NCBI GenBank assembly: GCA_026390435.1
Contig: JAPLFY010000100.1
Coordinates: 1 to 64,000, forward strand
DNA: 64,000 bases
Source of the DNA: Pseudomonadota bacterium
GTDB taxonomy: Bacteria; Bdellovibrionota_B; Oligoflexia; Oligoflexales; CAIYRB01
Direction: 5' to 3'
Every line of letters begins with the position of its first letter. The first letter of the stretch is position 1. The position numbers and the translations under genes were made by a program. Of this stretch, positions 1-64,000 are shown one piece after another. The notes under the pieces were generated by a model. That model saw only the letters and a list, made by a program, of their open reading frames with translations. It was not told where the DNA came from and ran no database searches.

Positions 1-759
1 GACACGGCGTACTTGCCTTGGTTGCTAAGTTTGGATCCCAAAGACCGTGAGCCGCAAGTTAAGCTGTGGCGCGCCGAGGCCTACCGTCTGACGACTGACC
101 GGGTGCCAAAGTTAGCAAAAATAAAAGACCTGCGAGATACATTAGCGCAGGCCCGCCACCGGCCGGCAACTAACCTGGAAGATGTCGAGATCGGGATACT
201 CGAGTCTGATTTGGCAGCGATTCTCGGCGACCGCCAAGGTAGCGTGGCCCTGCTTAAGGAGCTGTCAGCCGAGAGTAAGGCGCACTTTTTTGGCGACGTC
301 TTGCAGCGGGAGATTGCTGCACGCATGGCTATGGAGAGCGGAGCAGGCGGCATGGCCACGTTAGTGTGGCGGCGCTACCTTGCTGGGTGGCGCAAAGCCA
401 TTCCAGTTACTGCCTCTGCTACTGCGCCAACTACTCCTACAAATGCGGCCCAAACTGTCGTCAAAGAACGCGAGCCTTGGATACTCACCTATTTGAAGCT
501 ACGAAATCCAAAGGCGGCACCCGCAAGTGCCCGTGACCTGCAACAGATGCTTACTGGAGTTACTCCAGATCCGGAGTTACCGTTGACGTTTACTCGGGAG
601 TGGTACCGCTTACTTGGTGAGCGGTTGATGCAAGTGAATGCCTACGCTGATGCAGGTGTTGCCTATGACCGTGCCGCACAAGCGGCCGTGCCAGCAGCGC
701 GGCCTGCCTTTGCCGAACATGCCCGACGAGCCCGCTTTGGGGTCAGTCACCCCCGATAA
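1..759 (+). CDS. 3' part of a helical-repeat (TPR-like) protein, cut by window edge
   Basis: The reading frame is already open at base 1 and ends at the TAA at 757-759, so only the C-terminal ~252 residues are present. The sequence is rich in Ala, Leu and Arg, with alternating amphipathic helices such as a stretch with EIGILESDLAAILGD and one near the end with YADAGVAYDRAAQ. The latter resembles a TPR repeat. A Thr/Pro/Ala-rich linker sits in the middle (about residues 130-150). No catalytic motif, membrane segment or signal is visible in this part. A helical-repeat scaffold is the most I can say; the function is not recognised. The next gene is convergent. Confidence 0.6.
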   Translation, partial: DTAYLPWLLSLDPKDREPQVKLWRAEAYRLTTDRVPKLAKIKDLRDTLAQARHRPATNLEDVEIGILESDLAAILGDRQGSVALLKELSAESKAHFFGDVLQREIAARMAMESGAGGMATLVWRRYLAGWRKAIPVTASATAPTTPTNAAQTVVKEREPWILTYLKLRNPKAAPASARDLQQMLTGVTPDPELPLTFTREWYRLLGERLMQVNAYADAGVAYDRAAQAAVPAARPAFAEHARRARFGVSHPR

Positions 760-795
760 CTACCTGAAATCAAGCGATTATGGGTTTCGGCTGCA

Positions 796-2233
796 TCACG
801 ACTCCTTCTGCACCAACCCATTCTCGACATCCTGAGCTGCTTTAAGACAAAGGTCTAAAAATAGATCGACGTCTTTCGTCTCGGTATGAATACCGCCCAG
901 TGCTAAACGTAAAAACTTTTGCCCCTCAATCACTGAGGGATAGATCAAAAATTTCTGCCCGGAGTCACTCAAGTCTTCGATTCGTTTGATAAACAAATCA
1001 TTCTTGTTCAAATCATCGGAGGCAAGTCGAAAGCAGACGAGCCCTAAATCCGTCTTAACAATCTGCTTGAGTAGGCCCGATGCATCTATTTTCTTGCGAG
1101 CAGCATCGGCCTGGTCGATAGATATCCGCAGGAATTCCTGCAGACCTTGTCGGCCAAAGTAACTTAGCACCATCCAAATGCGCAGCGCTCTAAAGCGTCG
1201 TCCCAATGGGATCGACCAGTCTTTGAATTCGGGATTGTAGATCTGTTCTGCATCGGATCTGGCCATGTAGTCGCCGTCCGCCGCAAACACTCTTTTGAGT
1301 AACTGCCGATCCTTGATGAAAAGAAAGGCTGAGTCAACACCACAAAGAAACCATTTCGAGCCGTTAAAATTGAATGATGTCGCAATCTCTTGCATTAACA
1401 GAGAACGCTCGCGATATTCGGGTAGGATCAAGGCTGGGCCGGCGTAAGCTGCATCGACGTGGAGCCAAACCTTTTCTTGCTCACTGAAGCCGCGAAATGA
1501 GTTGAGGTCATCGTAGCCGCAGGTGTTAGTTGAGCCGTAATTAAGCTGCACTGCGCAGGGTTTTAGGCCATTTTTTCTGTCCTCGGCCATTGCTTGCCGC
1601 ACCTGGCTCGCAGTGATGCCGTAATTACCGTCGGCAAGTTTTTGCGCGGGAATCTTGTGTAGTCTCATGCCGGCGATGCGGACGGCTTTGGGACCGGAGA
1701 AATGACTCTGGTCTGACATGTAAACTACGAGTGAGGAAGAATCCTGCCAGTACCTTGTGGCGAAAGGAAGATTCTTTAGGCGCATGGAGTAGGTCAAGTA
1801 GCCAGTCCATGATGACGCATTCTAGTTCTGTCGCTGCTGGATTAGCGCTCCACTGCAGACCTACTGATCCTAGTGACGCAATGAGTAGTTCACTTACTAT
1901 GGCGGGTATGGAGGTGGCAGCAGGATAATAAGCAAAAAATCTCGGATGCTGCCAAAGAGTGACCGCAGGTAAGAGATTATTTTGAAAGATATTCAGCAGA
2001 GTCGCGATATCGCTCGGCTGATCGGGTGCATGCTCGGCAAATTTTGCAGCAACCGTGCCAGGCTCTATGTGCGGCTTGACGGGAGTATTTTCTATTTGGC
2101 TAAGGTGTGTCTCCAGTACGTCCACTGCGCCGAGTACAGCCGCACGTAGGCTCTGTGGATCGAGATGAAAATTTGCCCGAACATCTGGATGATTATCTGG
2201 GTGGATATTTGAAGTTCCTGAGGATTGGTTCAT
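796..2233 (-). pseudogene. Disrupted PLP-dependent (aromatic-L-amino-acid type) decarboxylase
   Basis: Two minus-strand frames together make a group II PLP decarboxylase. The N-terminal half (2233 to about 1760) has the family's WQHPRFFAYYPA and WLLDLLHAP stretches. The C-terminal half (about 1790 to 796) has LVVYMSDQSHFSGPKAV, the HVDAAYAG Asp motif and the SKWFL Lys that would carry PLP. The frames overlap out of register around 1625-1797. The glycine-rich substrate/PLP segment that normally lies between LLHAP and the SDQ(A/S)H motif is missing, so an internal deletion, not only a point frameshift, broke the gene. The rest of both halves is intact with no further stops, which suggests recent decay. 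In related enzymes the PLP lysine follows His; here it follows Ser. A short shared-frame product is unlikely to be active. Confidence 0.85.
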
Positions 2234-2460
2234 AAGTTCGGGCCACTCTTAAGGTGCGGTGATGTAAGTCACTTGGGACAGGATGACAAATGCTTGGCGA
2301 TACCCACAATAGCAGGGAGCAACAGACTTTGGATCTTCTGCAAAAAAGTTTAAGCCATGAACTTAACTCCCCTCCTTGATAAGTCTCTGTATTCGCTGCC
2401 GCGCAGAGGAGCTTTTGTAAGTAATTATAACTACGGGATTCTTGACTGCCCGGCAGGGAT

Positions 2461-3456
2461 CTAAGAATCTCGCCTCGAATTTACAAACTCCAATCTCTGC
2501 CTATACCACTCGTTCCCCAATGCTCCCGCGGCAGCAAAGTTGTTATGCAGTCTGCACTTCAGTTGCAAGTTGCTCGCGGAATGTTCGCCGCCACGGCAAT
2601 ACAGATTGATATGATCTAACTCGATCATCATCTTTTCTTGGCAGCGAGATCCATCCGGATGCATGTGCGCACACTGCCCCTGATCTCGTAGCCAAACCTG
2701 ATGCCGCACGGCAGCAGGTATATACCTACCTGCAATGTTTTGTTGCTGCCGCGCGGCAGCGATAGTGGGGCCGTCGTGTGGGGACGCCACTGCGGCATTA
2801 TTATTCTCGAAAGTGTTCTCAACATTGTTGTTTCGGCCTCCCAGATCATCATCAAGATTTCGCTGCCGCGCGGCCGCGCGCTCGGCCTTGCGCATGAGAT
2901 CTCGTTTGGTGAGCAGGTCGCCCACGGCTTTCATAAAGATTTCCGCATCGGTTGGTGCGGAGCCAGCAGCAGCTAAAACTTCACGCGCCCTCTCGAGCAA
3001 GGCGAATTGTGATTTAGTCAGCGTAAGCTTTAACTCACAGATCTCTTCCTCAGGCAGCAGCTCACCATCCGGAGTGACGCGAGACATAAAAAGCTTAGCC
3101 TCTCTGAGGCTCTTTCCCTTGATATTTGCCAGCACGAGCTTGCGATTTGCACGCGTGATCTTGGCCGAGATCAGCGCCAAATGAGACAGCGAGATCTCGC
3201 CTGCTTCGAGCAAAGGCTTTGCTTCTGGTATGAACCTAAGGGTGCGAGCTGCTGCCGATCTCTTGAGGTACTGATCTTTGGTTAAAGCTATATGCCGGGC
3301 AAATTGCTCGACCGACATACCGCAGCTAGGAGCAGCGCGGCGAAGCTCAAGGTCACCGATGACTCGCAATGACCGCATTGTCAGGGATTTTTCTTCCCGG
3401 TGAATTTTTTGAGCTTCGGCGATTAATTGAAGTAACTGCTCGCGGAAAGTCATCAT
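2461..3456 (-). CDS. HNH endonuclease-domain protein (Bdellovibrio-type)
   Basis: About 331 residues. The N-terminal two thirds are helical and charged, with no recognised catalytic motif. An Asn-rich low-complexity linker (about residues 205-235) precedes a C-terminal HNH domain: YIPAAVRHQVWLRDQGQC, then IELDHINLYCRGG, then SNLQLKCRLHN. The DH pair and final HN are the metal/catalytic residues of the HNH fold, and the Cys pairs look like a zinc knuckle. Similar long HNH proteins are common in predatory Bdellovibrionota, which supports the taxonomic guess. I start at 3456 (ATGATG) because GGAG lies 7 bases upstream; an earlier in-frame start at 3504 has no such signal. Target and role are unknown; it could be a DNase or a domesticated homing-type nuclease. 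Confidence 0.8.
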   Translation of the reverse strand: MMTFREQLLQLIAEAQKIHREEKSLTMRSLRVIGDLELRRAAPSCGMSVEQFARHIALTKDQYLKRSAAARTLRFIPEAKPLLEAGEISLSHLALISAKITRANRKLVLANIKGKSLREAKLFMSRVTPDGELLPEEEICELKLTLTKSQFALLERAREVLAAAGSAPTDAEIFMKAVGDLLTKRDLMRKAERAAARQRNLDDDLGGRNNNVENTFENNNAAVASPHDGPTIAAARQQQNIAGRYIPAAVRHQVWLRDQGQCAHMHPDGSRCQEKMMIELDHINLYCRGGEHSASNLQLKCRLHNNFAAAGALGNEWYRQRLEFVNSRRDS

Positions 3457-3999
3457 AGGGCGGCTCCAACGCAAACATAAATTGCGGTTACACGACACTG
3501 ACAACAGTTATTTACCACGAGTTTTTAAGCGTGAATCGCGGCCGCCCTTGTCGATGCAAAATAAATAACCGCTCAGATCGCCAAAGGTCAAAACTACTAC
3601 GTTAAATTTTCGGCGGGATAGAAAAATTGGTCGACTATGGTTTTAGCGCAATAAATGCTCAGTTTGAGGCCCGTTAAAATGCGTCAAGCAAAATGAACAG
3701 TAACTTGCAGATGTCCGCAAAAGACCTGACGAGAGTGATTATGTCTAATCTCATGCCGCGCCGCAGCAAAGGTTGGCATGGTGAGTGTGGTGCCTAGGGT
3801 GAGGTCGAGGACTTAAACTTATTTGCAGAAGAAGGCAGAACAAAGGCTGCGGCACAAAGCAACGGCTCTCTCACCCCCAAAACCGGCCCTAACCACCTAA
3901 AACACCAAGCATAAAAAACAACTAAAGCTATTGTCTAAATAAGCCGAATGGTCCGATGAACAAGAAACGGACACCTTTCGTTTTGTCACTAGGCAAGCT
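3457..3999. other. Intergenic stretch upstream of the DGR target gene
   Basis: About 540 bases without a supportable gene. It separates the divergently transcribed HNH gene and the DGR target gene, so it must hold both promoters. I see no strong -35/-10 pair, no convincing RNA fold and no repeat. The part next to the target gene (about 3885-3960) is A-rich. The ribosome-binding site for the ATG at 4000 is weak (AGG at 3992-3994). Confidence 0.4.
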
Positions 4000-6900
4000 A
4001 TGGCCCTCAAGGAAACAAAAACTTGGACAACTCGAACGCTTAACGCGCTCAGGGCGACTCTTTTTTGGTGCGGAGTTGGCTTAGTGGGCAGTAGCGCGGC
4101 AGCGACTGTATCGTTAGCTGCTGCATTCCCGATGAATTACAGCGGACGATTAACCGAGTCCACCGGCGCTCCCGTCGACGGACCAGTTGACATCACGGTG
4201 AAGTTTTGGAACGCCGCGACCACCGGCAACACACTCACGGCGCCGATCGACTTTACAGCAGTCAGTCTAAACAGCGGCTTATTTACACTGCCCCTAGAAA
4301 TCAGCTCTGACCAAGTGCAGCAAATCTTTGGCGACGGTAGCGCACCTGTTTACATAGAAATCACCGCAGCGGGAAAAACTTATCCTCGCCAGCAGTATAG
4401 TTTCGTGCCACTGGCTTTGAGAATTCCGGTCGACACTAAAACGCTGACATTTGATGGCAACGGCAATCTTGGTCTGTCCGTGAGTGGCCTACCAGCAGCC
4501 AACCAGTTTTTAACCAAAGACGGCGGCGGTAAACTGGTGTGGGGGACTCCTGCTGCGACGACGCTGCAAGGGCAGAGCTTAGCTTCCGGCGCGCCCAGTT
4601 CTGGCCAGGTGCTGACCTACAACGGCAGTCAATGGGCGGCGCAAAGCCTGACCACACCATCGGGCGGAAGTATTGTCAGCCTTACAACCGACGTTACGGG
4701 CACACTACCCTTAGGTAGCGGCGGGACTGGCAATACAAATTTTACAGCCAATGCAGTGGTGCTTGGTAACGGTGCTGGTAATTTACTCAATACCAATGTT
4801 GGTAGCACGTACCAGGTCTTAGGTATTCGCAGTGGTAGCAATGTGCCGACCTTCGGAGCTCTCGATTTATCTCAGTCTGCTGCAGTGACCAATTTATTAA
4901 GTAGGGCCAACGGCGGTACCGGGATTAATTCCTCTGCAACGTACCCAAGCACAGGCGTGATCGTCACCGAAGATGCAAGCGAAACTCTCAGCAACAAAAC
5001 TCTAAGTGGTGCCACCATCAACGGCGCTTCCAGTATCGGCGGCTTAACTACGATTAATACCTCTGGCAGTCTTACTTCCGGTACTGCGACCATCGCAGGC
5101 AACGTCACGATTCAAGGCAGTGGCACGGCAGCGCGTAAGCTAGTCCTCAATGACGGCGGCAACAGCAAATTCTTGGCTCTGCAAGCTCCTGATACGGTAT
5201 CAGCGTCAACAACCTGGATCCTACCCGCTGCGGACGGAGCATCCGGCCAGGTGTTATCTACGAACGGGTCGGGCACTCTAAACTGGGCATCGGGAGTAGC
5301 ACCAATTGGCGTTGCAAGTGGTGATCTTAGTGGTAACTTCCCAAGTCCCACAGTTGCGACGGTCGGAGCATCGACTGCGGCGAATATTCATACGGCTGAA
5401 CTTGCTACCAATGCTGCGACTGACGCGAACACTGCATCCAAAATTGTAAAACGCGATGCTTCGGGCAACTTCAGCGCCGGAACGATCAGCGCTAATTTAA
5501 CTGGTAACGTGACCGGTAATGTGACTGGCAACCTCAGCGGCAATGCGGCCACAGCAACCTCGGCGACGTCATTTACTGGCTCCCTTGCCGGCGACGTCAC
5601 TGGGACTCAAAGCGCAAGCATAGTCTCTAATGTCGGCGGCGTCACCGCGGCCAACGTTGCGGCCGGCGCCAACTTAGCCAACGGGGCCGTGAGCACCAAC
5701 ACGACATCGAAATTAGTGGCTCGCGACGCCTCCGGCAACTTTAGCGCTGGAACGATCACCGCTAATCTAGCCGGAAACGTGACGGGTAATGTGACAGGCA
5801 ATGTCTCGGGAACGGCGAGTAACGTCACCGGCACAGTCGCCGTGGCCAACGGCGGTACTGGGTCCACGACGTTTAACCTTAACGGCGTGATTCTGGGCAA
5901 TGCTGCCGGCAACTTAGTATCAACGGCAAGCCCGAATGCAGACCAAGTGTTAAGGGTGCCGAGTGCTGGCGGGCAGCCGTCTTTCGGTGCTATTGACCTA
6001 ACAAAACCAGCCTCCGTCGCCGGCATCTTGCCTAAAGCAAACGGCGGTACTGGAGTTAACTCCTCAGCAACGTATCCAAGCTCAGGTGTGATCGTCACCG
6101 AAGACGCCAGCGAAACTCTTAGCAACAAAACTCTGAGTAGTGCCACCATCAACGGTGCGTCCATTATCGGTGGATCCACGACCATTAACACAACGAGCAG
6201 CCTTAACTCTGGTGCCGCAACCATCGCGGGCAACGTCACCATTCAAGGCAGTGGCACGGCGGCACGCAAACTTTTACTCAACGACGGTAGCAACAGCAAA
6301 TTCTTGGCTCTGCAAGCTCCTGACACAGTATCAACGTCAACGACCTGGATCTTACCACCGGCAGACGGGTCCGCCGGCCAGGTGCTCGCTACCAACGGCT
6401 CGGGCACATTGAGCTGGGCATCGGGATTAGCACCAACTGGAACTGCGAGTGGGGATCTCAGTGGTAACTTCCCAAACCCGACAGTTGCGACGGTCGGAGC
6501 ATCAACCGCGGCGAATATTCATACGGCTGAACTTGCTGCCAATGCTGCGACTGACGCGAATACTGCATCCAAAATTGTAAAACGCGATGCTTCGGGCAAC
6601 TTCAGTGCGGGGACCATCACCGCTAATTTAACTGGGAACGTGACCGGTAATGTGACCGGTAACCTCAGCGGCAACGCGGCCACAGCAATCTCGGCGACGT
6701 CGTTTACCGGACCTCTCGCTGGCGACGTCACCGGGACTCAAAGCGCAAGCGTAGTCTCTAATGTCGGCGGCGTCACAGCGAGCAACATCGCGACCGGCGC
6801 AACATTAGCCAATGGCGCCGTGAGTACTAACACCGCTTCGGCACTAGTGGCCCGCGACACCTTAGGCAACTTTAGTGCCGGCACAATCACAGCAAATTTA

Positions 6901-8946
6901 ACTGGTACCGCGTCTAATGCGACCACGGCCGTATCTTTCACCGGATCTCTTGCCGGTGATGTCAGCGGCTCCCAAGGCGCAACTGTGGTGAGCAGCGTCG
7001 GTGGATCGTCGGCAGCAAGTGTGCATGCTGCAGACATCGCAGTTACCACGGCAAGCCCATCAAACGGTGGACTTACGATCATAAAACGCGACAGCAACGG
7101 CGGCTTTAGCAGCGGTCAAATTAGTGCGGCGACTCCCAACGCCGCGAGTCAAGGAGTTGTCGTTATAGGTGCCGCGAGTCAGACGGCCAATTTACAAGAG
7201 TGGCAGAACAGCAGCGGCACCGCACTCTCGGCGATTGATGCTGGCGGTAATTTAAAACTAAAAGACAACGACGGCACCGACAACTACCTCGCGCTGCGCG
7301 CAAATCCAACGATGGCGGCGAATCTCACGTACACGCTACCAGGTAGTGTGACCTCTGGCGCGTACCTAACTACTGATGCCTCAGGCAACTTGTCGTGGGG
7401 CAGCCCTAACAGCTTCAGCGGCTCGCTCGCTGGCGATGTCACCGGCACACAAGGAGCCACCGTTGTTGCGACGGTTGGCGGCGTTACGGCGGCCAACGTT
7501 GCGGCGGGCGCAGCCTTAGCCAACGGTGCCGTGAGCACCAACACGGCATCGAAATTAGTGGCTCGCGACGCCTCCGGCAATTTCAGCGCCGGCACGATCA
7601 CGGCTAATTTAACTGGGAACGTAACGGGTAGCGTGACGGGCAACGTCACTGGAACTGCAGCTAACGTCACCGGCACCGTCGCCGTGGCCAACGGCGGTAC
7701 TGGCGTCACCACTAGCACTGGGACTGGTAGCGTCGTGCTCTCAAATAGTCCAACTTTGGTCGCACCAGCCCTCGGTACACCGGCCAGTGGCGTGGCCACC
7801 AACCTAACAGGTCTGCCCTTAACTACCGGCATCACCGGCACACTCGGCGTAGCTAATGGCGGTACGGGGACGACTGCGACCCCTACTAACGGTCAGCTCC
7901 ATATCGGCAATGGGTCAAGCCTTAGCTTAGCCACTCTTACATCCGGAACCAACGGCGGCGTGACCGTCACCAACGGCAGCGGTGCCATCACTCTGGATAC
8001 GCCGCAGGACCTACGCACCACGGGCTCGCCGACCTTCGTCACGATCAAAGCGACCACCGCTATTCAATTTCCAGACGGTACAACCCAGACCACCGCCGCG
8101 GTAAGCTCGTCCTGTCGCACAGGCTATACGATGGTGCCCGCCGATCCGAACAGCGTTTTCAGCTTCAAGCCGTTCTGTGTCATGAAGTATGCGGCCTCGC
8201 AAGACCCCACCACCAAGACCGCCACCGCCGTGGCCGCCAACGTCCCCTGGGCTAGCCTTACCTGGTATGAGGCCAAAGATCAGTGTCAACGTGTCGGTGC
8301 CCATCTCGTGACCGAGGGCGAATGGATGACCATTGCTCGCAATATTGAGGCGACGGCGATCAATGATATCGACTCCGCGACGGGGTTACAGCTAGCGACT
8401 GGGCACAGCGACAACGGCCCAGCAAACTCGCTCGCTGCCGCCGCCGATCCTTCGCTAGCCAGCTGCACGCTTACCGTTCCACTCTCTGATGCCACCAACA
8501 GTTCCTGTGCGCTCCGCACAGAAGCCGGTCCGTACTCTGGCACCGGCCAGTCGTGGGCTACGGCCTACGCAGCGGGCGCTGCGAACAAATCGCAGATGCG
8601 CACCTTTGTCCTAAGTAACGGCAACATCGTCTGGGACATGGCTGGCAACGTATGGCAATGGACGGATATGCAATGCGGCACCACTGCCTGGCCAAACAGC
8701 GCGGCATGGTGGGACTGGAACAATGCGTCGCTCACCTCTGCCAAACTGTTTGCTGGCCCAATTGGTTCAGAGATCGGAACAGGAGGCGCAGGTCGGTATT
8801 ATGGGTGCACCGCGATTGGCAATGCCATGCTGCGCGGCGGTAACTGGTACGATGGTGCGTACGACGGAGTGTTCGCTGCCAATCTGAGCGGTGCGCCGTC
8901 GTACGTGAGCGCGAGCATTGGGTTCCGTTGCGCCTACGCCCCGTAG
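4000..8946 (+). CDS. DGR target: large exported repeat protein with C-terminal FGE/C-type-lectin-like variable domain
   Basis: 1648 residues. Residues about 1-43 look like an export signal (basic start, hydrophobic core, Ala-rich end). Residues about 45-150 form a compact domain beginning MNYSGRLTESTGAPVDG. Residues about 170-1360 are low-complexity Gly/Thr/Asn/Ala repeats of the tail-fibre/surface-adhesin kind (VANGGTG, GNFSAGTI, LAGDVTGTQ), including a duplicated 377-residue block. Residues about 1370-1648 are a cysteine-containing domain with the features of the formylglycine-generating-enzyme-like C-type lectin fold used by DGR targets: LVTEGEWMTIARN, WDMAGNVWQWTD, MLRGGNW and a closing IGFRC. 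VR occupies residues 1609-1645. The natural role is presumably a surface or secreted binder with a tunable tip; the ligand is unknown. The start at 4000 is the earliest in-frame one, with a weak ribosome-binding site. Confidence 0.92.
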   Translation: MALKETKTWTTRTLNALRATLFWCGVGLVGSSAAATVSLAAAFPMNYSGRLTESTGAPVDGPVDITVKFWNAATTGNTLTAPIDFTAVSLNSGLFTLPLEISSDQVQQIFGDGSAPVYIEITAAGKTYPRQQYSFVPLALRIPVDTKTLTFDGNGNLGLSVSGLPAANQFLTKDGGGKLVWGTPAATTLQGQSLASGAPSSGQVLTYNGSQWAAQSLTTPSGGSIVSLTTDVTGTLPLGSGGTGNTNFTANAVVLGNGAGNLLNTNVGSTYQVLGIRSGSNVPTFGALDLSQSAAVTNLLSRANGGTGINSSATYPSTGVIVTEDASETLSNKTLSGATINGASSIGGLTTINTSGSLTSGTATIAGNVTIQGSGTAARKLVLNDGGNSKFLALQAPDTVSASTTWILPAADGASGQVLSTNGSGTLNWASGVAPIGVASGDLSGNFPSPTVATVGASTAANIHTAELATNAATDANTASKIVKRDASGNFSAGTISANLTGNVTGNVTGNLSGNAATATSATSFTGSLAGDVTGTQSASIVSNVGGVTAANVAAGANLANGAVSTNTTSKLVARDASGNFSAGTITANLAGNVTGNVTGNVSGTASNVTGTVAVANGGTGSTTFNLNGVILGNAAGNLVSTASPNADQVLRVPSAGGQPSFGAIDLTKPASVAGILPKANGGTGVNSSATYPSSGVIVTEDASETLSNKTLSSATINGASIIGGSTTINTTSSLNSGAATIAGNVTIQGSGTAARKLLLNDGSNSKFLALQAPDTVSTSTTWILPPADGSAGQVLATNGSGTLSWASGLAPTGTASGDLSGNFPNPTVATVGASTAANIHTAELAANAATDANTASKIVKRDASGNFSAGTITANLTGNVTGNVTGNLSGNAATAISATSFTGPLAGDVTGTQSASVVSNVGGVTASNIATGATLANGAVSTNTASALVARDTLGNFSAGTITANLTGTASNATTAVSFTGSLAGDVSGSQGATVVSSVGGSSAASVHAADIAVTTASPSNGGLTIIKRDSNGGFSSGQISAATPNAASQGVVVIGAASQTANLQEWQNSSGTALSAIDAGGNLKLKDNDGTDNYLALRANPTMAANLTYTLPGSVTSGAYLTTDASGNLSWGSPNSFSGSLAGDVTGTQGATVVATVGGVTAANVAAGAALANGAVSTNTASKLVARDASGNFSAGTITANLTGNVTGSVTGNVTGTAANVTGTVAVANGGTGVTTSTGTGSVVLSNSPTLVAPALGTPASGVATNLTGLPLTTGITGTLGVANGGTGTTATPTNGQLHIGNGSSLSLATLTSGTNGGVTVTNGSGAITLDTPQDLRTTGSPTFVTIKATTAIQFPDGTTQTTAAVSSSCRTGYTMVPADPNSVFSFKPFCVMKYAASQDPTTKTATAVAANVPWASLTWYEAKDQCQRVGAHLVTEGEWMTIARNIEATAINDIDSATGLQLATGHSDNGPANSLAAAADPSLASCTLTVPLSDATNSSCALRTEAGPYSGTGQSWATAYAAGAANKSQMRTFVLSNGNIVWDMAGNVWQWTDMQCGTTAWPNSAAWWDWNNASLTSAKLFAGPIGSEIGTGGAGRYYGCTAIGNAMLRGGNWYDGAYDGVFAANLSGAPSYVSASIGFRCAYAP
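4716..6906 (+). repeat. Two direct copies of a ~1.06-kb block at 1131-bp spacing inside the DGR target gene
   Basis: The stretch about 4716-5775 recurs at about 5847-6906 with a constant offset of 1131 bases (377 codons). Examples are the AACGTCAC motif at 5101 and 6232, and GCGAATATTC at 5380 and 6511. A shorter third relative (about 7411-7710) matches the end of the first copy. Third-position changes are spread through the copies, so the duplication is not brand new, but long identical runs remain. The repeats keep the reading frame and lengthen the stalk between the export signal and the variable tip. Confidence 0.85.
8824..8935 (+). repeat. DGR variable repeat (VR)
   Basis: 112 bases, codons 1609-1645 of the target protein. 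It is colinear with TR at 11447-11558 without gaps. The 10 differences, all at TR adenines, give nine changed residues relative to TR translation: N to Y three times, N to S three times, N to D, N to G and T to A. The first 24 bases and last 20 bases are identical to TR. The 3' invariant stretch (ending TTCCGTTGCGCCT) is where the initiation-of-mutagenic-homology function would be expected. Beyond 8935 similarity to the TR flank stops. Confidence 0.96.
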
Positions 8947-8950
8947 GGGC
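8938..8950 (+). promoter_or_regulatory. Small inverted repeat just after VR, overlapping the stop codon
   Basis: GCCCC-GTA-GGGGC: a perfect 5-bp stem with a 3-base loop, starting 2 bases after VR ends and including the TAG stop (8944-8946). In the Bordetella phage DGR a hairpin/cruciform a few bases downstream of VR promotes target recognition. The position fits, but the stem is shorter than the 7-10 bp reported there, so the assignment is tentative. Confidence 0.5.
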
Positions 8951-9060
8951 TGCTCTAGTCATTGGATCCTTGGTTATTGGTCATGAGTGCCTATGCTGAG
9001 GCTGATTCGGGGCAGATGGCTGATAAGCAGCGTCCTTTATTTGGGAGTGTGACGGAAATA

Positions 9061-9120
9061 AGTTCCGAAATTTCCGGAAATTTCTGGAAACCTTCGGAAG
9101 CTTCCGGAAACTTCCAGAAA
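9061..9120. repeat. Array 1: six tandem 10-bp palindromic units (consensus TTTCCGGAAA)
   Basis: Six consecutive 10-base units: AGTTCCGAAA, TTTCCGGAAA, TTTCTGGAAA, CCTTCGGAAG, CTTCCGGAAA, CTTCCAGAAA. Each is near-palindromic and the period is almost one helical turn, so all sites face the same side of DNA. It is preceded by TGGGAGTG..TGACGG, which also precedes array 2. It lies between VR and the HTH accessory gene, a natural place for an operator array or a DNA element used in retrohoming. Coding is unlikely. Confidence 0.85.
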
Positions 9121-9150
9121 TACCCAGCCGTCTGGGAGTGATTGACGGTC

Positions 9151-9184
9151 CAAATTTCGGAAATTTCCGGAAATTTCCGGAAAT
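9151..9184. repeat. Array 2: about three more units of the same 10-bp palindrome
   Basis: Units read CAAATTTCGG, AAATTTCCGG, AAATTTCCGG, AAAT, the same TTTCCGGAAA repeat with 10-base period. The lead-in TGGGAGTGATTGACGG (9133-9148) echoes the lead-in of array 1 (9043-9055), so the whole module, lead-in plus palindromes, appears duplicated about 90 bases apart. Confidence 0.8.
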
Positions 9185-9227
9185 CAGGCCTCTAGTGCAG
9201 AAATTAGCTGGTTATTGCCGAATTCCC

Positions 9228-9243
9228 TTCCGCAATTGCGGAA
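9228..9243. promoter_or_regulatory. Perfect 16-bp palindrome upstream of the HTH accessory gene
   Basis: TTCCGCAATTGCGGAA is perfectly self-complementary and shares the TTCC...GGAA arms of the 10-bp arrays but with a longer centre. It lies about 65 bases before the accessory gene start, a typical operator position. An inferred role is binding of the HTH protein encoded next; there is no direct evidence. The rest of 8947-9308 shows no gene. Confidence 0.55.
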
Positions 9244-9308
9244 ATATGGCTACATACTTTGTGCACCATACCCGCGCCTGCACAACTATCAACCCGTGGA
9301 CCTAGCCC

Positions 9309-10034
9309 TTGAACCAATCCGCCTCTCTTGATGCCGTTGAGATCACCGTCGACCAGGCAGCGACGCTGCTCGGCACTTCAGAACGTATGGTCCTCAACTA
9401 TATCAAGGCACGGCAGATCAAAGCAGCCAAGGTTGGGAAGCGCTGGTTTGTCGATCGGGCATCGATAGAGCAGTTTCGTAACACCGGCGGGCGAGGGGTA
9501 AGGGCCTTCCCACTTGGCAGCGAAAGTGTCGGTGCAACGTCGGGCGCAGGTTCGCCTAATAAAACTGCTGCGCTACCGCGCGAGCGCTCTGACGACAACT
9601 CTGAGGTGCTTAGCGAGGGCGAGCAGTCAACCAGGCAGCACCGACGCAAAGGCTCTGGTAAGACCGTCAAAGACCTTGCCTGCTACCGATTGGCCTTAGT
9701 CGCCTTCGAAAGACCACTATGGCAACGGGCCGAGGGTAACCCACATGCCGAGCGACTAGCTTCGCTGCGCCTGCAAATTCTTGAGCATCTGGGCGCAGGT
9801 TATTACTCCTTTGGCCCGGGCAAACACCACCACTATAACTGTGCGCGAAGCCTCGTAGGCTCGGCATTAGCCCTGATTTACAGCGATGACCAGGTCATGG
9901 TCCGTTTCCCCGACGACGTCGCCTATCTGGAGCAAGAGCTGCTCGTCGCCTTTGCCTCGCTCCTGCGCAAGATTGAGCGACTTGGCCGCAAAGACTCTAC
10001 GTCTTACCGTCAGGAAAGAGACTATGGCCACTAA
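9309..10034 (+). CDS. DGR accessory protein: excisionase/MerR-like HTH fused to an Avd/S23-like four-helix domain
   Basis: 241 residues from a TTG start. Residues about 10-57 are a helix-turn-helix of the excisionase/MerR-like kind (ITVDQAATLLGTSERMVLNY, then VGKRWFVDRASIEQF). A basic, Ser/Gly-rich linker follows (about 58-115). Residues about 118-232 begin KDLACYRLALVAFERPLW and continue as predicted helices, resembling the S23/Avd four-helix-bundle class whose members often open with a (K)DL-x-x-Y-x-LAL motif. Avd proteins are the usual DGR accessory factor that binds RT and TR RNA. An HTH fused to such a bundle suggests a DNA-binding version: a regulator, or a factor directing the complex to target DNA. 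The gene overlaps the next one by 11 bases. The TTG start has only a weak GTGGA upstream, but the complete HTH requires a start near here. Confidence 0.75.
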   Translation: MNQSASLDAVEITVDQAATLLGTSERMVLNYIKARQIKAAKVGKRWFVDRASIEQFRNTGGRGVRAFPLGSESVGATSGAGSPNKTAALPRERSDDNSEVLSEGEQSTRQHRRKGSGKTVKDLACYRLALVAFERPLWQRAEGNPHAERLASLRLQILEHLGAGYYSFGPGKHHHYNCARSLVGSALALIYSDDQVMVRFPDDVAYLEQELLVAFASLLRKIERLGRKDSTSYRQERDYGH

Positions 10035-10452
10035 CGATGCCAAGGTCCTGGTGGACAGCTATCAGTTGACCATGATGATTTTTAAAAAATCGCGCAGCTT
10101 TCCCAAACAGTACCGCCCGACTCTCGGCCGCAGACTAGAGGACGGTGCCATCAACCTCACGCTTGCCATTCGGGTGGCGGTTCTGGCGTCAGGCAAGGAC
10201 CGCTCGCCTCGTCGCGCGCGCTGCCTGGCCCAAGCGTCGGAGCACCTAGACGAAATCCGTATCCTTTTGCAACTGAGCCATGATTTAGAAATTTTAGTCA
10301 CGTCTGCCTATGGAGACTTGTGCGAGATGACCGCGACAGTAGGCCGTCAGCTAGGAGGGCTCAGCAGATTTCATCAGTATCACGGCAGAGCAGGCAGCGG
10401 CACGCCAACTGATGACACGTCACCTACCGGGGATGACCCTAGTGTTACTTGA
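10024..10452 (+). CDS. avd: Avd-like DGR accessory protein (four-helix bundle)
   Basis: 142 residues, basic and almost all helical. YQLTMMIFKKSRSFPKQYRP, followed by LGRRLEDGAINLTLAI, is the pattern of Avd/S23-type bundles (hydrophobic helix, FPK.., then a conserved LG.R.E..). Avd forms a pentamer that binds the RT and is needed for mutagenic cDNA synthesis in the Bordetella phage system. The ATG at 10024 has AGGAAAGAG just upstream; longer in-frame starts inside the previous gene are less likely. The Gly/Thr/Asp-rich tail (last ~25 residues) is encoded where the gene overlaps the RT start by 41 bases. With the HTH-fused neighbour, this cassette has two bundle-type accessory genes. Confidence 0.85.
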   Translation: MATNDAKVLVDSYQLTMMIFKKSRSFPKQYRPTLGRRLEDGAINLTLAIRVAVLASGKDRSPRRARCLAQASEHLDEIRILLQLSHDLEILVTSAYGDLCEMTATVGRQLGGLSRFHQYHGRAGSGTPTDDTSPTGDDPSVT

Positions 10453-11386
10453 ACAAATCAGCGCGTTTGAGAATCTGGTCCGGGCATTTGCCGAATGCGC
10501 CCGTGGCAAGCGGGCGTCGGTCGGCTACCAGCGCGCCATGTTTGCCCATGGTGAACGATTGCTGACGCTGCAAAATAAGCTGCGACTAGGCACCTACGTC
10601 TGGCAGCCGTACCGAGAAATCATCGTTAAAGACCCTAAAAAACGGCTGGTGATGGCGGCGCCTTTTATGGACCGCGTGGTGCATACGGCTATCCACCGCG
10701 TGATCGAGCCGATCTTTGAAACACACTTGCTACCCAGCGTTTATGCTTGTCGTAGGGGCCGAGGCAACCGCCTCGCTGCGCAGCATCTACTCGCCGTGTT
10801 GCAAAGAGTCGGCCCTAAACGGTTCGTTGTAAAACTCGACGTCAGACGCTACTTCGACTCCATTCCCCATGATCTGCTGCTCGAGAAAGTTTGCGCAATC
10901 TTGCCAGATCGGAGCCTAGATCTTTTGTTTGATTCGCTACTGCGCAGTCATCCGCTTTATGCCAACCGCGGCTACGGCATCCCGATCGGCAATCTTAGCT
11001 CGCAACTGTTTGCTAACTTTTACCTGACTGAGGCCGACGCCATAGCCACGGCTGGGCTTGGTGATGACGGATTTTATTTTCGCTATATGGACGACATGGT
11101 GCTGGGTGGCCCCGATAAACAGCGCGTCCTCGATGTCGCCGACCAAGTGGTCGGCTTCGTGACGAACCAGCTTAGGCTCGCTATTCCGTTTACTAAACGC
11201 ATGCCGTTAGGCAACGCGCCGGTCCCCTTTTTAGGCTACCTGCTGGATCATACCGGGTACCGGATTTTGGCGCGCAACGGCCGGCGTCATAACAAGAGAA
11301 TGAATCGATTGAAAAAATTAGGCGCGCGGCCAAGTCAGCTTGCTTTACGAGAGTTGTCGTTCGCGGCTTTTGCGTGTTTGGTTTAG
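10412..11386 (+). CDS. DGR-type reverse transcriptase
   Basis: 324 residues. RT blocks in order: KLDVRRYFDSIPHDLL (141-156, catalytic Asp143); GIPIGNLSSQLFANFYL (189-205), carrying the IGxxxSQ variant of motif 4 typical of DGR RTs; FRYMDDMVL (223-231, catalytic Asp227/Asp228); and PFLGYLL (272-278, motif 7). No maturase or endonuclease domain follows, which separates it from group II intron RTs. In DGRs this enzyme copies TR RNA and misincorporates opposite adenines. The motif C variant is YMDD. The thumb after residue 280 is basic but short, ending soon after RELSFAAFACLV. A later ATG at 10433 is an alternative start. The gene is translationally linked to avd by overlap and followed 60 bases later by TR. 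Confidence 0.96.
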   Translation: MTRHLPGMTLVLLEQISAFENLVRAFAECARGKRASVGYQRAMFAHGERLLTLQNKLRLGTYVWQPYREIIVKDPKKRLVMAAPFMDRVVHTAIHRVIEPIFETHLLPSVYACRRGRGNRLAAQHLLAVLQRVGPKRFVVKLDVRRYFDSIPHDLLLEKVCAILPDRSLDLLFDSLLRSHPLYANRGYGIPIGNLSSQLFANFYLTEADAIATAGLGDDGFYFRYMDDMVLGGPDKQRVLDVADQVVGFVTNQLRLAIPFTKRMPLGNAPVPFLGYLLDHTGYRILARNGRRHNKRMNRLKKLGARPSQLALRELSFAAFACLV

Positions 11387-11446
11387 GTCTTGAACTCAAA
11401 AGTTGGTCATTCCATGGTCGCTCCTTGCTGTTTCCTTAATGCTAGC

Positions 11447-11558
11447 GCCATGCTGCGCGGCGGTAACTGGAACAATGGTGCGAACGACGGAGTGTTCGCT
11501 GCCAATCTGAACAATGCGCCGTCGAACGTGAACACGAACATTGGGTTCCGTTGCGCCT
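11447..11558 (+). repeat. DGR template repeat (TR), likely within a functional RNA
   Basis: 112 bases colinear with VR at 8824-8935. TR has 25 adenines; 10 differ in VR (7 to G, 3 to T). None of the 87 non-adenine positions differs. The adenines cluster as AAC/AAT codons (W-NN-GA-N-D... L-NN-APS-N-V-N-T-N), which by adenine mutation can give many amino acids but never a stop. The reading frame of TR matches the target frame, but the open frame around it has no lipobox, domain or credible ribosome-binding site, so it is read as RNA, not as a gene. TR lies downstream of RT on the same strand and presumably shares its transcript. Confidence 0.96.
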
Positions 11559-11701
11559 CGTTGTCGGTGGCAGCCGTGAGACTTGGGAAAGTGGCACCTG
11601 TTGCGTGTGGGAAGTCGAGGGCATACCAGGCTAATCTTGGACATGCCCGCGGCCACGCTGAGCCCCTGAGACTAAAAAGTCCCAAGGCACTGCGAGTTTG
11701 A

Positions 11702-11754
11702 GACCTGTGGCTGATCTGAGGTAGCGTTCATACCAGAGCGCTGCCTCAGAGGTC
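11702..11754 (+). ncRNA. Strong hairpin downstream of TR, possible 3' part of the TR RNA
   Basis: CTGAGGTAGCG (11716-11726) pairs with CGCTGCCTCAG (11739-11749) over 11 positions with one G-U, and GACCT (11702-11706) can pair with AGGTC (11750-11754) outside it. No T-run follows, so it is not a standard intrinsic terminator. About 145 bases after TR on the same strand, it could bound or stabilise the TR transcript. From here to 11961 I see only A/C-rich spacer and, presumably, the promoter of the next gene. Confidence 0.45.
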
Positions 11755-11961
11755 CGAAGTTTAGTCACTGCGAGGCTAGCGCATCGCCCACCACGTGCCT
11801 AAGTTGCTGTGGCACAAACTTTTATAGTCAAGACTTAGGCTTTAGTAAAAAGACTCAACCAACCACCAGGCTAAAGTTTCCCACCCCCGTCCCGATAAAA
11901 CTCTCACACAAGTATTGTGGCGAGAGCGTACGTCAATTTCGCGAAACACGGAGGTTTCGCC

Positions 11962-12738
11962 ATGGGCCTGAACAAAAAAACAAGTATGTCGATTATTTGG
12001 CTGGTGGGCTGTCTTATGGCGGTCGGTTTACTCAGCGCTTGCTCAGATGTGGCCAGCGACGAAGAAAATCTCGACGCCGAAAAAACTGGTAACCAGAGCA
12101 ACCTGGGACAAGACGATGCCGCGGAAGGAAACGGTCAGGAAAACTTTGTCGATGCTGGTAACTCCGCCGGCGACGCTGCCGAAGTCAATAGCGACACCTC
12201 TGCCGGAGGCGACTTAGATTTAGGTGCGTCGTCGAATGCTGCCCCCGCGAATAGCGCTCCAGCGAATAGTGCTCCAGCAGCAGAGCTGCCAACTAATAGC
12301 AGCGGCAATCTGACGGCTGGAGCAAATCCAAGTGCTACCAACAGTAGCAACCCGCTATTAGGTGGCGCCGATCTGAATGCACCGAGTAATCCCGCCGCCA
12401 ATCAAATCGCTACGACGGCTAATAATTCACCCGAAAATGCAGCCAATTTGGGAAATACCGCGAACGTCGCCAAAACTCCCGAGCCAATGGCTCCTGCGTC
12501 ATCTGGCGGTTTGACTCCCCGCAGTAACGGCCGAGTTCGCTACGTTAAAGAGGGAGGGGTGCAAATTAAAAATGCACCCAATGGTAGCGCCATTATGAAT
12601 TTAGAGCAGGGCGATCATCCCGTGACGTGGGAAGAAAATGGAATGCTCAAGGTCGCCGATGGTTTGTACGTGCCGGTGGACGGCATGTCAGATAAAGGGG
12701 TAGGACGTTCACGTGGCGCGCGCGTTTGGGGCCAGTAA
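11962..12738 (+). CDS. Predicted lipoprotein with Asn/Ala/Ser-rich linker and C-terminal SH3-like segment
   Basis: 258 residues. The signal peptide ends in LLSAC (lipobox, Cys27), so it should be lipidated and processed by LspA. Residues about 30-190 are low-complexity, dominated by Asn, Ala, Ser and Pro with repeats such as APANSAPANSAPA. This looks like a flexible spacer across the periplasm or wall. The C-terminal ~70 residues (from about GRVRYVKEGGVQI) are compact, with alternating beta-like segments compatible with an SH3-type domain. I chose ATG 11962 because GGAGG lies 7 bases before it and the lipobox spacing is right. The family is not recognised. It stands alone between the DGR and a convergent OMP gene. 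Confidence 0.7.
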   Translation: MGLNKKTSMSIIWLVGCLMAVGLLSACSDVASDEENLDAEKTGNQSNLGQDDAAEGNGQENFVDAGNSAGDAAEVNSDTSAGGDLDLGASSNAAPANSAPANSAPAAELPTNSSGNLTAGANPSATNSSNPLLGGADLNAPSNPAANQIATTANNSPENAANLGNTANVAKTPEPMAPASSGGLTPRSNGRVRYVKEGGVQIKNAPNGSAIMNLEQGDHPVTWEENGMLKVADGLYVPVDGMSDKGVGRSRGARVWGQ

Positions 12739-12781
12739 CAAGCGGCCGCAAAAGCATTCGTTAAACCCTGACTAATTCACG

Positions 12782-13474
12782 TCAGAAAAATAGACGGAAG
12801 CCGATATTGGTAAACCATGTGGAGCGAGCCTCTGAAGCCGCACGGTCGTCAAAACTAACCGGCACATCACCCCAATAGGTGATATTTTTGCGCATCAACT
12901 GAATACCGAAATGGGACGTCAGAGCAACATCTACCCCAAAAAGGACGTTGCCCGTAAATGAGCTGCCGTCCGAAAAATTGACTCCTTGATAGCGTCGGTG
13001 CCATTTTGAGTATCCTGGACCAAAGCCAGCGAAGGGCGTCAGCATAGACCAATTATACAACCGCACTAAGAGGTCCACCTCAGGACCATACTGGCTACCA
13101 AATACTTGTTCGTTGCTGATCTGGAAATAGTAGAAGTTCGTCTCTACTCCGACATACCGCACCCAATAATAACCCACATTAGCCTGCCCAGACACAAAGT
13201 CGGAGCTTGCCCCAACCGCACCGCTGAACTTCCAGCGTCCCGGCTCAGTATCTATGCTTTTATTAGATTGACTGTCTGTCCGCCCATCGTCCTGATCTGC
13301 GGCTTCGAAATCCTGATCTACGTCCACACGGTCCGCATCACGATCCGCATCCTCGGGCAGAGGAGGCACTTCTTCCAATTGATCTGCAGCCGACAACTTT
13401 AATGATTTGGCCTGCCCCGAGGTGGCTATGATTAGACCAGACGCTATGAAGATTAGAGTCCAGTTGCGAGTCAC
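12782..13474 (-). CDS. Small outer-membrane beta-barrel protein
   Basis: About 230 residues. MTRNWTLIFIASGLIIATSG forms a signal peptide ending near QAKS. An acidic Asp/Glu-rich linker follows (about residues 40-70), then a C-terminal domain of alternating aromatic beta strands (SGQANVGYYWVRYVGVETNFYYFQ, described here in two parts: SGQANVGYYW and VRYVGVETNF), ending NIGFRLFF. A terminal Phe is the usual BAM recognition signal. The size fits an 8-stranded barrel. The start is taken as GTG 13474, which has GGAGG 4 bases upstream and gives a normal signal peptide; ATG 13492 is the alternative. It follows the FAH-family gene closely and may share its transcript. Specific function unknown. Confidence 0.7.
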   Translation of the reverse strand: MTRNWTLIFIASGLIIATSGQAKSLKLSAADQLEEVPPLPEDADRDADRVDVDQDFEAADQDDGRTDSQSNKSIDTEPGRWKFSGAVGASSDFVSGQANVGYYWVRYVGVETNFYYFQISNEQVFGSQYGPEVDLLVRLYNWSMLTPFAGFGPGYSKWHRRYQGVNFSDGSSFTGNVLFGVDVALTSHFGIQLMRKNITYWGDVPVSFDDRAASEARSTWFTNIGFRLFF

Positions 13475-13498
13475 GGCGCCTCCAAGTGTCATCAAAGC

Positions 13499-14482
13499 TT
13501 ATTTTTTAAATGGTACTACGTGCTGTGCAATACGCCCAAATATGCTGTTGCCTTGGGCATCGCGCATCTCGATCGCGACCGTGTCGCCTGTCTGCATGAA
13601 GGGAGTGACGATCTTGCCAGTATCGATCTTTTCAATCATACGCTTCTCTGCCAAACAAGAAGACCCTCGCGAGCGATCCTCGTTTGAGACTGTGCCACTG
13701 CCGAGAATAGTGCCGGCAGTAAAAGCCCTGGTCTTACAGATATGCTCAATCAAATCGAAGAAAGAGAAATGCATTTCGGGCCCAGCATCTGGGTCACCAA
13801 ATTTTTGATTGTTGTACTCTGTAACCAAAGGCAGATGCACACGCCCATCATGCCAAGCTGCACCTAACTCATCAGGTGTAACTGCGACAGGCGAAAAGGC
13901 CGTGGCCGGCTTCGAGTTGAAAAAACCAAAGCCTTTTTCTAGTTCCACAGGGATTAAATTTCGCAGCGACACATCGTTCGCAATCATCAGCAAGCGAACA
14001 TATTTATTCGCCTCATGTTTAGTCGTTCCCTGCGGCGTGTCGCCAAGGACTACGCAAACTTCCGATTCGAAATCGAGGCCCCACTCCGCGTTGGCCAGAG
14101 CGATGTCGTCTTTATGACCCATCATCACACTCGATCCGCCCTGATATACTAGGGGATCTGTACGCAGTGTTTCTGGCGGCAGAGCGTTGCGAGCCTTACG
14201 AACCAACACAATATGATTAATGTATGCCGATCCATCTACCCACTCGTATGCTCGCGGCAGTGGTGCCATGAAACGCACTGCATCACAGCGTCCGGTGACG
14301 CCTTCTTTGCGCTGTAGGCGCTCGAACTTTTGCGCCAGCTTAGATTCAGCCTGATCCCAGTGATCGAGCGCATATTGAAGTGTCGGGGCGACCTCGCCGG
14401 CATCAGCGTAAACTGAGAGGTCACGACTCACCACCACTAGTCGACCATCGCGACTGCCATCGTGCAATGTTGCTAATTTCAT
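13499..14482 (-). CDS. Fumarylacetoacetate hydrolase (FAH) family protein
   Basis: 327 residues, soluble, no signal. It matches the shorter bacterial FAH-type enzymes: N-terminal MKLATLHDGSRDGRLVVVS, then the FAH core with metal-binding acidic residues in DFESEVCVVLGD, the NDVSLRNL stretch, FFNSKPATAFSPVAVTP and GSGTVSNEDRSRGSSCLAEK. Family members hydrolyse C-C bonds in 1,3-diketo acids, using Mg2+ or Ca2+. In bacteria the shorter type is often in tyrosine/homogentisate breakdown, but no other gene of that pathway is nearby, so the substrate is left open. ATG 14482 is preceded by GGAG at 8-base spacing. It sits in a minus-strand run after rluB, separated by 27 bases, so a shared transcript is likely. 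Confidence 0.85.
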   Translation of the reverse strand: MKLATLHDGSRDGRLVVVSRDLSVYADAGEVAPTLQYALDHWDQAESKLAQKFERLQRKEGVTGRCDAVRFMAPLPRAYEWVDGSAYINHIVLVRKARNALPPETLRTDPLVYQGGSSVMMGHKDDIALANAEWGLDFESEVCVVLGDTPQGTTKHEANKYVRLLMIANDVSLRNLIPVELEKGFGFFNSKPATAFSPVAVTPDELGAAWHDGRVHLPLVTEYNNQKFGDPDAGPEMHFSFFDLIEHICKTRAFTAGTILGSGTVSNEDRSRGSSCLAEKRMIEKIDTGKIVTPFMQTGDTVAIEMRDAQGNSIFGRIAQHVVPFKK

Positions 14483-14509
14483 AAATGCTCCACTCTTAAG
14501 CGCCGTGGC

Positions 14510-15259
14510 TTAGAGACCCGTGAGGTGCTTAAGAGATTTAATCTGGTCTGAGGTCAACTGCTTGTATTCACCAGGAATCAGATCCTCCGGCAAGCGCACA
14601 TCGCCGTAAGACACCCGAATCAACCGCACTACTTTGTGACCAAAATGCTCGAACAGACGCCGCACTAGCCGGTTGCGCCCCTCGAAAACGGTCACCGCAT
14701 ACCAACTTCCGCGTGATTGACCTAGATTCTTGCCGTGGGCGTATCTTAGCTCGGCTTTGCCAGTAGGCCCATCGTCGAGCTCGACCCCGCGGGTGATGCC
14801 GCGCTCATCTTCAGAAGTTAGCTTACCGGTAATCAGTACATGGTACTGCCTCGCCACTTGGTACTTTGGATGCGTCAGCCGATTAGCCAGCTCACCGTCA
14901 TTGGTAAGAAGTAAAAGACCTTCAGTCCGGTAGTCTAGGCGCCCAACAGGAGCCACTAAGAAAGGAAGCTTTTTTAGCTTCGGCAAATCGTAGATCGTTG
15001 TCCGCTGAAAGCCATCGTTACGGGTCGTTAGGACTTCATCGGGCTTGTTTAGCATCCAGTAGACGCGTGGTGGTGCTACGGCCACTACAAGCTTACTATC
15101 TACGGTCACCTGGTCGGAGTCAGCGTCAATTTTACGCCCAAGCTCGGTCACGACTTGGCCATTTACGGACACGCGACCTTCACTGATCCAGGTCTCCGCC
15201 TCCCGGCGAGAAGCTACCCCCATCAGGGACAACCATTTCTGTATGCGCATCGGTTCCAT
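14510..15259 (-). CDS. rluB: Pseudouridine synthase of the RluB/RsuA family
   Basis: 249 residues. An N-terminal S4 RNA-binding domain (RIQKWLSLMGVASRREAE, VNGQVV) is followed by the catalytic domain with GRLDYRTEGLLLLTNDG, whose Asp forms the covalent intermediate with uridine. The C-terminal YGDVRLPEDLIPGEYKQL is typical of the RsuA/RluB/E/F group. It isomerises a uridine in rRNA; RluB (23S rRNA) is favoured because it commonly follows scpA-scpB. The start at ATG 15259 has AGGGG at good spacing. This places the first 80 bases inside the end of scpB in another frame, implying translational coupling. ATG 15250 is a minor alternative. Confidence 0.9.
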   Translation of the reverse strand: MEPMRIQKWLSLMGVASRREAETWISEGRVSVNGQVVTELGRKIDADSDQVTVDSKLVVAVAPPRVYWMLNKPDEVLTTRNDGFQRTTIYDLPKLKKLPFLVAPVGRLDYRTEGLLLLTNDGELANRLTHPKYQVARQYHVLITGKLTSEDERGITRGVELDDGPTGKAELRYAHGKNLGQSRGSWYAVTVFEGRNRLVRRLFEHFGHKVVRLIRVSYGDVRLPEDLIPGEYKQLTSDQIKSLKHLTGL

Positions 15260-16220
15260 CTGCTACCCCTGGGGTTGTAACGTCTCGCTTATCAACCTGG
15301 TCGTCGTCACCCTCAGTGGTCAGCGCCAGATCGTCCCCGTCATACTCGCCACGCGTATTGTCCGCAATATATTCTTCTACATCGACGATATCGTCGTCAC
15401 TGCCGCCTTCAATACGGGCCATCGCACCCTGCACCATGTCACGGGATGGCTGGAAGGCCTCCAGCGGAGGAAGGTCCTTGATGCTACTTAGATTGAACAC
15501 CGTTAGGAACTGATCGGTAGTCCCGAATAGCATCGGGCGGCCGACAATCTCTTTGCGACCTGTACATTTTATAAGCTCACGCTCAAGCAGGGTTTTGAAA
15601 ATACTGCCGGCGTCTACGCCACGAATAAACTCTACCTCGGCCCGGGTCACCGGCTGGCGATAAGCGATGATGGACAGTGTCTCAAGAGCAGCCCGGCTGA
15701 TTGGCCTAGGCCTTGAAGCAAACATGCGCTCCATGATGCCACCAGCTGCCTCTGAGGTCTGGAACTGATACCCGAGCCTTTTTAGGTAATGGAGCCTAAA
15801 CCCGCCGCAGCGAACCTCATAAAAGGCCACGAGGTCATTCAGGGTCCGCTGAACATCGGCCTCAGCTACGACTGGATCCCCAAGGACATCAATAATTTCA
15901 GATGCTTTTACCGGTTTTTGGGAGGCGAACACAATCGCCTCAACCTTAGCTTCGAGGCGCATGAGAGAGAGTTGTCGCTCTTTTGGCGGCGACATGTCAC
16001 CGGCATCACCCGCCAATTCCTCGTCTAGAGACTCGTAGTGATCGAACTCTTGAGATACGGCTTCATCATGGTCGATGGCGTCATGCTCAATCGCTCCATG
16101 TTCCTCGGCTTCCTGCTCGACTGCGCCGAGCTCTAAAGCATCCACTTCAGGCTCTGAAGCGGTGGTCTCCGCAGCCGCGTGCTCAATCTCAATTTCGTTT
16201 TCTGGGTCTAGGTTGATCAT
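15180..16220 (-). CDS. scpB: Segregation and condensation protein B
   Basis: 346 residues, clearly longer than usual ScpB (about 180-220). The winged-helix core is at about residues 85-250, with LEAIVFAS-like MRLEAKVEAIVFASQKPV, ETLSIIAYRQPVTRAEVEFI and LLERELIKCTGRKEIVGRPM. Both ends are extended by acidic, low-complexity tails (N-terminal Glu/Ala/His-rich about 80 residues; C-terminal Asp/Gly-rich about 95 residues). ScpB dimers bind ScpA and the SMC ATPase to form the condensin that organises and segregates the chromosome. The start ATG overlaps the scpA stop by 4 bases (ATGA). The C-terminal tail is encoded within the start of rluB. Confidence 0.92.
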   Translation of the reverse strand: MINLDPENEIEIEHAAAETTASEPEVDALELGAVEQEAEEHGAIEHDAIDHDEAVSQEFDHYESLDEELAGDAGDMSPPKERQLSLMRLEAKVEAIVFASQKPVKASEIIDVLGDPVVAEADVQRTLNDLVAFYEVRCGGFRLHYLKRLGYQFQTSEAAGGIMERMFASRPRPISRAALETLSIIAYRQPVTRAEVEFIRGVDAGSIFKTLLERELIKCTGRKEIVGRPMLFGTTDQFLTVFNLSSIKDLPPLEAFQPSRDMVQGAMARIEGGSDDDIVDVEEYIADNTRGEYDGDDLALTTEGDDDQVDKRDVTTPGVADGTDAHTEMVVPDGGSFSPGGGDLDQ

Positions 16221-17005
16221 ACGTTAGCTAACTCCGCTGATGCAGTAGGCAACGGCAAGACCGTCTCATCAAGGTCCATGCGGTACATCCATACCGGTCC
16301 CATCAACTCACTTTGATAGACCTGAATACGCCTCATTTTTGACAGCTCAAGCATCGCCATGACATGGACAACTAGTTCGTCTCGAGACTGTAGGCGGTTG
16401 TAAATTCCCTGAAAAAGAGCAAACCGCGCCTGTTCAATCTCGCGCGCCAGTTTCTCGATGGTGTCCTCTACCGTGATTCGATGCAATTTCGCGGTGTGTT
16501 TGGATTTGCGTCTTTCCGTGAGACTGCGAAGTAGCTGCTCGTACAAAACCACTAGGGTAGGGGCATCGCCAGTTAAGGGAGATTCGATGTGTTCGTAAAG
16601 TGGTGCTAAACGTTGCCACTCGTTATTGGGCTGAATTTCGACGCCCATTTGCGGCATTTGGCTGAAATGATCGGCAGCATTGCGGAACATTTCATACTGC
16701 AGCAGGCGCTCTTGCAATGACTTCACTGGATCGTCGATCTCGCCACCTTCGTCAGCTAGCGCCTTGTCGTCTCCAGGCAGAAGCATGCGGGTCTTGATCT
16801 CAATCAGTGTCGCCGCCATCTCGATGAATTCGCCGGCCTGTTGGAGGTCGGAGAACTGCATGAGTCGCAGAAAATTCAGATACTCCTGCGTCAGGAGCAA
16901 TACATCGATCGCAAAAATATCAATTTCATGCACCCGAATAAGGTGCAGCAGAAGGTCCAGCGGCCCTTCGAATTGATTGGTTTTGACAAAGTATTCGGAG
17001 CTCAT
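16217..17005 (-). CDS. scpA: Segregation and condensation protein A (kleisin)
   Basis: 262 residues. Canonical ScpA start YFVKTNQFEGPLDLLLHLIR, then EIDIFAIDVLLLTQEYLNFL and AATLIEIKTRMLLP, with a C-terminal winged-helix region ending near LSKMRRIQVYQSELMGPVWM. ScpA is the kleisin subunit bridging SMC heads and ScpB. It is the first gene of the minus-strand run scpA-scpB-rluB. The intergenic region upstream (17006-17199) separates it from the divergent LuxE-LuxC fusion gene and should hold both promoters. Confidence 0.95.
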   Translation of the reverse strand: MSSEYFVKTNQFEGPLDLLLHLIRVHEIDIFAIDVLLLTQEYLNFLRLMQFSDLQQAGEFIEMAATLIEIKTRMLLPGDDKALADEGGEIDDPVKSLQERLLQYEMFRNAADHFSQMPQMGVEIQPNNEWQRLAPLYEHIESPLTGDAPTLVVLYEQLLRSLTERRKSKHTAKLHRITVEDTIEKLAREIEQARFALFQGIYNRLQSRDELVVHVMAMLELSKMRRIQVYQSELMGPVWMYRMDLDETVLPLPTASAELANV

Positions 17006-17199
17006 TTATCGCCTGGTCATAGGCAGCCCATAAACTTCTCGCAGCCAAAGCAAGACGAAATTATTCCTGCCTGTGGTCGCAATGTGGACCCCATGGTCCC
17101 AAAAGTTGGACTTTGTTCCGGACTTCACGTTATACCCTGTAATCATCGTGCCGGCCAAGCCTCTTTTGGCAACTTAAGCCACCCAATTAATTCGTATAG

Positions 17200-19374
17200 A
17201 TGCTTATCAACCCGAAAATGTCCAAATTGACCGCAAATGCGTTGCCCCGCTCATTGGCCTACAGCGGGCAACAATCGGCCTATTTACCGATCGAAGCCTT
17301 TCGCGGCCAAGGGGCCTCGGATCTTTTTCAAGGCATTGAAATAGCTAAAACTTTCCGCTCCAGCGGGACCACTAGCGGGAACCGCGCGAGCTCACACTTT
17401 TCTACCGCCGGACTAGCGGCCTACAGGCAACAAAGTATTGCTACGTTTTTAGCAGTATTGGATCAGGTGATACCTAATGGCAGCAAAGATTCCGTTGGCA
17501 TTAGCCTCGTGCCAGATGAACTTGAGTGGCCCGACAGCAGTCTCGCGCAAATGCTTGCTTGGATTGCCCAGGTGGTGCCCGTAATTTACACCTCGGCAGC
17601 GGAACTAACGGAAACTATTGACCGCTTAAAAACCAAGCCACTCTGGCTATTTGGCACGGCCTTTCATTGGCTAAACGCCTTAGATGCGGGCCTGTGTCAG
17701 CCAATGCCTCGCGGCAGCATAGTATTTGAAACTGGAGGCACAAAGGGGAAGTCTCGCGAGGTCACGCGCGAACAACTTTTTGAGGAAATAGCCGCTGGTT
17801 TTTCCGTCCCCACGACTGCCATCGTCAGTGAGTACGGCATGAGTGAATTAGCCTGCCAAGCTTATGACTTTGTGCCCTTCGGACTTAGCGCAGACCTCAA
17901 GGACAGGTGGTTTAAGTTCCCTCCGGGAGTCAAAATCGGAGTGCTTAAAGGACCGAGAATCATTGAGGCCGTAGGGCAGGGATCCCTGCTGATCGATGAC
18001 CCTCTGCGGGGTGACTACCCCTGGCCCATTCGCACGGAAGATCTAGCGACTCTTGGCGAGCAGGGTTTTCAACTCCTCGGACGGGCACCAATAGCGCCAC
18101 TAAAAGGTTGCTCAATGCTCGCCGAGACAGCTAACGGTCTAATATTGCCTATTAAAGACCAGGCCGTACCTGGTGCAGACGTTGCCTCTGTTCGCCAATA
18201 TGCGCATAGCGAAATTAATGAAACGCGCACTCGAATTGCACAGCTATCTGCAACTCTAAATAACTTTATTACGTCGGAAGAGACGCTCGCACTCTTATCA
18301 GATGAACTCGGCTCGTCGAGTGCGGCAGCAGCAGCACTAATGGACCTTCGCCTCGGCCTACCTTCAAACGAGGCAAGTTGGTTGCAGGCGACTGAAGCAG
18401 CCATTGGCACGGCTCCGCTAGCCCGCGACTGGCTATTTATATTGCCAGAGAACCACTCTCTGGTAGGCCTCTACCCACTAGCAATGGCCTACGTCCTTGG
18501 GCTCGGCGTCACCGTTCGTATTCCGCGGCGGTTTGCGACCGGCAAAAATATTTTGCTTTCATTTATAGCCTCATTGAAAACGCTGCCTGGCATTGAGATC
18601 ACAACTGTCGCCGCTGACTGGCGCCTTGAGGGCTCTACGCCGCAACGCGGATACGGTGCCGTGCTCTGCTTTGGCGGCAACGAAACAGTCCAATCAATTC
18701 AGGGCTATACCAACTTACCGGTGCAAGGCTTTGGACACCGCATTGGTGCAACGATCCTGCCCTTTGACAGTATTGACACCCTAGCTGACCTTGTAGCCCG
18801 CGATGTGTTGAGCCTAGGGCAAACCGGCTGCATGGCCACTCGCATAGTAGTCACCTACCACCACCCTTTGTCTGACAGGGGTGCAACTCCTGGCGACACG
18901 ATCAAAAATCCAGCCAGGGCGCTGCAGACGGCCGGATCCAGATTCTGGGGGTGTGAGCTACCGTGGCGTCAACGTGTGTGCCTTGATGCCGAAGCCTTCC
19001 GTTTGCGGCGAACCGGCGCCGATATATGGTTCCCGCAATCGGCCGGCGAACCCTTATTAGCCTGGAAACAGCTAAGCAGCCTGGGCGAGTTAGACGGCCT
19101 AGTTTTGGAACAAGCGATCGCACGAAGCCCCTTTACGATGTCTGTCCTATCGGTTCAGGATTCAGACCCGCTCCGAGTAGTGAAAAGAATCGTCAGCCTT
19201 TTGGATAAGCGTCAATCTCTGGGGACAATAACTCTGCACTCTGATGACCTGGCACTAGTTGAATCTGCCATGTCCAGTTACCGGCCAAAGCCACCCATCC
19301 TTCGACTTCTAGGACTAGCTAATTCACCTCTTTGGGATGGCCTCCACGAGGGTCAAGCGCTCTTCACGAAGTAA
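17200..19374 (+). CDS. LuxE-like acyl-protein synthetase fused to LuxC-like acyl-CoA/acyl reductase
   Basis: 724 residues, no signal. The N-terminal ~330 residues match LuxE/acyl-protein synthetase: the nucleotide-binding SSGTTSG (54-60), FETGGTKGKSREVTREQLF, and the later VSEYGMSELACQAYDF typical of the adenylating-enzyme fold. The C-terminal part (about 390-724) matches LuxC: the nucleotide-fold region LFILPENHSLVGLYPLAMAY and LSLGQTGCMATRIVV with the presumed catalytic Cys544. Separate LuxE and LuxC form the fatty acid reductase that makes aldehyde for luciferase. Here they are one chain, and no luxA, luxB or luxD is present, so the aldehyde probably serves lipid, wax or secondary metabolism. 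ATG 17218 is an alternative start. Transcribed divergently from scpA. Confidence 0.8.
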   Translation: MLINPKMSKLTANALPRSLAYSGQQSAYLPIEAFRGQGASDLFQGIEIAKTFRSSGTTSGNRASSHFSTAGLAAYRQQSIATFLAVLDQVIPNGSKDSVGISLVPDELEWPDSSLAQMLAWIAQVVPVIYTSAAELTETIDRLKTKPLWLFGTAFHWLNALDAGLCQPMPRGSIVFETGGTKGKSREVTREQLFEEIAAGFSVPTTAIVSEYGMSELACQAYDFVPFGLSADLKDRWFKFPPGVKIGVLKGPRIIEAVGQGSLLIDDPLRGDYPWPIRTEDLATLGEQGFQLLGRAPIAPLKGCSMLAETANGLILPIKDQAVPGADVASVRQYAHSEINETRTRIAQLSATLNNFITSEETLALLSDELGSSSAAAAALMDLRLGLPSNEASWLQATEAAIGTAPLARDWLFILPENHSLVGLYPLAMAYVLGLGVTVRIPRRFATGKNILLSFIASLKTLPGIEITTVAADWRLEGSTPQRGYGAVLCFGGNETVQSIQGYTNLPVQGFGHRIGATILPFDSIDTLADLVARDVLSLGQTGCMATRIVVTYHHPLSDRGATPGDTIKNPARALQTAGSRFWGCELPWRQRVCLDAEAFRLRRTGADIWFPQSAGEPLLAWKQLSSLGELDGLVLEQAIARSPFTMSVLSVQDSDPLRVVKRIVSLLDKRQSLGTITLHSDDLALVESAMSSYRPKPPILRLLGLANSPLWDGLHEGQALFTK

Positions 19375-19551
19375 TATTCAAATGCTCTACAGTCCTGATT
19401 TACTTCGTGATATCTTAGTAGAACGTCACAAACTTACTTCTTAAAACGTCACTCCGTTCAAACGCCGGCTTAGAACCGTAGCGCCCAGTATTTCTTCATT
19501 TTCCCGAGAGTCCCCTAAGCCACGACCGTGTGAAAAAGAAGGTACGTAATC

Positions 19552-20127
19552 ATGAAGAACAAGGTTACGCGCCTGGGTGTGCTGTCATCGAACGAGCTGC
19601 GCAACCTGGCCTACGATTGCTACTACCAATTTTTGCCGCACTTTAAGGGTCAGCCCGAAGGCTCACTTACAGGTCGGGTCAGCATCGAATTTTCTAGCCG
19701 TATGCGACAAAAACTCGGTTTAGCGTACCTCTTTGAACACAAGATCCGATTAAATTTGGAATATTTCGCCGCCGACCCCTCGCTACTACCTTATACTTTA
19801 TTCCATGAAATGACGCACTTATGGCTTTACGACTGCATGCTCGACCCCGGTCACACCCAGCGTTTTTATAAAAAAATGAGTGAATTCGAGTCCACTGGCT
19901 TACCAGTAGATCCTGAAGTCCACATTCATAGTCGCGTGGCTGCCGAGGGGAAGTTCGTGTATAGTTGCCCTAATTGTAAAAATCGCTGGTACTTGCGCGA
20001 CCGCCTCAGCTATTCGATTTACTGTGGACACTGCTTTGACAAAGAAGGCGTTGAGTATTTTGCCAAACAAATCAAAACCCCAGTCCGAAACGAATTAAAT
20101 GCCTCGGACGCAGATACAGCCGCCTGA
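19552..20127 (+). CDS. SprT-like zinc metalloprotein
   Basis: 191 residues, cytosolic. The zinc protease motif HEMTH (in LFHEMTHLWLYDCML) with downstream His residues (DPGHTQRF) fits the SprT fold. A C-terminal zinc ribbon follows: YSCPNCKNRWYLRDR ... YCGHCF, two CxxC pairs. SprT/SPRTN-type proteins act on nucleoprotein or DNA-protein crosslinks in eukaryotes; the bacterial role is poorly defined. The start has AAGG about 10 bases upstream. It is followed after 39 bases by the MpaA-like gene on the same strand. Confidence 0.82.
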   Translation: MKNKVTRLGVLSSNELRNLAYDCYYQFLPHFKGQPEGSLTGRVSIEFSSRMRQKLGLAYLFEHKIRLNLEYFAADPSLLPYTLFHEMTHLWLYDCMLDPGHTQRFYKKMSEFESTGLPVDPEVHIHSRVAAEGKFVYSCPNCKNRWYLRDRLSYSIYCGHCFDKEGVEYFAKQIKTPVRNELNASDADTAA

Positions 20128-20166
20128 ATCTATTGAGTATTTAGGCGGAAGACTAGAGAGGATAAA

Positions 20167-21279
20167 GTGGTGCCCCGGCTGCGTCGTCTCTTTTTAAACC
20201 TAGCCCTTATAGGCGGAAGCGCTCTACCGAGTACCCTGGCTAACGCCCAGATGATCACGGTTGATCAATCCCAGCTTTTTACCAAGTTGCCCTTTATTTC
20301 GCCGGCTAATTTTGCCGAATCCTTCTTAGGAGATCAAGGCAAGGCGGCGGCTATCCAAGCCTTCTGCGGTAATGTTCGCAAATACTACAAACATTACAAA
20401 TGGTCTGACGACCCGTGCGGCCGCGTGAAGTGGCGAGCCGATTTGCGGACGCGGGCCGGGCACCCGTTGATTTATGCCGAGTTCGGGACCGGTCAAGAAA
20501 CAACGATACTGCTCGGCGGCGTCCATGCGGACGAGCTAACACCGATACACTTGGCGTTCCGCTTTGCTCGCCACCTAGACGAGCATCCAGAATTGCTGGG
20601 ATCAAACGCTCATGTGATCCTTGCGCCCCTGGTGAATCCCGACGGATTTCTGAGGACGAGGCCAACTCGAACCAACGAAAACGGCATCGACCTAAACCGG
20701 AACTTTTTTACCTCCGATTGGTACGACAAAGCCAAGAGAGTATGGCAAATCGACCGCAAACGAGTGTTAGCCCACTTCCCTGGCTACTTCCCAAATTCTG
20801 AAATTGAAACCATCTTTCAGATCCAGCTCATTGACCGCTTTCACCCGGACAAGATTCTTTCTGTTCACGCACCCCTTGGTTTTCTTGATTACGACGGCCC
20901 AGGTTCCGGCATTTTTCGTCCGCTAACCCAGACAGAGCGCAAAGCGAAACGGCTAGTCAAAGCTATCTCCGAAAGCTCGCAAAATTATAAAGTCGTAGAT
21001 TATACGTTTTACCCAGGATCCCTGGGAAATTACGCTGGAAACGAACGTCGCATTCCAACGGTTACCCTGGAGCTACAAACCACTCAGCCAGCCATGGTCG
21101 ATGCCTATTGGCACCAATTTCAGCCCGGCATCACGCAAGCCGTTCAGTATCCGTTTATCCGCATACCCGCCCTAGAACATCACGAGGAGGCAGACAATGC
21201 GTCGCCATTCTCAGACCAATACAGCTACGTAGAAAAGAAGCCTTCTCCGTCTAATAAAGCGGGAAATTCAGCGAATTAA
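20167..21279 (+). CDS. Exported M14-family zinc carboxypeptidase, MpaA-like murein peptide amidase
   Basis: 370 residues from a GTG start with AGAGAGGA upstream. A signal peptide ends near LANAQ. The M14 zinc site is visible: GGVHADELTP (HxxE) and the later SVHAP His. VNPDGFLRTRPTRTNENGID and LNRNF are the substrate-binding signature shared with MpaA, and TLELQ carries the catalytic Glu. MpaA-type enzymes cut the gamma-D-Glu to meso-DAP bond of murein peptides. E. coli MpaA is cytoplasmic, so an exported version is a difference worth noting. A ~70-residue segment between signal and catalytic core is unassigned. It converges with the next minus-strand gene, overlapping it by 12 bases. Confidence 0.82.
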   Translation: MVPRLRRLFLNLALIGGSALPSTLANAQMITVDQSQLFTKLPFISPANFAESFLGDQGKAAAIQAFCGNVRKYYKHYKWSDDPCGRVKWRADLRTRAGHPLIYAEFGTGQETTILLGGVHADELTPIHLAFRFARHLDEHPELLGSNAHVILAPLVNPDGFLRTRPTRTNENGIDLNRNFFTSDWYDKAKRVWQIDRKRVLAHFPGYFPNSEIETIFQIQLIDRFHPDKILSVHAPLGFLDYDGPGSGIFRPLTQTERKAKRLVKAISESSQNYKVVDYTFYPGSLGNYAGNERRIPTVTLELQTTQPAMVDAYWHQFQPGITQAVQYPFIRIPALEHHEEADNASPFSDQYSYVEKKPSPSNKAGNSAN

Positions 21280-22593
21280 ATTGACCCTTACCGGCGCCGG
21301 ACAACTTCGGCGCGACTCGACCGGGGATCCAAGTCGCAGCCAAAAATCCCAAGGATGTTCACCCTGAGGTAGTCCTGAGACTTCAAAGTACATGCCTGAT
21401 CGCGCGGAACCATCCATACCTTCGCCACCGTCCCAACCCATGCTGTCACTAACTGCGGATGCATCGTTCACGTAAAATGGAAAAAATCCTCGCTCGACGA
21501 GATCTCGGCGAATGCTTATGTCCATAGCCAGCCGCTGACCATTTAGGTCCACCATATAGCGAAAATGGCAATCCTTACCTTGGCAGTAGCGAACACCTAT
21601 GTCGGCCAAGGCGCGAGGTCCCTTCTTAACCACTTCAGGGTCAAGGACCGGCATGTCAACGCTCCGCCCTGCTGATCGAGCGGCTGACGATAACACCCAA
21701 CTATAAAATATGCCGCTGCCGTGCCGCAGGTACGCAGAGGCATTCACGGGAATATTAATCATCATCGGAATATGACCCGAGTCGCTAAAAAACCCAACAT
21801 CCGTCGCTAAACTCATGCGAATCTTAAAAAACAGCACTCTAAGAAAAAAGGTGACGCGCGCTAGACTGCCGAGTGGACCGCTCCGGTTTTCTTCAAGCTT
21901 TGACTCGATGTGCCGTGAATCAAATAACATCGTGAAAAAGTTTTTTGCGTCAGCACGAATCAACATCTTCGAATCAGTCGCAACCTCCTCCCATTTGCCA
22001 TTGGGCAAACGGAATTTAATCGCCTGAAATAACATGTGGTTTTTTGAATTAAATTGATATTTGTAGAGAGGACTTTGCAGCTGTTTGGTCGCGCTGTCAA
22101 AGCTGACGGCGTTAGGGTAGTGAACTGCACCAGCCTGTTCACAGGTAGTCAAGTAAGCATATCGATTCGTAGTGGCCTCATTTAACTCATAGATCTGCCC
22201 ACCAGAACATGGCAACTGGCCAGATTTCCCAACTAATTTAGAACCGAAATCTTCGCTCCTAAAAACCAATAGGTCTGAGGCGGCCACTGAGTCTTGCATG
22301 TAATCGCCACTGCCAAAGAATACCAAACGACCATTTTCGTCGATTGGATCGACCTGAAGTGGAATTGTCTGCCACTGACCTGGTTTAGTGGTGGACTGCA
22401 CAAACAAGCGCATGTTAGTGCGCAATCCCTTCAGTTGACCCGGCAACTGCCCTAAAAATAGATTTGCTGGGCATGCTGCCGACGTGGCCGCATTACATGT
22501 TATAAATGCCGCTAAAAGGCATATGAAGCATCTCGACAATAACCCTGTTCCAGAGCTATACGAGCTGCGGGAGACTAGAACTTGTTTGATCAT
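21268..22593 (-). CDS. Exported protein of unknown function
   Basis: About 441 residues from ATG 22593; the N-terminus has a hydrophobic stretch (LLSRCFICLLAAFITCNAAT) followed by SAACP, a signal peptide. The mature part is beta-rich with paired cysteines (LPCSGGQIYEL, TTCEQAG, YCQGKDCHF), suggesting disulfides and a periplasmic or secreted place. I recognise no family motif. The longer frame to 22764 is rejected because it would run far into the divergent queA gene. The 5' end still lies close to or overlaps the queA start, so their promoters must be inside each other's leader or coding region. Confidence 0.65.
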   Translation of the reverse strand: MIKQVLVSRSSYSSGTGLLSRCFICLLAAFITCNAATSAACPANLFLGQLPGQLKGLRTNMRLFVQSTTKPGQWQTIPLQVDPIDENGRLVFFGSGDYMQDSVAASDLLVFRSEDFGSKLVGKSGQLPCSGGQIYELNEATTNRYAYLTTCEQAGAVHYPNAVSFDSATKQLQSPLYKYQFNSKNHMLFQAIKFRLPNGKWEEVATDSKMLIRADAKNFFTMLFDSRHIESKLEENRSGPLGSLARVTFFLRVLFFKIRMSLATDVGFFSDSGHIPMMINIPVNASAYLRHGSGIFYSWVLSSAARSAGRSVDMPVLDPEVVKKGPRALADIGVRYCQGKDCHFRYMVDLNGQRLAMDISIRRDLVERGFFPFYVNDASAVSDSMGWDGGEGMDGSARSGMYFEVSGLPQGEHPWDFWLRLGSPVESRRSCPAPVRVNLIR

Positions 22594-22620
22594 AAATCCA
22601 AACATCTGTCTGAAGCAAAA

Positions 22621-23751
22621 TTGGACGAAAACCGGCGCCGGCTCACCCTTGCCGATTTTGACTACCCTTGTCCAACGCACCTGATCGCCCAGCAACCGCG
22701 TCTTCGTCGCGACGAATCTAGACTTTTGATCCGCACCGTTGATGGACAAACCCGCGATCGTCATGTGTCTGATCTTACTACAGAGCTACCGCAGGACTCG
22801 CTGCTAATTTTAAACGACACCAGAGTTTTTCCCAGTCGGATGCGTGGACACCTGACCAGCGGGGGAGCCGTCGAAATCTTTCTGCTCGAACCTCTGACAG
22901 AGGTAACTTCCGCGCAAACCTGCAGATGGCAAGCTCTAGGGCGGCCGATGAAAAAACTCACGTCAGGCACAGAACTGATATTTGCAGAAAGTCTAAAGGC
23001 CAAGGTCGTTGGTCGCACCGAAGACGGGGTTGGTAATGCCTTTATAAATTTAGAATTTCAATGCCCGGCCGCAAAGTTAGCGTCATGGCTTGATATCAAC
23101 GGATACATACCATTACCGCCCTACATTAAACGCCCCGACGCACAGCCAGCAGCCAGCTCAGCCGACCGAGACCGTTACCAAACAGTATACGCCCAACTGG
23201 CGGGGTCGGTGGCGGCTCCAACGGCCGGACTTCATTTTACAGGTAGCCTGCTGGATGCGCTGAAGCTGCGTGGAATACAAATCTGTTTTGTCTCTTTGCA
23301 TGTTGGCGCCGGGACATTTTTACCAGTGAAAACTGATGAAATCAGCGCCCACAAAATGCACGGCGAGCGCTACCGCGTCGGAGCCGACACAGCTAGAGCC
23401 CTGCAGATCGCAAAAGCTGAGGGCCGTAAAATCATCGCTGTCGGGACCACCACTCTTCGTAGTCTCGAATCTCTTTACCGTGTCGCCGGAAAAGACCACG
23501 AAACGTTTGTTTACGCTGCCAACGAGTGGCGAACCACCGACATATTTATTCACCCGCAATACTCTGACGACCGCTACAAGCCCTGGGTTATTGACGGTTT
23601 AGTCACAAACTTCCATCAGCCTTGCTCGACACTGTTTATGCTGGTGTCGGCGCTAATTGGTACCGGCTCCGCGAAGGAATTATACCAAACCGCTATTTCT
23701 CGAGAATACCAGCTATTTAGTTACGGTGATGCGACATTGCTTTGGTTTTAA
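22621..23751 (+). CDS. queA: S-adenosylmethionine:tRNA ribosyltransferase-isomerase
   Basis: About 376 residues. The family signature is continuous: LTLADFDYPCPTHLIAQ, DSLLILNDTRVFPSR (the NDTRV motif), LPPYIKR, YQTVYAQLAGSVAAPTAGLH, LHVGAGTFLPVKTDEI and FHQPCSTLFMLVSALIG. QueA makes epoxyqueuosine in tRNA from preQ1 and SAM. The start is uncertain: TTG 22621 places the family's usual N-terminus correctly, while TTG 22582 would add 13 residues and overlap the divergent gene. It ends 4 bases into the convergent HTH gene. Confidence 0.9.
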   Translation: MDENRRRLTLADFDYPCPTHLIAQQPRLRRDESRLLIRTVDGQTRDRHVSDLTTELPQDSLLILNDTRVFPSRMRGHLTSGGAVEIFLLEPLTEVTSAQTCRWQALGRPMKKLTSGTELIFAESLKAKVVGRTEDGVGNAFINLEFQCPAAKLASWLDINGYIPLPPYIKRPDAQPAASSADRDRYQTVYAQLAGSVAAPTAGLHFTGSLLDALKLRGIQICFVSLHVGAGTFLPVKTDEISAHKMHGERYRVGADTARALQIAKAEGRKIIAVGTTTLRSLESLYRVAGKDHETFVYAANEWRTTDIFIHPQYSDDRYKPWVIDGLVTNFHQPCSTLFMLVSALIGTGSAKELYQTAISREYQLFSYGDATLLWF

Positions 23752-24386
23752 GTTTGCTTCCGCCGCTCCAGAATCTTGACCAGAAGTTGCAAATCCTCAA
23801 GCTGCTGACGCAAAGATTTAATTTCACGGTCTCGATTTTCTAGAGTCGCCTCGAGAGCTTCCAATTTAAATTTAAACTTCTCGACAGTCCGTCGCTCATT
23901 GTCAGTTACTTTCCGTAAGGAAACCTCGCAATAATCGAGAAGAGCACGCGTATCAACTAGTGACGTGTCTTGACCTAACAACGGCCGTCTCAAACTTGTT
24001 GGAATAGTTGTATCACCAGCCGATTGTGCTTCTAATTGCGAAAAATTAGCCACATGCATTGGCTTAACAGCAATTTGATGGCCCTTCAGCACATGGCCAT
24101 CTTTGTTTGCCGGTGGCGCTTGGCGCACAGTATCGGGTCCTGAATTATAAATCGCGGAAGAATTCGACGTTGTCGAAATCGGGGTCAAACGATCCGGATT
24201 GTAACGTGGTGCAGTGGGCTGCGACGGCCGCACACTACTTGTATTATTACCAGCGACCGGAATGAAATACTTACCATCTTGAAGGATGGCATGTAATTTG
24301 CCCGTCTTAATGCGACGTCTGATCGTCATGTCCGAGACTTGGAACGTGCGCGCGTATTCGACGATCGATAGCCATTGTTCAGTCAT
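23748..24386 (-). CDS. HTH protein with C-terminal coiled coil
   Basis: About 212 residues. Residues 1-45 (MTEQWLSIVEYARTFQVSDM, IRRRIKTGKLHAILQDGKYF) form an excisionase/MerR-like HTH with the usual wing. Residues about 45-130 are a Ser/Thr/Pro/Asn-rich disordered linker. The last ~65 residues are a strongly charged heptad-repeat coiled coil (VEKFKFKLEALEATLENRDR, LRQQLEDLQLLVKILERR). The design suggests a dimeric DNA-binding or scaffold protein. Its HTH class is the same as that of the DGR accessory gene at 9309, although the two are otherwise different. ATG 24386 has GGGGA 7 bases upstream; the longer frame to 24422 is less likely. Confidence 0.7.
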   Translation of the reverse strand: MTEQWLSIVEYARTFQVSDMTIRRRIKTGKLHAILQDGKYFIPVAGNNTSSVRPSQPTAPRYNPDRLTPISTTSNSSAIYNSGPDTVRQAPPANKDGHVLKGHQIAVKPMHVANFSQLEAQSAGDTTIPTSLRRPLLGQDTSLVDTRALLDYCEVSLRKVTDNERRTVEKFKFKLEALEATLENRDREIKSLRQQLEDLQLLVKILERRKQT

Positions 24387-24526
24387 CGATAATCCCCAGA
24401 GGCCGGGTTGAGCTAACACCACTGTTTGACCTACTTAAGGCAAACTCTAAATTTGAGTCTAACAGTAGCTAATTAACCCCAAAACCCCGTCAACCCGTTG
24501 ACTACTGGGCACTTCATGCCTAGCCG

Positions 24527-26854
24527 TCAAAATATCTCCTCATTTTCGGGAAGAGTCTTTGGCATTTCCGGCAGCACGCTCATCGCCGGACGACCGAGGT
24601 AAACCCGGGAGTAGAATTCATAGTTTCGAATGACCTCTCTGACATATCGGCGAGTCTCATAATAGGGAATGGAATCCACAAACTCATCAGAACTGCAGTC
24701 ACGGCAGGTACCTAACCACTGATTCACCGCCGCTGGCCCGGCATTATACGCAGCCGCCGCCAAGAAGGGGTTATCACCATAATAACGCAAAAGCCGATCT
24801 AGGTAGTAAAGTCCGTACCCAATATTGATCTCAGGATCCGTAACTTCTCGAATATCAAAATCTTCATCATGTAAAAGAGTCGCAATTTTTAGCGCCGTAT
24901 AAGGCATGAGCTGCATTAAGCCCACGGCGCCGACAGGAGATCTCGCCTCCTTATTATAAGAACTCTCTGCCCGCATGATACTAAGCACCAGTAGCGGATT
25001 GAGTTGCATATGGTTCGCCATCGGCACGACTATACGCTCGTAGGCTAACGGATAATAGACCCTCCATTCATCCGCATGCTCGACCTGTGAGCGCATAAGA
25101 TCATCCCAATTGGAAGGCAGCGTTCTCAGACTAGAGAATGTGGTATACCGCAAGTTTCTCGAAGGGCGATAATCATCCAAATCAGCTGATAATTTTGTGA
25201 TCGCTGCAAATGAGTCCGGCTGATTAAACCCGACCCAGCGTAATCGACCAAGCTGCGCCGCAGCTGCATCGAGAAGCCCGACATTGCGCAAATCGGTAAT
25301 TAGCTTCAGGTCAGCACGCTCACCTAGCTCGGCTCTCCCCCCTGCGCGCGCCGCCATGGATTTTGCCGCTAGGCTTATGACGGATGGGCGCGTTGGATCA
25401 GATGCTGTAAGTGACGTCGGGAGGCTCTTCGATAACCCATCTGTCTTAGCTAATTCTGGATGTCGCACTGCGACCATAGCTGCATAAAAAGAATTGCCGT
25501 GATGACTCAGGATGTTTCGATAAATCGAATTTGCCTGGTCCTGCATCTGTAGCAGCTCTAGAATGTGCGCATGCCAATAATCCACGATGAACCGATCGTC
25601 GCCCTCTCGCGGCGTCACATAGCCTGTTTTCTCTAGCAGGGCTAATGCGGCTTGGTACTGTTTGCTCCGATAAAGATTCCAGAAATGCATCCAACGCAGG
25701 ATTGGCGTGTCCCTCTTTACGAGTGCCAAGCCATAGTTTTCAGCAGCGCCCTTGAGCTCGCCAGCATAACGCAGAGCGTCACCCAATAACTCTTGGGCAC
25801 GCCCCCTAAACATGTGGCGCGGGAAGTTGTAGACGAAATCACTGAGATAACGAATGGATTCTTCAGGCCGAAATAAACGCAAGTTAGTCTTAGCCAAGTC
25901 TAAAATTATGGTCGGCAAGATTTTCGAAGCACGATCATTTCGCTCTTGTTCGTAAATAGACTTCATCTCAGTCTTAGCTAGCTCAAACAAGCGTGCCCCG
26001 ACGAAAAATTTGGCTTTTTCGACTGGCCCCTTCACGTGGACCTTTCCGTTAGGATCTATAATTGGCCGACTTAATGCACTTTGGATGAATTCGCCTAGGC
26101 CATTGCCTAAAACTACGTTTTTGCTCAGCCGCGAAAGCAACTTCTCTGAAAAAATATATCCACCACTAGCCGTGGACTGGCATGTGGCATCCTCAAGTTT
26201 TCGAAACGCCCAGCGAGACTCAGCGGTCGCAGGATAATTAGCTGCCAAGCCCTCCAGGAGTCCGAATGCTTCTTTACGATCGCCGCGTTTCTCGAAGGCC
26301 TCGTATGCCATGCGCGCGAGTACTTCTTGCCTTCGGCTGAAATTAAAACGCTTACTATAATCTTTAAATGCTTGAGTTAATCCCTCGAAATCACCGGATG
26401 CATATAAACTTTCAATAAGGAGACTTTGCACACGCTTCACCCAAGCATCGCCAAATTCTGTGCTCAATAGCGATTTGGATAAATTAACGACTTCTGAGAA
26501 GGCGCCACCGCGGAATTTTGCTTCTGCCAAATAGTATCTAATCATCGGTAAAATCGGATCATTCGCCGGACAGTCTAACTCGGCAGAAACAAGATATTGC
26601 AGGGCAAGCCGGGGATTCCTATCTAAATAGCTAGCGCCCAGTGCCAGCGATATAAGCCGCTTGTCATGATCCATTGTAGAGTTAAGATAACTCGCATGAA
26701 GGTCGGTAGTGGTAGATGTACTGCGCGCACGCTCTTGCACGCGCATCGTGTTGATAAACTCCAACATGGCGTCTTCACGATAACCAGCGCGCGCTTGTTG
26801 CGAAAAGCAACAAACGATAGCCAGCGCTGCGATGATTTTACAAGCCGTTTTCAC
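24527..26854 (-). CDS. slt: Soluble lytic murein transglycosylase (Slt family) with large helical domain
   Basis: About 775 residues. GTG 26854 with GAGGGGG upstream gives a normal signal peptide (MKTACKIIAALAIVCCF...QARA). Residues about 40-590 are TPR-like helices such as those forming the doughnut of Slt70. The C-terminal catalytic domain has LSIMRAESSYNKEARS with the catalytic Glu, GAVGLMQLMPYTA and AAAYNAGPAAVNQW. It cleaves the MurNAc-GlcNAc bond to give anhydromuropeptides, feeding the recycling enzymes elsewhere in the window (LdcA, Mpl). It acts in the periplasm. Confidence 0.92.
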   Translation of the reverse strand: MKTACKIIAALAIVCCFSQQARAGYREDAMLEFINTMRVQERARSTSTTTDLHASYLNSTMDHDKRLISLALGASYLDRNPRLALQYLVSAELDCPANDPILPMIRYYLAEAKFRGGAFSEVVNLSKSLLSTEFGDAWVKRVQSLLIESLYASGDFEGLTQAFKDYSKRFNFSRRQEVLARMAYEAFEKRGDRKEAFGLLEGLAANYPATAESRWAFRKLEDATCQSTASGGYIFSEKLLSRLSKNVVLGNGLGEFIQSALSRPIIDPNGKVHVKGPVEKAKFFVGARLFELAKTEMKSIYEQERNDRASKILPTIILDLAKTNLRLFRPEESIRYLSDFVYNFPRHMFRGRAQELLGDALRYAGELKGAAENYGLALVKRDTPILRWMHFWNLYRSKQYQAALALLEKTGYVTPREGDDRFIVDYWHAHILELLQMQDQANSIYRNILSHHGNSFYAAMVAVRHPELAKTDGLSKSLPTSLTASDPTRPSVISLAAKSMAARAGGRAELGERADLKLITDLRNVGLLDAAAAQLGRLRWVGFNQPDSFAAITKLSADLDDYRPSRNLRYTTFSSLRTLPSNWDDLMRSQVEHADEWRVYYPLAYERIVVPMANHMQLNPLLVLSIMRAESSYNKEARSPVGAVGLMQLMPYTALKIATLLHDEDFDIREVTDPEINIGYGLYYLDRLLRYYGDNPFLAAAAYNAGPAAVNQWLGTCRDCSSDEFVDSIPYYETRRYVREVIRNYEFYSRVYLGRPAMSVLPEMPKTLPENEEIF

Positions 26855-27092
26855 GACGCCCCCTCGGAGTCCCAATCTGTTGATACTCCGCAGGTGGTGT
26901 GTCGACAGAAAGGCCGTAAGTCTTTAGGGGAGTTATCTGCGGCTGATCAATTTACGCCAACCAAAGAGTTCTGGTGGGTACAACTTAGACGATTATTTTC
27001 CACTCTAGCAAAAATTGCCGAGATTAAAATCCCGTCTTCCGGTGAGATTTCTGGCTTAATTTTAAGATTTCCAAGAAACCGTTTGGTGCTAT

Positions 27093-27734
27093 TCAGATCT
27101 TTGCTGCATGAGCCCGGCTACGCAGCCCCTCTAGAATCAACATGTCGACCAGAAGGAAGCTGACCCCGACAGTAATGCAGCTATCGGCAAAGTTGAAGTT
27201 TGGGAAGTCGTAACGCCAGCCCAGCAAATTCCAACGCACATCGATCCAGTCAATCACGTAACCAAAACGCACGCGGTCAAGAAAATTTCCTATGGCCCCA
27301 GAAAGAATCAAAGACAGGGCGCATATCGCCAACCGATGATGAATTGGTGTCGATCGTAGATACATCAAAATTATGCCAACAGCGACGCAAGTCACCATGT
27401 AGAAAAAGGGAACACGGACACTGTCTGGAAGCGTCGACAACGCCCCCCATGCGGCTCCAAGATTACGAACGTAATTAGTGCTGATAGAGACAAAAGAACG
27501 ATGATTCTCCGTGGCTCCCATACCGTCCGTACCATCACTAGACCAAAGTGGAAATCGTTGTCCTCGATAGGCGGACGGATTCTGTGCATCTGACCAGATC
27601 ATCAATGTCGATTGCGCATGAACTTTGGTCAACTGGTCCAGGCCTATGCTGCCTAGAACCATCATGATAAGGAAGATCAATGAGCGCTGCTTGGCGAGCG
27701 CGGCAATTGGTGTTAACTTTTGAGCAGCAGTCAC
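27093..27734 (-). CDS. lspA: Lipoprotein signal peptidase (signal peptidase II)
   Basis: 213 residues, four hydrophobic segments. Family motifs: LDQLTK in the first membrane helix, NYVRNLGAAWG, and the two catalytic Asp motifs SGAIGNFLDRVRFGYVIDWI and FPNFNFADSCITVG. It cleaves prolipoproteins before the lipidated Cys; at least four lipobox proteins are encoded in this window. It is longer than typical LspA (about 160) because of a ~40-residue periplasmic insert after the first helix. GTG 27734 has GAGGGA about 5 bases upstream. Divergent from the HAD gene. Confidence 0.93.
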   Translation of the reverse strand: MTAAQKLTPIAALAKQRSLIFLIMMVLGSIGLDQLTKVHAQSTLMIWSDAQNPSAYRGQRFPLWSSDGTDGMGATENHRSFVSISTNYVRNLGAAWGALSTLPDSVRVPFFYMVTCVAVGIILMYLRSTPIHHRLAICALSLILSGAIGNFLDRVRFGYVIDWIDVRWNLLGWRYDFPNFNFADSCITVGVSFLLVDMLILEGLRSRAHAAKI

Positions 27735-27837
27735 AAAGATCCCTCACGAACATCTGTTATTGACACGCATAGTAACGCTAGGGTGTGAGTTTAGCAAAAG
27801 GGTGCTTGTGCTGCTATCGAAGCTTTCGCATGATCAA

Positions 27838-28524
27838 ATGGAGCCGTCGTTGCGACCAAGTGGCATTATTTTCGACTTCGACGGAGTCTTGGTTGATAGC
27901 TTGCCAGCTCACCTGCAAGCATGGGCGGATGCGGTTAGCGAAATATTTAATCGCTCGGTGACGGATCTGTCTGATCTAAGCGGGCACAGCTCACGAACGA
28001 TAGCCCACATACTAGCCAAACGATATGGCGACCCATCGCTTGCCAATATCCTTGTAAAGACTAAAGAGAGACTACTTGCCTCTGGCGCCATCGAAGTCCC
28101 ACTATACCCCGGTGTCAAATCGACTATCGAATTTCTCGCAGTCGCAGATTTGCCATTTGCCATTGGAAGTAATTCGCTGCGACCATTTGTAATGGCCACC
28201 ACAGCCAGGGTCGGCCTACATGTGCCCGTCATTGTAACGGCCTCGGACGTGTCGCGACATAAGCCAGCGCCGGACATCTTCTGGGAGTGCAGTAACGGAC
28301 TGCGGATTGATCCAAAGCAGCGTCAAAATATCATAGTGTTTGATGACAGTATTCACGGCATTAAAGCCGCTGTGGCGGCGGGCATGACGCCAATCGGGAT
28401 CTCGAGCTCCACAAAACCAGAATCCCTATTTGCTGCTGGCGCCGTCGCAGTTACAGAGTCTGTTGCCGAGGCTTTTGCACTTGGGTGGATGCAGCAAATG
28501 CCAAGAAAAGTACAGATTATTTAG
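27838..28524 (+). CDS. HAD-superfamily phosphatase, beta-phosphoglucomutase-like
   Basis: About 228 residues. HAD motifs: IIFDFDGVLVDSLPAH (nucleophile and acid/base Asp), GSNSLRP (motif II Ser), RHKPAPDIF (motif III Lys) and IIVFDDSIHGIKAAVAAGM (motif IV acidic pair). The helical cap after motif I and the G-x-K-P-x-P signature fit the phosphoglycolate phosphatase/beta-phosphoglucomutase subfamily; the exact substrate cannot be told. The start is uncertain: ATG 27838 lacks a clear ribosome-binding site and earlier GTG/TTG codons back to 27760 are possible. It overlaps the convergent ddl by 4 bases. Confidence 0.83.
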   Translation: MEPSLRPSGIIFDFDGVLVDSLPAHLQAWADAVSEIFNRSVTDLSDLSGHSSRTIAHILAKRYGDPSLANILVKTKERLLASGAIEVPLYPGVKSTIEFLAVADLPFAIGSNSLRPFVMATTARVGLHVPVIVTASDVSRHKPAPDIFWECSNGLRIDPKQRQNIIVFDDSIHGIKAAVAAGMTPIGISSSTKPESLFAAGAVAVTESVAEAFALGWMQQMPRKVQII

Positions 28525-29591
28525 CGACTTCGACGCAAAGATGCGCGAGTATTTTTTCTTGCAATAGCTGAATCAATCAAACGACTAAGCAAAACATTAG
28601 CCTCAATTCCTGACTCCCGCCACAGGAGGGGATACTGAGAAATCTCGGTGAAGCCAGGTATCGTATTCACCTCGTTAAAGTAGAATTCACCAGAAGACTT
28701 TTCGAGAAATAAATCAATACGAGCCATGCCAAATAACTCTAGAGCCCCAAACACACGCCCAGCCAAGTCCTTGGCCGTGGCCACCTGCGCTGGCGTCAAT
28801 TTAGCTGGGATAACAATGCTGGCACCGTTAGCACTCGTGTACTTAGCATCATAGGAATAAAAGTCTTCGTGAGGCACAACTTCACCGGGAATCGACAAAC
28901 TAGGTTCGTACTCACCTAAAGCAGCCACCTCTATTTCGCGAACAGTCAGACCCTTTTCAATCAGTATCCGATCATCAAAGGCCAGGGCCCGCTCGCACGC
29001 TTGCGACAATTCTTTTGCCTCGGTGACTTTAGTGACCCCGACCGAACTACCCAAACGGGCTGGTTTTACAAACAGGGGCAAGCCCAGCGCCTCGATTGCT
29101 TCTTTGCAAATTTGGGCCCCCTGAGTCGACCATTGGTGGCTCCGAAGATCTCGCCACGGAACCACCGGAACCCCGGCGGTAGCGGCTAGCTTCTTAGCCA
29201 CCACTTTGTCCATGCCAATCGCTGAGCCAAGAGTGTCGGGGCCAACAAACGCCACCTCTTTAAGTTCCATGAGCCCCTGCAAGGTCCCATCTTCACCAAA
29301 GGTTCCGTGCAACACAGGAAACACAACGGTGCTGGCGACATCCCCACCGAAGTCGCCAACGCTCAGCTGCTGCTTCGATTTATGGATTGGGATTGGTCCG
29401 GCTGATGTCGCAAGTAAAGCCGCGACATCCTGTGGCCACCATGATCCGTCTTTATCTATGCCGATGGCTCGGACTTGATATTTGGTTTTATCGAGGTTAA
29501 GGAGCACAAATCTAGCGCTGCGGCAGGATATCTCGTGTTCAGCGGATCGCCCTCCATAGATCACAACTACGTCTGTCTTGCTGTGGTCCAT
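28521..29591 (-). CDS. ddl: D-alanine--D-alanine ligase
   Basis: 356 residues. Motifs: VVVIYGGRSAEHEISCRSAR at the N-terminus, FVGPDTLGSAIGMDKVVAK, LFVKPARLGSSVGVTKV (ATP-grasp lysine), and the C-terminal FYFNEVNTIPGFTEISQYPL with Mg2+ ligands. It joins two D-Ala for the end of the peptidoglycan stem peptide. ATG 29591 follows GGGGG/AGGG at good spacing. The AEHEISCRSAR and NEVNTIPGFTE motifs are those of Ddl, not of the VanA-type ligases as far as can be judged by eye. Confidence 0.94.
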   Translation of the reverse strand: MDHSKTDVVVIYGGRSAEHEISCRSARFVLLNLDKTKYQVRAIGIDKDGSWWPQDVAALLATSAGPIPIHKSKQQLSVGDFGGDVASTVVFPVLHGTFGEDGTLQGLMELKEVAFVGPDTLGSAIGMDKVVAKKLAATAGVPVVPWRDLRSHQWSTQGAQICKEAIEALGLPLFVKPARLGSSVGVTKVTEAKELSQACERALAFDDRILIEKGLTVREIEVAALGEYEPSLSIPGEVVPHEDFYSYDAKYTSANGASIVIPAKLTPAQVATAKDLAGRVFGALELFGMARIDLFLEKSSGEFYFNEVNTIPGFTEISQYPLLWRESGIEANVLLSRLIDSAIARKNTRASLRRSR

Positions 29592-29698
29592 GTCCCTGCC
29601 CCCTCAAGTATAGCAATGGCACTAGTTTAGCCTAAGTATATCTCAGCAGGTTAGGCGACGGAACCGCTGTTATCACTTAAGTCTGTGTCGCTACTTGG

Positions 29699-31927
29699 TC
29701 ACATTTGAACAACCACAAGGCAGAACCGATCGTCAAGTGGACTGTCTTGCGTGTAAAATCTAACCATCGCCAAAATCTCATCGCATAGAATCTCAGCATT
29801 GCCGATAGAGCGAGACTGCTGTAATCCGCGGTCCAGAATGCGGTCAAACACCTCCGGCTTGAGATGTTTTGTGGCGCTCAGAAAGTCTGAGTGGAAAATC
29901 AACGCTTCGTTTTGCTGGAGTTGATAGCTTTCCTGCCGACATTCAGCTGCGCTGCCTTTATCCGATCGGCCGATGAGATCGTCCTGGGTCTGGGCCACAA
30001 ACTGAGTGACGGCATTCAACTCTTCACCGGCCACTACGCTTATTGGCATCCTTTGACCATCATTGCACCACAGGACTTCGCCGGTATTAAAATCAACACG
30101 GGCAATCATACAGCTCATTTTTAGCTGATTATCTGTCCGAATCTGAGCAATGGACGACGCGATGACCGATCTAATTTCTAATGGCAATAGACCGCTGTCT
30201 GCTGTTGAGCGATGAACTACGGCCTCAATCGCAATTACGGCACACCGTAATGCAATGCGGGCAAGTGCTTGGAGTGGGCCATCTCCCTCCATATCTCCAA
30301 TGAGAAGGTAAAGTTTTCCAGACGCCGGCGCATCGATGATATGCATCCACTCACCAATTAATCGTGGCGATGGGTGGTGGTGGAATGCCAGACGATGATT
30401 TGTTTTTTTATAGCTCTCAAAAGTAGTGGTGGCGCCTTGAATACTATTCAGGAATTCTTCCTTGGTCCGGGAAATCGCCGCCTGATTCATAATTTCAATT
30501 TTAGTCAACGAGGTTTCAATCAGAGCGACGACTGCATGCAGCGTTGACTCAACAACTTCGCCCGGTGATTGCCTGTATATGGCCGCAAGATCGCCGAAGT
30601 GAGCCGATCCATTTCTAAGGTTAAAATGCAGAACATGCTGGGTCGAGTCATCAGTGAACTGCGATTTTATTTCGGCTTTAGATACGCCAATCACCTGACG
30701 ATTCTGCCACATCAGTCCTGGACCTGAGCCAGCGGGCAGAAACCATGCCGCCTCAGCTTTGCATTGGGTGCAGATCATCTCGACAGCCTTGCGCATCAAG
30801 ACATCGTGGTTGTGGCAATTATAAAGCTCCAGGAGCACCCTCTGCATGACCCGCGTCCGGACTTGCGTGACCCCAAACGACTCCCCCATGTTATTGAATG
30901 CGTGCTTGAGTTTTTCCAGTTCAAGATTACCGCTTTGAACAGGAAGTAGGCTTAGTTTTCCTGCTGCAAGTTCTCGCAACGCAACCGCGACTTCAGCGAT
31001 GGGTGTTTGCAAATTCCGAGCGAACCGAAGTGCCAAGAAAAGGCCTGCGGCCCAAATTACCGCAAGGCCCCCTGCCATGCACCACAAGGCTATCCACCAA
31101 CTTCTATAGATATAAGATTCAGGCACTGCGACTAAAAGCCTAGCCCAAGGCCTACCTGCCACCAAGATGCTCGGCAAATCGAAGAATTGGAGCCTGTAGG
31201 AACCATCGGAAAGATGCCCTACTACCTCATTTGATCGGAAGTCTTGGAGTGACGCTAATGCTCCCCAAGTTGCTTGAGGCCGAAAGTCCTCGAGCCCCCC
31301 GTCATACAGACGAATCGCCTCACCCTTTAATTTATAGCGTGGCAAAAGAGCCACCAACACGGGGCCCTCCAGGACCTGGCTCTGCCTTAACCAGTTGGCC
31401 CAGTCTCTTAGTTCGATATCGGCAAGAAAAAAACGCTGACTGTCGATCGGCATGCGATAAAAAATGCGTGGCGCCCCCCTCGGGGAGGTGAAAAATTCCA
31501 CGCTATGGGTGCTTCCATCGGTAGCTGGCGCCTCAAAATCCACCTCTAACATTAAGCTAGGGATGGACTCCGTGGCCGCATGAGCCAAAATCTGTTTTTC
31601 TTTGGTGAACACGGCAATCTGAGGAATGCCATTTAAACTTGGTAAAATGTGGTTAAGCGTCGCTTGTAATGAATCTTGAGTAGGAAAATTAGTTAACCTA
31701 ACCACAGTCGAAACTCGCTGACTAAAACTGCGTAGCTCCGTGTCCAGACTCTTGCCCAAACTCCATGCCAGGCGCCGCTGTTCTTGGAGCGCTTGATCGC
31801 TCAGATAAGAGAAAAAAAGGCCCAGACCAACTACGGCAGCTATGAGACTGGGGACAACAATCGTCACCAGGTAGGTCACCAGCACCTTGGTTAAGAGACT
31901 TCGCCGATCAGTTTGGCTGACTTTCAT
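29699..31927 (-). CDS. Membrane sensor with HAMP-like segment and SpoIIE/PP2C-type phosphatase domain
   Basis: About 742 residues. Two membrane helices (VLVTYLVTIVVPSLIAAVVG and WWIALWCMAGGLAVIWAAGL) flank a ~240-residue periplasmic sensor region. A HAMP-type linker follows (FARNLQTPIAEVAVALRELA), then a GAF-like region and a C-terminal SpoIIE/PP2C fold (GKLYLLIGDMEGDG with acidic metal ligands, and EALIFHSD near the end). Such proteins dephosphorylate anti-anti-sigma partners or similar in response to signals. The GDMEGDG sequence is a variant of the usual GDxxGHG. No partner anti-sigma gene is adjacent. ATG 31927 has AGGG upstream. Confidence 0.78.
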   Translation of the reverse strand: MKVSQTDRRSLLTKVLVTYLVTIVVPSLIAAVVGLGLFFSYLSDQALQEQRRLAWSLGKSLDTELRSFSQRVSTVVRLTNFPTQDSLQATLNHILPSLNGIPQIAVFTKEKQILAHAATESIPSLMLEVDFEAPATDGSTHSVEFFTSPRGAPRIFYRMPIDSQRFFLADIELRDWANWLRQSQVLEGPVLVALLPRYKLKGEAIRLYDGGLEDFRPQATWGALASLQDFRSNEVVGHLSDGSYRLQFFDLPSILVAGRPWARLLVAVPESYIYRSWWIALWCMAGGLAVIWAAGLFLALRFARNLQTPIAEVAVALRELAAGKLSLLPVQSGNLELEKLKHAFNNMGESFGVTQVRTRVMQRVLLELYNCHNHDVLMRKAVEMICTQCKAEAAWFLPAGSGPGLMWQNRQVIGVSKAEIKSQFTDDSTQHVLHFNLRNGSAHFGDLAAIYRQSPGEVVESTLHAVVALIETSLTKIEIMNQAAISRTKEEFLNSIQGATTTFESYKKTNHRLAFHHHPSPRLIGEWMHIIDAPASGKLYLLIGDMEGDGPLQALARIALRCAVIAIEAVVHRSTADSGLLPLEIRSVIASSIAQIRTDNQLKMSCMIARVDFNTGEVLWCNDGQRMPISVVAGEELNAVTQFVAQTQDDLIGRSDKGSAAECRQESYQLQQNEALIFHSDFLSATKHLKPEVFDRILDRGLQQSRSIGNAEILCDEILAMVRFYTQDSPLDDRFCLVVVQM

Positions 31928-31958
31928 GCCGTTACACCCTGACAATGCTATCTAAAAA

Positions 31959-32345
31959 TTATTGATAATCACGATAACTTTTCTCTTCTCGCAAACGCGA
32001 ACCAGCCGCAACATTGATACGAGATTTGATCGCCGCTCTAATGTCATTGGTCTGATAAACAGAGCGAGCTAGTGCTATGAATTCGTCATCGAAGGCCTTC
32101 GCTGCCTCCTTGTCCCTAATTGCATCCTCAATATCCCACAGCTTTTGATTGATAGTCTCGAGCTCGTGGACACTTGCTTGATCCAGGGCGACACCATGTA
32201 CTTCGCAAACTTTCACCAACGCCGCCAACTCCATTCGCACATTGGCTAATTTGTCGATAGCCCTGATATGACGCTCTTTAATTCGCAATATTGTTATCTT
32301 ATCAACAAGTTCGCCGACTGAAACCGGCACTAGTAAATCCGCCAT
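31959..32345 (-). CDS. DUF6165 family protein
   Basis: 128 residues, helical, cytosolic. The N-terminus MADLLVPVSVGELVDKITIL followed by RIKERHIRAIDKLANVRMEL matches DUF6165 proteins, small proteins of unknown function often near surface-polysaccharide or signalling genes. ATG 32345 has a strong GGAGG 5 bases upstream, so the longer frame to 32360 is not used. It precedes the sensor phosphatase by 31 bases on the same strand, so they may be cotranscribed. Confidence 0.75.
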   Translation of the reverse strand: MADLLVPVSVGELVDKITILRIKERHIRAIDKLANVRMELAALVKVCEVHGVALDQASVHELETINQKLWDIEDAIRDKEAAKAFDDEFIALARSVYQTNDIRAAIKSRINVAAGSRLREEKSYRDYQ

Positions 32346-32443
32346 TTTGGCCTCCGGCAAGCTCTAAAATTTAAAGCATTTAAATTGAAGTTTCTTGATA
32401 TACTGAGAAAAATGCAACTGCCTAGCAAAAAAGGCGCCATCTT

Positions 32444-33385
32444 GTGAAGCAGACGCTTCGGATCATCAGGCCGTCCAGTCGTGAGCAGAAGGACATTCTC
32501 AGCTCGCGGCTACCGATGCTGGAACAATGCGGCTTCGAGGTACTCTACGAAGACCTGGAGCTCGATGACTCCTGGGCCTACACCTCTGGTACAGCAGAAT
32601 CAAGGTCTAGGGCTTTGATTGCGGCGTTGACCGAGCCCGAGTCAGACACTGTGATCTGCGCCAGAGGCGGCTACGGCGCAAGCGATTTGCTACCGCTGAT
32701 ACCCTGGTCAAAACTTAAACAAGTCCGCCCCAAGCTTCTGGTGGGCTTTTCAGATATTTCTGCCCTTCATTGCGGACTTTATGCTCAGCTTGGATGGCCA
32801 AGCATGCACGCTCCGATGCCCGCGACTGTGTTGTGGGATCAGTCCACGCCAGAGACATCCCTCGACTTGCAAGCACTTTTCGCTAATTTACAGCAATGGG
32901 ACAAGGGTTCTACGAGCGGCTCTCTGCCACTTACGGCGATTGGCGATACGTCACCACATAGTCTCACGGGCAAACTATTTGGCGGCTGCTTCACCGTCCT
33001 CACCAACTTGATCGGCACGCCCTACTTTCCCAAGTCCCTGGCCGGACACATAGTGTTCATCGAAGATACCGACGAACACCCGGCTAGACTCATGCGAGCC
33101 TTCAACCAATGGCTGCAAAGCGACGCTCTCATCGGAGCCAGTGCCTTAGTCATAGGCCACCTACGAAACCTGGGCCAAAATATCCCAGACTGTGCTGAGT
33201 TTGTGCTAAAGCAATTCGCTCAAAGGTCGCCTATTCCGGTTTTTCACACCCCACTATTTGGCCATAGTCGCCCCAATTACCCCCTTATGATAGGGGCTTC
33301 AGGACAAATAACCCAAGGCAGGCTCACGTGGCACATGGATCGCGATAGCCTATCCCCTAATTCGACAAGAGGAGCCAATACGTGA
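32444..33385 (+). CDS. ldcA: LD-carboxypeptidase (muramoyltetrapeptide carboxypeptidase, S66)
   Basis: 313 residues from GTG 32444. The S66 catalytic set is visible: nucleophile Ser in LLVGFSDISAL, Glu in IVFIEDTDEHPARLMRA and His in PLFGHSRPNYPLMIGA. Also ICARGGYGASDLLP near the active site. It removes the terminal D-Ala from tetrapeptides in the cytoplasm during murein recycling. It overlaps mpl by 4 bases, and LdcA makes exactly the tripeptide that Mpl re-uses, so function and operon agree. Confidence 0.92.
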   Translation: MKQTLRIIRPSSREQKDILSSRLPMLEQCGFEVLYEDLELDDSWAYTSGTAESRSRALIAALTEPESDTVICARGGYGASDLLPLIPWSKLKQVRPKLLVGFSDISALHCGLYAQLGWPSMHAPMPATVLWDQSTPETSLDLQALFANLQQWDKGSTSGSLPLTAIGDTSPHSLTGKLFGGCFTVLTNLIGTPYFPKSLAGHIVFIEDTDEHPARLMRAFNQWLQSDALIGASALVIGHLRNLGQNIPDCAEFVLKQFAQRSPIPVFHTPLFGHSRPNYPLMIGASGQITQGRLTWHMDRDSLSPNSTRGANT

Positions 33386-34851
33386 CGATTCATGACGGTG
33401 CTTCGATCTATTTTCTCGGCATCGGCGGAACTGGCATGGCCTCGGTTGCAGGTCTATGTGCGGAGGCAGGTTACAGCGTCCGCGGGAGCGATGCGGGTGT
33501 ATACCCACCCATGTCTAGCATGCTTGCAGATCTTGGAATTCCGGTCCAGACGCCATACAGCGCCAACAACCTAGATGGCGTCAAGGCCGACATGGTGGTG
33601 GTCGCCAATGTGCTGTCTCGAGGCAACGCTGAGTTGGAGGCCGCGCTCGCGGCAAAAATGCCAGTGACTAGCTTTCCGCAGCTATTGGGAGACCTATTTT
33701 TAAAAAATAGAATCCCGTGCGTCGTCGCAGGCACACACGGGAAAACCACCACTTCATCTTTACTCAGCCACGTCTTAAATGAGCTGGGAGAGGACCCTAG
33801 TTTCGTGATTGGGGGCATACCCCGCAATTTCCCCAGGAGCTTTCGCCTAGCAAAAAGCCGCCTATTTGTCGTTGAAGGTGACGAATACGACACCGCCTTC
33901 TTCGACAAAGGCCCAAAGTTCCTTCATTACCACCCTCGCCACTTGATCCTTAATAATCTCGAATACGATCATGCAGATATTTATCCAAACCTTGAGGCGA
34001 TTACGGCTCAATTCGTTAAACTCGCTAAGTTGGTTCCAGACTCCGGAGCGATCATTGCTAATATTGATGATCCGGGGATTTGTGAGGTTCTGAACCAAGC
34101 CGGGCTGCGTGACCGTGTTCTGAGTGTGTCGACTTTAGGCAATACACCGACTGCAGATGTATGCGTGGCAAATTATACCGCCAAACCCGATGGCGCCGGC
34201 GGTCAAGAGTGGACCGCCACGATCCACACAAAGGATCTGGGCAGTCTGACGATAAGAACGCAGCTCTCGGGCCGCCACAACCTGGCAAATATCGCCCAGG
34301 TGATCGGCTGCTTGCTAAGCCTTCAGAGGTCCGGTCACCTACGCCAGGATTTGGACGAACAAAAGATTGCGGCAGCTATTTACTCATTCCGCAACGTTCA
34401 GCGCCGCCTAGACCTTTTGGCCAGTGCCAATGACATCGAAATTTACGAAGATTTCGCCCACCATCCTACCGCGGTCAAACTGGTTATCGAGGGCTTCAAA
34501 ACGGTCTATCCGCTCAAACGCTTAGTCGTCGCGTTCGAGCCGCGCAGTGCTAGCCAAAGGCGAAACGTGTTCCAGAAAGCTTTCGCTGAGGCCCTAAGTT
34601 TAGCCGATCAGGTGTATATCGGTGAATGCATGACGGACCAACGTATTCCCGAGGAACAGAGGATGAATATCGACCAACTTCGGCACGCCATTGGACCGAA
34701 GGCCCAAACCTTCCGCACCAATGCAGAGCTGGAAGAGGGGCTGAAACTGGCTCTGGCTCCGGGAGACGCGATTATCTTTATGTCGAGTGGAAGCTTTTCT
34801 GGGGTCCAACACAGATTGGCAAAGCACTTAAGTGATCGTGAAAAGTTATAG
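33382..34851 (+). CDS. mpl: UDP-MurNAc:L-Ala-gamma-D-Glu-meso-DAP ligase
   Basis: 489 residues. Mur-ligase fold: FLGIGGTGMASVAGL at the N-terminus, ATP-binding AGTHGKTTTSS, and ALEYDHAD-type metal/substrate region LNNLEYDHADIYPN. It is Mpl and not MurC because of GSDAGVYPPMSSML and VVEGDEYDTAFFDKGPKFLH, both characteristic of Mpl. The enzyme attaches recycled tripeptide to UDP-MurNAc. It overlaps ldcA by 4 bases. A 7-bp hairpin at 34899-34916 lies downstream. Confidence 0.93.
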   Translation: MTIHDGASIYFLGIGGTGMASVAGLCAEAGYSVRGSDAGVYPPMSSMLADLGIPVQTPYSANNLDGVKADMVVVANVLSRGNAELEAALAAKMPVTSFPQLLGDLFLKNRIPCVVAGTHGKTTTSSLLSHVLNELGEDPSFVIGGIPRNFPRSFRLAKSRLFVVEGDEYDTAFFDKGPKFLHYHPRHLILNNLEYDHADIYPNLEAITAQFVKLAKLVPDSGAIIANIDDPGICEVLNQAGLRDRVLSVSTLGNTPTADVCVANYTAKPDGAGGQEWTATIHTKDLGSLTIRTQLSGRHNLANIAQVIGCLLSLQRSGHLRQDLDEQKIAAAIYSFRNVQRRLDLLASANDIEIYEDFAHHPTAVKLVIEGFKTVYPLKRLVVAFEPRSASQRRNVFQKAFAEALSLADQVYIGECMTDQRIPEEQRMNIDQLRHAIGPKAQTFRTNAELEEGLKLALAPGDAIIFMSSGSFSGVQHRLAKHLSDREKL

Positions 34852-34898
34852 CCAGATAAAAAAGATCTGAATGCCACTTCGGCTACACTTTATGCCTA

Positions 34899-34916
34899 GC
34901 CGAGTGATGACTCGGC
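34899..34916 (+). terminator. Possible weak terminator hairpin after mpl
   Basis: GCCGAGT-GATG-ACTCGGC is a perfect 7-bp stem with a 4-base loop, 48 bases after the mpl stop. Only AAATTCTT follows, with no T-run, so it may need a factor or only protect the 3' end. Confidence 0.35.
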
Positions 34917-35069
34917 AAATTCTTAAAATGCGCACTTGCATTTCTAATGAGTTGGGAGCACATTCTAATCTAGTTGCATACGGTTGCCGTGTACGTCGAT
35001 TTACCACGGTAGTTTCCGTGGGATAACAGAAAATTCCGTAGGAATGATCGGTTTTTTAGGAGAGATCAC

Positions 35070-35567
35070 ATGTTGCTGAAGAAAACAAAACACGTCCTCG
35101 CTGTCGCTACTTTACTGCTCGGGTTTGGATCCTTTGGCTGCACCGATGATGCAAAACCAGAAGAGCCGGTACAACCGACCGTCCAGGCAGAAGCCGCCAA
35201 GGCCCCAGAGCCCGCCGCTTCAGCCGAAGCGCTCGCCCCCAAGACTATCTTCTTTGCTTTCGATGACTACAGCCTCAATGGCGACGCGCAAAGCAACCTA
35301 CAAAGCTTGGCGGACCATCTGAAGAAGACTCAGAACGCTGTGGTACAAATCGAAGGCCACTGCGATGAGCGTGGCTCGGTTGAGTACAACTTGGCTCTTG
35401 GTGAGCGCCGGGCTCAGTCAGTCAAAAACTATCTCGTGCAACTCGGTGTAGAAGGCAGCCGCCTCTCAACGATCAGCTACGGGGAAGAGAAGCCATCTTC
35501 TGATGGCCACGATGAAGCTGCTTGGGCGAAAAACCGCCGCGCAGAGTTCACCCTAACCAATCAGTGA
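35070..35567 (+). CDS. pal: Peptidoglycan-associated lipoprotein
   Basis: 165 residues. Lipobox GSFGC (Cys24), an Ala/Pro/Glu-rich tether (residues about 30-60), and an OmpA-like peptidoglycan-binding domain: FFAFDDYSLNGDAQSNLQSL, IEGHCDERGSVEYNLALGER and RRAEFTL. Pal sits in the outer membrane inner leaflet, binds DAP and is part of the Tol-Pal division machinery. tolB and tol genes are not adjacent here. TTTTTTAGGAGAG precedes the ATG, giving a strong ribosome-binding site. An intrinsic terminator follows. Confidence 0.93.
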   Translation: MLLKKTKHVLAVATLLLGFGSFGCTDDAKPEEPVQPTVQAEAAKAPEPAASAEALAPKTIFFAFDDYSLNGDAQSNLQSLADHLKKTQNAVVQIEGHCDERGSVEYNLALGERRAQSVKNYLVQLGVEGSRLSTISYGEEKPSSDGHDEAAWAKNRRAEFTLTNQ

Positions 35568-35605
35568 TAGTTTGAGAGCCTGGTCTTTCGCCACGGTCTC
35601 GCAAG

Positions 35606-35646
35606 AAAACCGGCTTACCCCGTAACAAAGGGAAGCCGGTTTTTTC
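35606..35646 (+). terminator. Intrinsic terminator after pal
   Basis: AAACCGGCTTACCCC pairs with GGGAAGCCGGTTT around a short loop, with T residues at 35640-35645. This GC-rich stem plus T-run is a standard rho-independent terminator, 39 bases after the pal stop, and it ends the pal transcript before rny. Confidence 0.9.
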
Positions 35647-35800
35647 ATTATGTGACTTTATGGCAGCGAGGACAACGGCTTGCTATTTGTCAATTATGAC
35701 GCTATTATTTTTGTTTTATCGCCAAGTTGGCGATGCCCGTTGGTGTCGCTTTGACATTAAGACCTGACCTGTAACTTAGGTCAACGAAAGGAGTGTATCC

Positions 35801-37369
35801 GTGGACGTTGCCATCGGAATTTTGGTGGCGGTCGTCGGAGTCATATTCGGCCTGCTCGGTGTTGGCGTATTCCTGAATAAGAAGCAACTCGCTGTAGTTT
35901 TCAAGAAGGCCGAAGAAGAGGCCAAGCAACTACGGGAAGAGGCGCGTAAAGAAGCCGACAACATCGTTAAGCAAGCTCTGAAAGAGGCAAAAGACGAAGC
36001 CAGAAGCCGACGCCACCAGTTCGAAGAAGAACACAAGAACCGGCGCAGCGAGATTACTAAACTCGAGACCAAGATCAAGCAGCGAGAGCAGCAGCTTGAG
36101 AAAAAACTGCAAATAGTAGAAAAGCGCGAGACAGAGTTAACGGCGGCGGAGCAATCCTTATCCGATGAAGAGCAAAAATATCAACGGATGAGTGTCGAGT
36201 GCAGTCAGACCCTCGATCACGCGCGCAAGACTCTGCAGAACATCGCCAAAATGTCCCCGGAAGAGGCCAAGCGCGAGCTTATCCGCACTCTTGAAGACGA
36301 GGCCAGGAAAGAAGTCAAAGAAAAGCTTCGCGCCATCGAAGATCAAGCGCGCAAAGAGGCCGAAGATCGAGCAAGAGCTGTGGTCAGCCTTGCAGTACAG
36401 AGGGTTGCCGGAGAGTTTGTTAGCGACGCTACTATCTCCGTAGTGGCGCTACCTAGTGACGATATGAAGGGCCGCATCATCGGGCGCGAGGGTCGCAATA
36501 TTCGAGCGCTGGAACAAGCAACCGGCGTTGATCTAATCATTGACGATACGCCCGAAGCTGTAATCCTATCGTGCTTTAACCCAATACGCAGGGAGATCGC
36601 GAAGATTTCTCTAGAACGTCTGGTCGCAGATGGCCGCATTCATCCTGCGCGCATCGATGAGACGGCAAAGCGGGTCACCAACGAGTTCGAACAGATTATC
36701 CGCGAGGCGGGGGAGCAGGCTGCATTTGATGTCGGAATCACCGATTTGCACCCTGAGCTAATCAAGCATCTGGGCCGTTTAAAGTTCCGAACTGTTGGTG
36801 TGCAAACTGTGTTGCAGCATGCTGTGGAAACCGCTCAGCTTTGCGGCATCATGGCTTCCGAAATGGGACTCAATGTCAAACGCGCTAAGCGCAGTGGTCT
36901 GCTCCACGATATCGGCAAGGCCGTCGATCAAGAAACTGAGGGTCATCACTCCCAAATTGGTGCCGACATCTGTGCCAAGTATGACGAGGCAGAAGTGGTC
37001 GTGAATGCCATCCGGTTACACCACGAGGATGATATCAACCAAGCAAGCCCTTACGCTGTCGTCCTTCACACCGCAAATATGCTGTCTGCCAAAAGGCCCG
37101 GGGCACGGCGTGAAGTCATGGAAACCTACTTAACTCGCCTGACGGATATGGAGAAGCTGGTAAAGGACTTCGAGGGCATAGAGGATGCATACGTGATGCA
37201 GGCCGGCAATGAGGTAAGAGCTATGGTTCGACCTGCTGGCGTGTCTGATCACGATTGCGTGGATCTAGCTAATGAAATTGCCTCGAAGCTGCGCCAAGAG
37301 ATCACGTTTCCAGGCCAAGTGCGGGTGACGGTCGTCCGTGAGAGCCGCGTAACGGATTTTGCCAAGTGA
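35801..37369 (+). CDS. rny: Ribonuclease Y
   Basis: 522 residues from GTG 35801 with AGGAG 8 bases upstream. N-terminal membrane anchor (VAIGILVAVVGVIFGLLGVG), a long coiled coil (about residues 30-200), a KH domain (MKGRIIGREGRNIRALEQAT) and an HD metal domain (GLLHDIGKAVDQETEGHH). RNase Y is the membrane-bound endonuclease starting bulk mRNA decay. The gene overlaps ymdB by 4 bases, the usual pair. Confidence 0.95.
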   Translation: MDVAIGILVAVVGVIFGLLGVGVFLNKKQLAVVFKKAEEEAKQLREEARKEADNIVKQALKEAKDEARSRRHQFEEEHKNRRSEITKLETKIKQREQQLEKKLQIVEKRETELTAAEQSLSDEEQKYQRMSVECSQTLDHARKTLQNIAKMSPEEAKRELIRTLEDEARKEVKEKLRAIEDQARKEAEDRARAVVSLAVQRVAGEFVSDATISVVALPSDDMKGRIIGREGRNIRALEQATGVDLIIDDTPEAVILSCFNPIRREIAKISLERLVADGRIHPARIDETAKRVTNEFEQIIREAGEQAAFDVGITDLHPELIKHLGRLKFRTVGVQTVLQHAVETAQLCGIMASEMGLNVKRAKRSGLLHDIGKAVDQETEGHHSQIGADICAKYDEAEVVVNAIRLHHEDDINQASPYAVVLHTANMLSAKRPGARREVMETYLTRLTDMEKLVKDFEGIEDAYVMQAGNEVRAMVRPAGVSDHDCVDLANEIASKLRQEITFPGQVRVTVVRESRVTDFAK

Positions 37370-38163
37370 CTAAGGTTTTAGCTATCGGTGATGTGATGGG
37401 CAAGGCAGGACGCCGCTGCCTGGATGATTTTTTGCCAAAGTTGCGGGAAGAACACTCGCCTGACATCGTCATTGTCAACGGCGAGAACGCCGCTGGTGGC
37501 TTCGGTCTTACCGAAAAGATCTACAATGACTTTATCCAGAACCATCGCATCGATGCTGTGACCATGGGCAACCATTGGCACGATAAGCGAGAAATTTTTG
37601 AATTCATGAAGCGCACGGATCGGCTCGTGTTGCCCGCGAACATGGGCAACGTCGAGCAAGAGGATATGGGATTGCGCATACTGACGGCGCAAAATGGGAT
37701 CAGGTTCGCAGTAATTAACTGTATCGGCCGAGCCTTCATGCGAGAAGGCAATCGGGATATTTTCAAAACCGTAGATAAGCTTTTGGACCATATTCCAAGC
37801 TCAGTTCGGATTCGGATCATTGATATCCACGCAGAGGCTACCAGTGAGAAGCAAGCACTGGGCTGGTACGTAGCTGGGCGTGCGTCTTTAGTTTACGGCA
37901 CCCACTCTCACGTTCCGACTGCCGACGAGCGCATATTTAACGGGAAAACCGGCTTCTGCACCGATTTAGGCATGACTGGGGCATACAACTCGGTCATTGG
38001 AATCGAGACAGGGGCGGCCATACATCGTCTGCTAACAGGTGAAAAAAAGAAGTTCGAACCGGCTACCGACGATCCGCGTCTTTATGCGATTCTTGCCGAC
38101 ATTGACGATGACTCCGGACATTGTAAGAGCATTCGCCGACTTCGCTACCAACTTGACGATTGA
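37366..38163 (+). CDS. ymdB: YmdB-family metallophosphoesterase (2',3'-cyclic nucleotide type)
   Basis: 265 residues from GTG 37366, overlapping the rny stop. Metal site motifs: LAIGDVMGKAGRRCLDDFLP, VNGENAAGGFGLT, VTMGNHWHDKREI and THSHVPTADERI. B. subtilis YmdB is a phosphodiesterase affecting biofilm and motility gene expression, and it is coupled to RNase Y. The same partner order is kept here. Confidence 0.92.
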   Translation: MTKVLAIGDVMGKAGRRCLDDFLPKLREEHSPDIVIVNGENAAGGFGLTEKIYNDFIQNHRIDAVTMGNHWHDKREIFEFMKRTDRLVLPANMGNVEQEDMGLRILTAQNGIRFAVINCIGRAFMREGNRDIFKTVDKLLDHIPSSVRIRIIDIHAEATSEKQALGWYVAGRASLVYGTHSHVPTADERIFNGKTGFCTDLGMTGAYNSVIGIETGAAIHRLLTGEKKKFEPATDDPRLYAILADIDDDSGHCKSIRRLRYQLDD

Positions 38164-38184
38164 ATATGCTGAGGACCCTAGCTT

Positions 38185-39921
38185 ATGAAGCTGTCGCGAT
38201 TTAGTTATTTAACGATGTTCACCTTGCTGAGTTCCACCCCGACAGCACAGGCTTTCTGGGTGAATGGTAGCGGTCATTACGGACTGCGCGGATCGACCGA
38301 AACGGCGCCGGCATTTCAAGGTAACACTGGAACTTTTCAAGCCATCGAGCAAAGCTTCTTAATGACTGGCGAAGCTCGCTTGAATGACCAATTAAGCACG
38401 TTTGTTGAGCTCCGACTCTTCGAAGACCTTCGCCGGGCGTATTTAGGCAATACTGGGCAACCGGCTGACTGCGCCGGCAGGAGCACCTCTAGCACAGCTG
38501 GATCTTGCGCCGGGCAACACCAAAACACCGGCGAACCTGGCTATAAGCCTTACACCCCCAACATCACCAAGGCGTATGTTCGATATGCATTTGATTACTG
38601 TATTTTAGAGGCAGGCAGGCGCGGGCGAAATTGGGGCCTCGGCATGCTGCTTGACGATGGGACCAAGCCATTTTCGCAGCAAATTTCCGCCTTCGATGGC
38701 GTGACCTGCAATATAAACATTCAGAAGAGTCAGACTCTCGGATTCAGCCTCGGCTACGACAAGTTGGCAGAGACCGGCACACCGGTGGATCCCAACTGGA
38801 ACAATTATCCAGGCCAAGCTGTGGGCACCGGTAACGCCCCGGCCACCGCAAGTCGCGGCTTCGGAGCATACGATCCTTATGATGACTTAGATCAGTACTT
38901 TTTTACTATCGAGTACGATGATCGCAAGTCGAACGCTGGTGCCAACTTCACCAAACAGGTCGGCGTATATTTTGCTCAAATCATGGGCAAACCCTACAAG
39001 ACCGAATATGTCGTTGCGGATCCCAAAAATCTTGGCGCTGGCTCACAGCTAAAAGAAGTTGGAGGCGACGGCACTGACCTGAAGTTTCTCGACTTATATA
39101 CCGGATTTTACCTAGGTGACCTGGCACTTCGAAATGAAGTGCTGTTCCGTATGGGCAAGTCCATGGACCCCAACTGGCTCGCACTCGGCGGGAGCTATGG
39201 TGTCGGTCAGCCGGTGATGAATAACCTGGATTCCGTCGCTATTACCGGTGATTTCGAGTGGACAGTCGCCCATTCGGGTGCACCTCTTGGACCGATTGAG
39301 TTCAACAAAGGCGATATGACACGTCATGTTGTGTTTCTCAACTATGCATTCGCTCCAGGCAACGAGGAGGGCTACAGGAATTTCGACACCGCACCCTCAG
39401 TGGCTGGCTTGGATCCCGCAGTTGCCAGTCAATTGACAAAGTCCTCGCGGAGCACAAATGTTAAATCCGTTCAATTTCATAGAAACTTCAAGCCAGCACT
39501 CCTTCTGTTCAATGCTCAACCAAACGCTGACAGTTTGATAGTTGACGGTGCCTTTAATCCTTCACGTTTTGTGAACGCCACCTTGTTCGCGACTGGTTAT
39601 CGTTATGAAAGCATGGAAACTGGCAACATCGAGGCCAAGTTACTAACCGCTAGTCTCAATGAAGGCGTTCCAACAGAAGTGCAGCAGTATTACGCCGCAA
39701 TCAGCGGGACGGCGGCCGACAACGGTACAAGACCGGCTGGTTTTTATGGCAAGAGCCTAGGTGTAGAGCTAGATGTATCCTATACTTATAAGTTTGGACG
39801 AGAGGCCGAAATCGGCGCCTCTGTGGCGGCTGCGCTACCAGGTAAGGCTTGGCAAATTCGGACAGGCTCAAAGCCAACCGCTGATTTCTTGCTGCAGTCG
39901 ATGGCAGTGTTCCATTTTTAG
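38185..39921 (+). CDS. Large outer-membrane beta-barrel (porin-like) protein
   Basis: 578 residues. Signal peptide ends near TAQAFWVNG. The mature chain is beta-rich and aromatic: GSGHYGLRGSTETAP, GEARLNDQLSTFVELRLF, AYVRYAFDYCILEAGRRGRN, and the end VSYTYKFGREAEIG ... MAVFHF with a terminal Phe, as for BAM substrates. Two Cys near residue 95-110 may form a loop disulfide. Size suits a 16-18-stranded porin or alginate-export-like channel; no substrate is inferred. It follows ymdB by 21 bases, so it may ride on that transcript. Confidence 0.72.
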   Translation: MKLSRFSYLTMFTLLSSTPTAQAFWVNGSGHYGLRGSTETAPAFQGNTGTFQAIEQSFLMTGEARLNDQLSTFVELRLFEDLRRAYLGNTGQPADCAGRSTSSTAGSCAGQHQNTGEPGYKPYTPNITKAYVRYAFDYCILEAGRRGRNWGLGMLLDDGTKPFSQQISAFDGVTCNINIQKSQTLGFSLGYDKLAETGTPVDPNWNNYPGQAVGTGNAPATASRGFGAYDPYDDLDQYFFTIEYDDRKSNAGANFTKQVGVYFAQIMGKPYKTEYVVADPKNLGAGSQLKEVGGDGTDLKFLDLYTGFYLGDLALRNEVLFRMGKSMDPNWLALGGSYGVGQPVMNNLDSVAITGDFEWTVAHSGAPLGPIEFNKGDMTRHVVFLNYAFAPGNEEGYRNFDTAPSVAGLDPAVASQLTKSSRSTNVKSVQFHRNFKPALLLFNAQPNADSLIVDGAFNPSRFVNATLFATGYRYESMETGNIEAKLLTASLNEGVPTEVQQYYAAISGTAADNGTRPAGFYGKSLGVELDVSYTYKFGREAEIGASVAAALPGKAWQIRTGSKPTADFLLQSMAVFHF

Positions 39922-39947
39922 AGGGTGTGTGACGACGAGGAGGTTTT

Positions 39948-41390
39948 ATGACAGAGCATGGTCCGGACTGGAGTGCCTATCAGCGCTTAGACGATGCGGC
40001 TATCATAGATTTCCTCACCTCAACTGCTGGTGTATTGACTGATCACGGGATCATCAGCAGCAAAGACACGGATAATCTGCGACTAGTGCTCAGCGGTCTG
40101 AACCCGGGTGCTGGCGGCAGAACATTAATACTCGCTATTAAACGCGAGCGAGCAGAGTACCTCGAGTTGCTTTTGGCCCGTTTTGGCATCAACGGCCTGT
40201 GCTTGAATATACTTCGCTTTACCATTCGCAATTGCCTAATGGCCACCACTGCTAGCTTAGGACAGATCGGACAGGCTTTATTAAAAAGAGCGGAACTTCT
40301 TTTTAACCGCCCGTTTCTTCTTCAAAGTGACGGTCACCCGGAGCGTCAGGTGCTTTTCTCGGCGCTAATTGTAGACTTTGTGTCATCCATAGCTAACACA
40401 TGCCAAGTCATCGGTGATGAACTAGGCAACCTAGCTCGCATGGCACCTTGCGATCTGCCCTTATCTACGGCCAAAGATGAGGAAATTGATCGGGATATCG
40501 CCGCAGCACTAGGCTTTGCTAGTATCGATCAACACTGCCTCCCTGGCTACATCACCGAAGATTCAAAAAGGAAAATTGCTCAAGCTTTGGTGGCTATGGC
40601 TGATAACGCAATGCAATTCGCCGAGCAATTGATTTGGAATACAAGCGAGGAAGCTGCACACGATCTTATCTCGGCGGGGGAGCTACTCAAGCTCGAGAGT
40701 CAGAGACTAGCGGCAATGGACCTCCCGCGTGGCGAAAGTCTCGTGATCTGGGAGGTGAGGCGCCGCCATATTATCGAATGTATAGTCGGGCTAAATCAAA
40801 CCATAGACCTTGTTGGTAACAGCCTTATCGCTGCTCTGGGTGTGGAAATCACTAGACCAACACAATTAGTGACGGAATCAGGTAAACGCAGGTTGATTTT
40901 TGACTTGATGGCCTCAGGTTTACCAGCAAAAAGAGCTAAATTAGCGGTCTCTGATCTATTGAGTTACTTATCAAACAATGCCCTGAGACCCGAGCAAGTC
41001 CTGCCCGCGGAACTCAATCGTATAAACCCCGACCTAACGTCGTCGTCCCTGAATACTCTTGGAATATTATTCAACGACAGTTCACTTATGACGCTGGCTG
41101 CTAGTGAGAAGAAAACGACCCTAATTCGAGCCTCTGGATTGGCTAAGATCTTCGGCAACATTAGTCCAACCGCAGTGGTGGCAATGTTGTTTTTAATTTT
41201 GAGTGGTGGCTGCGGCTTGAAAACAGCGCCTCAAAGCACGGTTAGTGAGCTACGGCCTGATATTCCATTTCACATTACAGAGCCGAGTAAAGCGGTTGAC
41301 GAGAGCCGTAGAGGCCAGGAAACTCAGGCGGCACCGCAGCTCAAGGCAGGAGAAGGTGGCGATGGCAACGTTGAGAGAAAATCTTTCTGA
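39948..41390 (+). CDS. Degenerate argininosuccinate-lyase-like protein fused to a lipobox/membrane segment
   Basis: 480 residues with an open frame throughout. Residues about 20-360 align by eye with argininosuccinate lyase: an N-terminal LTDHGIISSKDTDNLRLVLS (cf. GIIs..da..I..gL), CDLPLSTAKDEEIDRDIAAA (cf. CPLGSGAL...IDRE), LGFASIDQHCLPGYI, FAEQLIWNTSEE and, near residue 309, TESGKRRLIFDLMASGLPAK (cf. aTDLADyLV.kG.pFReAH). The catalytic GSSxMPQKKNPD loop and the TH-QxAQP motif are absent, so activity is unlikely. After residue ~400 a hydrophobic helix ends in LILSGGC (Cys422), then GLKTAPQS, resembling the small LptM-like lipoprotein seen between argH and lysA in delta-proteobacteria. The gene overlaps dapA by 29 bases. 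Confidence 0.65.
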   Translation: MTEHGPDWSAYQRLDDAAIIDFLTSTAGVLTDHGIISSKDTDNLRLVLSGLNPGAGGRTLILAIKRERAEYLELLLARFGINGLCLNILRFTIRNCLMATTASLGQIGQALLKRAELLFNRPFLLQSDGHPERQVLFSALIVDFVSSIANTCQVIGDELGNLARMAPCDLPLSTAKDEEIDRDIAAALGFASIDQHCLPGYITEDSKRKIAQALVAMADNAMQFAEQLIWNTSEEAAHDLISAGELLKLESQRLAAMDLPRGESLVIWEVRRRHIIECIVGLNQTIDLVGNSLIAALGVEITRPTQLVTESGKRRLIFDLMASGLPAKRAKLAVSDLLSYLSNNALRPEQVLPAELNRINPDLTSSSLNTLGILFNDSSLMTLAASEKKTTLIRASGLAKIFGNISPTAVVAMLFLILSGGCGLKTAPQSTVSELRPDIPFHITEPSKAVDESRRGQETQAAPQLKAGEGGDGNVERKSF

Positions 41391-42273
41391 TTTCCATGGT
41401 GTGTGGACGGCTATTGCGACGCCCTTCCGGACCGACCAGCAGATCGACTGGCAGGCTTTTGAAAAGCTTTTGTCCCTGCAAGATCAAGGCAATGTCAGCG
41501 GCATAGTAATTTCTGGAACCACTGGTGAGTCGCCGACCCTAACGGTACCAGAGAAATTATCCCTCATTCGCAAAGCTCGGGCTTTTTTAAGTCCAAGGGT
41601 TAGAGTGATGGCTGGTACCGGCGATAACAACACCCAACAGAGTGTTGAACTGTCTCGCCTAGCAGAAGACGCCGGGGCTGACAGTCTTCTAGTGGTCACG
41701 CCACCATACAATAAGCCTACGACTGCTGGACTTATTCGCCATTACCGAGCGATTACGGACAGCGTGAGCATTCCCGTTTGCCTATATCATGTCCCGAGCC
41801 GCACAGCTCATATGCTTACTGTCGACCAAATGACCACTGTCTGCAAAGAGGGAAATGTCAAAGCGGTCAAAGAAGCCAGTGCAGATTTAGGCTTTTTCTC
41901 ACGCAGCCTTCATGCGACCGCAATCCCGTTTTTATCTGGCGACGACACCACATATCTTGCCTGTTTAGCCGTTGGTGGTAAGGGTGTGATCAGCGTCATA
42001 GCTAACATTTTTCCACGCGAGATGGTTGCGCTCACCAATGCTTTCCACGCCCGCGATTTGACCAAGGCTCAGGCCATACACCACGGCCTCATGCCCGCGA
42101 TTGACGTGATGTTTTGTGAAACAAATCCCGGTCCATTAAAATCTGCCCTGGAAACACTTGGGATTGCTAAGAATGTGGTCCGAGCCCCCCTAGCGGAGGT
42201 GTCGGAAGCCAACAGACGCCGCATTGCTGAGACTGTTTTGGCGGCTAAAGAACAGCTCAAAGGACTGCTTTAA
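41362..42273 (+). CDS. dapA: 4-hydroxy-tetrahydrodipicolinate synthase
   Basis: 303 residues. Motifs: GVWTAIATPFRTDQQIDWQA, ISGTTGESPTLT (GTTGE), VVTPPYNKPT, LYHVPSRTAH with the catalytic Tyr, and NVKAVKEASADL with the Schiff-base Lys. It condenses pyruvate and aspartate semialdehyde, the first step to DAP and lysine. ATG 41362 has GGAG about 10 bases upstream and lies 29 bases inside the previous gene. dapB follows after 1 base. Confidence 0.95.
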   Translation: MATLRENLSDFHGVWTAIATPFRTDQQIDWQAFEKLLSLQDQGNVSGIVISGTTGESPTLTVPEKLSLIRKARAFLSPRVRVMAGTGDNNTQQSVELSRLAEDAGADSLLVVTPPYNKPTTAGLIRHYRAITDSVSIPVCLYHVPSRTAHMLTVDQMTTVCKEGNVKAVKEASADLGFFSRSLHATAIPFLSGDDTTYLACLAVGGKGVISVIANIFPREMVALTNAFHARDLTKAQAIHHGLMPAIDVMFCETNPGPLKSALETLGIAKNVVRAPLAEVSEANRRRIAETVLAAKEQLKGLL

Positions 42274-42274
42274 T

Positions 42275-43087
42275 ATGACGGACCTTGATAGGGGTCGCGG
42301 ACTTTGGCTGCACGGCATTTCAGGCAGGATGGGTCGAGAGATCCAGAAGCTGTTTGTCGAAAATAAGGCGCCAGGGCTTCGGCTAGTCGGCGGAAGCGCT
42401 AGAACTTTCGAAGGTGATCCTTTCTATTTGGGAAGGACGACAACTCCGACCCTCCTTGCAAACGCCCTGGAAAGAGATGATGTCGAAATCGTCCTCGACT
42501 TTTCCAGCGCCGCTGGAAATCAACTGTTACTAGAGTCGTTTAAGTCTAGCCAACTTCGTCGCAAGGCACTGGTCATCGGCTCGACTGGAATGGGGGCACA
42601 CGACCAAAAGTTATGGCGTGAACTTGCTCAACAACGTGAATTGCGACTCTTGTTCGCACCAAATACCAGCATTGGTATTCTTATGGCCGTCAAGGCGGCT
42701 CTACTTGTGGCACCAACACTAAAAGGCCTTGGCTTTGATATCGAGATCACTGAGACGCACCACCGCAACAAACAAGACGCGCCAAGCGGGACCGCTCGCT
42801 TTCTAGCTGAGTCCATAGTTAGTGGTGTAGATGGTCTGAAGATAGTAACTGACCGGCACGGAGCAAGACTGGAGCATGAACTTGGTGTGCATGCAGTCAG
42901 GGGCGGCGGAGTATTTGGGGAACATGAAATACGGCTCATCGGAGATTCCGAGGAACTCTGCATCTCCCACCGCGCCTTCAGTCGAAGCCTATTTGCTGCT
43001 GGTGCCATCGTTCTTGTAAATTGGCTAGTGACAAAGAGTCCTGGCATTTATGGACTGCTCGATGTCGATCTTAGAGAAATTATCTGA
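42275..43087 (+). CDS. dapB: 4-hydroxy-tetrahydrodipicolinate reductase
   Basis: 270 residues. N-terminal nucleotide-binding LWLHGISGRMGREIQ; ETHHRNKQDAPSGTARF is the catalytic His/Lys motif. LVIGSTGM and FAPNTSIGI are also typical. It reduces the DapA product with NAD(P)H toward meso-DAP. The start directly follows dapA. lysA, usual in this order in delta-proteobacteria, is absent between argH-like and dapA. Confidence 0.92.
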   Translation: MTDLDRGRGLWLHGISGRMGREIQKLFVENKAPGLRLVGGSARTFEGDPFYLGRTTTPTLLANALERDDVEIVLDFSSAAGNQLLLESFKSSQLRRKALVIGSTGMGAHDQKLWRELAQQRELRLLFAPNTSIGILMAVKAALLVAPTLKGLGFDIEITETHHRNKQDAPSGTARFLAESIVSGVDGLKIVTDRHGARLEHELGVHAVRGGGVFGEHEIRLIGDSEELCISHRAFSRSLFAAGAIVLVNWLVTKSPGIYGLLDVDLREII

Positions 43088-43141
43088 CCAACTAGGCTAG
43101 CCGCCTAGCTTAACGGTTCAGCCGCTGCTCTAAGCCGCATC

Positions 43142-45232
43142 TTATTTGGAGTCGTCCTTAGCGTCTTTTGTAGACGATCCACGGTAGCGCAGACCACTGC
43201 CAAGCTGCACAAACGAAGTAGTCTCGTTATAAACAATCACCGTATCAGACCCTAACCAGTAACCATCTCGGGTCTGCACCTGAAGACTGTAAGTGCCCGC
43301 CGGCACATTAAAAAAGATTGCCTTGGTGAGTGGTGCATCGCTGAAGTACCAGCCGTCCCCCACATCAGCTCCAGATTGGTCAATCAGGCGCATGGCAATA
43401 GTCTCTTTTGACGCTCCCTTAGGCGCACTGTACTCGGCGAGCACAGCACCTAGTGTTGAGTCGTGACCAACCTGCGCATAGATCGACATATCCTCAATGA
43501 AGCCACGCGGTATGAGGGGCACCACTTTCTGCACATCATCTGCGTTGTAGGTGTAAACTACAGGTTCAAACTCAGCTGCGCGTGCATACACACGCTGCCG
43601 TCCATGAGTCAGCGGCACGGGGTCTTGAGTAGCCACTTGACCCGGTCCCACCTGCATCATCGGCGTGTCCGTTCCGAATGGGATGATGTCCACCATATCA
43701 ACATGTTTATATGCCTGAGCTGCCGATGGATCGTTACTCAGCTGCTCCTGCGCCGTCGCCATGCTCGTGAGCTGAACAGATAAGGTGCGGACATTGCCGA
43801 GGGTCAACTCGTCTTCAACATGAGTGCCAGCAAACAAAGCCACCGGCTGGGTCATGAGCGCAACGTCTCCTCTATAGAGGCTGAGACCCGCTGGACCTGG
43901 TGTTGTATTGAAGTAACAAAATCGTCCATCTGGTCCAGTCGAGGCCATAGCTCGATCTAGGAAACCGTACTGATTAAAGTAAAATGGGCCTTCCGCTGGC
44001 ATATCTAGACGCACCTCCACGCCACTTGCTGGCGCATGGTTGCGGCCTGATGCTTTCTCCGAGACCGAACCGCAGTATGAACCCAGTCCCGCCTGCTGAA
44101 CTGTTCCGGCGATACCCGAGAGTCCGTCGAAGATTAGGTTGCGCAGCAACCGCAATCTGACAACACCATCTTTTTGAGTCGGGAGCTCAGCCAGCGCCGA
44201 CCGCACTGTATCGTTTGGATCATCCACCCGCACAAGGAAGCGAGATTTTTTTGGCATATCTCTGATGGTCAAATGGCCGGTCGCATCGGTCTTACCAACA
44301 AACTCCGTGCCCATGACGCGCACATTAGCGCCAACCACAGGATAGATCTTTCCGCCTTCAGGATCCGAGCGATCGTCAATCAGCTGCAGGGTCACTGAAT
44401 GATAACCGACTTCATCTTTTGCACGATAAAACCTCTGTGCCTCAGCAGTTTGCCGTTCCATGGCCTGGGTCGTCTCGGCCACACTTTCACTCAGAGATGG
44501 CGACTTTAAAACAAGGTCGCGGGACAGTGGCTGACTAGAGTCCGGCTGAAGTTCACTATCCGCTTCTTTCTGGTCCACTTGTTGAGCGCTAGTGGCCGCT
44601 TCTAACCCAGAGTAATTAGCATTTGCGGTCGTTGCCGGAACTACACCATTTAAACTGATGAGATTATCTGGAACACGAATGTCCCAATTATTTTGCCGAG
44701 AATCACCATGCACAGTGACAGGGACGATGTACATACGCCCGTTGCTAAACGCATAAACCTCAGTCGCGCCGACTTTGAGGGCCGACAATTGGTTGATTTC
44801 ACGGCTCAAACTCAATGTTTTCTCATCACGCACAAATAAAGCAAGGTCACCAATGTCGCGGTCCAAGCGAATGGCCGCCGCTTGGCCAACTTTTGTAAAT
44901 GCTAACCGACTAGGAGAGAATAACAGGCCCGAAGGTGTGATTTTAATTTCCAAGACCAAAGAGGCATTCGTGTGATCAATGGTGCCTGAATCGACTGGTA
45001 AACCTACATTCTTTGCCTTCACTAATTCTTGAGGCTCTGACACTGCGGTTGTCACCGAAGAAACTTGGGCTTTACGTAGAAAATCTCGTACAGTTTGTTG
45101 GGGCCAGGCGGTCACTTCCCCAAGCCGCGGCCGAGTGCCAGCAAGTCCCGGCTGAGCGACAAGGACACCCGTCACGACGATCGTGATCGTGGATGCCGAC
45201 AAATAAACCCGATGTTTGCTACCGATGAACAT
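43142..45232 (-). CDS. Large exported protein with carboxypeptidase-regulatory-like domains, unknown function
   Basis: 696 residues with an N-terminal signal peptide (IGSKHRVYLSASTITIVVTG, cleavage near PGLAGT). The mature part has Gln/Ser/Glu-rich linkers (about 210-270), then several beta-sandwich-like modules: GANVRVMGTEFVGKTDATGH with DMPKKSRFLVRV (a typical TDxxGxFxI.dlP pattern of carboxypeptidase-regulatory-like folds) and ASTGPDGRFCYFNTTPGPAG. The last ~150 residues are beta-rich (TYSLQVQTRDGYWLGSDTVI). No catalytic motif is visible. It is probably a surface or periplasmic structural/binding protein. It converges with dapB; the following gene upstream is yqeY on the same strand but 236 bases away. 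Confidence 0.6.
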   Translation of the reverse strand: MFIGSKHRVYLSASTITIVVTGVLVAQPGLAGTRPRLGEVTAWPQQTVRDFLRKAQVSSVTTAVSEPQELVKAKNVGLPVDSGTIDHTNASLVLEIKITPSGLLFSPSRLAFTKVGQAAAIRLDRDIGDLALFVRDEKTLSLSREINQLSALKVGATEVYAFSNGRMYIVPVTVHGDSRQNNWDIRVPDNLISLNGVVPATTANANYSGLEAATSAQQVDQKEADSELQPDSSQPLSRDLVLKSPSLSESVAETTQAMERQTAEAQRFYRAKDEVGYHSVTLQLIDDRSDPEGGKIYPVVGANVRVMGTEFVGKTDATGHLTIRDMPKKSRFLVRVDDPNDTVRSALAELPTQKDGVVRLRLLRNLIFDGLSGIAGTVQQAGLGSYCGSVSEKASGRNHAPASGVEVRLDMPAEGPFYFNQYGFLDRAMASTGPDGRFCYFNTTPGPAGLSLYRGDVALMTQPVALFAGTHVEDELTLGNVRTLSVQLTSMATAQEQLSNDPSAAQAYKHVDMVDIIPFGTDTPMMQVGPGQVATQDPVPLTHGRQRVYARAAEFEPVVYTYNADDVQKVVPLIPRGFIEDMSIYAQVGHDSTLGAVLAEYSAPKGASKETIAMRLIDQSGADVGDGWYFSDAPLTKAIFFNVPAGTYSLQVQTRDGYWLGSDTVIVYNETTSFVQLGSGLRYRGSSTKDAKDDSK

Positions 45233-45432
45233 AGCTAACTATCCAGTGATTCAATTACGTCCAGATCCCCAACCGTGCCTATCGGACTAACTCCGAAAAC
45301 ATTTAAGCCGAGGTCGTTAGACTTCATTAAGTATGGGGGCGAGGAGGGCTTGAACCGCGCAAGGTGTAGGAGCCCATTATATTTTAACGCCGAGGCTACC
45401 CCACCCACAACTGAGCAAGTTTCGCCCGCTTG

Positions 45433-45455
45433 GATCAGGCCCGTAATGCCTGATC
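45433..45455 (-). terminator. Hairpin after yqeY, terminator-like without T-run
   Basis: GATCAGGC-(7)-GCCTGATC, a perfect 8-bp stem 13 bases beyond the yqeY stop on the minus strand. There is no T-run after it on that strand, so it is at best a weak or factor-assisted terminator. Confidence 0.4.
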
Positions 45456-45468
45456 AAAAGACGGAAAT

Positions 45469-45906
45469 TTAGAGACTTGCCAACTTGTCCTTCAGGAGCT
45501 GGCTAACCACTTTGCCATCACCACCGCTACCCAAACGAGCTAAAACCTCTTTCATAAGCGGACCAAAGGCACGCTCAGAAGTGGCTAGCAAAACTTCATC
45601 GATCGCCTTTTTGACCTCATCCGGCCCAACTTTCTTGGGCAAATAATCGTCAACAATGGCTATTTCCGTCTGAATCTGGGTCCGCTTTTCACCCTCGGGA
45701 TAGTCATCTAGAGATTTGGTTAATCTCTTTTGATACGTAGCCACCACTTTCAAAACATCCGCTTCCGGCAGGTCCTGATGAACATTCACTGCGGCTTGAG
45801 CATATTTGATTTCACTTAAAATCATCCGAAGTACGCTCAACCGATCTTTATCTTTTGCCTTCATGGCAGTCTTTAGGTCTTCGGTAATTCGATCTTTAAT
45901 TGCCAC
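45469..45906 (-). CDS. yqeY: GatB/YqeY domain protein
   Basis: 145 residues, helical. MAIKDRITEDLKTAMKAKDK and LSVLRMILSEIKYAQ, then GPLMKEVLARLGSGGDGKVV, are the standard YqeY signature, a domain also at the C-terminus of GatB. Members may take part in tRNA-dependent amidation or tRNA binding; the stand-alone role is unclear. A good GAGG precedes the ATG. It follows the pyruvate-kinase-like gene by 40 bases on the same strand. Confidence 0.9.
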   Translation of the reverse strand: MAIKDRITEDLKTAMKAKDKDRLSVLRMILSEIKYAQAAVNVHQDLPEADVLKVVATYQKRLTKSLDDYPEGEKRTQIQTEIAIVDDYLPKKVGPDEVKKAIDEVLLATSERAFGPLMKEVLARLGSGGDGKVVSQLLKDKLASL

Positions 45907-45946
45907 GTGAGCCTCCCGTCATGGTTGATGGAGAAAACTACCTAAT

Positions 45947-47371
45947 TCAGGACAACGTTTGCACCGTGAATAAATTACTCGCCTCCCGCCCAACCGGGGA
46001 CAGACTGATGGCAACAAATATTACCTGATCACCAGCCTTGAGCCAGCTCTCCCGGACCAACTGGTCATTCACGACCGGCAAGACTTCGTCGAGATTTGGA
46101 GCAATATCGAGCAGCATGCATTCAAGCCCGCGCACCAATGACAGCCGCTGCATCACTGCCGGCGAGAATGTCACTGCGATAATGGGCACGGGCGCCCTGA
46201 AACTAGCCAGCTTACGAGCCGTATTGCCAGCTTTGGTGATCGTAACAATCGCCTTAGCTTTAATCCGTTCAGCCGTCCGCAATGCATGGTACGCGATTGC
46301 GTCCATTTCATTAGTGACTTTGGGTGCGCGCTTCACCCAGTTCAGTTGGACATTGGTAGCGTGGGCCTCGATATCAAGAATAATACGCGACATCACTTCA
46401 ACAGCTTTGTCCCCATAACGGCCGTTCGCCACCTCTTCTGACAGCATGACTGCGTCAGTACCGTCAATTACAGCGTTGGCGACATCGGACACCTCAGCCC
46501 GTGTTGGCGTCACGTTACGACGCATAGAAGCCAACATTTCACTAGCGGTCAAAACCACTTTCGCGCGGTCGTTACAGAGCTGAATGATTTCTTTAGTCAT
46601 CATCGGTACATTTACCGGGCTGACCGTCAATGCCAACTCCCGACGAGAAATCAAAACTCCGTCCACATGATGCAATAGCGACTCGAGCGCCTCGTAGACG
46701 TCCCCTGAGTCCACCTTGAGAATCACCCATGGAGCGTGGTCTCCGTGGTCGGCGCGTAAGCGCTCCCCAAACTCCTTCAGAGTGTCTTTTGTCCAGTGGC
46801 CCGGCACAATGATGTAGTCAATACCATCGGCAATTAGAGGTTTTAGTTCTTCGTGAGTCACCTTTAAACGTTCCTGAAACCGGTACGTCGCGGGAACCAT
46901 GACATCCATTTCAGGATAGATAGTGCCGCCCTGGGTCACTTCCAGCTCGGCTCTGTCGCTCGCCACACTAAGAGTGCGCAGAGCCACATTGCCAGCCCCA
47001 ATAAACACCTTCGCGTCGGCCACAAAGAGCCGCTCCCAATTGGCGGCCTTAATTGTCAGTCCACCCGGAATATTTGTCGTCGATACGATTAGACGATCAC
47101 CAAAGCTAACCTCGCGTGGCTGAGTGAGCCCTGCAACAATCGCCTGTGTCCAGCTGGCAATATCTAACATCACTGGCGGGCGATGTGTCTTACCTCGATT
47201 GGATTCCACGACTTTGATAAATTCTCTTATCGCCGGGACTGCCTTCGGTTCGTAGACTAGCCGCAGTACATCCACATCTTGCCGGCAGACCTGCTCAGCC
47301 TCCACCGCCGTCAGTGCTTTGCCCTCGAACGATTTGACGACTTTTGTACGGCGATTATCCCGCTTAATCAT
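45947..47371 (-). CDS. Divergent pyruvate-kinase homologue
   Basis: 474 residues covering the whole pyruvate-kinase fold. The strongest match is TASEMLASMRRNVTPTRAEV with SDVANAVIDGTDAVMLSEEV (275-314). Catalytic positions differ from the canonical enzyme: RxNFSH is R37-LVYEP, so Asn and Ser of the K+ site are lost; DTKGPE is D70-IASWT; the KIE metal loop is KVD (219-221); the ARGDLG loop is SRREL (242-246), D to E; and MLSGETA is MLSEEVA. Catalytic Lys219 remains. It could be a changed-specificity or regulatory homologue, or a weakly active enzyme, and I do not name it pyk. It is in a run psd-pyk-like-yqeY. Confidence 0.75.
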   Translation of the reverse strand: MIKRDNRRTKVVKSFEGKALTAVEAEQVCRQDVDVLRLVYEPKAVPAIREFIKVVESNRGKTHRPPVMLDIASWTQAIVAGLTQPREVSFGDRLIVSTTNIPGGLTIKAANWERLFVADAKVFIGAGNVALRTLSVASDRAELEVTQGGTIYPEMDVMVPATYRFQERLKVTHEELKPLIADGIDYIIVPGHWTKDTLKEFGERLRADHGDHAPWVILKVDSGDVYEALESLLHHVDGVLISRRELALTVSPVNVPMMTKEIIQLCNDRAKVVLTASEMLASMRRNVTPTRAEVSDVANAVIDGTDAVMLSEEVANGRYGDKAVEVMSRIILDIEAHATNVQLNWVKRAPKVTNEMDAIAYHALRTAERIKAKAIVTITKAGNTARKLASFRAPVPIIAVTFSPAVMQRLSLVRGLECMLLDIAPNLDEVLPVVNDQLVRESWLKAGDQVIFVAISLSPVGREASNLFTVQTLS

Positions 47372-47378
47372 AAATGCC

Positions 47379-48209
47379 TCATCCGCAAAAGGTCTGACCC
47401 ACCCGTACGGGCCGACTGTCCTGCGCCTCTATAAGTTTCAATCCGTTAATTGCAGCTTTATCAAAGATAACAACGACAGTTGAGCCAAGCATGAAAGTAC
47501 CTATTTCATCCCCAATCAAAACCGGGCTTGGCGGATCTAATATCAACTCAGAAACGACAGGACGCCATTGTCTTTGGGCACTGTTAGTCACAAGCCCTGG
47601 CGCCAACGGGGTCACCATCCTGCCAACATTAAACGCACCGACCATCACGACGAAAGCCGTACCCCCATGTTCTGGCGAGAACTCAAAAACCAATCGCTCG
47701 TTGCGCGCAAATAGCCGCGGGATTCGCCTTACGAACGAACTATTCACCGGCCACAGCTCGCCTGGACGATGCGTGATGCGGCGGACTACGCCTTTAAATG
47801 GAGCATGGACACGATGGTAGTTATGGGGCGCTAGATATATCGTCTGATACCAAGCAAACTCTGGCCTCTCCCCTTGGTAGTTCGGACCAAACACCAACTC
47901 GCTAAGATCGTAGTCGAGGCCCTTGACCTGAATCGCCCGACCTGACACCGCCGGCGCTGACATGGCAAGATAGCCGTCAGCGGGCGAACACACCGGACCC
48001 TCAAAGCCGCGCACACCGGGTTTTAGACTACGGGTGAAAAGGTCTTCAATTGTGGCGTAACTCGCAAGCGGAGACGCCGCCTCGCTCATGTTTATGCCGA
48101 AAGCTTTGGCAAATATCCGGTTAGCCAATATGGCCAACGGCTTCGGCAGACGAGCGCGAGCTAAAAGTCCGGTCGTAAAACTCATTATATTTTGTGCTAC
48201 TAGAGCCAT
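47379..48209 (-). CDS. psd: Phosphatidylserine decarboxylase
   Basis: About 276 residues. The autocatalytic site is FMLGSTVVVIFDK: cleavage at Gly-Ser in LGST makes the pyruvoyl group. Supporting motifs are YLAPHNYHRVHAPFKGVV, PADGYLAMSA and FNVGRM. It makes phosphatidylethanolamine at the inner membrane. The start is unclear; I use ATG 48209, but ATG 48185 or a TTG at 48287 are possible and no candidate has a clear ribosome-binding site. The gene ends 7 bases before the pyruvate-kinase-like gene. Confidence 0.9.
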   Translation of the reverse strand: MALVAQNIMSFTTGLLARARLPKPLAILANRIFAKAFGINMSEAASPLASYATIEDLFTRSLKPGVRGFEGPVCSPADGYLAMSAPAVSGRAIQVKGLDYDLSELVFGPNYQGERPEFAWYQTIYLAPHNYHRVHAPFKGVVRRITHRPGELWPVNSSFVRRIPRLFARNERLVFEFSPEHGGTAFVVMVGAFNVGRMVTPLAPGLVTNSAQRQWRPVVSELILDPPSPVLIGDEIGTFMLGSTVVVIFDKAAINGLKLIEAQDSRPVRVGQTFCG

Positions 48210-48549
48210 CGCTTTGTCGACACCACAAAACTGGGAGTTATTGGATTCATTACACAACAAGACAGTACTTTTACCATCAGGATGCAACGATTGTCTCGTG
48301 ATGAAACGATGATGCGACTTGTCGGGTAAGTTTTATCAACTTTTACTCGGGCGGCCCTCCGCCAGGATTTAACTCCGAGCAATTTTTATAATTTTTTGCA
48401 AATATTTCAGTATGTTAATAATATTATAAATGATTTATATGGCAGGTCTTGGCGGAATTTGACGACTGATGTAAAGTCGGTACGTCGGAGCCCTGCGTAA
48501 CCTGGCAATCGCTTCAATGGACTGCAAACCTCTCGGAGGAGAGAAGCAA
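48210..48549. other. AT-rich divergent intergenic region between psd and the small-protein gene
   Basis: About 340 bases if psd starts at 48209. A strongly AT-rich block lies at about 48377-48440, containing TATAAT at 48387-48392 and TATTATAAAT near 48422, so promoters for both directions probably lie here. No gene or stable RNA fold is visible. Confidence 0.45.
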
Positions 48550-48747
48550 ATGAAATCGTCGACTCAAGAAACAACATCCGCGAGCGCTAAACATCTAGTT
48601 ACCGATAAGGCAGTCAAGCTGCTTGCTAGTTCCATCTACCGGCATCTCCAGGATGAAGGTTGTGAAGCGCGAGATATCATCTCTGTGTCCTCCCAGCTGA
48701 TCGGACTCGTGACGACAGAGCTGCAGAGAGACGAGCAGCTGCCTTAA
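48550..48747 (+). CDS. Small protein of unknown function (65 residues)
   Basis: 65 residues with an excellent ribosome-binding site (CGGAGGAGAG, 6 bases before ATG). Mostly helical: KHLVTDKAVKLLASSIYRHL then GCEARDIISVSSQLIGLVTT. There is no signal, Cys motif or membrane segment. I recognise no family, but the strong start signal and the amphipathic pattern make a real gene likely. It ends 49 bases before the TetR-type regulator on the same strand. Confidence 0.65.
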   Translation: MKSSTQETTSASAKHLVTDKAVKLLASSIYRHLQDEGCEARDIISVSSQLIGLVTTELQRDEQLP

Positions 48748-48755
48748 TTATTGGC

Positions 48756-48790
48756 AGGAATTTTCTTCCTAGTGCGATGTTTGCTATAAT
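48756..48790 (+). promoter_or_regulatory. Promoter of the TetR gene with an overlapping inverted repeat
   Basis: TATAAT at 48785-48790 is a perfect -10; TTTCTT at 48762-48767 is a weak -35 with 17-base spacing. The inverted repeat AGGAA-(5)-TTCCT (48756-48770) overlaps the -35, a typical site for self-repression by a TetR protein. Expected transcription start is at or next to the ATG at 48797. Confidence 0.55.
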
Positions 48791-48796
48791 GAAAGC

Positions 48797-49447
48797 ATGA
48801 AAGCAAAATTATCGCGCGGAGCGAGCACGCGGCAGAGAATTATCGAAACCGCTGCTAAGCTCGTCAATAAACAAGGGGTGAACGGCACCAGTGTCGACGA
48901 TGTATTACATGCATCAGGCACTGGAAAAAGCCAGTTCTATCATTACTTCACTAGCAAGGAAGCATTAGTGAAGGAGCTAATCGGGTATCACGTAGCTGCC
49001 TTGCCTGCTGCACAAGATGCCCTTTTAGGTAACTTAACTACCCTTGGCGGTATTGATGCATGGCTTGATCAAATTGTCGCGGACTATCACAGCGGGGCAT
49101 ACGCTGATGGCTGTCCGATAGGCAACCTGGCCAACGAACTCGCTGCGCAAAGTGAAGAGCTGCGCCTAAATCTCCAAGCGACCTTTGCCAATTGGGAGGC
49201 CTGCCTGGCTCGCGGGTTGCTCTCGCTGCAAACCTCAGGGCATCTTCGCCGAGATCTCGATCCAACTGAACTCGCAACATTTTGCGTCGCAGCAATCGAA
49301 GGCGCGCTCCTACTGGCGAAAACTGAGAAAGCAATTGGGCCACTGACAGCTACCGTGAGCCAGATTCGCAATTTATTAAAGATGTCCTCGATTGGGGCAA
49401 GTAAACCGAGGCAAAAAGTTCGCGGCAATTTCACATTCTGCCCTTAG
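48797..49447 (+). CDS. TetR-family transcriptional regulator
   Basis: 216 residues. The N-terminal TetR HTH is clear: TRQRIIETAAKLVNKQGVNG, then SVDDVLHASGTGKSQFYHYF and TSKEALVKELI. The C-terminal ligand/dimer domain has DGCPIGNLANELAAQSEELR, a pattern of the LmrA/YxaF-like TetR group that controls efflux or dehydrogenase genes. No ribosome-binding site is visible before ATG 48797, and the -10 lies 6 bases upstream, so the mRNA may be leaderless. The likely operator overlaps its promoter. The gene is followed by trmFO, which is not an obvious target. Confidence 0.88.
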   Translation: MKAKLSRGASTRQRIIETAAKLVNKQGVNGTSVDDVLHASGTGKSQFYHYFTSKEALVKELIGYHVAALPAAQDALLGNLTTLGGIDAWLDQIVADYHSGAYADGCPIGNLANELAAQSEELRLNLQATFANWEACLARGLLSLQTSGHLRRDLDPTELATFCVAAIEGALLLAKTEKAIGPLTATVSQIRNLLKMSSIGASKPRQKVRGNFTFCP

Positions 49448-49579
49448 TTGGCGCCGGCAAAATATCGCAACCACTTATAATTATTATATATAAGAGGTTT
49501 TTCTACCTCATACTCCGAAGATCATGCTAGGTTCCCGCGAAGTTTGCGGCCCTAGTTAGCGTCTGAAAGAGCAAATTCC

Positions 49580-50926
49580 ATGGAAATACATATCGTTGGT
49601 GGTGGCTTGGCCGGTGCTGAGGCCGCTTGGCAGATTCTTCAAGCCGGGTTCACGGTCATTTTACATGAGATGCGGCCCCTAAGCACAACACCCGCGCACA
49701 AGACTGGTGACCTAGCCGAGTTGGTATGCTCAAACTCGCTGAAGTCCTTGTCTCCTGACTCCGCCCCTGGACGCCTCAAAGAGGAGATGTTGGCTCTCGA
49801 CTCGCTGATCATCACAGCCGGCAAAGCGGCCCAGGTGCCCGCTGGGCAAGCACTTGCGGTTGATCGCGCAATATTCTCCAACTACATCGAGACTAAGTTA
49901 GCTTCGCACCCAAGCTTCCGTCGGGTCGCCGAGGAAGTGTCACAGCTGCCGTCGCCAGACGAAATGTTGGCCCGAGACGAATGGTGGGTCGTGGCGACGG
50001 GGCCGCTAACAAGTGCCGCTCTAGCGTCACAGCTTGAGGAACTGTCTCCCGGACATCGCCGCCTTTACTTCTACGATGCGATCGCACCCGTAATCGCAGC
50101 TGACTCTATTGATTTAGAACAAACCTTTCGAGCTAGCCGCTACGACCGCGATACAGACGGAGCCGGCAGCGACGGTGACTACTTAAATCTGCCACTCGAC
50201 AAAGCGCAATACGAAGCCTTCGTAGCAGCCGTCGCTACCGCTGAGTACATGCCACTGCATAAATTCGAAGAAACACGCTATTTCGAAGCCTGTCTGCCGA
50301 TTGAAGTCATGGTGGAACGAGGCCCCAACACTCTGCGTTTCGGCCCCATGAAGCCCATGGGCCTAACCAACCCTAAGACCGGTCACCGCCCCTGGGCGAA
50401 CCTCCAACTGCGCATGGAGAACGTCGAAGGCACCATGTACAGCATGGTTGGGTTCCAAACGAAAATGAAATGGCCGGAGCAAAAGCGGGTATTCTCCATG
50501 ATCCCGGCTTTACGCGACGCGGAGTTTCTACGTTTTGGCTCTGTGCACCGAAACACCTATCTTAATAGCCCGGAAGTGCTGAATCAGGACTTTTCCTGCA
50601 AGTTGTCCCCGCGCTTGTTCATTGCCGGTCAGATCACCGGGGTGGAAGGTTACACGGAATCTGCTGCTATCGGTCTGTTAGCAGGACGGGCATTAGTCGC
50701 CAAAGCGCGCAGCGAGAGCTTCGCAATGCCTCCGCGCGACACCGTCATCGGTGCCCTCGCTCATTATGTGACTCACGGTGGACTGGGCGAATTCCAGCCA
50801 ATGAACGCAAACCTCGGCCTTCTGCCGCCACTGGAAAGACAAAGGGGCGAGAGCAAGGTCAGCAAAAAGGCGCGGCAATGCAGCGCCGCTCGCGAACGTT
50901 TTGAGGAGTATCTGAGCCACCCTTAA
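49580..50926 (+). CDS. trmFO: Folate/FAD-dependent tRNA (uracil-54-C5)-methyltransferase
   Basis: 448 residues. N-terminal FAD-binding MEIHIVGGGLAGAEAAWQIL, then HEMRPLSTTPAHKTGDLAEL, CSNSLKS (with the Cys typical of TrmFO), YFYDAIAPVI and QITGVEGYTESAAIGLLAGR. It makes m5U54 in the tRNA T-loop using methylene-THF and FADH2, the alternative to SAM-dependent TrmA. It converges on tpiA with a 4-base overlap. Confidence 0.95.
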   Translation: MEIHIVGGGLAGAEAAWQILQAGFTVILHEMRPLSTTPAHKTGDLAELVCSNSLKSLSPDSAPGRLKEEMLALDSLIITAGKAAQVPAGQALAVDRAIFSNYIETKLASHPSFRRVAEEVSQLPSPDEMLARDEWWVVATGPLTSAALASQLEELSPGHRRLYFYDAIAPVIAADSIDLEQTFRASRYDRDTDGAGSDGDYLNLPLDKAQYEAFVAAVATAEYMPLHKFEETRYFEACLPIEVMVERGPNTLRFGPMKPMGLTNPKTGHRPWANLQLRMENVEGTMYSMVGFQTKMKWPEQKRVFSMIPALRDAEFLRFGSVHRNTYLNSPEVLNQDFSCKLSPRLFIAGQITGVEGYTESAAIGLLAGRALVAKARSESFAMPPRDTVIGALAHYVTHGGLGEFQPMNANLGLLPPLERQRGESKVSKKARQCSAARERFEEYLSHP

Positions 50927-51693
50927 AGGGCAGCTCGTACCATCTTCGCAAAGTCCTCTGGCTTCAGTGATGCGCCACCCACCAGTGCGCCATCGATATC
51001 TTTTTGAGATAGCAACTCGCCAATATTATTTGGCGTGGCACTGCCGCCATAAAGAATGCGAATCCCCGAGCCAATACTGTGACCAAATAAGGCCAAGAGC
51101 AATCCGCGGATCTCGGCATGTACCTCTTGCGCCTGGGCCGCTGAAGCCGACCTGCCAGTGCCGATAGCCCAGACAGGCTCGTAAGCCAGAATCAAATCTT
51201 TTGGATCTTGAATGTCTGCCAAGGCTACTTTTACTTGGCGCGCTACTACGTCTTGGGTAAGTCCCGCTTCCCGCTGCTCAAGTGTCTCGCCAACACAGAC
51301 AATCGGCAGCACTTCATGGACAAGCGAAGCCTTAGTCTTCTTGGCGACCGTTACATCTGTCTCGGCAAAATACTGCCGACGTTCACTGTGACCAATCAGT
51401 GTCGCGCTGACGCCAACCTCTTTAATCATAGGTACTGACACTTCGCCAGTGAAGGCTCCAGCTGTTTCCCAATGAATATTTTGCGCCGCAATCCGGACAC
51501 CACTAGGTTCCGCAAGCGGCACTGCATGCGCTAGCAACGTCGGCGGCACGGCGAACAACACGTCGACACGGTCGCTCAACGACTCATCTTGGTGCCAACC
51601 AACTGACTCAAAAAAAGTCTCGAAAAACCCAGCCAGGTCACGGTTGAGTTTATTCATCTTCCAGTTTCCGGCCAACATCTTGATACGCTTCAT
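50923..51693 (-). CDS. tpiA: Triosephosphate isomerase
   Basis: 256 residues. [20 protein letters not shown] (catalytic Asn/Lys), [15 protein letters not shown] (His), [16 protein letters not shown] (catalytic Glu and loop 6) and GSATPNNI. Interconverts DHAP and GAP. ATG 51693 starts at the conserved N-terminus; the longer frame reaching 51846 would run deep into pgk. It lies 13 bases after pgk, a glycolysis pair. Confidence 0.95.
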
Positions 51694-51706
51694 CGTCTTT
51701 TCGGCC

Positions 51707-52894
51707 TCACTTAAGAAGAACCTTGATACCAGGTAGAACGCGGCCCTCGAGGAACTCAAGTGCAGCTCCACCGCCCGTCGAAACGTGCGACATCTTGTCC
51801 GCAACACCCGCCTGATTCGCAGCAGAAACGCTGTCACCACCACCAACTACCGTCCGACCTTCGCAAGCCGCGACAGCCCGCGCTATATCCATAGTACCCT
51901 GGGCGAACGCCTTCCATTCGAAGACTCCCATAGGGCCATTCCAGAATACCGTTCGCGAATTGCGAATGACCCGACCATAGGCTTCTACTGTTTTGGGTCC
52001 GATATCGAGACCCATAAGGCCTGCTGGTATGGCTCGCTCAGCTATGTCTTCACGAACTGCGTCTTCCTTGAAAGCAGCAGCACATCCATGATCGATTGGC
52101 AGATGAATCTGAACCCGTCTAGCTTCCGCATTACGGAAGATAGTCTCGACTAGGTCCATGCGGTCGGCTTCCACTTTTGACGAGCCGACAGCGTGTCCTT
52201 TGTATTTTAGAAAGGTGTAGGCCATAGCCCCACCGATGATTAAGTGATTACAGCGATTGAGGAGACTCAAAATTACGGCAATCTTGTCGGAAACCTTAGC
52301 TCCGCCCATGATCACAGTGAACGGGGCCTCAGGCTGATTGAGGATCGACCCCAAAGCCTGAATCTCCTTCTCCATCAGCAATCCAGCAGCACGCCGATTC
52401 GGATCAAGCAGGTCAGCCACACCAACGGTGGAAGCATGAGCTCTGTGCGCCGTGCCAAAAGCGTCGTTTACGTAAAGATCGATGCCGCGCGCTAATTGAC
52501 GGCAGAAATCCAGGTCGTTCTTAGTCTCTCCGGCATTGAAGCGCAGGTTTTCTAAGAGCACAATCTGCTGCGGGTCAAGTTGACCTAAGACCTGATCGTA
52601 GGGCTCTGTCATGTAGTCATTAACGAACACCACATCACGCTGCAGCAGTTCCGCCAAGCGCACGCCCACTGGCTCGAGTGAATAGTTGAGGTCAACCTCA
52701 CCGTCCGGTCGCCCTAAATGGCTAGCGATAGCGACTTTATTGGTATGCTCAAGGATGTACTTTATGGTCGGGATGGCCTCGAGAATACGCGTGTCGTCCT
52801 TAATTACGCCGTTTTTAATCGGTACGTTCAGGTCCAGGCGGAGAAATACTTTCTTCCCGACGAAGTCAAGATCTTGCAGCGTGCGTAAGTTCAT
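51707..52894 (-). CDS. pgk: Phosphoglycerate kinase
   Basis: 395 residues. [20 protein letters not shown] with [58 protein letters not shown] and [13 protein letters not shown] are the standard family motifs. It transfers phosphate from 1,3-bisphosphoglycerate to ADP. ATG 52894 has GGGAT upstream. Cotranscribed with tpiA. Confidence 0.96.
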
Positions 52895-52992
52895 AGGGGA
52901 TCCCAACGTAAAATTTCGGTACAAATCATTATCCCGGTAGACATCGGGTCATAACATTAGACCCTTGGTATCGCAAGTGGGGGGCATGGTAG

Positions 52993-53952
52993 ATGAGCTC
53001 GACACACCTTTTCGTAATGGACCCACTAGCCTCGCTGAATCGTCCCTTGGATTCGTCCTTACGCATGATGTACGAACTGAGCCGGCGTGGCCACACAGTT
53101 TATAGCTGCACTCCAACACAGCTGTCCTGGTCAAATACCCGTGACAGCGCAGACGCAAATTGTGCGGTCTTGAGGTTCAGTGGCAGCCCCATGGACTTTA
53201 CAGAAGACACCCGAACAGTGCGCAGCCTGCGTTCCTTCGATGCGGTGCACATGCGCAAAGACCCACCTTACGATTTGGACTACGTTGCTACAACATGGCT
53301 CCTCGATACGGCTCTGCCGTCGGCACGAGTTTATAACGCACCTCAAGCCTTGCGACGTTTCAATGAAAAGTTGGCCATCTTCCTTTTTCCCCAAGACTGT
53401 CACCAAGCACTGGTGTCGTGCGACCCGGCGGCTCTCTTGGGATTTGTTCGTCACGAGGCTGCCGGCGACGCTATCTTAAAACCACTAACCCTCTTCGGTG
53501 GCCGTGGCGTTGAACGCTTACAGCTTGCGCTTCATGGCGAAGATCAGATTAGAGCCAAACTGGAAGAGGCTACGCAGCACAGCCAGTCGATGCGACTTAT
53601 ACAACCATTCGATAAAGCTGTTTTTGCTGGCGAGGTTAGAGCTTTCACCGCATTTGGAAAGCCCATTGCATGGTGCCTAAAACGCCCGCTCACTGGGAAC
53701 TTTCTGGCTAATACTAGCGCCGGAGCAAAACTCGAAATCTATGAGCCTAGCGCAGTTGAGATGGAAAGAGTGACTCGCATAGCCACCACCCTTTTCGCCG
53801 AGGGCGTCGCCTTCATAGGCTTTGATATCATCGGGGGCTTTATCTCCGAAGTTAACCTGACTAGCCCACGCTTGCTAAAGGCACCGCATGATAAGAACGA
53901 CTACTATGATCAGTTGGTCTCCCTCATCGAGGCCGACCTCGGCCAGTCATGA
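52993..53952 (+). CDS. gshB: Glutathione synthetase
   Basis: 319 residues, ATP-grasp. FVMDPLASLNRPLDSSLRMM (cf. MDP...I...DSt..lm.EA), VHMRKDPPYDLDYV, NAPQALRRFNEKLAIFLFP, ILKPLTLFGGRGVERL and the C-terminal FIGFDIIGGFISEVNLTSPR with the metal-binding ExN. It adds Gly to gamma-Glu-Cys. gshA is not in the window. It is divergent from pgk. Confidence 0.9.
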   Translation: MSSTHLFVMDPLASLNRPLDSSLRMMYELSRRGHTVYSCTPTQLSWSNTRDSADANCAVLRFSGSPMDFTEDTRTVRSLRSFDAVHMRKDPPYDLDYVATTWLLDTALPSARVYNAPQALRRFNEKLAIFLFPQDCHQALVSCDPAALLGFVRHEAAGDAILKPLTLFGGRGVERLQLALHGEDQIRAKLEEATQHSQSMRLIQPFDKAVFAGEVRAFTAFGKPIAWCLKRPLTGNFLANTSAGAKLEIYEPSAVEMERVTRIATTLFAEGVAFIGFDIIGGFISEVNLTSPRLLKAPHDKNDYYDQLVSLIEADLGQS

Positions 53953-54057
53953 GGTGCCTTTAGTCCACTGAAATGATTGATATGGTTGACCCATGGCCCA
54001 GATCATATTACCCTTTTTAAAGAAGTCCATGAAGCCGTTAACCCTTAGATATACGAG

Positions 54058-54675
54058 ATGTCAATGAAGAGAACATCGTTTCCATTAGCATTGGTGGCGG
54101 CAACTTGTGTGGTTCTAGCAGGTTGCGAACAATGCTCGAAAAAAGAGGAAGCTCCAAAGGCAGCTGACACATCTGCGGCTGTGACAGATCCAAATGCAGC
54201 AGCTAACCTGACTGCTCCTGCAACTACAGCAGCACCAGCAGATGCAGCAGCTCAAGCAACTGCACCAGCAGACGCTACCGCGGCAGCTCCGGCTGCGGCA
54301 CCGGCTGAAGCTCCTGCTGCAGCCCCAGCAGCAAACGATCCAACAGGCGGCACTACCCTGCAAATCACCGATGTTAAAGTCGGCACGGGCGCTGCGGCAA
54401 CCGAAGGTAAAAAAGTCTCGGTCAACTACACCGGGACCCTACTTAACGGTACCAAGTTCGACAGTAACAAAGACCGCGGTACACCATTTAGTTTTGTACT
54501 CGGCTCGGGTATGGTCATCGCCGGCTGGGATCAAGGTCTTAAAGGAATGAAAGAAGGCGGCATTCGCAAGCTTGTCATCCCTGCAAACCTAGCCTACGGT
54601 AATCGTTCTGTCGGTGGCGTAATCCCACCAAACTCTACGCTAGCATTTGAGATCGAATTGCTGAAAGTGGAGTAA
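54058..54675 (+). CDS. FKBP-type peptidyl-prolyl isomerase lipoprotein
   Basis: 205 residues. Lipobox LAGC (Cys23), an Ala/Pro/Thr-rich linker (about 30-100) and a C-terminal FKBP domain: VNYTGTLLNGTKFDSNKDRG, FVLGSGMVIAGWDQGLKGMK and IPANLAYGNRSVGGVIPPNS. It should fold proline-containing proteins in the periplasm, anchored to a membrane. The linker uses GCA/GCT Ala codons in a repetitive way. A strong intrinsic terminator follows. ATG 54064 is an alternative start. Confidence 0.9.
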   Translation: MSMKRTSFPLALVAATCVVLAGCEQCSKKEEAPKAADTSAAVTDPNAAANLTAPATTAAPADAAAQATAPADATAAAPAAAPAEAPAAAPAANDPTGGTTLQITDVKVGTGAAATEGKKVSVNYTGTLLNGTKFDSNKDRGTPFSFVLGSGMVIAGWDQGLKGMKEGGIRKLVIPANLAYGNRSVGGVIPPNSTLAFEIELLKVE

Positions 54676-54703
54676 GCACTTTCTATATAACGAACCAACA
54701 CCT

Positions 54704-54739
54704 AGTTTGGCCCGGTTCGACCGGGCCAAACTTTTTTTT
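54704..54739 (+). terminator. Strong intrinsic terminator after the FKBP lipoprotein gene
   Basis: GTTTGGCCCGG-TTCGA-CCGGGCCAAAC, an 11-bp perfect stem, followed by eight T residues (54732-54739). It ends 17 bases before the alaS start, so alaS needs its own promoter in or before this region or some read-through. Confidence 0.95.
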
Positions 54740-54756
54740 AGGACACTAGCGTCGCT

Positions 54757-57426
54757 ATGAGCAAATCGGTCAATAAGTGGGGCATCCCGCATCTCACTGG
54801 CAAGGAAATCAGACAGTCATTTATCGATTTTTTTAAGGAACGTGGACACACGTTTGTCCCGTCCTCGCCAGTGGTGCCACACGACGATCCGACACTGCTT
54901 TTTATTAACTCAGGCATGAATCAGTTTAAGTCGATTTTCCTTGGCGACAACCGCTTGGGACTCAGGCGAGCAGTGAATTCGCAAAAATGTTTGCGCGTCT
55001 CTGGCAAGCACAATGACTTAGACGAAGTCGGACGCGATACCTATCACCACACATTTTTTGAAATGCTCGGCAATTGGTCTTTTGGCGACTATTACAAGAA
55101 GGAAGCAATTCGCTGGTCGTGGGAACTCCTTACCGAAGTATGGAAGCTGCCGAAAGATCGATTATTTGCCACCATTTACAACAACGACGATGAAGCTGAG
55201 ACCATCTGGAAGAATGAAACAGATATTTCCCACGATCGCATCATGCGCTTTGGCGAAAAATCGAACTTCTGGGAGATGGGTGACATCGGCCCTTGCGGCC
55301 CGTGTACGGAAATCCATTTTGATATGGGCGACCTAAGTACACAGGCTGCAACTTTTTCTGACCCAGTCCTAGGCGTCAACGGAACCAACGCGCGCTACAT
55401 AGAAATCTGGAATAACGTTTTCATGCAGTACGAGAGACTGCAAAACCGCGATTTAAAGCCGTTAGTATCAAAACATGTCGATACCGGCATGGGCTTTGAG
55501 CGGGTTTTATCAATTATCCAAGGTACCGGATCAAATTACGAAACGGACGTTTTTAGGCCTCTAATCGATCGAATCGCTGACACCACTGGCGTGCCTTACG
55601 ACCAGGGTAGTAAAGGTACGCCACACAGAGTCATCGCCGACCACTTGCGCGCACTTGCCTTTGCTATCGCTGATGGCGCTACCCCCGGCAATGAAGGGCG
55701 TGGATATGTGTTGCGCCGGATTCTTCGGCGCGCCAGCCGGTTCAGCCAAGAGCTAAATCAGAAAGATCCCTTCATCTATAAGTTATTGCCCACTCTGGTC
55801 GATGTCATGGGCGACGCTTTCCCCGAGCTTGGTCAGCGGCAGGATTATATTGCGCAAGTAATACAGGCTGAAGAAGAGCGCTTCATGCGCACCCTTCGCG
55901 ATGGTCTCACCCGCTTTGCGAAGATCGCGGCAGAGACGCGCGCCAATAACCTCCGCGTCATCCCCGGCAGTGAAGCCTTTCTCCTTTATGACACGTTCGG
56001 ATTCCCCGTCGACTTGACCGGCGTACTGGCTGAAGAGCAGGGACTAAGCCTGGACCACGCAGGATTTGCTGCTGCCATGGAAGAACAAAGAGAACGCGCC
56101 CGCAGCGCAGCCAAGTTTGATGCTAGCCTAGCCGCAGATGAAGGCTGGGTGGTGTTACAGCCTCAAAAAGACACAAAGTTTGTTGGCTATCAGGAGCTAA
56201 CAACGGACGCTAAAGTTACTCGCTACCGCGAGTTAGGTGACGACATTTTAGTCTGCCTAGATCGCTCTCCATTTTATGCGGAATCGGGCGGGCAAGTCGG
56301 TGATACCGGATGGATAAAGTCTGATGACCTTGAACTGCGTGTCACTAACACCTTCAAGATTCTAGAAATGCACGTCCACAGATGTTCCTTGATAAGTGGC
56401 TTGCTATCACCTGATAAGGTCAAGCGTGTCCATGCAAAAGTAGACGAGGCTACTCGGGCCGCCACAGTCCGCAACCATTCCGCAACACACCTTTTGCATG
56501 CAGCCTTGAGAAAAGTATTGGGCCCACACGTCCAACAACAGGGCTCTCGGGTGGGGCCGGAAGGTCTGCGCTTCGACTTTACTCAGCCACGCGCTTTAAC
56601 AGAAGAAGAGCAGGCCAAGGTAGAATCTCTTGTGAATGAAGAAATTCTAGCCAATCACGGCATCGCTGTCGCGGAAAAAGGCCTGGATGAAGCTAAGCGT
56701 GACGGGGCTGCGGCTCTCTTCGGCGAGAAATATGGCGACCGAGTCCGCACCATCAAAATGGGGGGATTCAGCTACGAATTGTGCGGTGGGACCCATGCCG
56801 AGGCAACGGGGCAAATTGGACTCTTCCGTATTGTGTCGGAGACTTCGATTGCTGCTGGAATTCGCCGCATTGAGGCTGTGACGGGGCTTGTCGCCCTAGC
56901 GCAGTCGCGCCAACAGGCTAATACGCTAAATAACCTTGCCCGCTCTTTGAAGGTGAAAACAGAGGACCTCGAGCACAAGGTCGGTGAGTTGAGCGAACGC
57001 TTGCGAAGCTATGACAAGGAGCTTAAGGCTATCCGACTAGAACAAGTCAATCACCGCGTTGACGCACTGATGGCGCAAGACACAAAGTCCATCGGAGGCA
57101 CGCGTTTTCTAGTTAAAAAAATTGATGCCGCTGCTTTTCCGCGTGATAGTCATCAAGTACTCCTCGACAGTCTAGCCAGCAAGTTAGGTAATGGCGTGGC
57201 TTTCCTAACACAAGTCGAAGATGGCAATCTCGCATTGATGGCGGCGGTCGGTGCCGAGGCCCGTGGCAAAATCAAAGCTGGTGACTTGATCAAAGAGCTT
57301 AGCAAACTCGCCGATGGTCGCGGTGGCGGCAGGCCCGATAAGGCCCAGGCTGGATCGAAGTTTCCCGAAAAGGAGCCGTTGGTCTTAGCTGCTGCTGGGG
57401 ACTTAATCGCAAAGCTCTTAAGTTAA
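54757..57426 (+). CDS. alaS: Alanyl-tRNA synthetase
   Basis: 889 residues. Class II core: FFKERGHTFVPSSPVVPHDD, LFINSGMNQFKSIFLGDN, HNDLDEVGRDTYHHTFFEML, GPCGPCTEIHFD and DTGMGFERVLSIIQG. Editing domain: NHSATHLLHAALRKVLG and CGGTHAEATGQIGLF, with the zinc ligands. The C-terminal C-Ala region is present (GGGRPDKAQAG), as in full-length bacterial AlaRS. Confidence 0.97.
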   Translation: MSKSVNKWGIPHLTGKEIRQSFIDFFKERGHTFVPSSPVVPHDDPTLLFINSGMNQFKSIFLGDNRLGLRRAVNSQKCLRVSGKHNDLDEVGRDTYHHTFFEMLGNWSFGDYYKKEAIRWSWELLTEVWKLPKDRLFATIYNNDDEAETIWKNETDISHDRIMRFGEKSNFWEMGDIGPCGPCTEIHFDMGDLSTQAATFSDPVLGVNGTNARYIEIWNNVFMQYERLQNRDLKPLVSKHVDTGMGFERVLSIIQGTGSNYETDVFRPLIDRIADTTGVPYDQGSKGTPHRVIADHLRALAFAIADGATPGNEGRGYVLRRILRRASRFSQELNQKDPFIYKLLPTLVDVMGDAFPELGQRQDYIAQVIQAEEERFMRTLRDGLTRFAKIAAETRANNLRVIPGSEAFLLYDTFGFPVDLTGVLAEEQGLSLDHAGFAAAMEEQRERARSAAKFDASLAADEGWVVLQPQKDTKFVGYQELTTDAKVTRYRELGDDILVCLDRSPFYAESGGQVGDTGWIKSDDLELRVTNTFKILEMHVHRCSLISGLLSPDKVKRVHAKVDEATRAATVRNHSATHLLHAALRKVLGPHVQQQGSRVGPEGLRFDFTQPRALTEEEQAKVESLVNEEILANHGIAVAEKGLDEAKRDGAAALFGEKYGDRVRTIKMGGFSYELCGGTHAEATGQIGLFRIVSETSIAAGIRRIEAVTGLVALAQSRQQANTLNNLARSLKVKTEDLEHKVGELSERLRSYDKELKAIRLEQVNHRVDALMAQDTKSIGGTRFLVKKIDAAAFPRDSHQVLLDSLASKLGNGVAFLTQVEDGNLALMAAVGAEARGKIKAGDLIKELSKLADGRGGGRPDKAQAGSKFPEKEPLVLAAAGDLIAKLLS

Positions 57427-57458
57427 ATGCGACAACCGAGTCGCCGTCTGTAGGGCAC

Positions 57459-58304
57459 TCATCCAGGATCTTTTACCAATCTTCCGATCTTGAGATGAGT
57501 CGCCTCGACATTGCATGCCGAACCGGAGCAGCCATAGATCAACTGCATTCTCCTGATGTCGCCGCTGGAGATGCCGCGTTGCGTCACGCCCTGCCCGATA
57601 TAAAGAGAGGGCACCATGATCGATTGTGCATCTACTTCTGACTCGACGTGATTTAGACCGAGAAAATGGCCAAGTTCATGAGTAGCCACAGTTTGTAAAT
57701 CAGCAACTTCCCGCCCTTCTTCCGGCCACAAAACCATACTATCGCCAAATGTATAATCGTTGTTGTTGTAGCGCATGTCAGCGGTGAGCATGCGGTCGCT
57801 AAGGTCGCTTTCGTTGTCCCAAATCGTGGTTGCTAGGACTACGCGATCTTTTCCCGTTTTAGCCCAATTATTGTCCAAGTAGAGTCCGTTGATGCCGTCG
57901 TCTAATGAGCTATATAAATCGAGAAAAGAATCACCGTTCACTCCAGTCTGAATGCCGTCGTAATTGAATAATTGCTTGCCTACCGCCGTTTCCCAGGTAC
58001 GCATCGCTCGCTGAATTTGCCCTCTTTGCACCGAGTCCATGCGGGTATCGAACTTGTAGTGGATCGGCAGTGATACCCAACCTTCTGGCGCATGGATCCC
58101 ATAGGTTGCTGAACTTGGATTTAGCTTGCCCCCGGATGCTGATGCCGTGGTGGCACCGGCTTTAGCGGATTGCACCGTTGGCCTAGGTCCGCTATCACCG
58201 TGCATGGAGACCTTGTATAGCTGAGAGCCGCAGGCCACGAATGTCATAAAAACACCCATGGTTACAGATATTAGCGAGGTATATTGGAGGCCAAAGCGCG
58301 GCAT
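57459..58304 (-). CDS. Matrixin-like zinc metalloprotease, predicted lipoprotein
   Basis: 281 residues from ATG 58304 (GGGAGAG upstream). The signal ends FVACGS, a lipobox-like site with Cys25. The metzincin zinc motif HELGHFLGLNH is complete (HExxHxxGxxH), followed by the Met-turn in AQSIMVPSL. The fold and the VSLPIHYKFDTRM start resemble matrixins (M10) found in secreted bacterial proteases. The C-terminal part has the Cys pair YGCSGSAC. It is probably exposed at the cell surface or in the periplasm and could degrade host or prey proteins. It is convergent with alaS. Confidence 0.85.
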   Translation of the reverse strand: MPRFGLQYTSLISVTMGVFMTFVACGSQLYKVSMHGDSGPRPTVQSAKAGATTASASGGKLNPSSATYGIHAPEGWVSLPIHYKFDTRMDSVQRGQIQRAMRTWETAVGKQLFNYDGIQTGVNGDSFLDLYSSLDDGINGLYLDNNWAKTGKDRVVLATTIWDNESDLSDRMLTADMRYNNNDYTFGDSMVLWPEEGREVADLQTVATHELGHFLGLNHVESEVDAQSIMVPSLYIGQGVTQRGISSGDIRRMQLIYGCSGSACNVEATHLKIGRLVKDPG

Positions 58305-58514
58305 GAACTCTCCCTTAGACCGTGCAGCACTCAATTGCGCGGTTTAAGAGGTATCGTCAAAACACCACCATGACTTGAGGCCCCTCATAAAGATCGAAAT
58401 GTTTACAGAATTTACAACATGTTACAGTTGTACCCCAGTGTGGGCCTGGGCTTAGGACAAGGTCACCTCGAGCGGTGGAAGACCAAAAATCAGGATTTCT
58501 TATAGAGGTTAGAG

Positions 58515-59999
58515 ATGCCCATTACATTCAAGCAAACCGAGCATAGTTACAGCCAACTGCCGCAGTTGTTATTTGCGCGCGTACAGCCGACCCCGGTAAC
58601 GCAGCCGGAGCTGCTCGCTGTGAATGACACATTGGCTGAAACCCTCCACATAACGCGCAACGAGATCACCAGTCCTGACGGAGTGGCTGTTTTTGCCGGC
58701 AATACGATTCCAGACGGAGCCGAGCCAATTGCTCTGGCTTATGCCGGTCATCAGTTTGGCCACTTGGTCCCCCAACTTGGCGATGGCCGAGCTATTTTGC
58801 TAGGTGAGATTATCGGGCGCGACGGGAAGCGCTACGACGTGCAACTCAAGGGGGCCGGTCGTACACCCTACTCGCGGCGAGGCGATGGCCGGGCAGCGCT
58901 TGGACCCGTTTTGCGTGAATATTTGGTCAGCGAAGCCATGGCCGCTCTCGGAGTGCCGACAACCAGGTCGCTATGCGCTGTAGCTACCGGCGAACAGGTC
59001 TACCGCGAGATCCCGAGTCCTGGTGCAGTGCTCACTCGTGTGGCCCTGAGTCACTTGCGTGTGGGTACTTTTGAATACGTTGCGTTAAGACGGGACCTAG
59101 ATACCCTCGAGCGGCTGACCAACTATGCTCTAGCTCGCCTTTACCCTGATCGCAGCACTAACGGGTCGGCCGCACTCACGCTGCTTGAGGCCGTCACCGA
59201 GGCGCAGGCAGAGCTAGTCGCCCATTGGATGGCGCTTGGCTTCGTCCACGGCGTCATGAACACCGACAATATGGCGATCTCGGGTGAGACCATCGACTAC
59301 GGTCCATGTGCCTTTCTTGACACCTACAGTCCGGAGCGGACGTTCAGTTCTATTGATGTAAATGGGCGCTATGCCTTTATAAATCAGCCGAATTGTGCGC
59401 AATGGAATCTGACCAGGCTAGCCGAGGCCCTGTTTCCACTGGTTGTAAAAGAGGGGCATGACGAAGCCGAAGCAACGGTCCTTCTTAACGACTGCCTCAA
59501 GGCCTTTTATCCTCAATACACTGCCGCTTACCAGATGAGGCTGCGGTGCAAACTTGGGCTGACCCTCGAGACAGCTGACGACGCGGCATTAGCGCAGGAC
59601 CTACTCACTTTAATGGCGAACAACAAGGTCGATTATACTCTGTGCTTTCGCCGCCTAGTCGATGTGGGGGAGGGTGCCGACGCTTCTGTGATCACGGGCC
59701 TTTTTGCCGACCCTGAGGCGATTGGCGAATGGTTAAGGCGCTGGGACCACCGGTCGCAGCAAGAGCCCAGAGCCCATGCGGCGAGAGCGGCACTAATGCG
59801 GGGGGCAAACCCAGCTTTTATCCCACGCAACCATCGCATTGAAGAGGTCATTGCCGCAGCTTTGCAAGGCGACATGGCGCCGTTTGCGCGCCTTCACGCC
59901 GTCCTTGCGCGCCCTTATGAGGATCAGCTAGATGCCCGAGACCTAGCCTTGCCACCTGGCGAAGAGCAGTGGGACCACCGAACGTTCTGCGGCACCTAA
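58515..59999 (+). CDS. selO: SelO-type protein adenylyltransferase (YdiU/UPF0061)
   Basis: 494 residues. Pseudokinase-like SelO signature: AYAGHQFGHLVPQLGDGRAI, LKGAGRTPYSRRGDGRAAL, GPVLREYLVSEAMAALGVPT, FVHGVMNTDNMAISGETIDY and DYGPCAFLD. It ends TFCGT, the usual bacterial C-terminus (Cys, not selenocysteine). SelO transfers AMP to Ser/Thr/Tyr of proteins in redox control. A good AGAGGTTAGAG precedes the ATG. Confidence 0.95.
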   Translation: MPITFKQTEHSYSQLPQLLFARVQPTPVTQPELLAVNDTLAETLHITRNEITSPDGVAVFAGNTIPDGAEPIALAYAGHQFGHLVPQLGDGRAILLGEIIGRDGKRYDVQLKGAGRTPYSRRGDGRAALGPVLREYLVSEAMAALGVPTTRSLCAVATGEQVYREIPSPGAVLTRVALSHLRVGTFEYVALRRDLDTLERLTNYALARLYPDRSTNGSAALTLLEAVTEAQAELVAHWMALGFVHGVMNTDNMAISGETIDYGPCAFLDTYSPERTFSSIDVNGRYAFINQPNCAQWNLTRLAEALFPLVVKEGHDEAEATVLLNDCLKAFYPQYTAAYQMRLRCKLGLTLETADDAALAQDLLTLMANNKVDYTLCFRRLVDVGEGADASVITGLFADPEAIGEWLRRWDHRSQQEPRAHAARAALMRGANPAFIPRNHRIEEVIAAALQGDMAPFARLHAVLARPYEDQLDARDLALPPGEEQWDHRTFCGT

Positions 60000-60135
60000 G
60001 TCGATGCTAAGCAACTTTCGAGTAACGTGACGTAAACTTGCAGCTGCCGAGTAAGTTGACGATTTGCCCCCAGTCCAAACCTTGAGCTATAAGCTTAGGG
60101 CTCACATAACCTGAAGATCCTCCGAGGACTACACG

Positions 60136-62790
60136 ATGACCGATTCCCTCGCCGCCGCCTACGATCCGCATCAATATGAGGATAAGCTATATGACTTCTG
60201 GATGAAGCATAAAGTATTCCGCGCGGAGAGGGACCCAAGCCGCAAGCCTTATACGATCTTGATGCCACCACCAAACGTGACTAGCCAACTTCACATGGGA
60301 CACGGCACCGGCTACACCATGCAGGATATCCTGATTCGCTGGAAACGCATGTCTGGTTATAACGCGCTCTGGTTGCCCGGAACAGACCATGCGGGTATCG
60401 CCACCCAGATGATGGTCGAAAAGTCCTTAGCCGCTGAGGGCAAAACCAGGCATGACCTTGGACGAGAGGCGTTCACTAAGAAGCTTGTCGAGTGGAAAGA
60501 TAAATACGGCGGCATGATCCTGAGCCAGTTCCGTAGTATGGGCTTTTCCTGTGACTGGGATCGCCTTGCCTACACGATGGATCCGCAATTATCGCATGCA
60601 GTGCGCAAGATTTTCGTCGACTTGTTTAACGAAGGTTTGATTTACCGCGGTGAACGACTCGTCAACTGGGACCCGGCTCTGAAAACTGCCGTGTCCGATG
60701 ACGAGCTCGATAATCAAGAGATTCAAGGCCATCTCTATCATTTGATTTACCCGATTGATGGTAGCGACGAAACCATAACGGTAGCGACGACTCGCCCAGA
60801 AACGATGTTTGGTGACACCGCTGTGGCGGTGAATCCAGATGACGAACGCTACAAACACCTCGTTGGTAAACAAGTCCGTTTGCCCTTGGTAGACCGCCTT
60901 ATTCCGATCGTAGCCGACAGTTATGTGAAAAGTGAATTCGGTACCGGAGCGGTGAAGATTACTCCTGCACATGACCCAAATGACTTCGAGCTTGGCAAAC
61001 GCCACGACTTGCCGCGCATCGATGTCATGACCGATGCGGCAACGATGAACGACAAGGTTCCTGAGCGGTTCCGCGGCATGGCTCGTTTCGTTGCGCGCAA
61101 AGAAGTCATCCGCGCCTTCCGCGAATTAGAGCTTTTGGCTAAAGAAGAACCCTACAAGACTACTGTGCCAATCTCCGAGCGAAGCAAGGAAATCATCGAA
61201 CCGCGCCTGTCCCTGCAGTGGTATGTAAATATGCGCGCTATGGCAGCTCCGGCTATTGAGGCGGCCAAAGACGGTAGACTCAACTTCTTCCCGGATCTGT
61301 GGAAGAAAACGTATCTGCACTGGCTCGAGAACATCCAAGACTGGTGTATCTCGCGGCAACTTTGGTGGGGCCACCGCATCCCGATTTGGTACTGCGGCAA
61401 ATGCCAAGGTGCTAGCTCGGGCATGACTGACCCAACGGTTTGTAGTCATTGCGGCAGCAGTGATTTAAAGCAGGATGAAGACGTTTTAGACACTTGGTTC
61501 TCCAGCTGGCTGTGGCCGATCTCGCCCTTTGGCTGGCCAGAGGACAGCGCCGATCTCGAGTACTTTTATCCAACTGACGTTTTGGTAACCGCACCAGAGA
61601 TCATCTTCCTCTGGGTAGCACGTATGGTGATGGTCGGACTAAAGACACGCGGCGAAGTGCCCTTCCGTGACGTCTTCCTGACCCCAACCGTTTGCGACAA
61701 GCAGGGCAGGAAGTTCTCAAAGACTCTGGGCAATGGCATTGACCCGATGGAGGTCATCGCCAAATACGGGACGGATGCCGTGCGCTTTACCGCGGTGCAG
61801 TTAGCGCCTATCGGTGGTCGGACGCGCATGTCGGCTGAAGACTTCGAAGCCGGCGGCCGCTTCGTCAACAAGCTATGGAACGCCTCGCGCTTCCTGCTCG
61901 GCTATATCAAGCCAGGCCAAAAGTTAGCACCTCTCAATCCCGAGGCAATCGGACTATCCGGAATGTGGCTCCTAAACGAACTGGCAGCTGCTGCCGATCG
62001 AATGGAAAAGTCACTGACTAATTACCGTATCAACGACGCTACCGACCATGTCTACCACCTCATCTGGGGCAGCTTCTGCGACTGGGGTCTGGAGACTGCC
62101 AAAAGCGTGCTGATGGGTTCCGACGAAAAAGCTAAAGAGCAAACGCTATCACTTCTTGTTTACGTGTTAGACGGCATTCTCCGCCTCGCCAATCCAATCA
62201 TGCCGTTTGTCACTGAAGAAATTTGGCAAAAGCTACCGCACCATCCGAATTGGGACAGACCCGTGAGCCTTGCCGTGGCCAAGTTCCCCCAGGCCGATAA
62301 GCTACCGCAATTCCCTGATGCTGCTGCTAAGTGGGCGACGGTTCAGGCACTGATTGCCGACATTAGGTCGGCGCGGTCGCAGTCAGGTATTCCACCAAAG
62401 ACCGTGCTCCAAGCACATGTGCGAGCTTCAGTAGAACTTTCTGCTTTATTTACAGCAGCAAGCACTGACATTTGCCGCCTTGCCAGCCTAAGTGAAGTTA
62501 GGGCAAACCCTACCATGGAGAGACCAGGACAATGTCTTGCCGCCGTCGGTCGCGGCTACGAGGCCTTTATACCGGCTGCTGGCATCGTCGATATTGCCAA
62601 AGAGCGCGCTCGACTGAGCAGCGAAATAACGCGCATCAATAAAATCCTCGGGGGTATCGAAGGCAAGCTCGCCAACGCGAACTTCACCGATCGTGCGCCA
62701 CCAGAAGTCCTGGAGCAAACGAGGGGGCAGCGTGACAATATGCGCTTTCAGTTAGATAGCTTAAAGCGCAACCTGGAGACTTTAACCTAA
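60136..62790 (+). CDS. valS: Valyl-tRNA synthetase
   Basis: 884 residues, class I. HIGH-type motif in MPPPNVTSQLHMGHGTG; WLPGTDHAGIATQMMVEKSL; editing domain with TTRPETMFGDTAVAV; GRKFSKTLGNGIDPMEV, where the KMSKS motif reads KFSKT; and a C-terminal coiled coil (ERARLSSEITRINKILGGIE). All are usual for ValRS. A GAGG precedes the ATG. Confidence 0.97.
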   Translation: MTDSLAAAYDPHQYEDKLYDFWMKHKVFRAERDPSRKPYTILMPPPNVTSQLHMGHGTGYTMQDILIRWKRMSGYNALWLPGTDHAGIATQMMVEKSLAAEGKTRHDLGREAFTKKLVEWKDKYGGMILSQFRSMGFSCDWDRLAYTMDPQLSHAVRKIFVDLFNEGLIYRGERLVNWDPALKTAVSDDELDNQEIQGHLYHLIYPIDGSDETITVATTRPETMFGDTAVAVNPDDERYKHLVGKQVRLPLVDRLIPIVADSYVKSEFGTGAVKITPAHDPNDFELGKRHDLPRIDVMTDAATMNDKVPERFRGMARFVARKEVIRAFRELELLAKEEPYKTTVPISERSKEIIEPRLSLQWYVNMRAMAAPAIEAAKDGRLNFFPDLWKKTYLHWLENIQDWCISRQLWWGHRIPIWYCGKCQGASSGMTDPTVCSHCGSSDLKQDEDVLDTWFSSWLWPISPFGWPEDSADLEYFYPTDVLVTAPEIIFLWVARMVMVGLKTRGEVPFRDVFLTPTVCDKQGRKFSKTLGNGIDPMEVIAKYGTDAVRFTAVQLAPIGGRTRMSAEDFEAGGRFVNKLWNASRFLLGYIKPGQKLAPLNPEAIGLSGMWLLNELAAAADRMEKSLTNYRINDATDHVYHLIWGSFCDWGLETAKSVLMGSDEKAKEQTLSLLVYVLDGILRLANPIMPFVTEEIWQKLPHHPNWDRPVSLAVAKFPQADKLPQFPDAAAKWATVQALIADIRSARSQSGIPPKTVLQAHVRASVELSALFTAASTDICRLASLSEVRANPTMERPGQCLAAVGRGYEAFIPAAGIVDIAKERARLSSEITRINKILGGIEGKLANANFTDRAPPEVLEQTRGQRDNMRFQLDSLKRNLETLT

Positions 62791-62809
62791 CTCCCAAGAC
62801 TTTGAGGCC

Positions 62810-62839
62810 CTGAGCAGATCAAAGAACGACTCTGCTCAG
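62810..62839. terminator. Inverted repeat between convergent valS and the trypsin-like gene
   Basis: CTGAGCAGA-(12)-TCTGCTCAG, a perfect 9-bp stem. It lies 19 bases after the valS stop and overlaps the stop codon of the convergent protease gene, so it could end both transcripts. No T-run follows on either strand. Confidence 0.45.
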
Positions 62840-63669
62840 TGATCGACTATGTGGAGTTGAGTGTAGATGTCGGCTGGTAACGTCTTCTGGAGGTCCGAGA
62901 CGATCTCGCTGATCGGAATGGCCATATTGAAGTCGTCTTTGCCGCCCCAATGCAAAGCCACCACATATCCAGAATTCTTGTCGATTAGGGGGGAGCCGCT
63001 TGAGCCACCCTCTGTATCGCAGGTATGGGTGATGGTCTTGCGCTCCTCAATGAGCTCGGGCTCCACTGAGCGCAGAGCACACTTCACACCGCGATCGATC
63101 TCTTTAAACCGTGCCCCAGGGTGCCCAGCTAGATACATCGGAGCGCCGAGCTGCATAGGACCCGCCCAAAGAATCGCTGTCGGAAAACTGCTTAGCGGCG
63201 GCGCAACAGACTCCTTAGTCGCTTGCGGGTTACCTTCATCGCCAGGTTTGGGACTAAAACCCACTGATTCCACTCGGTACAGAGCATAATCATAGGCGAC
63301 GCTCTTGCTGAGCATTTCCTTGCACTTCAAAACCAGTTGTTGTTCCGGGGCGATCGCTTTTTCAAAAGCCAAATGAAACTGGATGCTGTCACAGGCTTTA
63401 TAGTCAGAACAATGATAGTTGGTTAGAAAAAGGTCTGGCCCCACACGCACGCCAGTACAGTAACCAACCCCGTCATTGGTCTCTAATCTCGCAACAATTT
63501 GGGACCCAGTATAAAACGGGCTTCCCAGCGCGTTCTCGATCGGCTCAAGTTCACTTACGCCTATGATACGCCGCTCAGTTTGCCACGGCAGATCATCGGC
63601 ATAAGCAACTTCGACAGTGGGCGCGAGCACCACTAAAAGGCTGAAAAGTTGCGTTGCCGTCCGTACCAT
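62836..63669 (-). CDS. Exported trypsin-like serine protease
   Basis: 277 residues with a signal peptide (TATQLFSLLVVLAPTVEVAY, cleavage near ADD). Catalytic triad in order: His in LFLTNYHCSD, Asp in VAYDYALYRV and Ser in TEGGSSGSPLID. Five or more Cys suggest disulfides. It resembles the bacterial trypsin/glutamyl-endopeptidase-like S1 group. It is secreted or periplasmic. With the matrixin and the murein hydrolases it adds to the exported hydrolases in this window. Confidence 0.88.
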   Translation of the reverse strand: MVRTATQLFSLLVVLAPTVEVAYADDLPWQTERRIIGVSELEPIENALGSPFYTGSQIVARLETNDGVGYCTGVRVGPDLFLTNYHCSDYKACDSIQFHLAFEKAIAPEQQLVLKCKEMLSKSVAYDYALYRVESVGFSPKPGDEGNPQATKESVAPPLSSFPTAILWAGPMQLGAPMYLAGHPGARFKEIDRGVKCALRSVEPELIEERKTITHTCDTEGGSSGSPLIDKNSGYVVALHWGGKDDFNMAIPISEIVSDLQKTLPADIYTQLHIVDH

Positions 63670-63745
63670 CCGTGATCCTTTCCAACTCCAGTTAGTTGGC
63701 GGTGGGGATGCACTTGTCCCTCACGTTATCATAGCTGCTCTACTG

Positions 63746-64000
63746 TCATCGCAGTAAATTGACTGAGGCCTTTACAGCTTCCAGGCCACTAATTAACAAG
63801 GGTCTGGGGATGTTCAAAGCTGGGGTGATACTAAGGCTTTCACCCCTAGAACCACTAGCAAGAGCTATCACCCCTTGGGCCCTTAGTATATCCATGAGTC
63901 GGGCACCATTTCCATCTTTCTTGAACTCTATCGCGAGCATTAGTCCCTCACCGCGGATATCCTGGACAAGTGGATCTTCGCCAAGTGCGGCCTTTAACCA
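63746..64000 (-). CDS. C-terminal part of a class III aminotransferase, cut by window edge
   Basis: The frame is open to base 64000 and ends at 63746, so the last ~84 residues are seen: LGEDPLVQDIRGEGLMLAIE is the conserved C-terminal motif (IRGxGLMxGIE) of class III PLP aminotransferases such as ArgD, GabT or BioA, followed by ALASGSRGESLSITPALNIP, also typical. The catalytic Lys is outside the window, so the substrate cannot be told. Confidence 0.8.
   Translation of the reverse strand, partial: WLKAALGEDPLVQDIRGEGLMLAIEFKKDGNGARLMDILRAQGVIALASGSRGESLSITPALNIPRPLLISGLEAVKASVNLLR

What the first reader, a model, noticed from the sequence alone, without database searches (positions are those of the whole stretch)
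4000..11558. Complete chromosomal diversity-generating retroelement
Seen directly: target gene with C-terminal VR, DGR-type RT with IGNLSSQ and YMDD motifs, Avd-like gene and TR in one strand-consistent cassette with overlapping accessory genes. Known: this gene set defines DGRs. Inference: the cell diversifies the tip of a large exported fibre-like protein, and may do so now, since VR and TR differ only as the mechanism predicts.
Basis: partly seen in the sequence, partly recalled or inferred. Interest (0 to 1): 0.95.

Follow-up and report, generated by a model that had tools for sequence, protein, structure and literature searches.

The report
Hypermutation cassette with DNA-binding Avd protein
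This bacterial chromosome carries a working-looking machine that rewrites the tip of a large secreted protein by error-prone copying, and its branch of that machine family has an unusual extra DNA-binding protein and a matching-looking set of DNA sites placed right beside the segment that gets rewritten.

Summary
Window 4000-11558 is a complete diversity-generating retroelement (DGR): target gene, Avd, DGR-clade reverse transcriptase, template repeat (TR). All 10 TR/VR differences fall on TR adenines; over seven cassettes of the same clade (this one included) the count is 85 of 85. In a sister species the VR differs at 12 TR adenines, plus one non-adenine change that its TR shares, so copying continued after the two split.

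(1) Gene 9309-10031 is an excisionase/BldC-like winged HTH fused to a helical-bundle domain that resembles Avd in predicted fold only. It is confined to one RT clade. (2) An array of ~10-bp-spaced TTCCGGAA palindromes (9063-9243) starts 118 nt after VR. Every HTH-bearing cassette with an adjacent target has such sites (weaker in one); three HTH-less DGRs of the same class have none. In one relative the array stays beside VR although a 1.7-kb gene separates it from the HTH gene. (3) A conserved structured RNA with compensatory changes follows TR; Rfam has no match.

The DGR itself is a known kind; this clade is a new variant. I propose, untested, that the HTH protein binds the array and holds the RT-Avd complex at VR. 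Autoregulation is the main rival.

The parts
4000..8946 (+). target gene, 1648 aa, signal-peptide-like N-terminus, long repetitive fibre-like body, C-terminal FGE/C-type-lectin-like domain carrying VR
   Evidence: FGE-sulfatase 0.0015, below cut-off; homologous targets above cut-off: 4.1e-6 and 3.5e-7
8824..8935 (+). variable repeat (VR), 112 nt; differs from TR at 10 positions, all TR adenines
8938..8950 (+). short inverted repeat GCCCC-GTA-GGGGC just 3' of VR, spanning the stop codon; candidate (weak) DGR target hairpin
   Evidence: read; relatives have longer stems
9063..9243 (.). array of TTCCGGAA-type palindromes, mostly 9-10 bp apart (clusters 9063-9120, 9152-9184, and 9228-9243)
   Evidence: in the whole genome the phased pair at up to 1 mismatch occurs only here
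9309..10034 (+). fusion gene: winged HTH (HTH_17, excisionase/BldC-like; residues about 11-60) + linker + four-helix domain resembling Avd in predicted fold (residues about 122-239)
10024..10452 (+). avd gene
10412..11386 (+). DGR reverse transcriptase (IGNLSSQ, YMDD), overlaps the avd 3' end
11447..11558 (+). template repeat (TR), 112 nt, 25 adenines, AAC/AAT codons at the variable sites
11579..11758 (+). conserved structured RNA 3' of TR (7-bp helix CTTGGGA/TCCCAAG plus long terminal hairpin ending GGTCCGAA)
   Evidence: no Rfam match

Best explanation
A chromosomal DGR that has been active since the host species split from its sister. TR RNA, with a structured 3' spacer, is copied by the RT-Avd complex; adenines are misread; the cDNA replaces VR, changing up to 15 or so residues at the tip of a large secreted protein (mechanism as established for BPP-1; here inferred from the sequence signature). 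Specific to this clade: the HTH fusion protein binds the phased TTCCGGAA array about 90-120 bp downstream of VR as a cooperative oligomer (excisionase/BldC manner), and its four-helix domain contacts Avd/RT, so that the retrohoming complex is held next to VR. Shown here: cassette, adenine-only differences, co-conversion, clade, co-occurrence of HTH gene and array, array staying by VR. Inferred: HTH binds the array (about 0.65), four-helix domain is an Avd homologue (about 0.6), tethering rather than only regulation (about 0.4).
For: Adenine-only TR/VR mismatches 85/85 in seven cassettes. Co-conversion: window/L027 1 of 1 non-A TR change shared by VR; L109/L110 3 of 3. VRs of L107 and L110 differ at no non-A site although flanks are 7.3% diverged. 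HTH gene in one RT clade (100/100) and next to Avd/RT in every full copy. TTCCG/CGGAA half-sites in 450 nt after VR: 14, 10, 9, 9, 10, 23, 7, 12 in HTH cassettes (shuffles mean 1.2-2.4) versus 0, 0, 0 in HTH-less DGRs of the class and 0-5 in 13 DGRs elsewhere. G050: array at +201 to +379 from VR, HTH gene at +2278 behind an inserted gene. Fold: N-domain matches Pukovnik Xis (prob 1.00) and BldC; C-domain matches bAvd chains 8ub8_C (TM by target 0.69) and 4dwl_E (0.67). BldC and RdfS oligomerise along DNA at about 9-10 bp per protomer (PMC5859096, PMC11963761).
Against: No binding or activity data. The Foldseek E-values for the Avd match are not significant (0.4-1.4), an engineered ROP bundle scores nearly as well, and a profile comparison of the C-domain with Avd finds nothing. 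Most arrays lie between target and HTH gene, where an operator would also lie. Palindromic half-sites are not the plain direct repeats that BldC prefers. BPP-1 homes without any such protein or array.
Confidence: 0.6

Rival explanations
1. The HTH fusion is an autoregulator: it binds the array as an operator upstream of its own operon (HTH-avd-RT-TR) and sets DGR expression, perhaps sensing free Avd/RT through the four-helix domain. It has no role at the homing site.
For: In the window and most relatives the array lies directly 5' of the HTH gene. HTH_17/BldC/Xis-type proteins are often regulators (PMC5859096).
Against: In G050 a 1.7-kb gene separates array and HTH gene, and the array stays by VR. 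L029, which has HTH-avd-RT-TR but no adjacent target, has no array upstream of HTH. In G004 RT, Avd and TR are on the opposite strand, out of reach of a promoter there. No promoter-like match lies between array and HTH on the + strand (weak test).
Confidence: 0.35
2. An ordinary DGR. The HTH gene and the palindromes are unrelated hitchhikers: the palindromes are extragenic repeats or spacers, the HTH gene a recombination-directionality remnant.
For: Excisionase-type HTH domains are common in mobile DNA. Copies of targets with only HTH remnants exist (G033:C136, G010:C648, G027:C101).
Against: HTH and array are kept across a clade whose RTs fall to about 35-60% identity and co-occur; the phased pair is unique to this place in the 4.28-Mb genome, unlike dispersed repeats; the C-terminal domain keeps 13 invariant residues in six distant members.
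Confidence: 0.15
3. A dead or fossil DGR, with VR differences left over from old activity.
For: A relative in the genus (G003) has lost HTH, Avd and target and keeps RT, TR and the spacer RNA.
Against: All ORFs are open; VRs of sister species differ at adenines only, with co-conversion.
Confidence: 0.04

Closest known systems
Bordetella phage BPP-1 DGR (mtd-avd-TR-brt)
   Same: RT (35% level, best solved match), Avd, adenine-only TR/VR differences, VR at the 3' end of the target, structured RNA 3' of TR, hairpin after VR in most relatives
   Different: Order is target-HTHfusion-avd-RT-TR (TR after RT), chromosomal host gene, extra HTH fusion protein, palindrome array after VR, weak 5-bp/3-nt hairpin in the window itself
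Known DGR accessory proteins Avd, HRDC, MSL (listed in PMC10053308)
   Same: Small genes in the same operon as RT; one of the two here is an ordinary Avd
   Different: I found no report of an HTH-fused, Avd-like protein in the open-access papers searched. Wu et al. 2018 (NAR) was not available, and it is said to list one further accessory protein without a Pfam family
BldC / RdfS / Xis winged-HTH family
   Same: Fold of residues 11-60; these proteins oligomerise on DNA at about one protomer per 9-10 bp, matching the array period
   Different: Fused to a four-helix domain and encoded in a DGR; binding not tested
S23/IVP and bAvd four-helix-bundle superfamily
   Same: Predicted fold of residues 122-239 (2gsc, 2rld, 4dwl, 8ub7/8ub8 among the best fold matches)
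   Different: No detectable sequence-profile similarity; own conserved motif LGAGYYSFG..K..HY..AR

Membership tests
Diversity-generating retroelement | RT of the DGR lineage | tested here: met
   DGR side of the tree; nearest rows with TR/VR pairs
Diversity-generating retroelement | TR/VR pair with differences restricted to TR adenines | tested here: met
   10/10, p=6e-8; 85/85 over the clade
Diversity-generating retroelement | Avd or other accessory protein beside RT | tested here: met
   PHROG Avd 2.9e-12; below curated cut-offs in Pfam and NCBIfam
Diversity-generating retroelement | VR near the end of a target gene with a C-type-lectin fold | tested here: inconclusive
   position met; FGE/CLec family 0.0015 below cut-off in the window, above cut-off in two homologues; structure prediction failed, pLDDT 30
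Diversity-generating retroelement | hairpin (7-10 bp stem, 4-nt GRNA loop) shortly after VR | tested here: inconclusive
   window has only GCCCC-GTA-GGGGC; relatives have 8-bp GTTA or GTA, 11-bp GACA and 7-bp GCCC hairpins (consensus from PMC3240598)
Diversity-generating retroelement | VR rewriting observed | tested here: met
   between species only, with co-conversion; within a population not tested, no reads available
Group II intron / retron | RT placing in those clades, maturase domain | tested here: not met
   group_II_RT_mat 95.9 bits versus cut-off 300; retron model 34 versus 235; tree
Avd family (for the C-domain of the HTH fusion) | sequence-profile match to Avd/IVP | tested here: not met
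   no Pfam/NCBIfam/PHROG match beyond HTH; hhalign probability 0.8%
Avd family (for the C-domain of the HTH fusion) | four-helix bundle of the bAvd type | tested here: inconclusive
   model pLDDT about 80-90 there; bAvd chains TM 0.62-0.69 by target, prob 0.82-0.94, E about 1
BldC/Xis winged-HTH oligomer | winged-HTH fold | tested here: met
   HTH_17 1.5e-11; Xis prob 1.00, BldC TM about 0.8 by target
BldC/Xis winged-HTH oligomer | cooperative binding to repeated sites | not testable with these tools
   array period 9-10 bp fits; no binding data

The most novel reading that the evidence does not exclude
DNA-tethered mutagenic retrohoming: a dedicated HTH-Avd fusion, bound to a phased palindrome array just downstream of VR, brings the RT-Avd-RNA complex to its target. 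This would be a protein-based target-recognition module not known in other DGRs.
Probability: 0.38. Interest if true: 0.82.

Novelty: new variant of a known kind. Interest (0 to 1): 0.6.

Why it matters
How a mutagenised DGR cDNA finds and enters VR is still described as incompletely understood (PMC12875486). A clade that pairs a sequence-specific DNA-binding domain with an Avd-like domain, and keeps its likely sites beside VR, gives a direct handle on that step: delete or move the array, or change the HTH, and see whether homing follows. It would also suggest a way to point DGR diversification at chosen genes. The spacer RNA family, defined here by co-variation, lets incomplete or decayed members of the clade be found without protein similarity.

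Tried and rejected
Sequence-profile comparison of the HTH protein's C-domain with Avd gave no support. Structure of the target C-terminus failed with a shallow alignment; no fold claim is made. The idea that the palindromes are dispersed extragenic repeats was rejected: at up to one mismatch the phased pair occurs only at this locus. The three 2-mismatch places elsewhere are beside unrelated genes. Prophage origin was rejected for the window by its housekeeping neighbours. IMG/VR contigs L107-L111 carry the same cassette, but I saw no capsid or tail genes in the stretches fetched (only a lysozyme-like gene), so their viral label is not accepted as proof. Orphan targets in G027 and G010 were tested as extra VRs: only older, non-adenine-diverged copies were found. 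Rfam has no match for the spacer RNA. Searches for the HTH fusion outside the class found none: about 325 genomes outside the class, 50,697 phage records, 72,556 plasmids. The first attempt at the spacer-core script failed on an error and was rerun.

Full report
Observation. The cassette is present as described. TR 11447-11558 and VR 8824-8935 align without gaps over 112 nt; all 10 mismatches are at TR adenines (p = 6e-8). RT and Avd are confirmed by profile and structure-database searches. No RNA family and no tRNA is annotated in the window. The neighbourhood is housekeeping chromosome.

Activity. The nearest relative, L027 (RT 98% identical, same genus), has an independent VR. TRs differ at one base (C to T at position 108), and the L027 VR carries the same T. 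The two VRs differ at 13 positions: that one and 12 TR adenines. In IMG/VR contigs the TRs of L109 and L110 differ at three non-adenine positions and the L109 VR carries all three. L107 and L110, 7.3% diverged in the flanks, show no non-adenine VR difference over 92 sites (chance about 1e-3). Over seven cassettes 85 of 85 TR/VR mismatches are at adenines (G 45, T 25, C 15). So information has flowed from TR to VR, with adenine mutagenesis, after these lineages split. Variation inside one population was not testable.

RT placement. A maximum-likelihood tree of 86 RTs puts the window on the DGR side; 24 rows with TR/VR pairs are all on that side and none is among the 42 group-II-like rows. Window, L027, L028, L029/L030, L109/L110, G004, G027 and G050 form one clade (100/100). 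Some long branches make deeper joins unsure.

The extra gene. 9309-10031 encodes a HTH_17 domain (1.5e-11), an unstructured linker and a C-terminal domain with its own motif LGAGYYSFG..K..HY..AR..GS. It occurs in 7 of 58 genomes of the class (two of these matches, in G033 and one in G010, are HTH fragments) and in five IMG/VR contigs, and was not found in the genomes searched outside the class, in phages or plasmids. Full copies sit before avd and RT; in G004 the avd-RT-TR part is inverted. AlphaFold2 from six sequences gives a winged HTH and a four-helix domain with pLDDT about 80-90. Foldseek matches the first to Xis, RacA and BldC, the second to S23/IVP and bAvd chains (8ub8_C TM 0.69, 4dwl_E 0.67 by target), but with E-values near 1. 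The profile comparison does not support homology to Avd. I therefore call it Avd-like in fold, not a proven Avd.

The array. Between VR and the HTH gene lie TTCCGGAA-type palindromes spaced mostly 9-10 bp. Half-sites in the 450 nt after VR: window 14 (shuffles mean 1.5, maximum 5), L027 10, L107 9, L109 9, L110 10, G004 23, G027 7, G050 12; two loci with HTH fragments have 8 and 4. Three HTH-less DGRs of the same class have 0, and 13 DGRs from other phyla 0-5. G027 is the weakest case: its 7 equals the shuffle maximum. L027 differs from the window by loss or gain of whole 10-bp units (read by eye). In the whole genome the phased pair with at most one mismatch is found only here. In G050 the array is at +201 to +379 after VR, while the HTH gene begins at +2278 behind another gene. 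L029 has the HTH-avd-RT-TR block without an adjacent target and has no array. These two cases favour the array belonging to the VR side, but they are only two.

The RNA after TR. From 11579 to 11758 lies an element conserved in all nine members examined. Consensus folding gives 25 pairs, 14 with changes on both sides that keep the pair, including two or three of the seven pairs of the CTTGGGA/TCCCAAG helix and the terminal hairpin. The alignment in the hairpin is imperfect, and the overall covariation term is slightly unfavourable (+0.69), so the hairpin counts should be read with care. A covariance model finds it in eight genomes of the class, including one relic not used to build it (G033:C104, an RT fragment joined to the RNA, E = 1.9e-6). 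It is absent from the 55 other RT loci searched. In BPP-1 the RNA 3' of TR recruits bRT-Avd and primes cDNA synthesis (PMC12875486), so the same role is likely here.

Mechanism. Established for BPP-1 and inferred here: RT-Avd binds the spacer RNA, copies TR with errors at A, and the cDNA replaces VR. Proposed here: the HTH fusion forms an oligomer on the phased array, as BldC and RdfS do on repeats of 9-10 bp (PMC5859096, PMC11963761), and its four-helix domain holds RT-Avd near VR, adding to or partly replacing the hairpin, which is short in the window (5-bp stem, GTA loop) but regular in several relatives. The main rival is autoregulation. Both could be true.

Novelty. The DGR is a known kind. 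An HTH-Avd-like fusion with an array beside VR was not found in the open-access literature I could search, which omits key subscription papers, Wu et al. 2018 among them. I file it as a new variant.

Noticed in passing
L194 (own genome, contig C21), 1019-4778: A second, different DGR in the same genome: target with Lcl_C domain, RT longer than 400 aa, Avd; TR lies on the opposite strand to VR and RT. 14 of 19 TR/VR mismatches in the best segment are at TR A.
   Followed up: partly
L190 (G005:C400), TR 3535-3673 (-), VR 1971-2109 (+): Same inverted TR/VR layout in a relative of the genus; 20 of 20 mismatches at TR adenines.
   Followed up: partly
L195 (own genome, contig C85), 286-1593: A third RT (RYVDD, IGSLTSQ) near small toxin-antitoxin-like genes, without an obvious TR/VR pair in the stretch fetched.
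   Followed up: no
L028 (G003:C166), 3114-4975: Decayed DGR: a transposase-like ORF in place of HTH and Avd; RT, TR and spacer RNA remain.
   Followed up: partly
G027 (loci L159, L161-L168): About twenty matches to the target-type C-terminal domain in one genome, several in tandem; one (L163) keeps the array and the first codons of the HTH gene.
   Followed up: partly
L107, L109, L110 HTH gene linker (about +526 to +600 after VR): The TTCCG-type repeat also runs through the coding linker of the HTH gene, giving SEISEISE peptides.
   Followed up: no
window 2461-3504 (-): HNH endonuclease-like ORF just upstream of the target gene (below cut-off).
   Followed up: no
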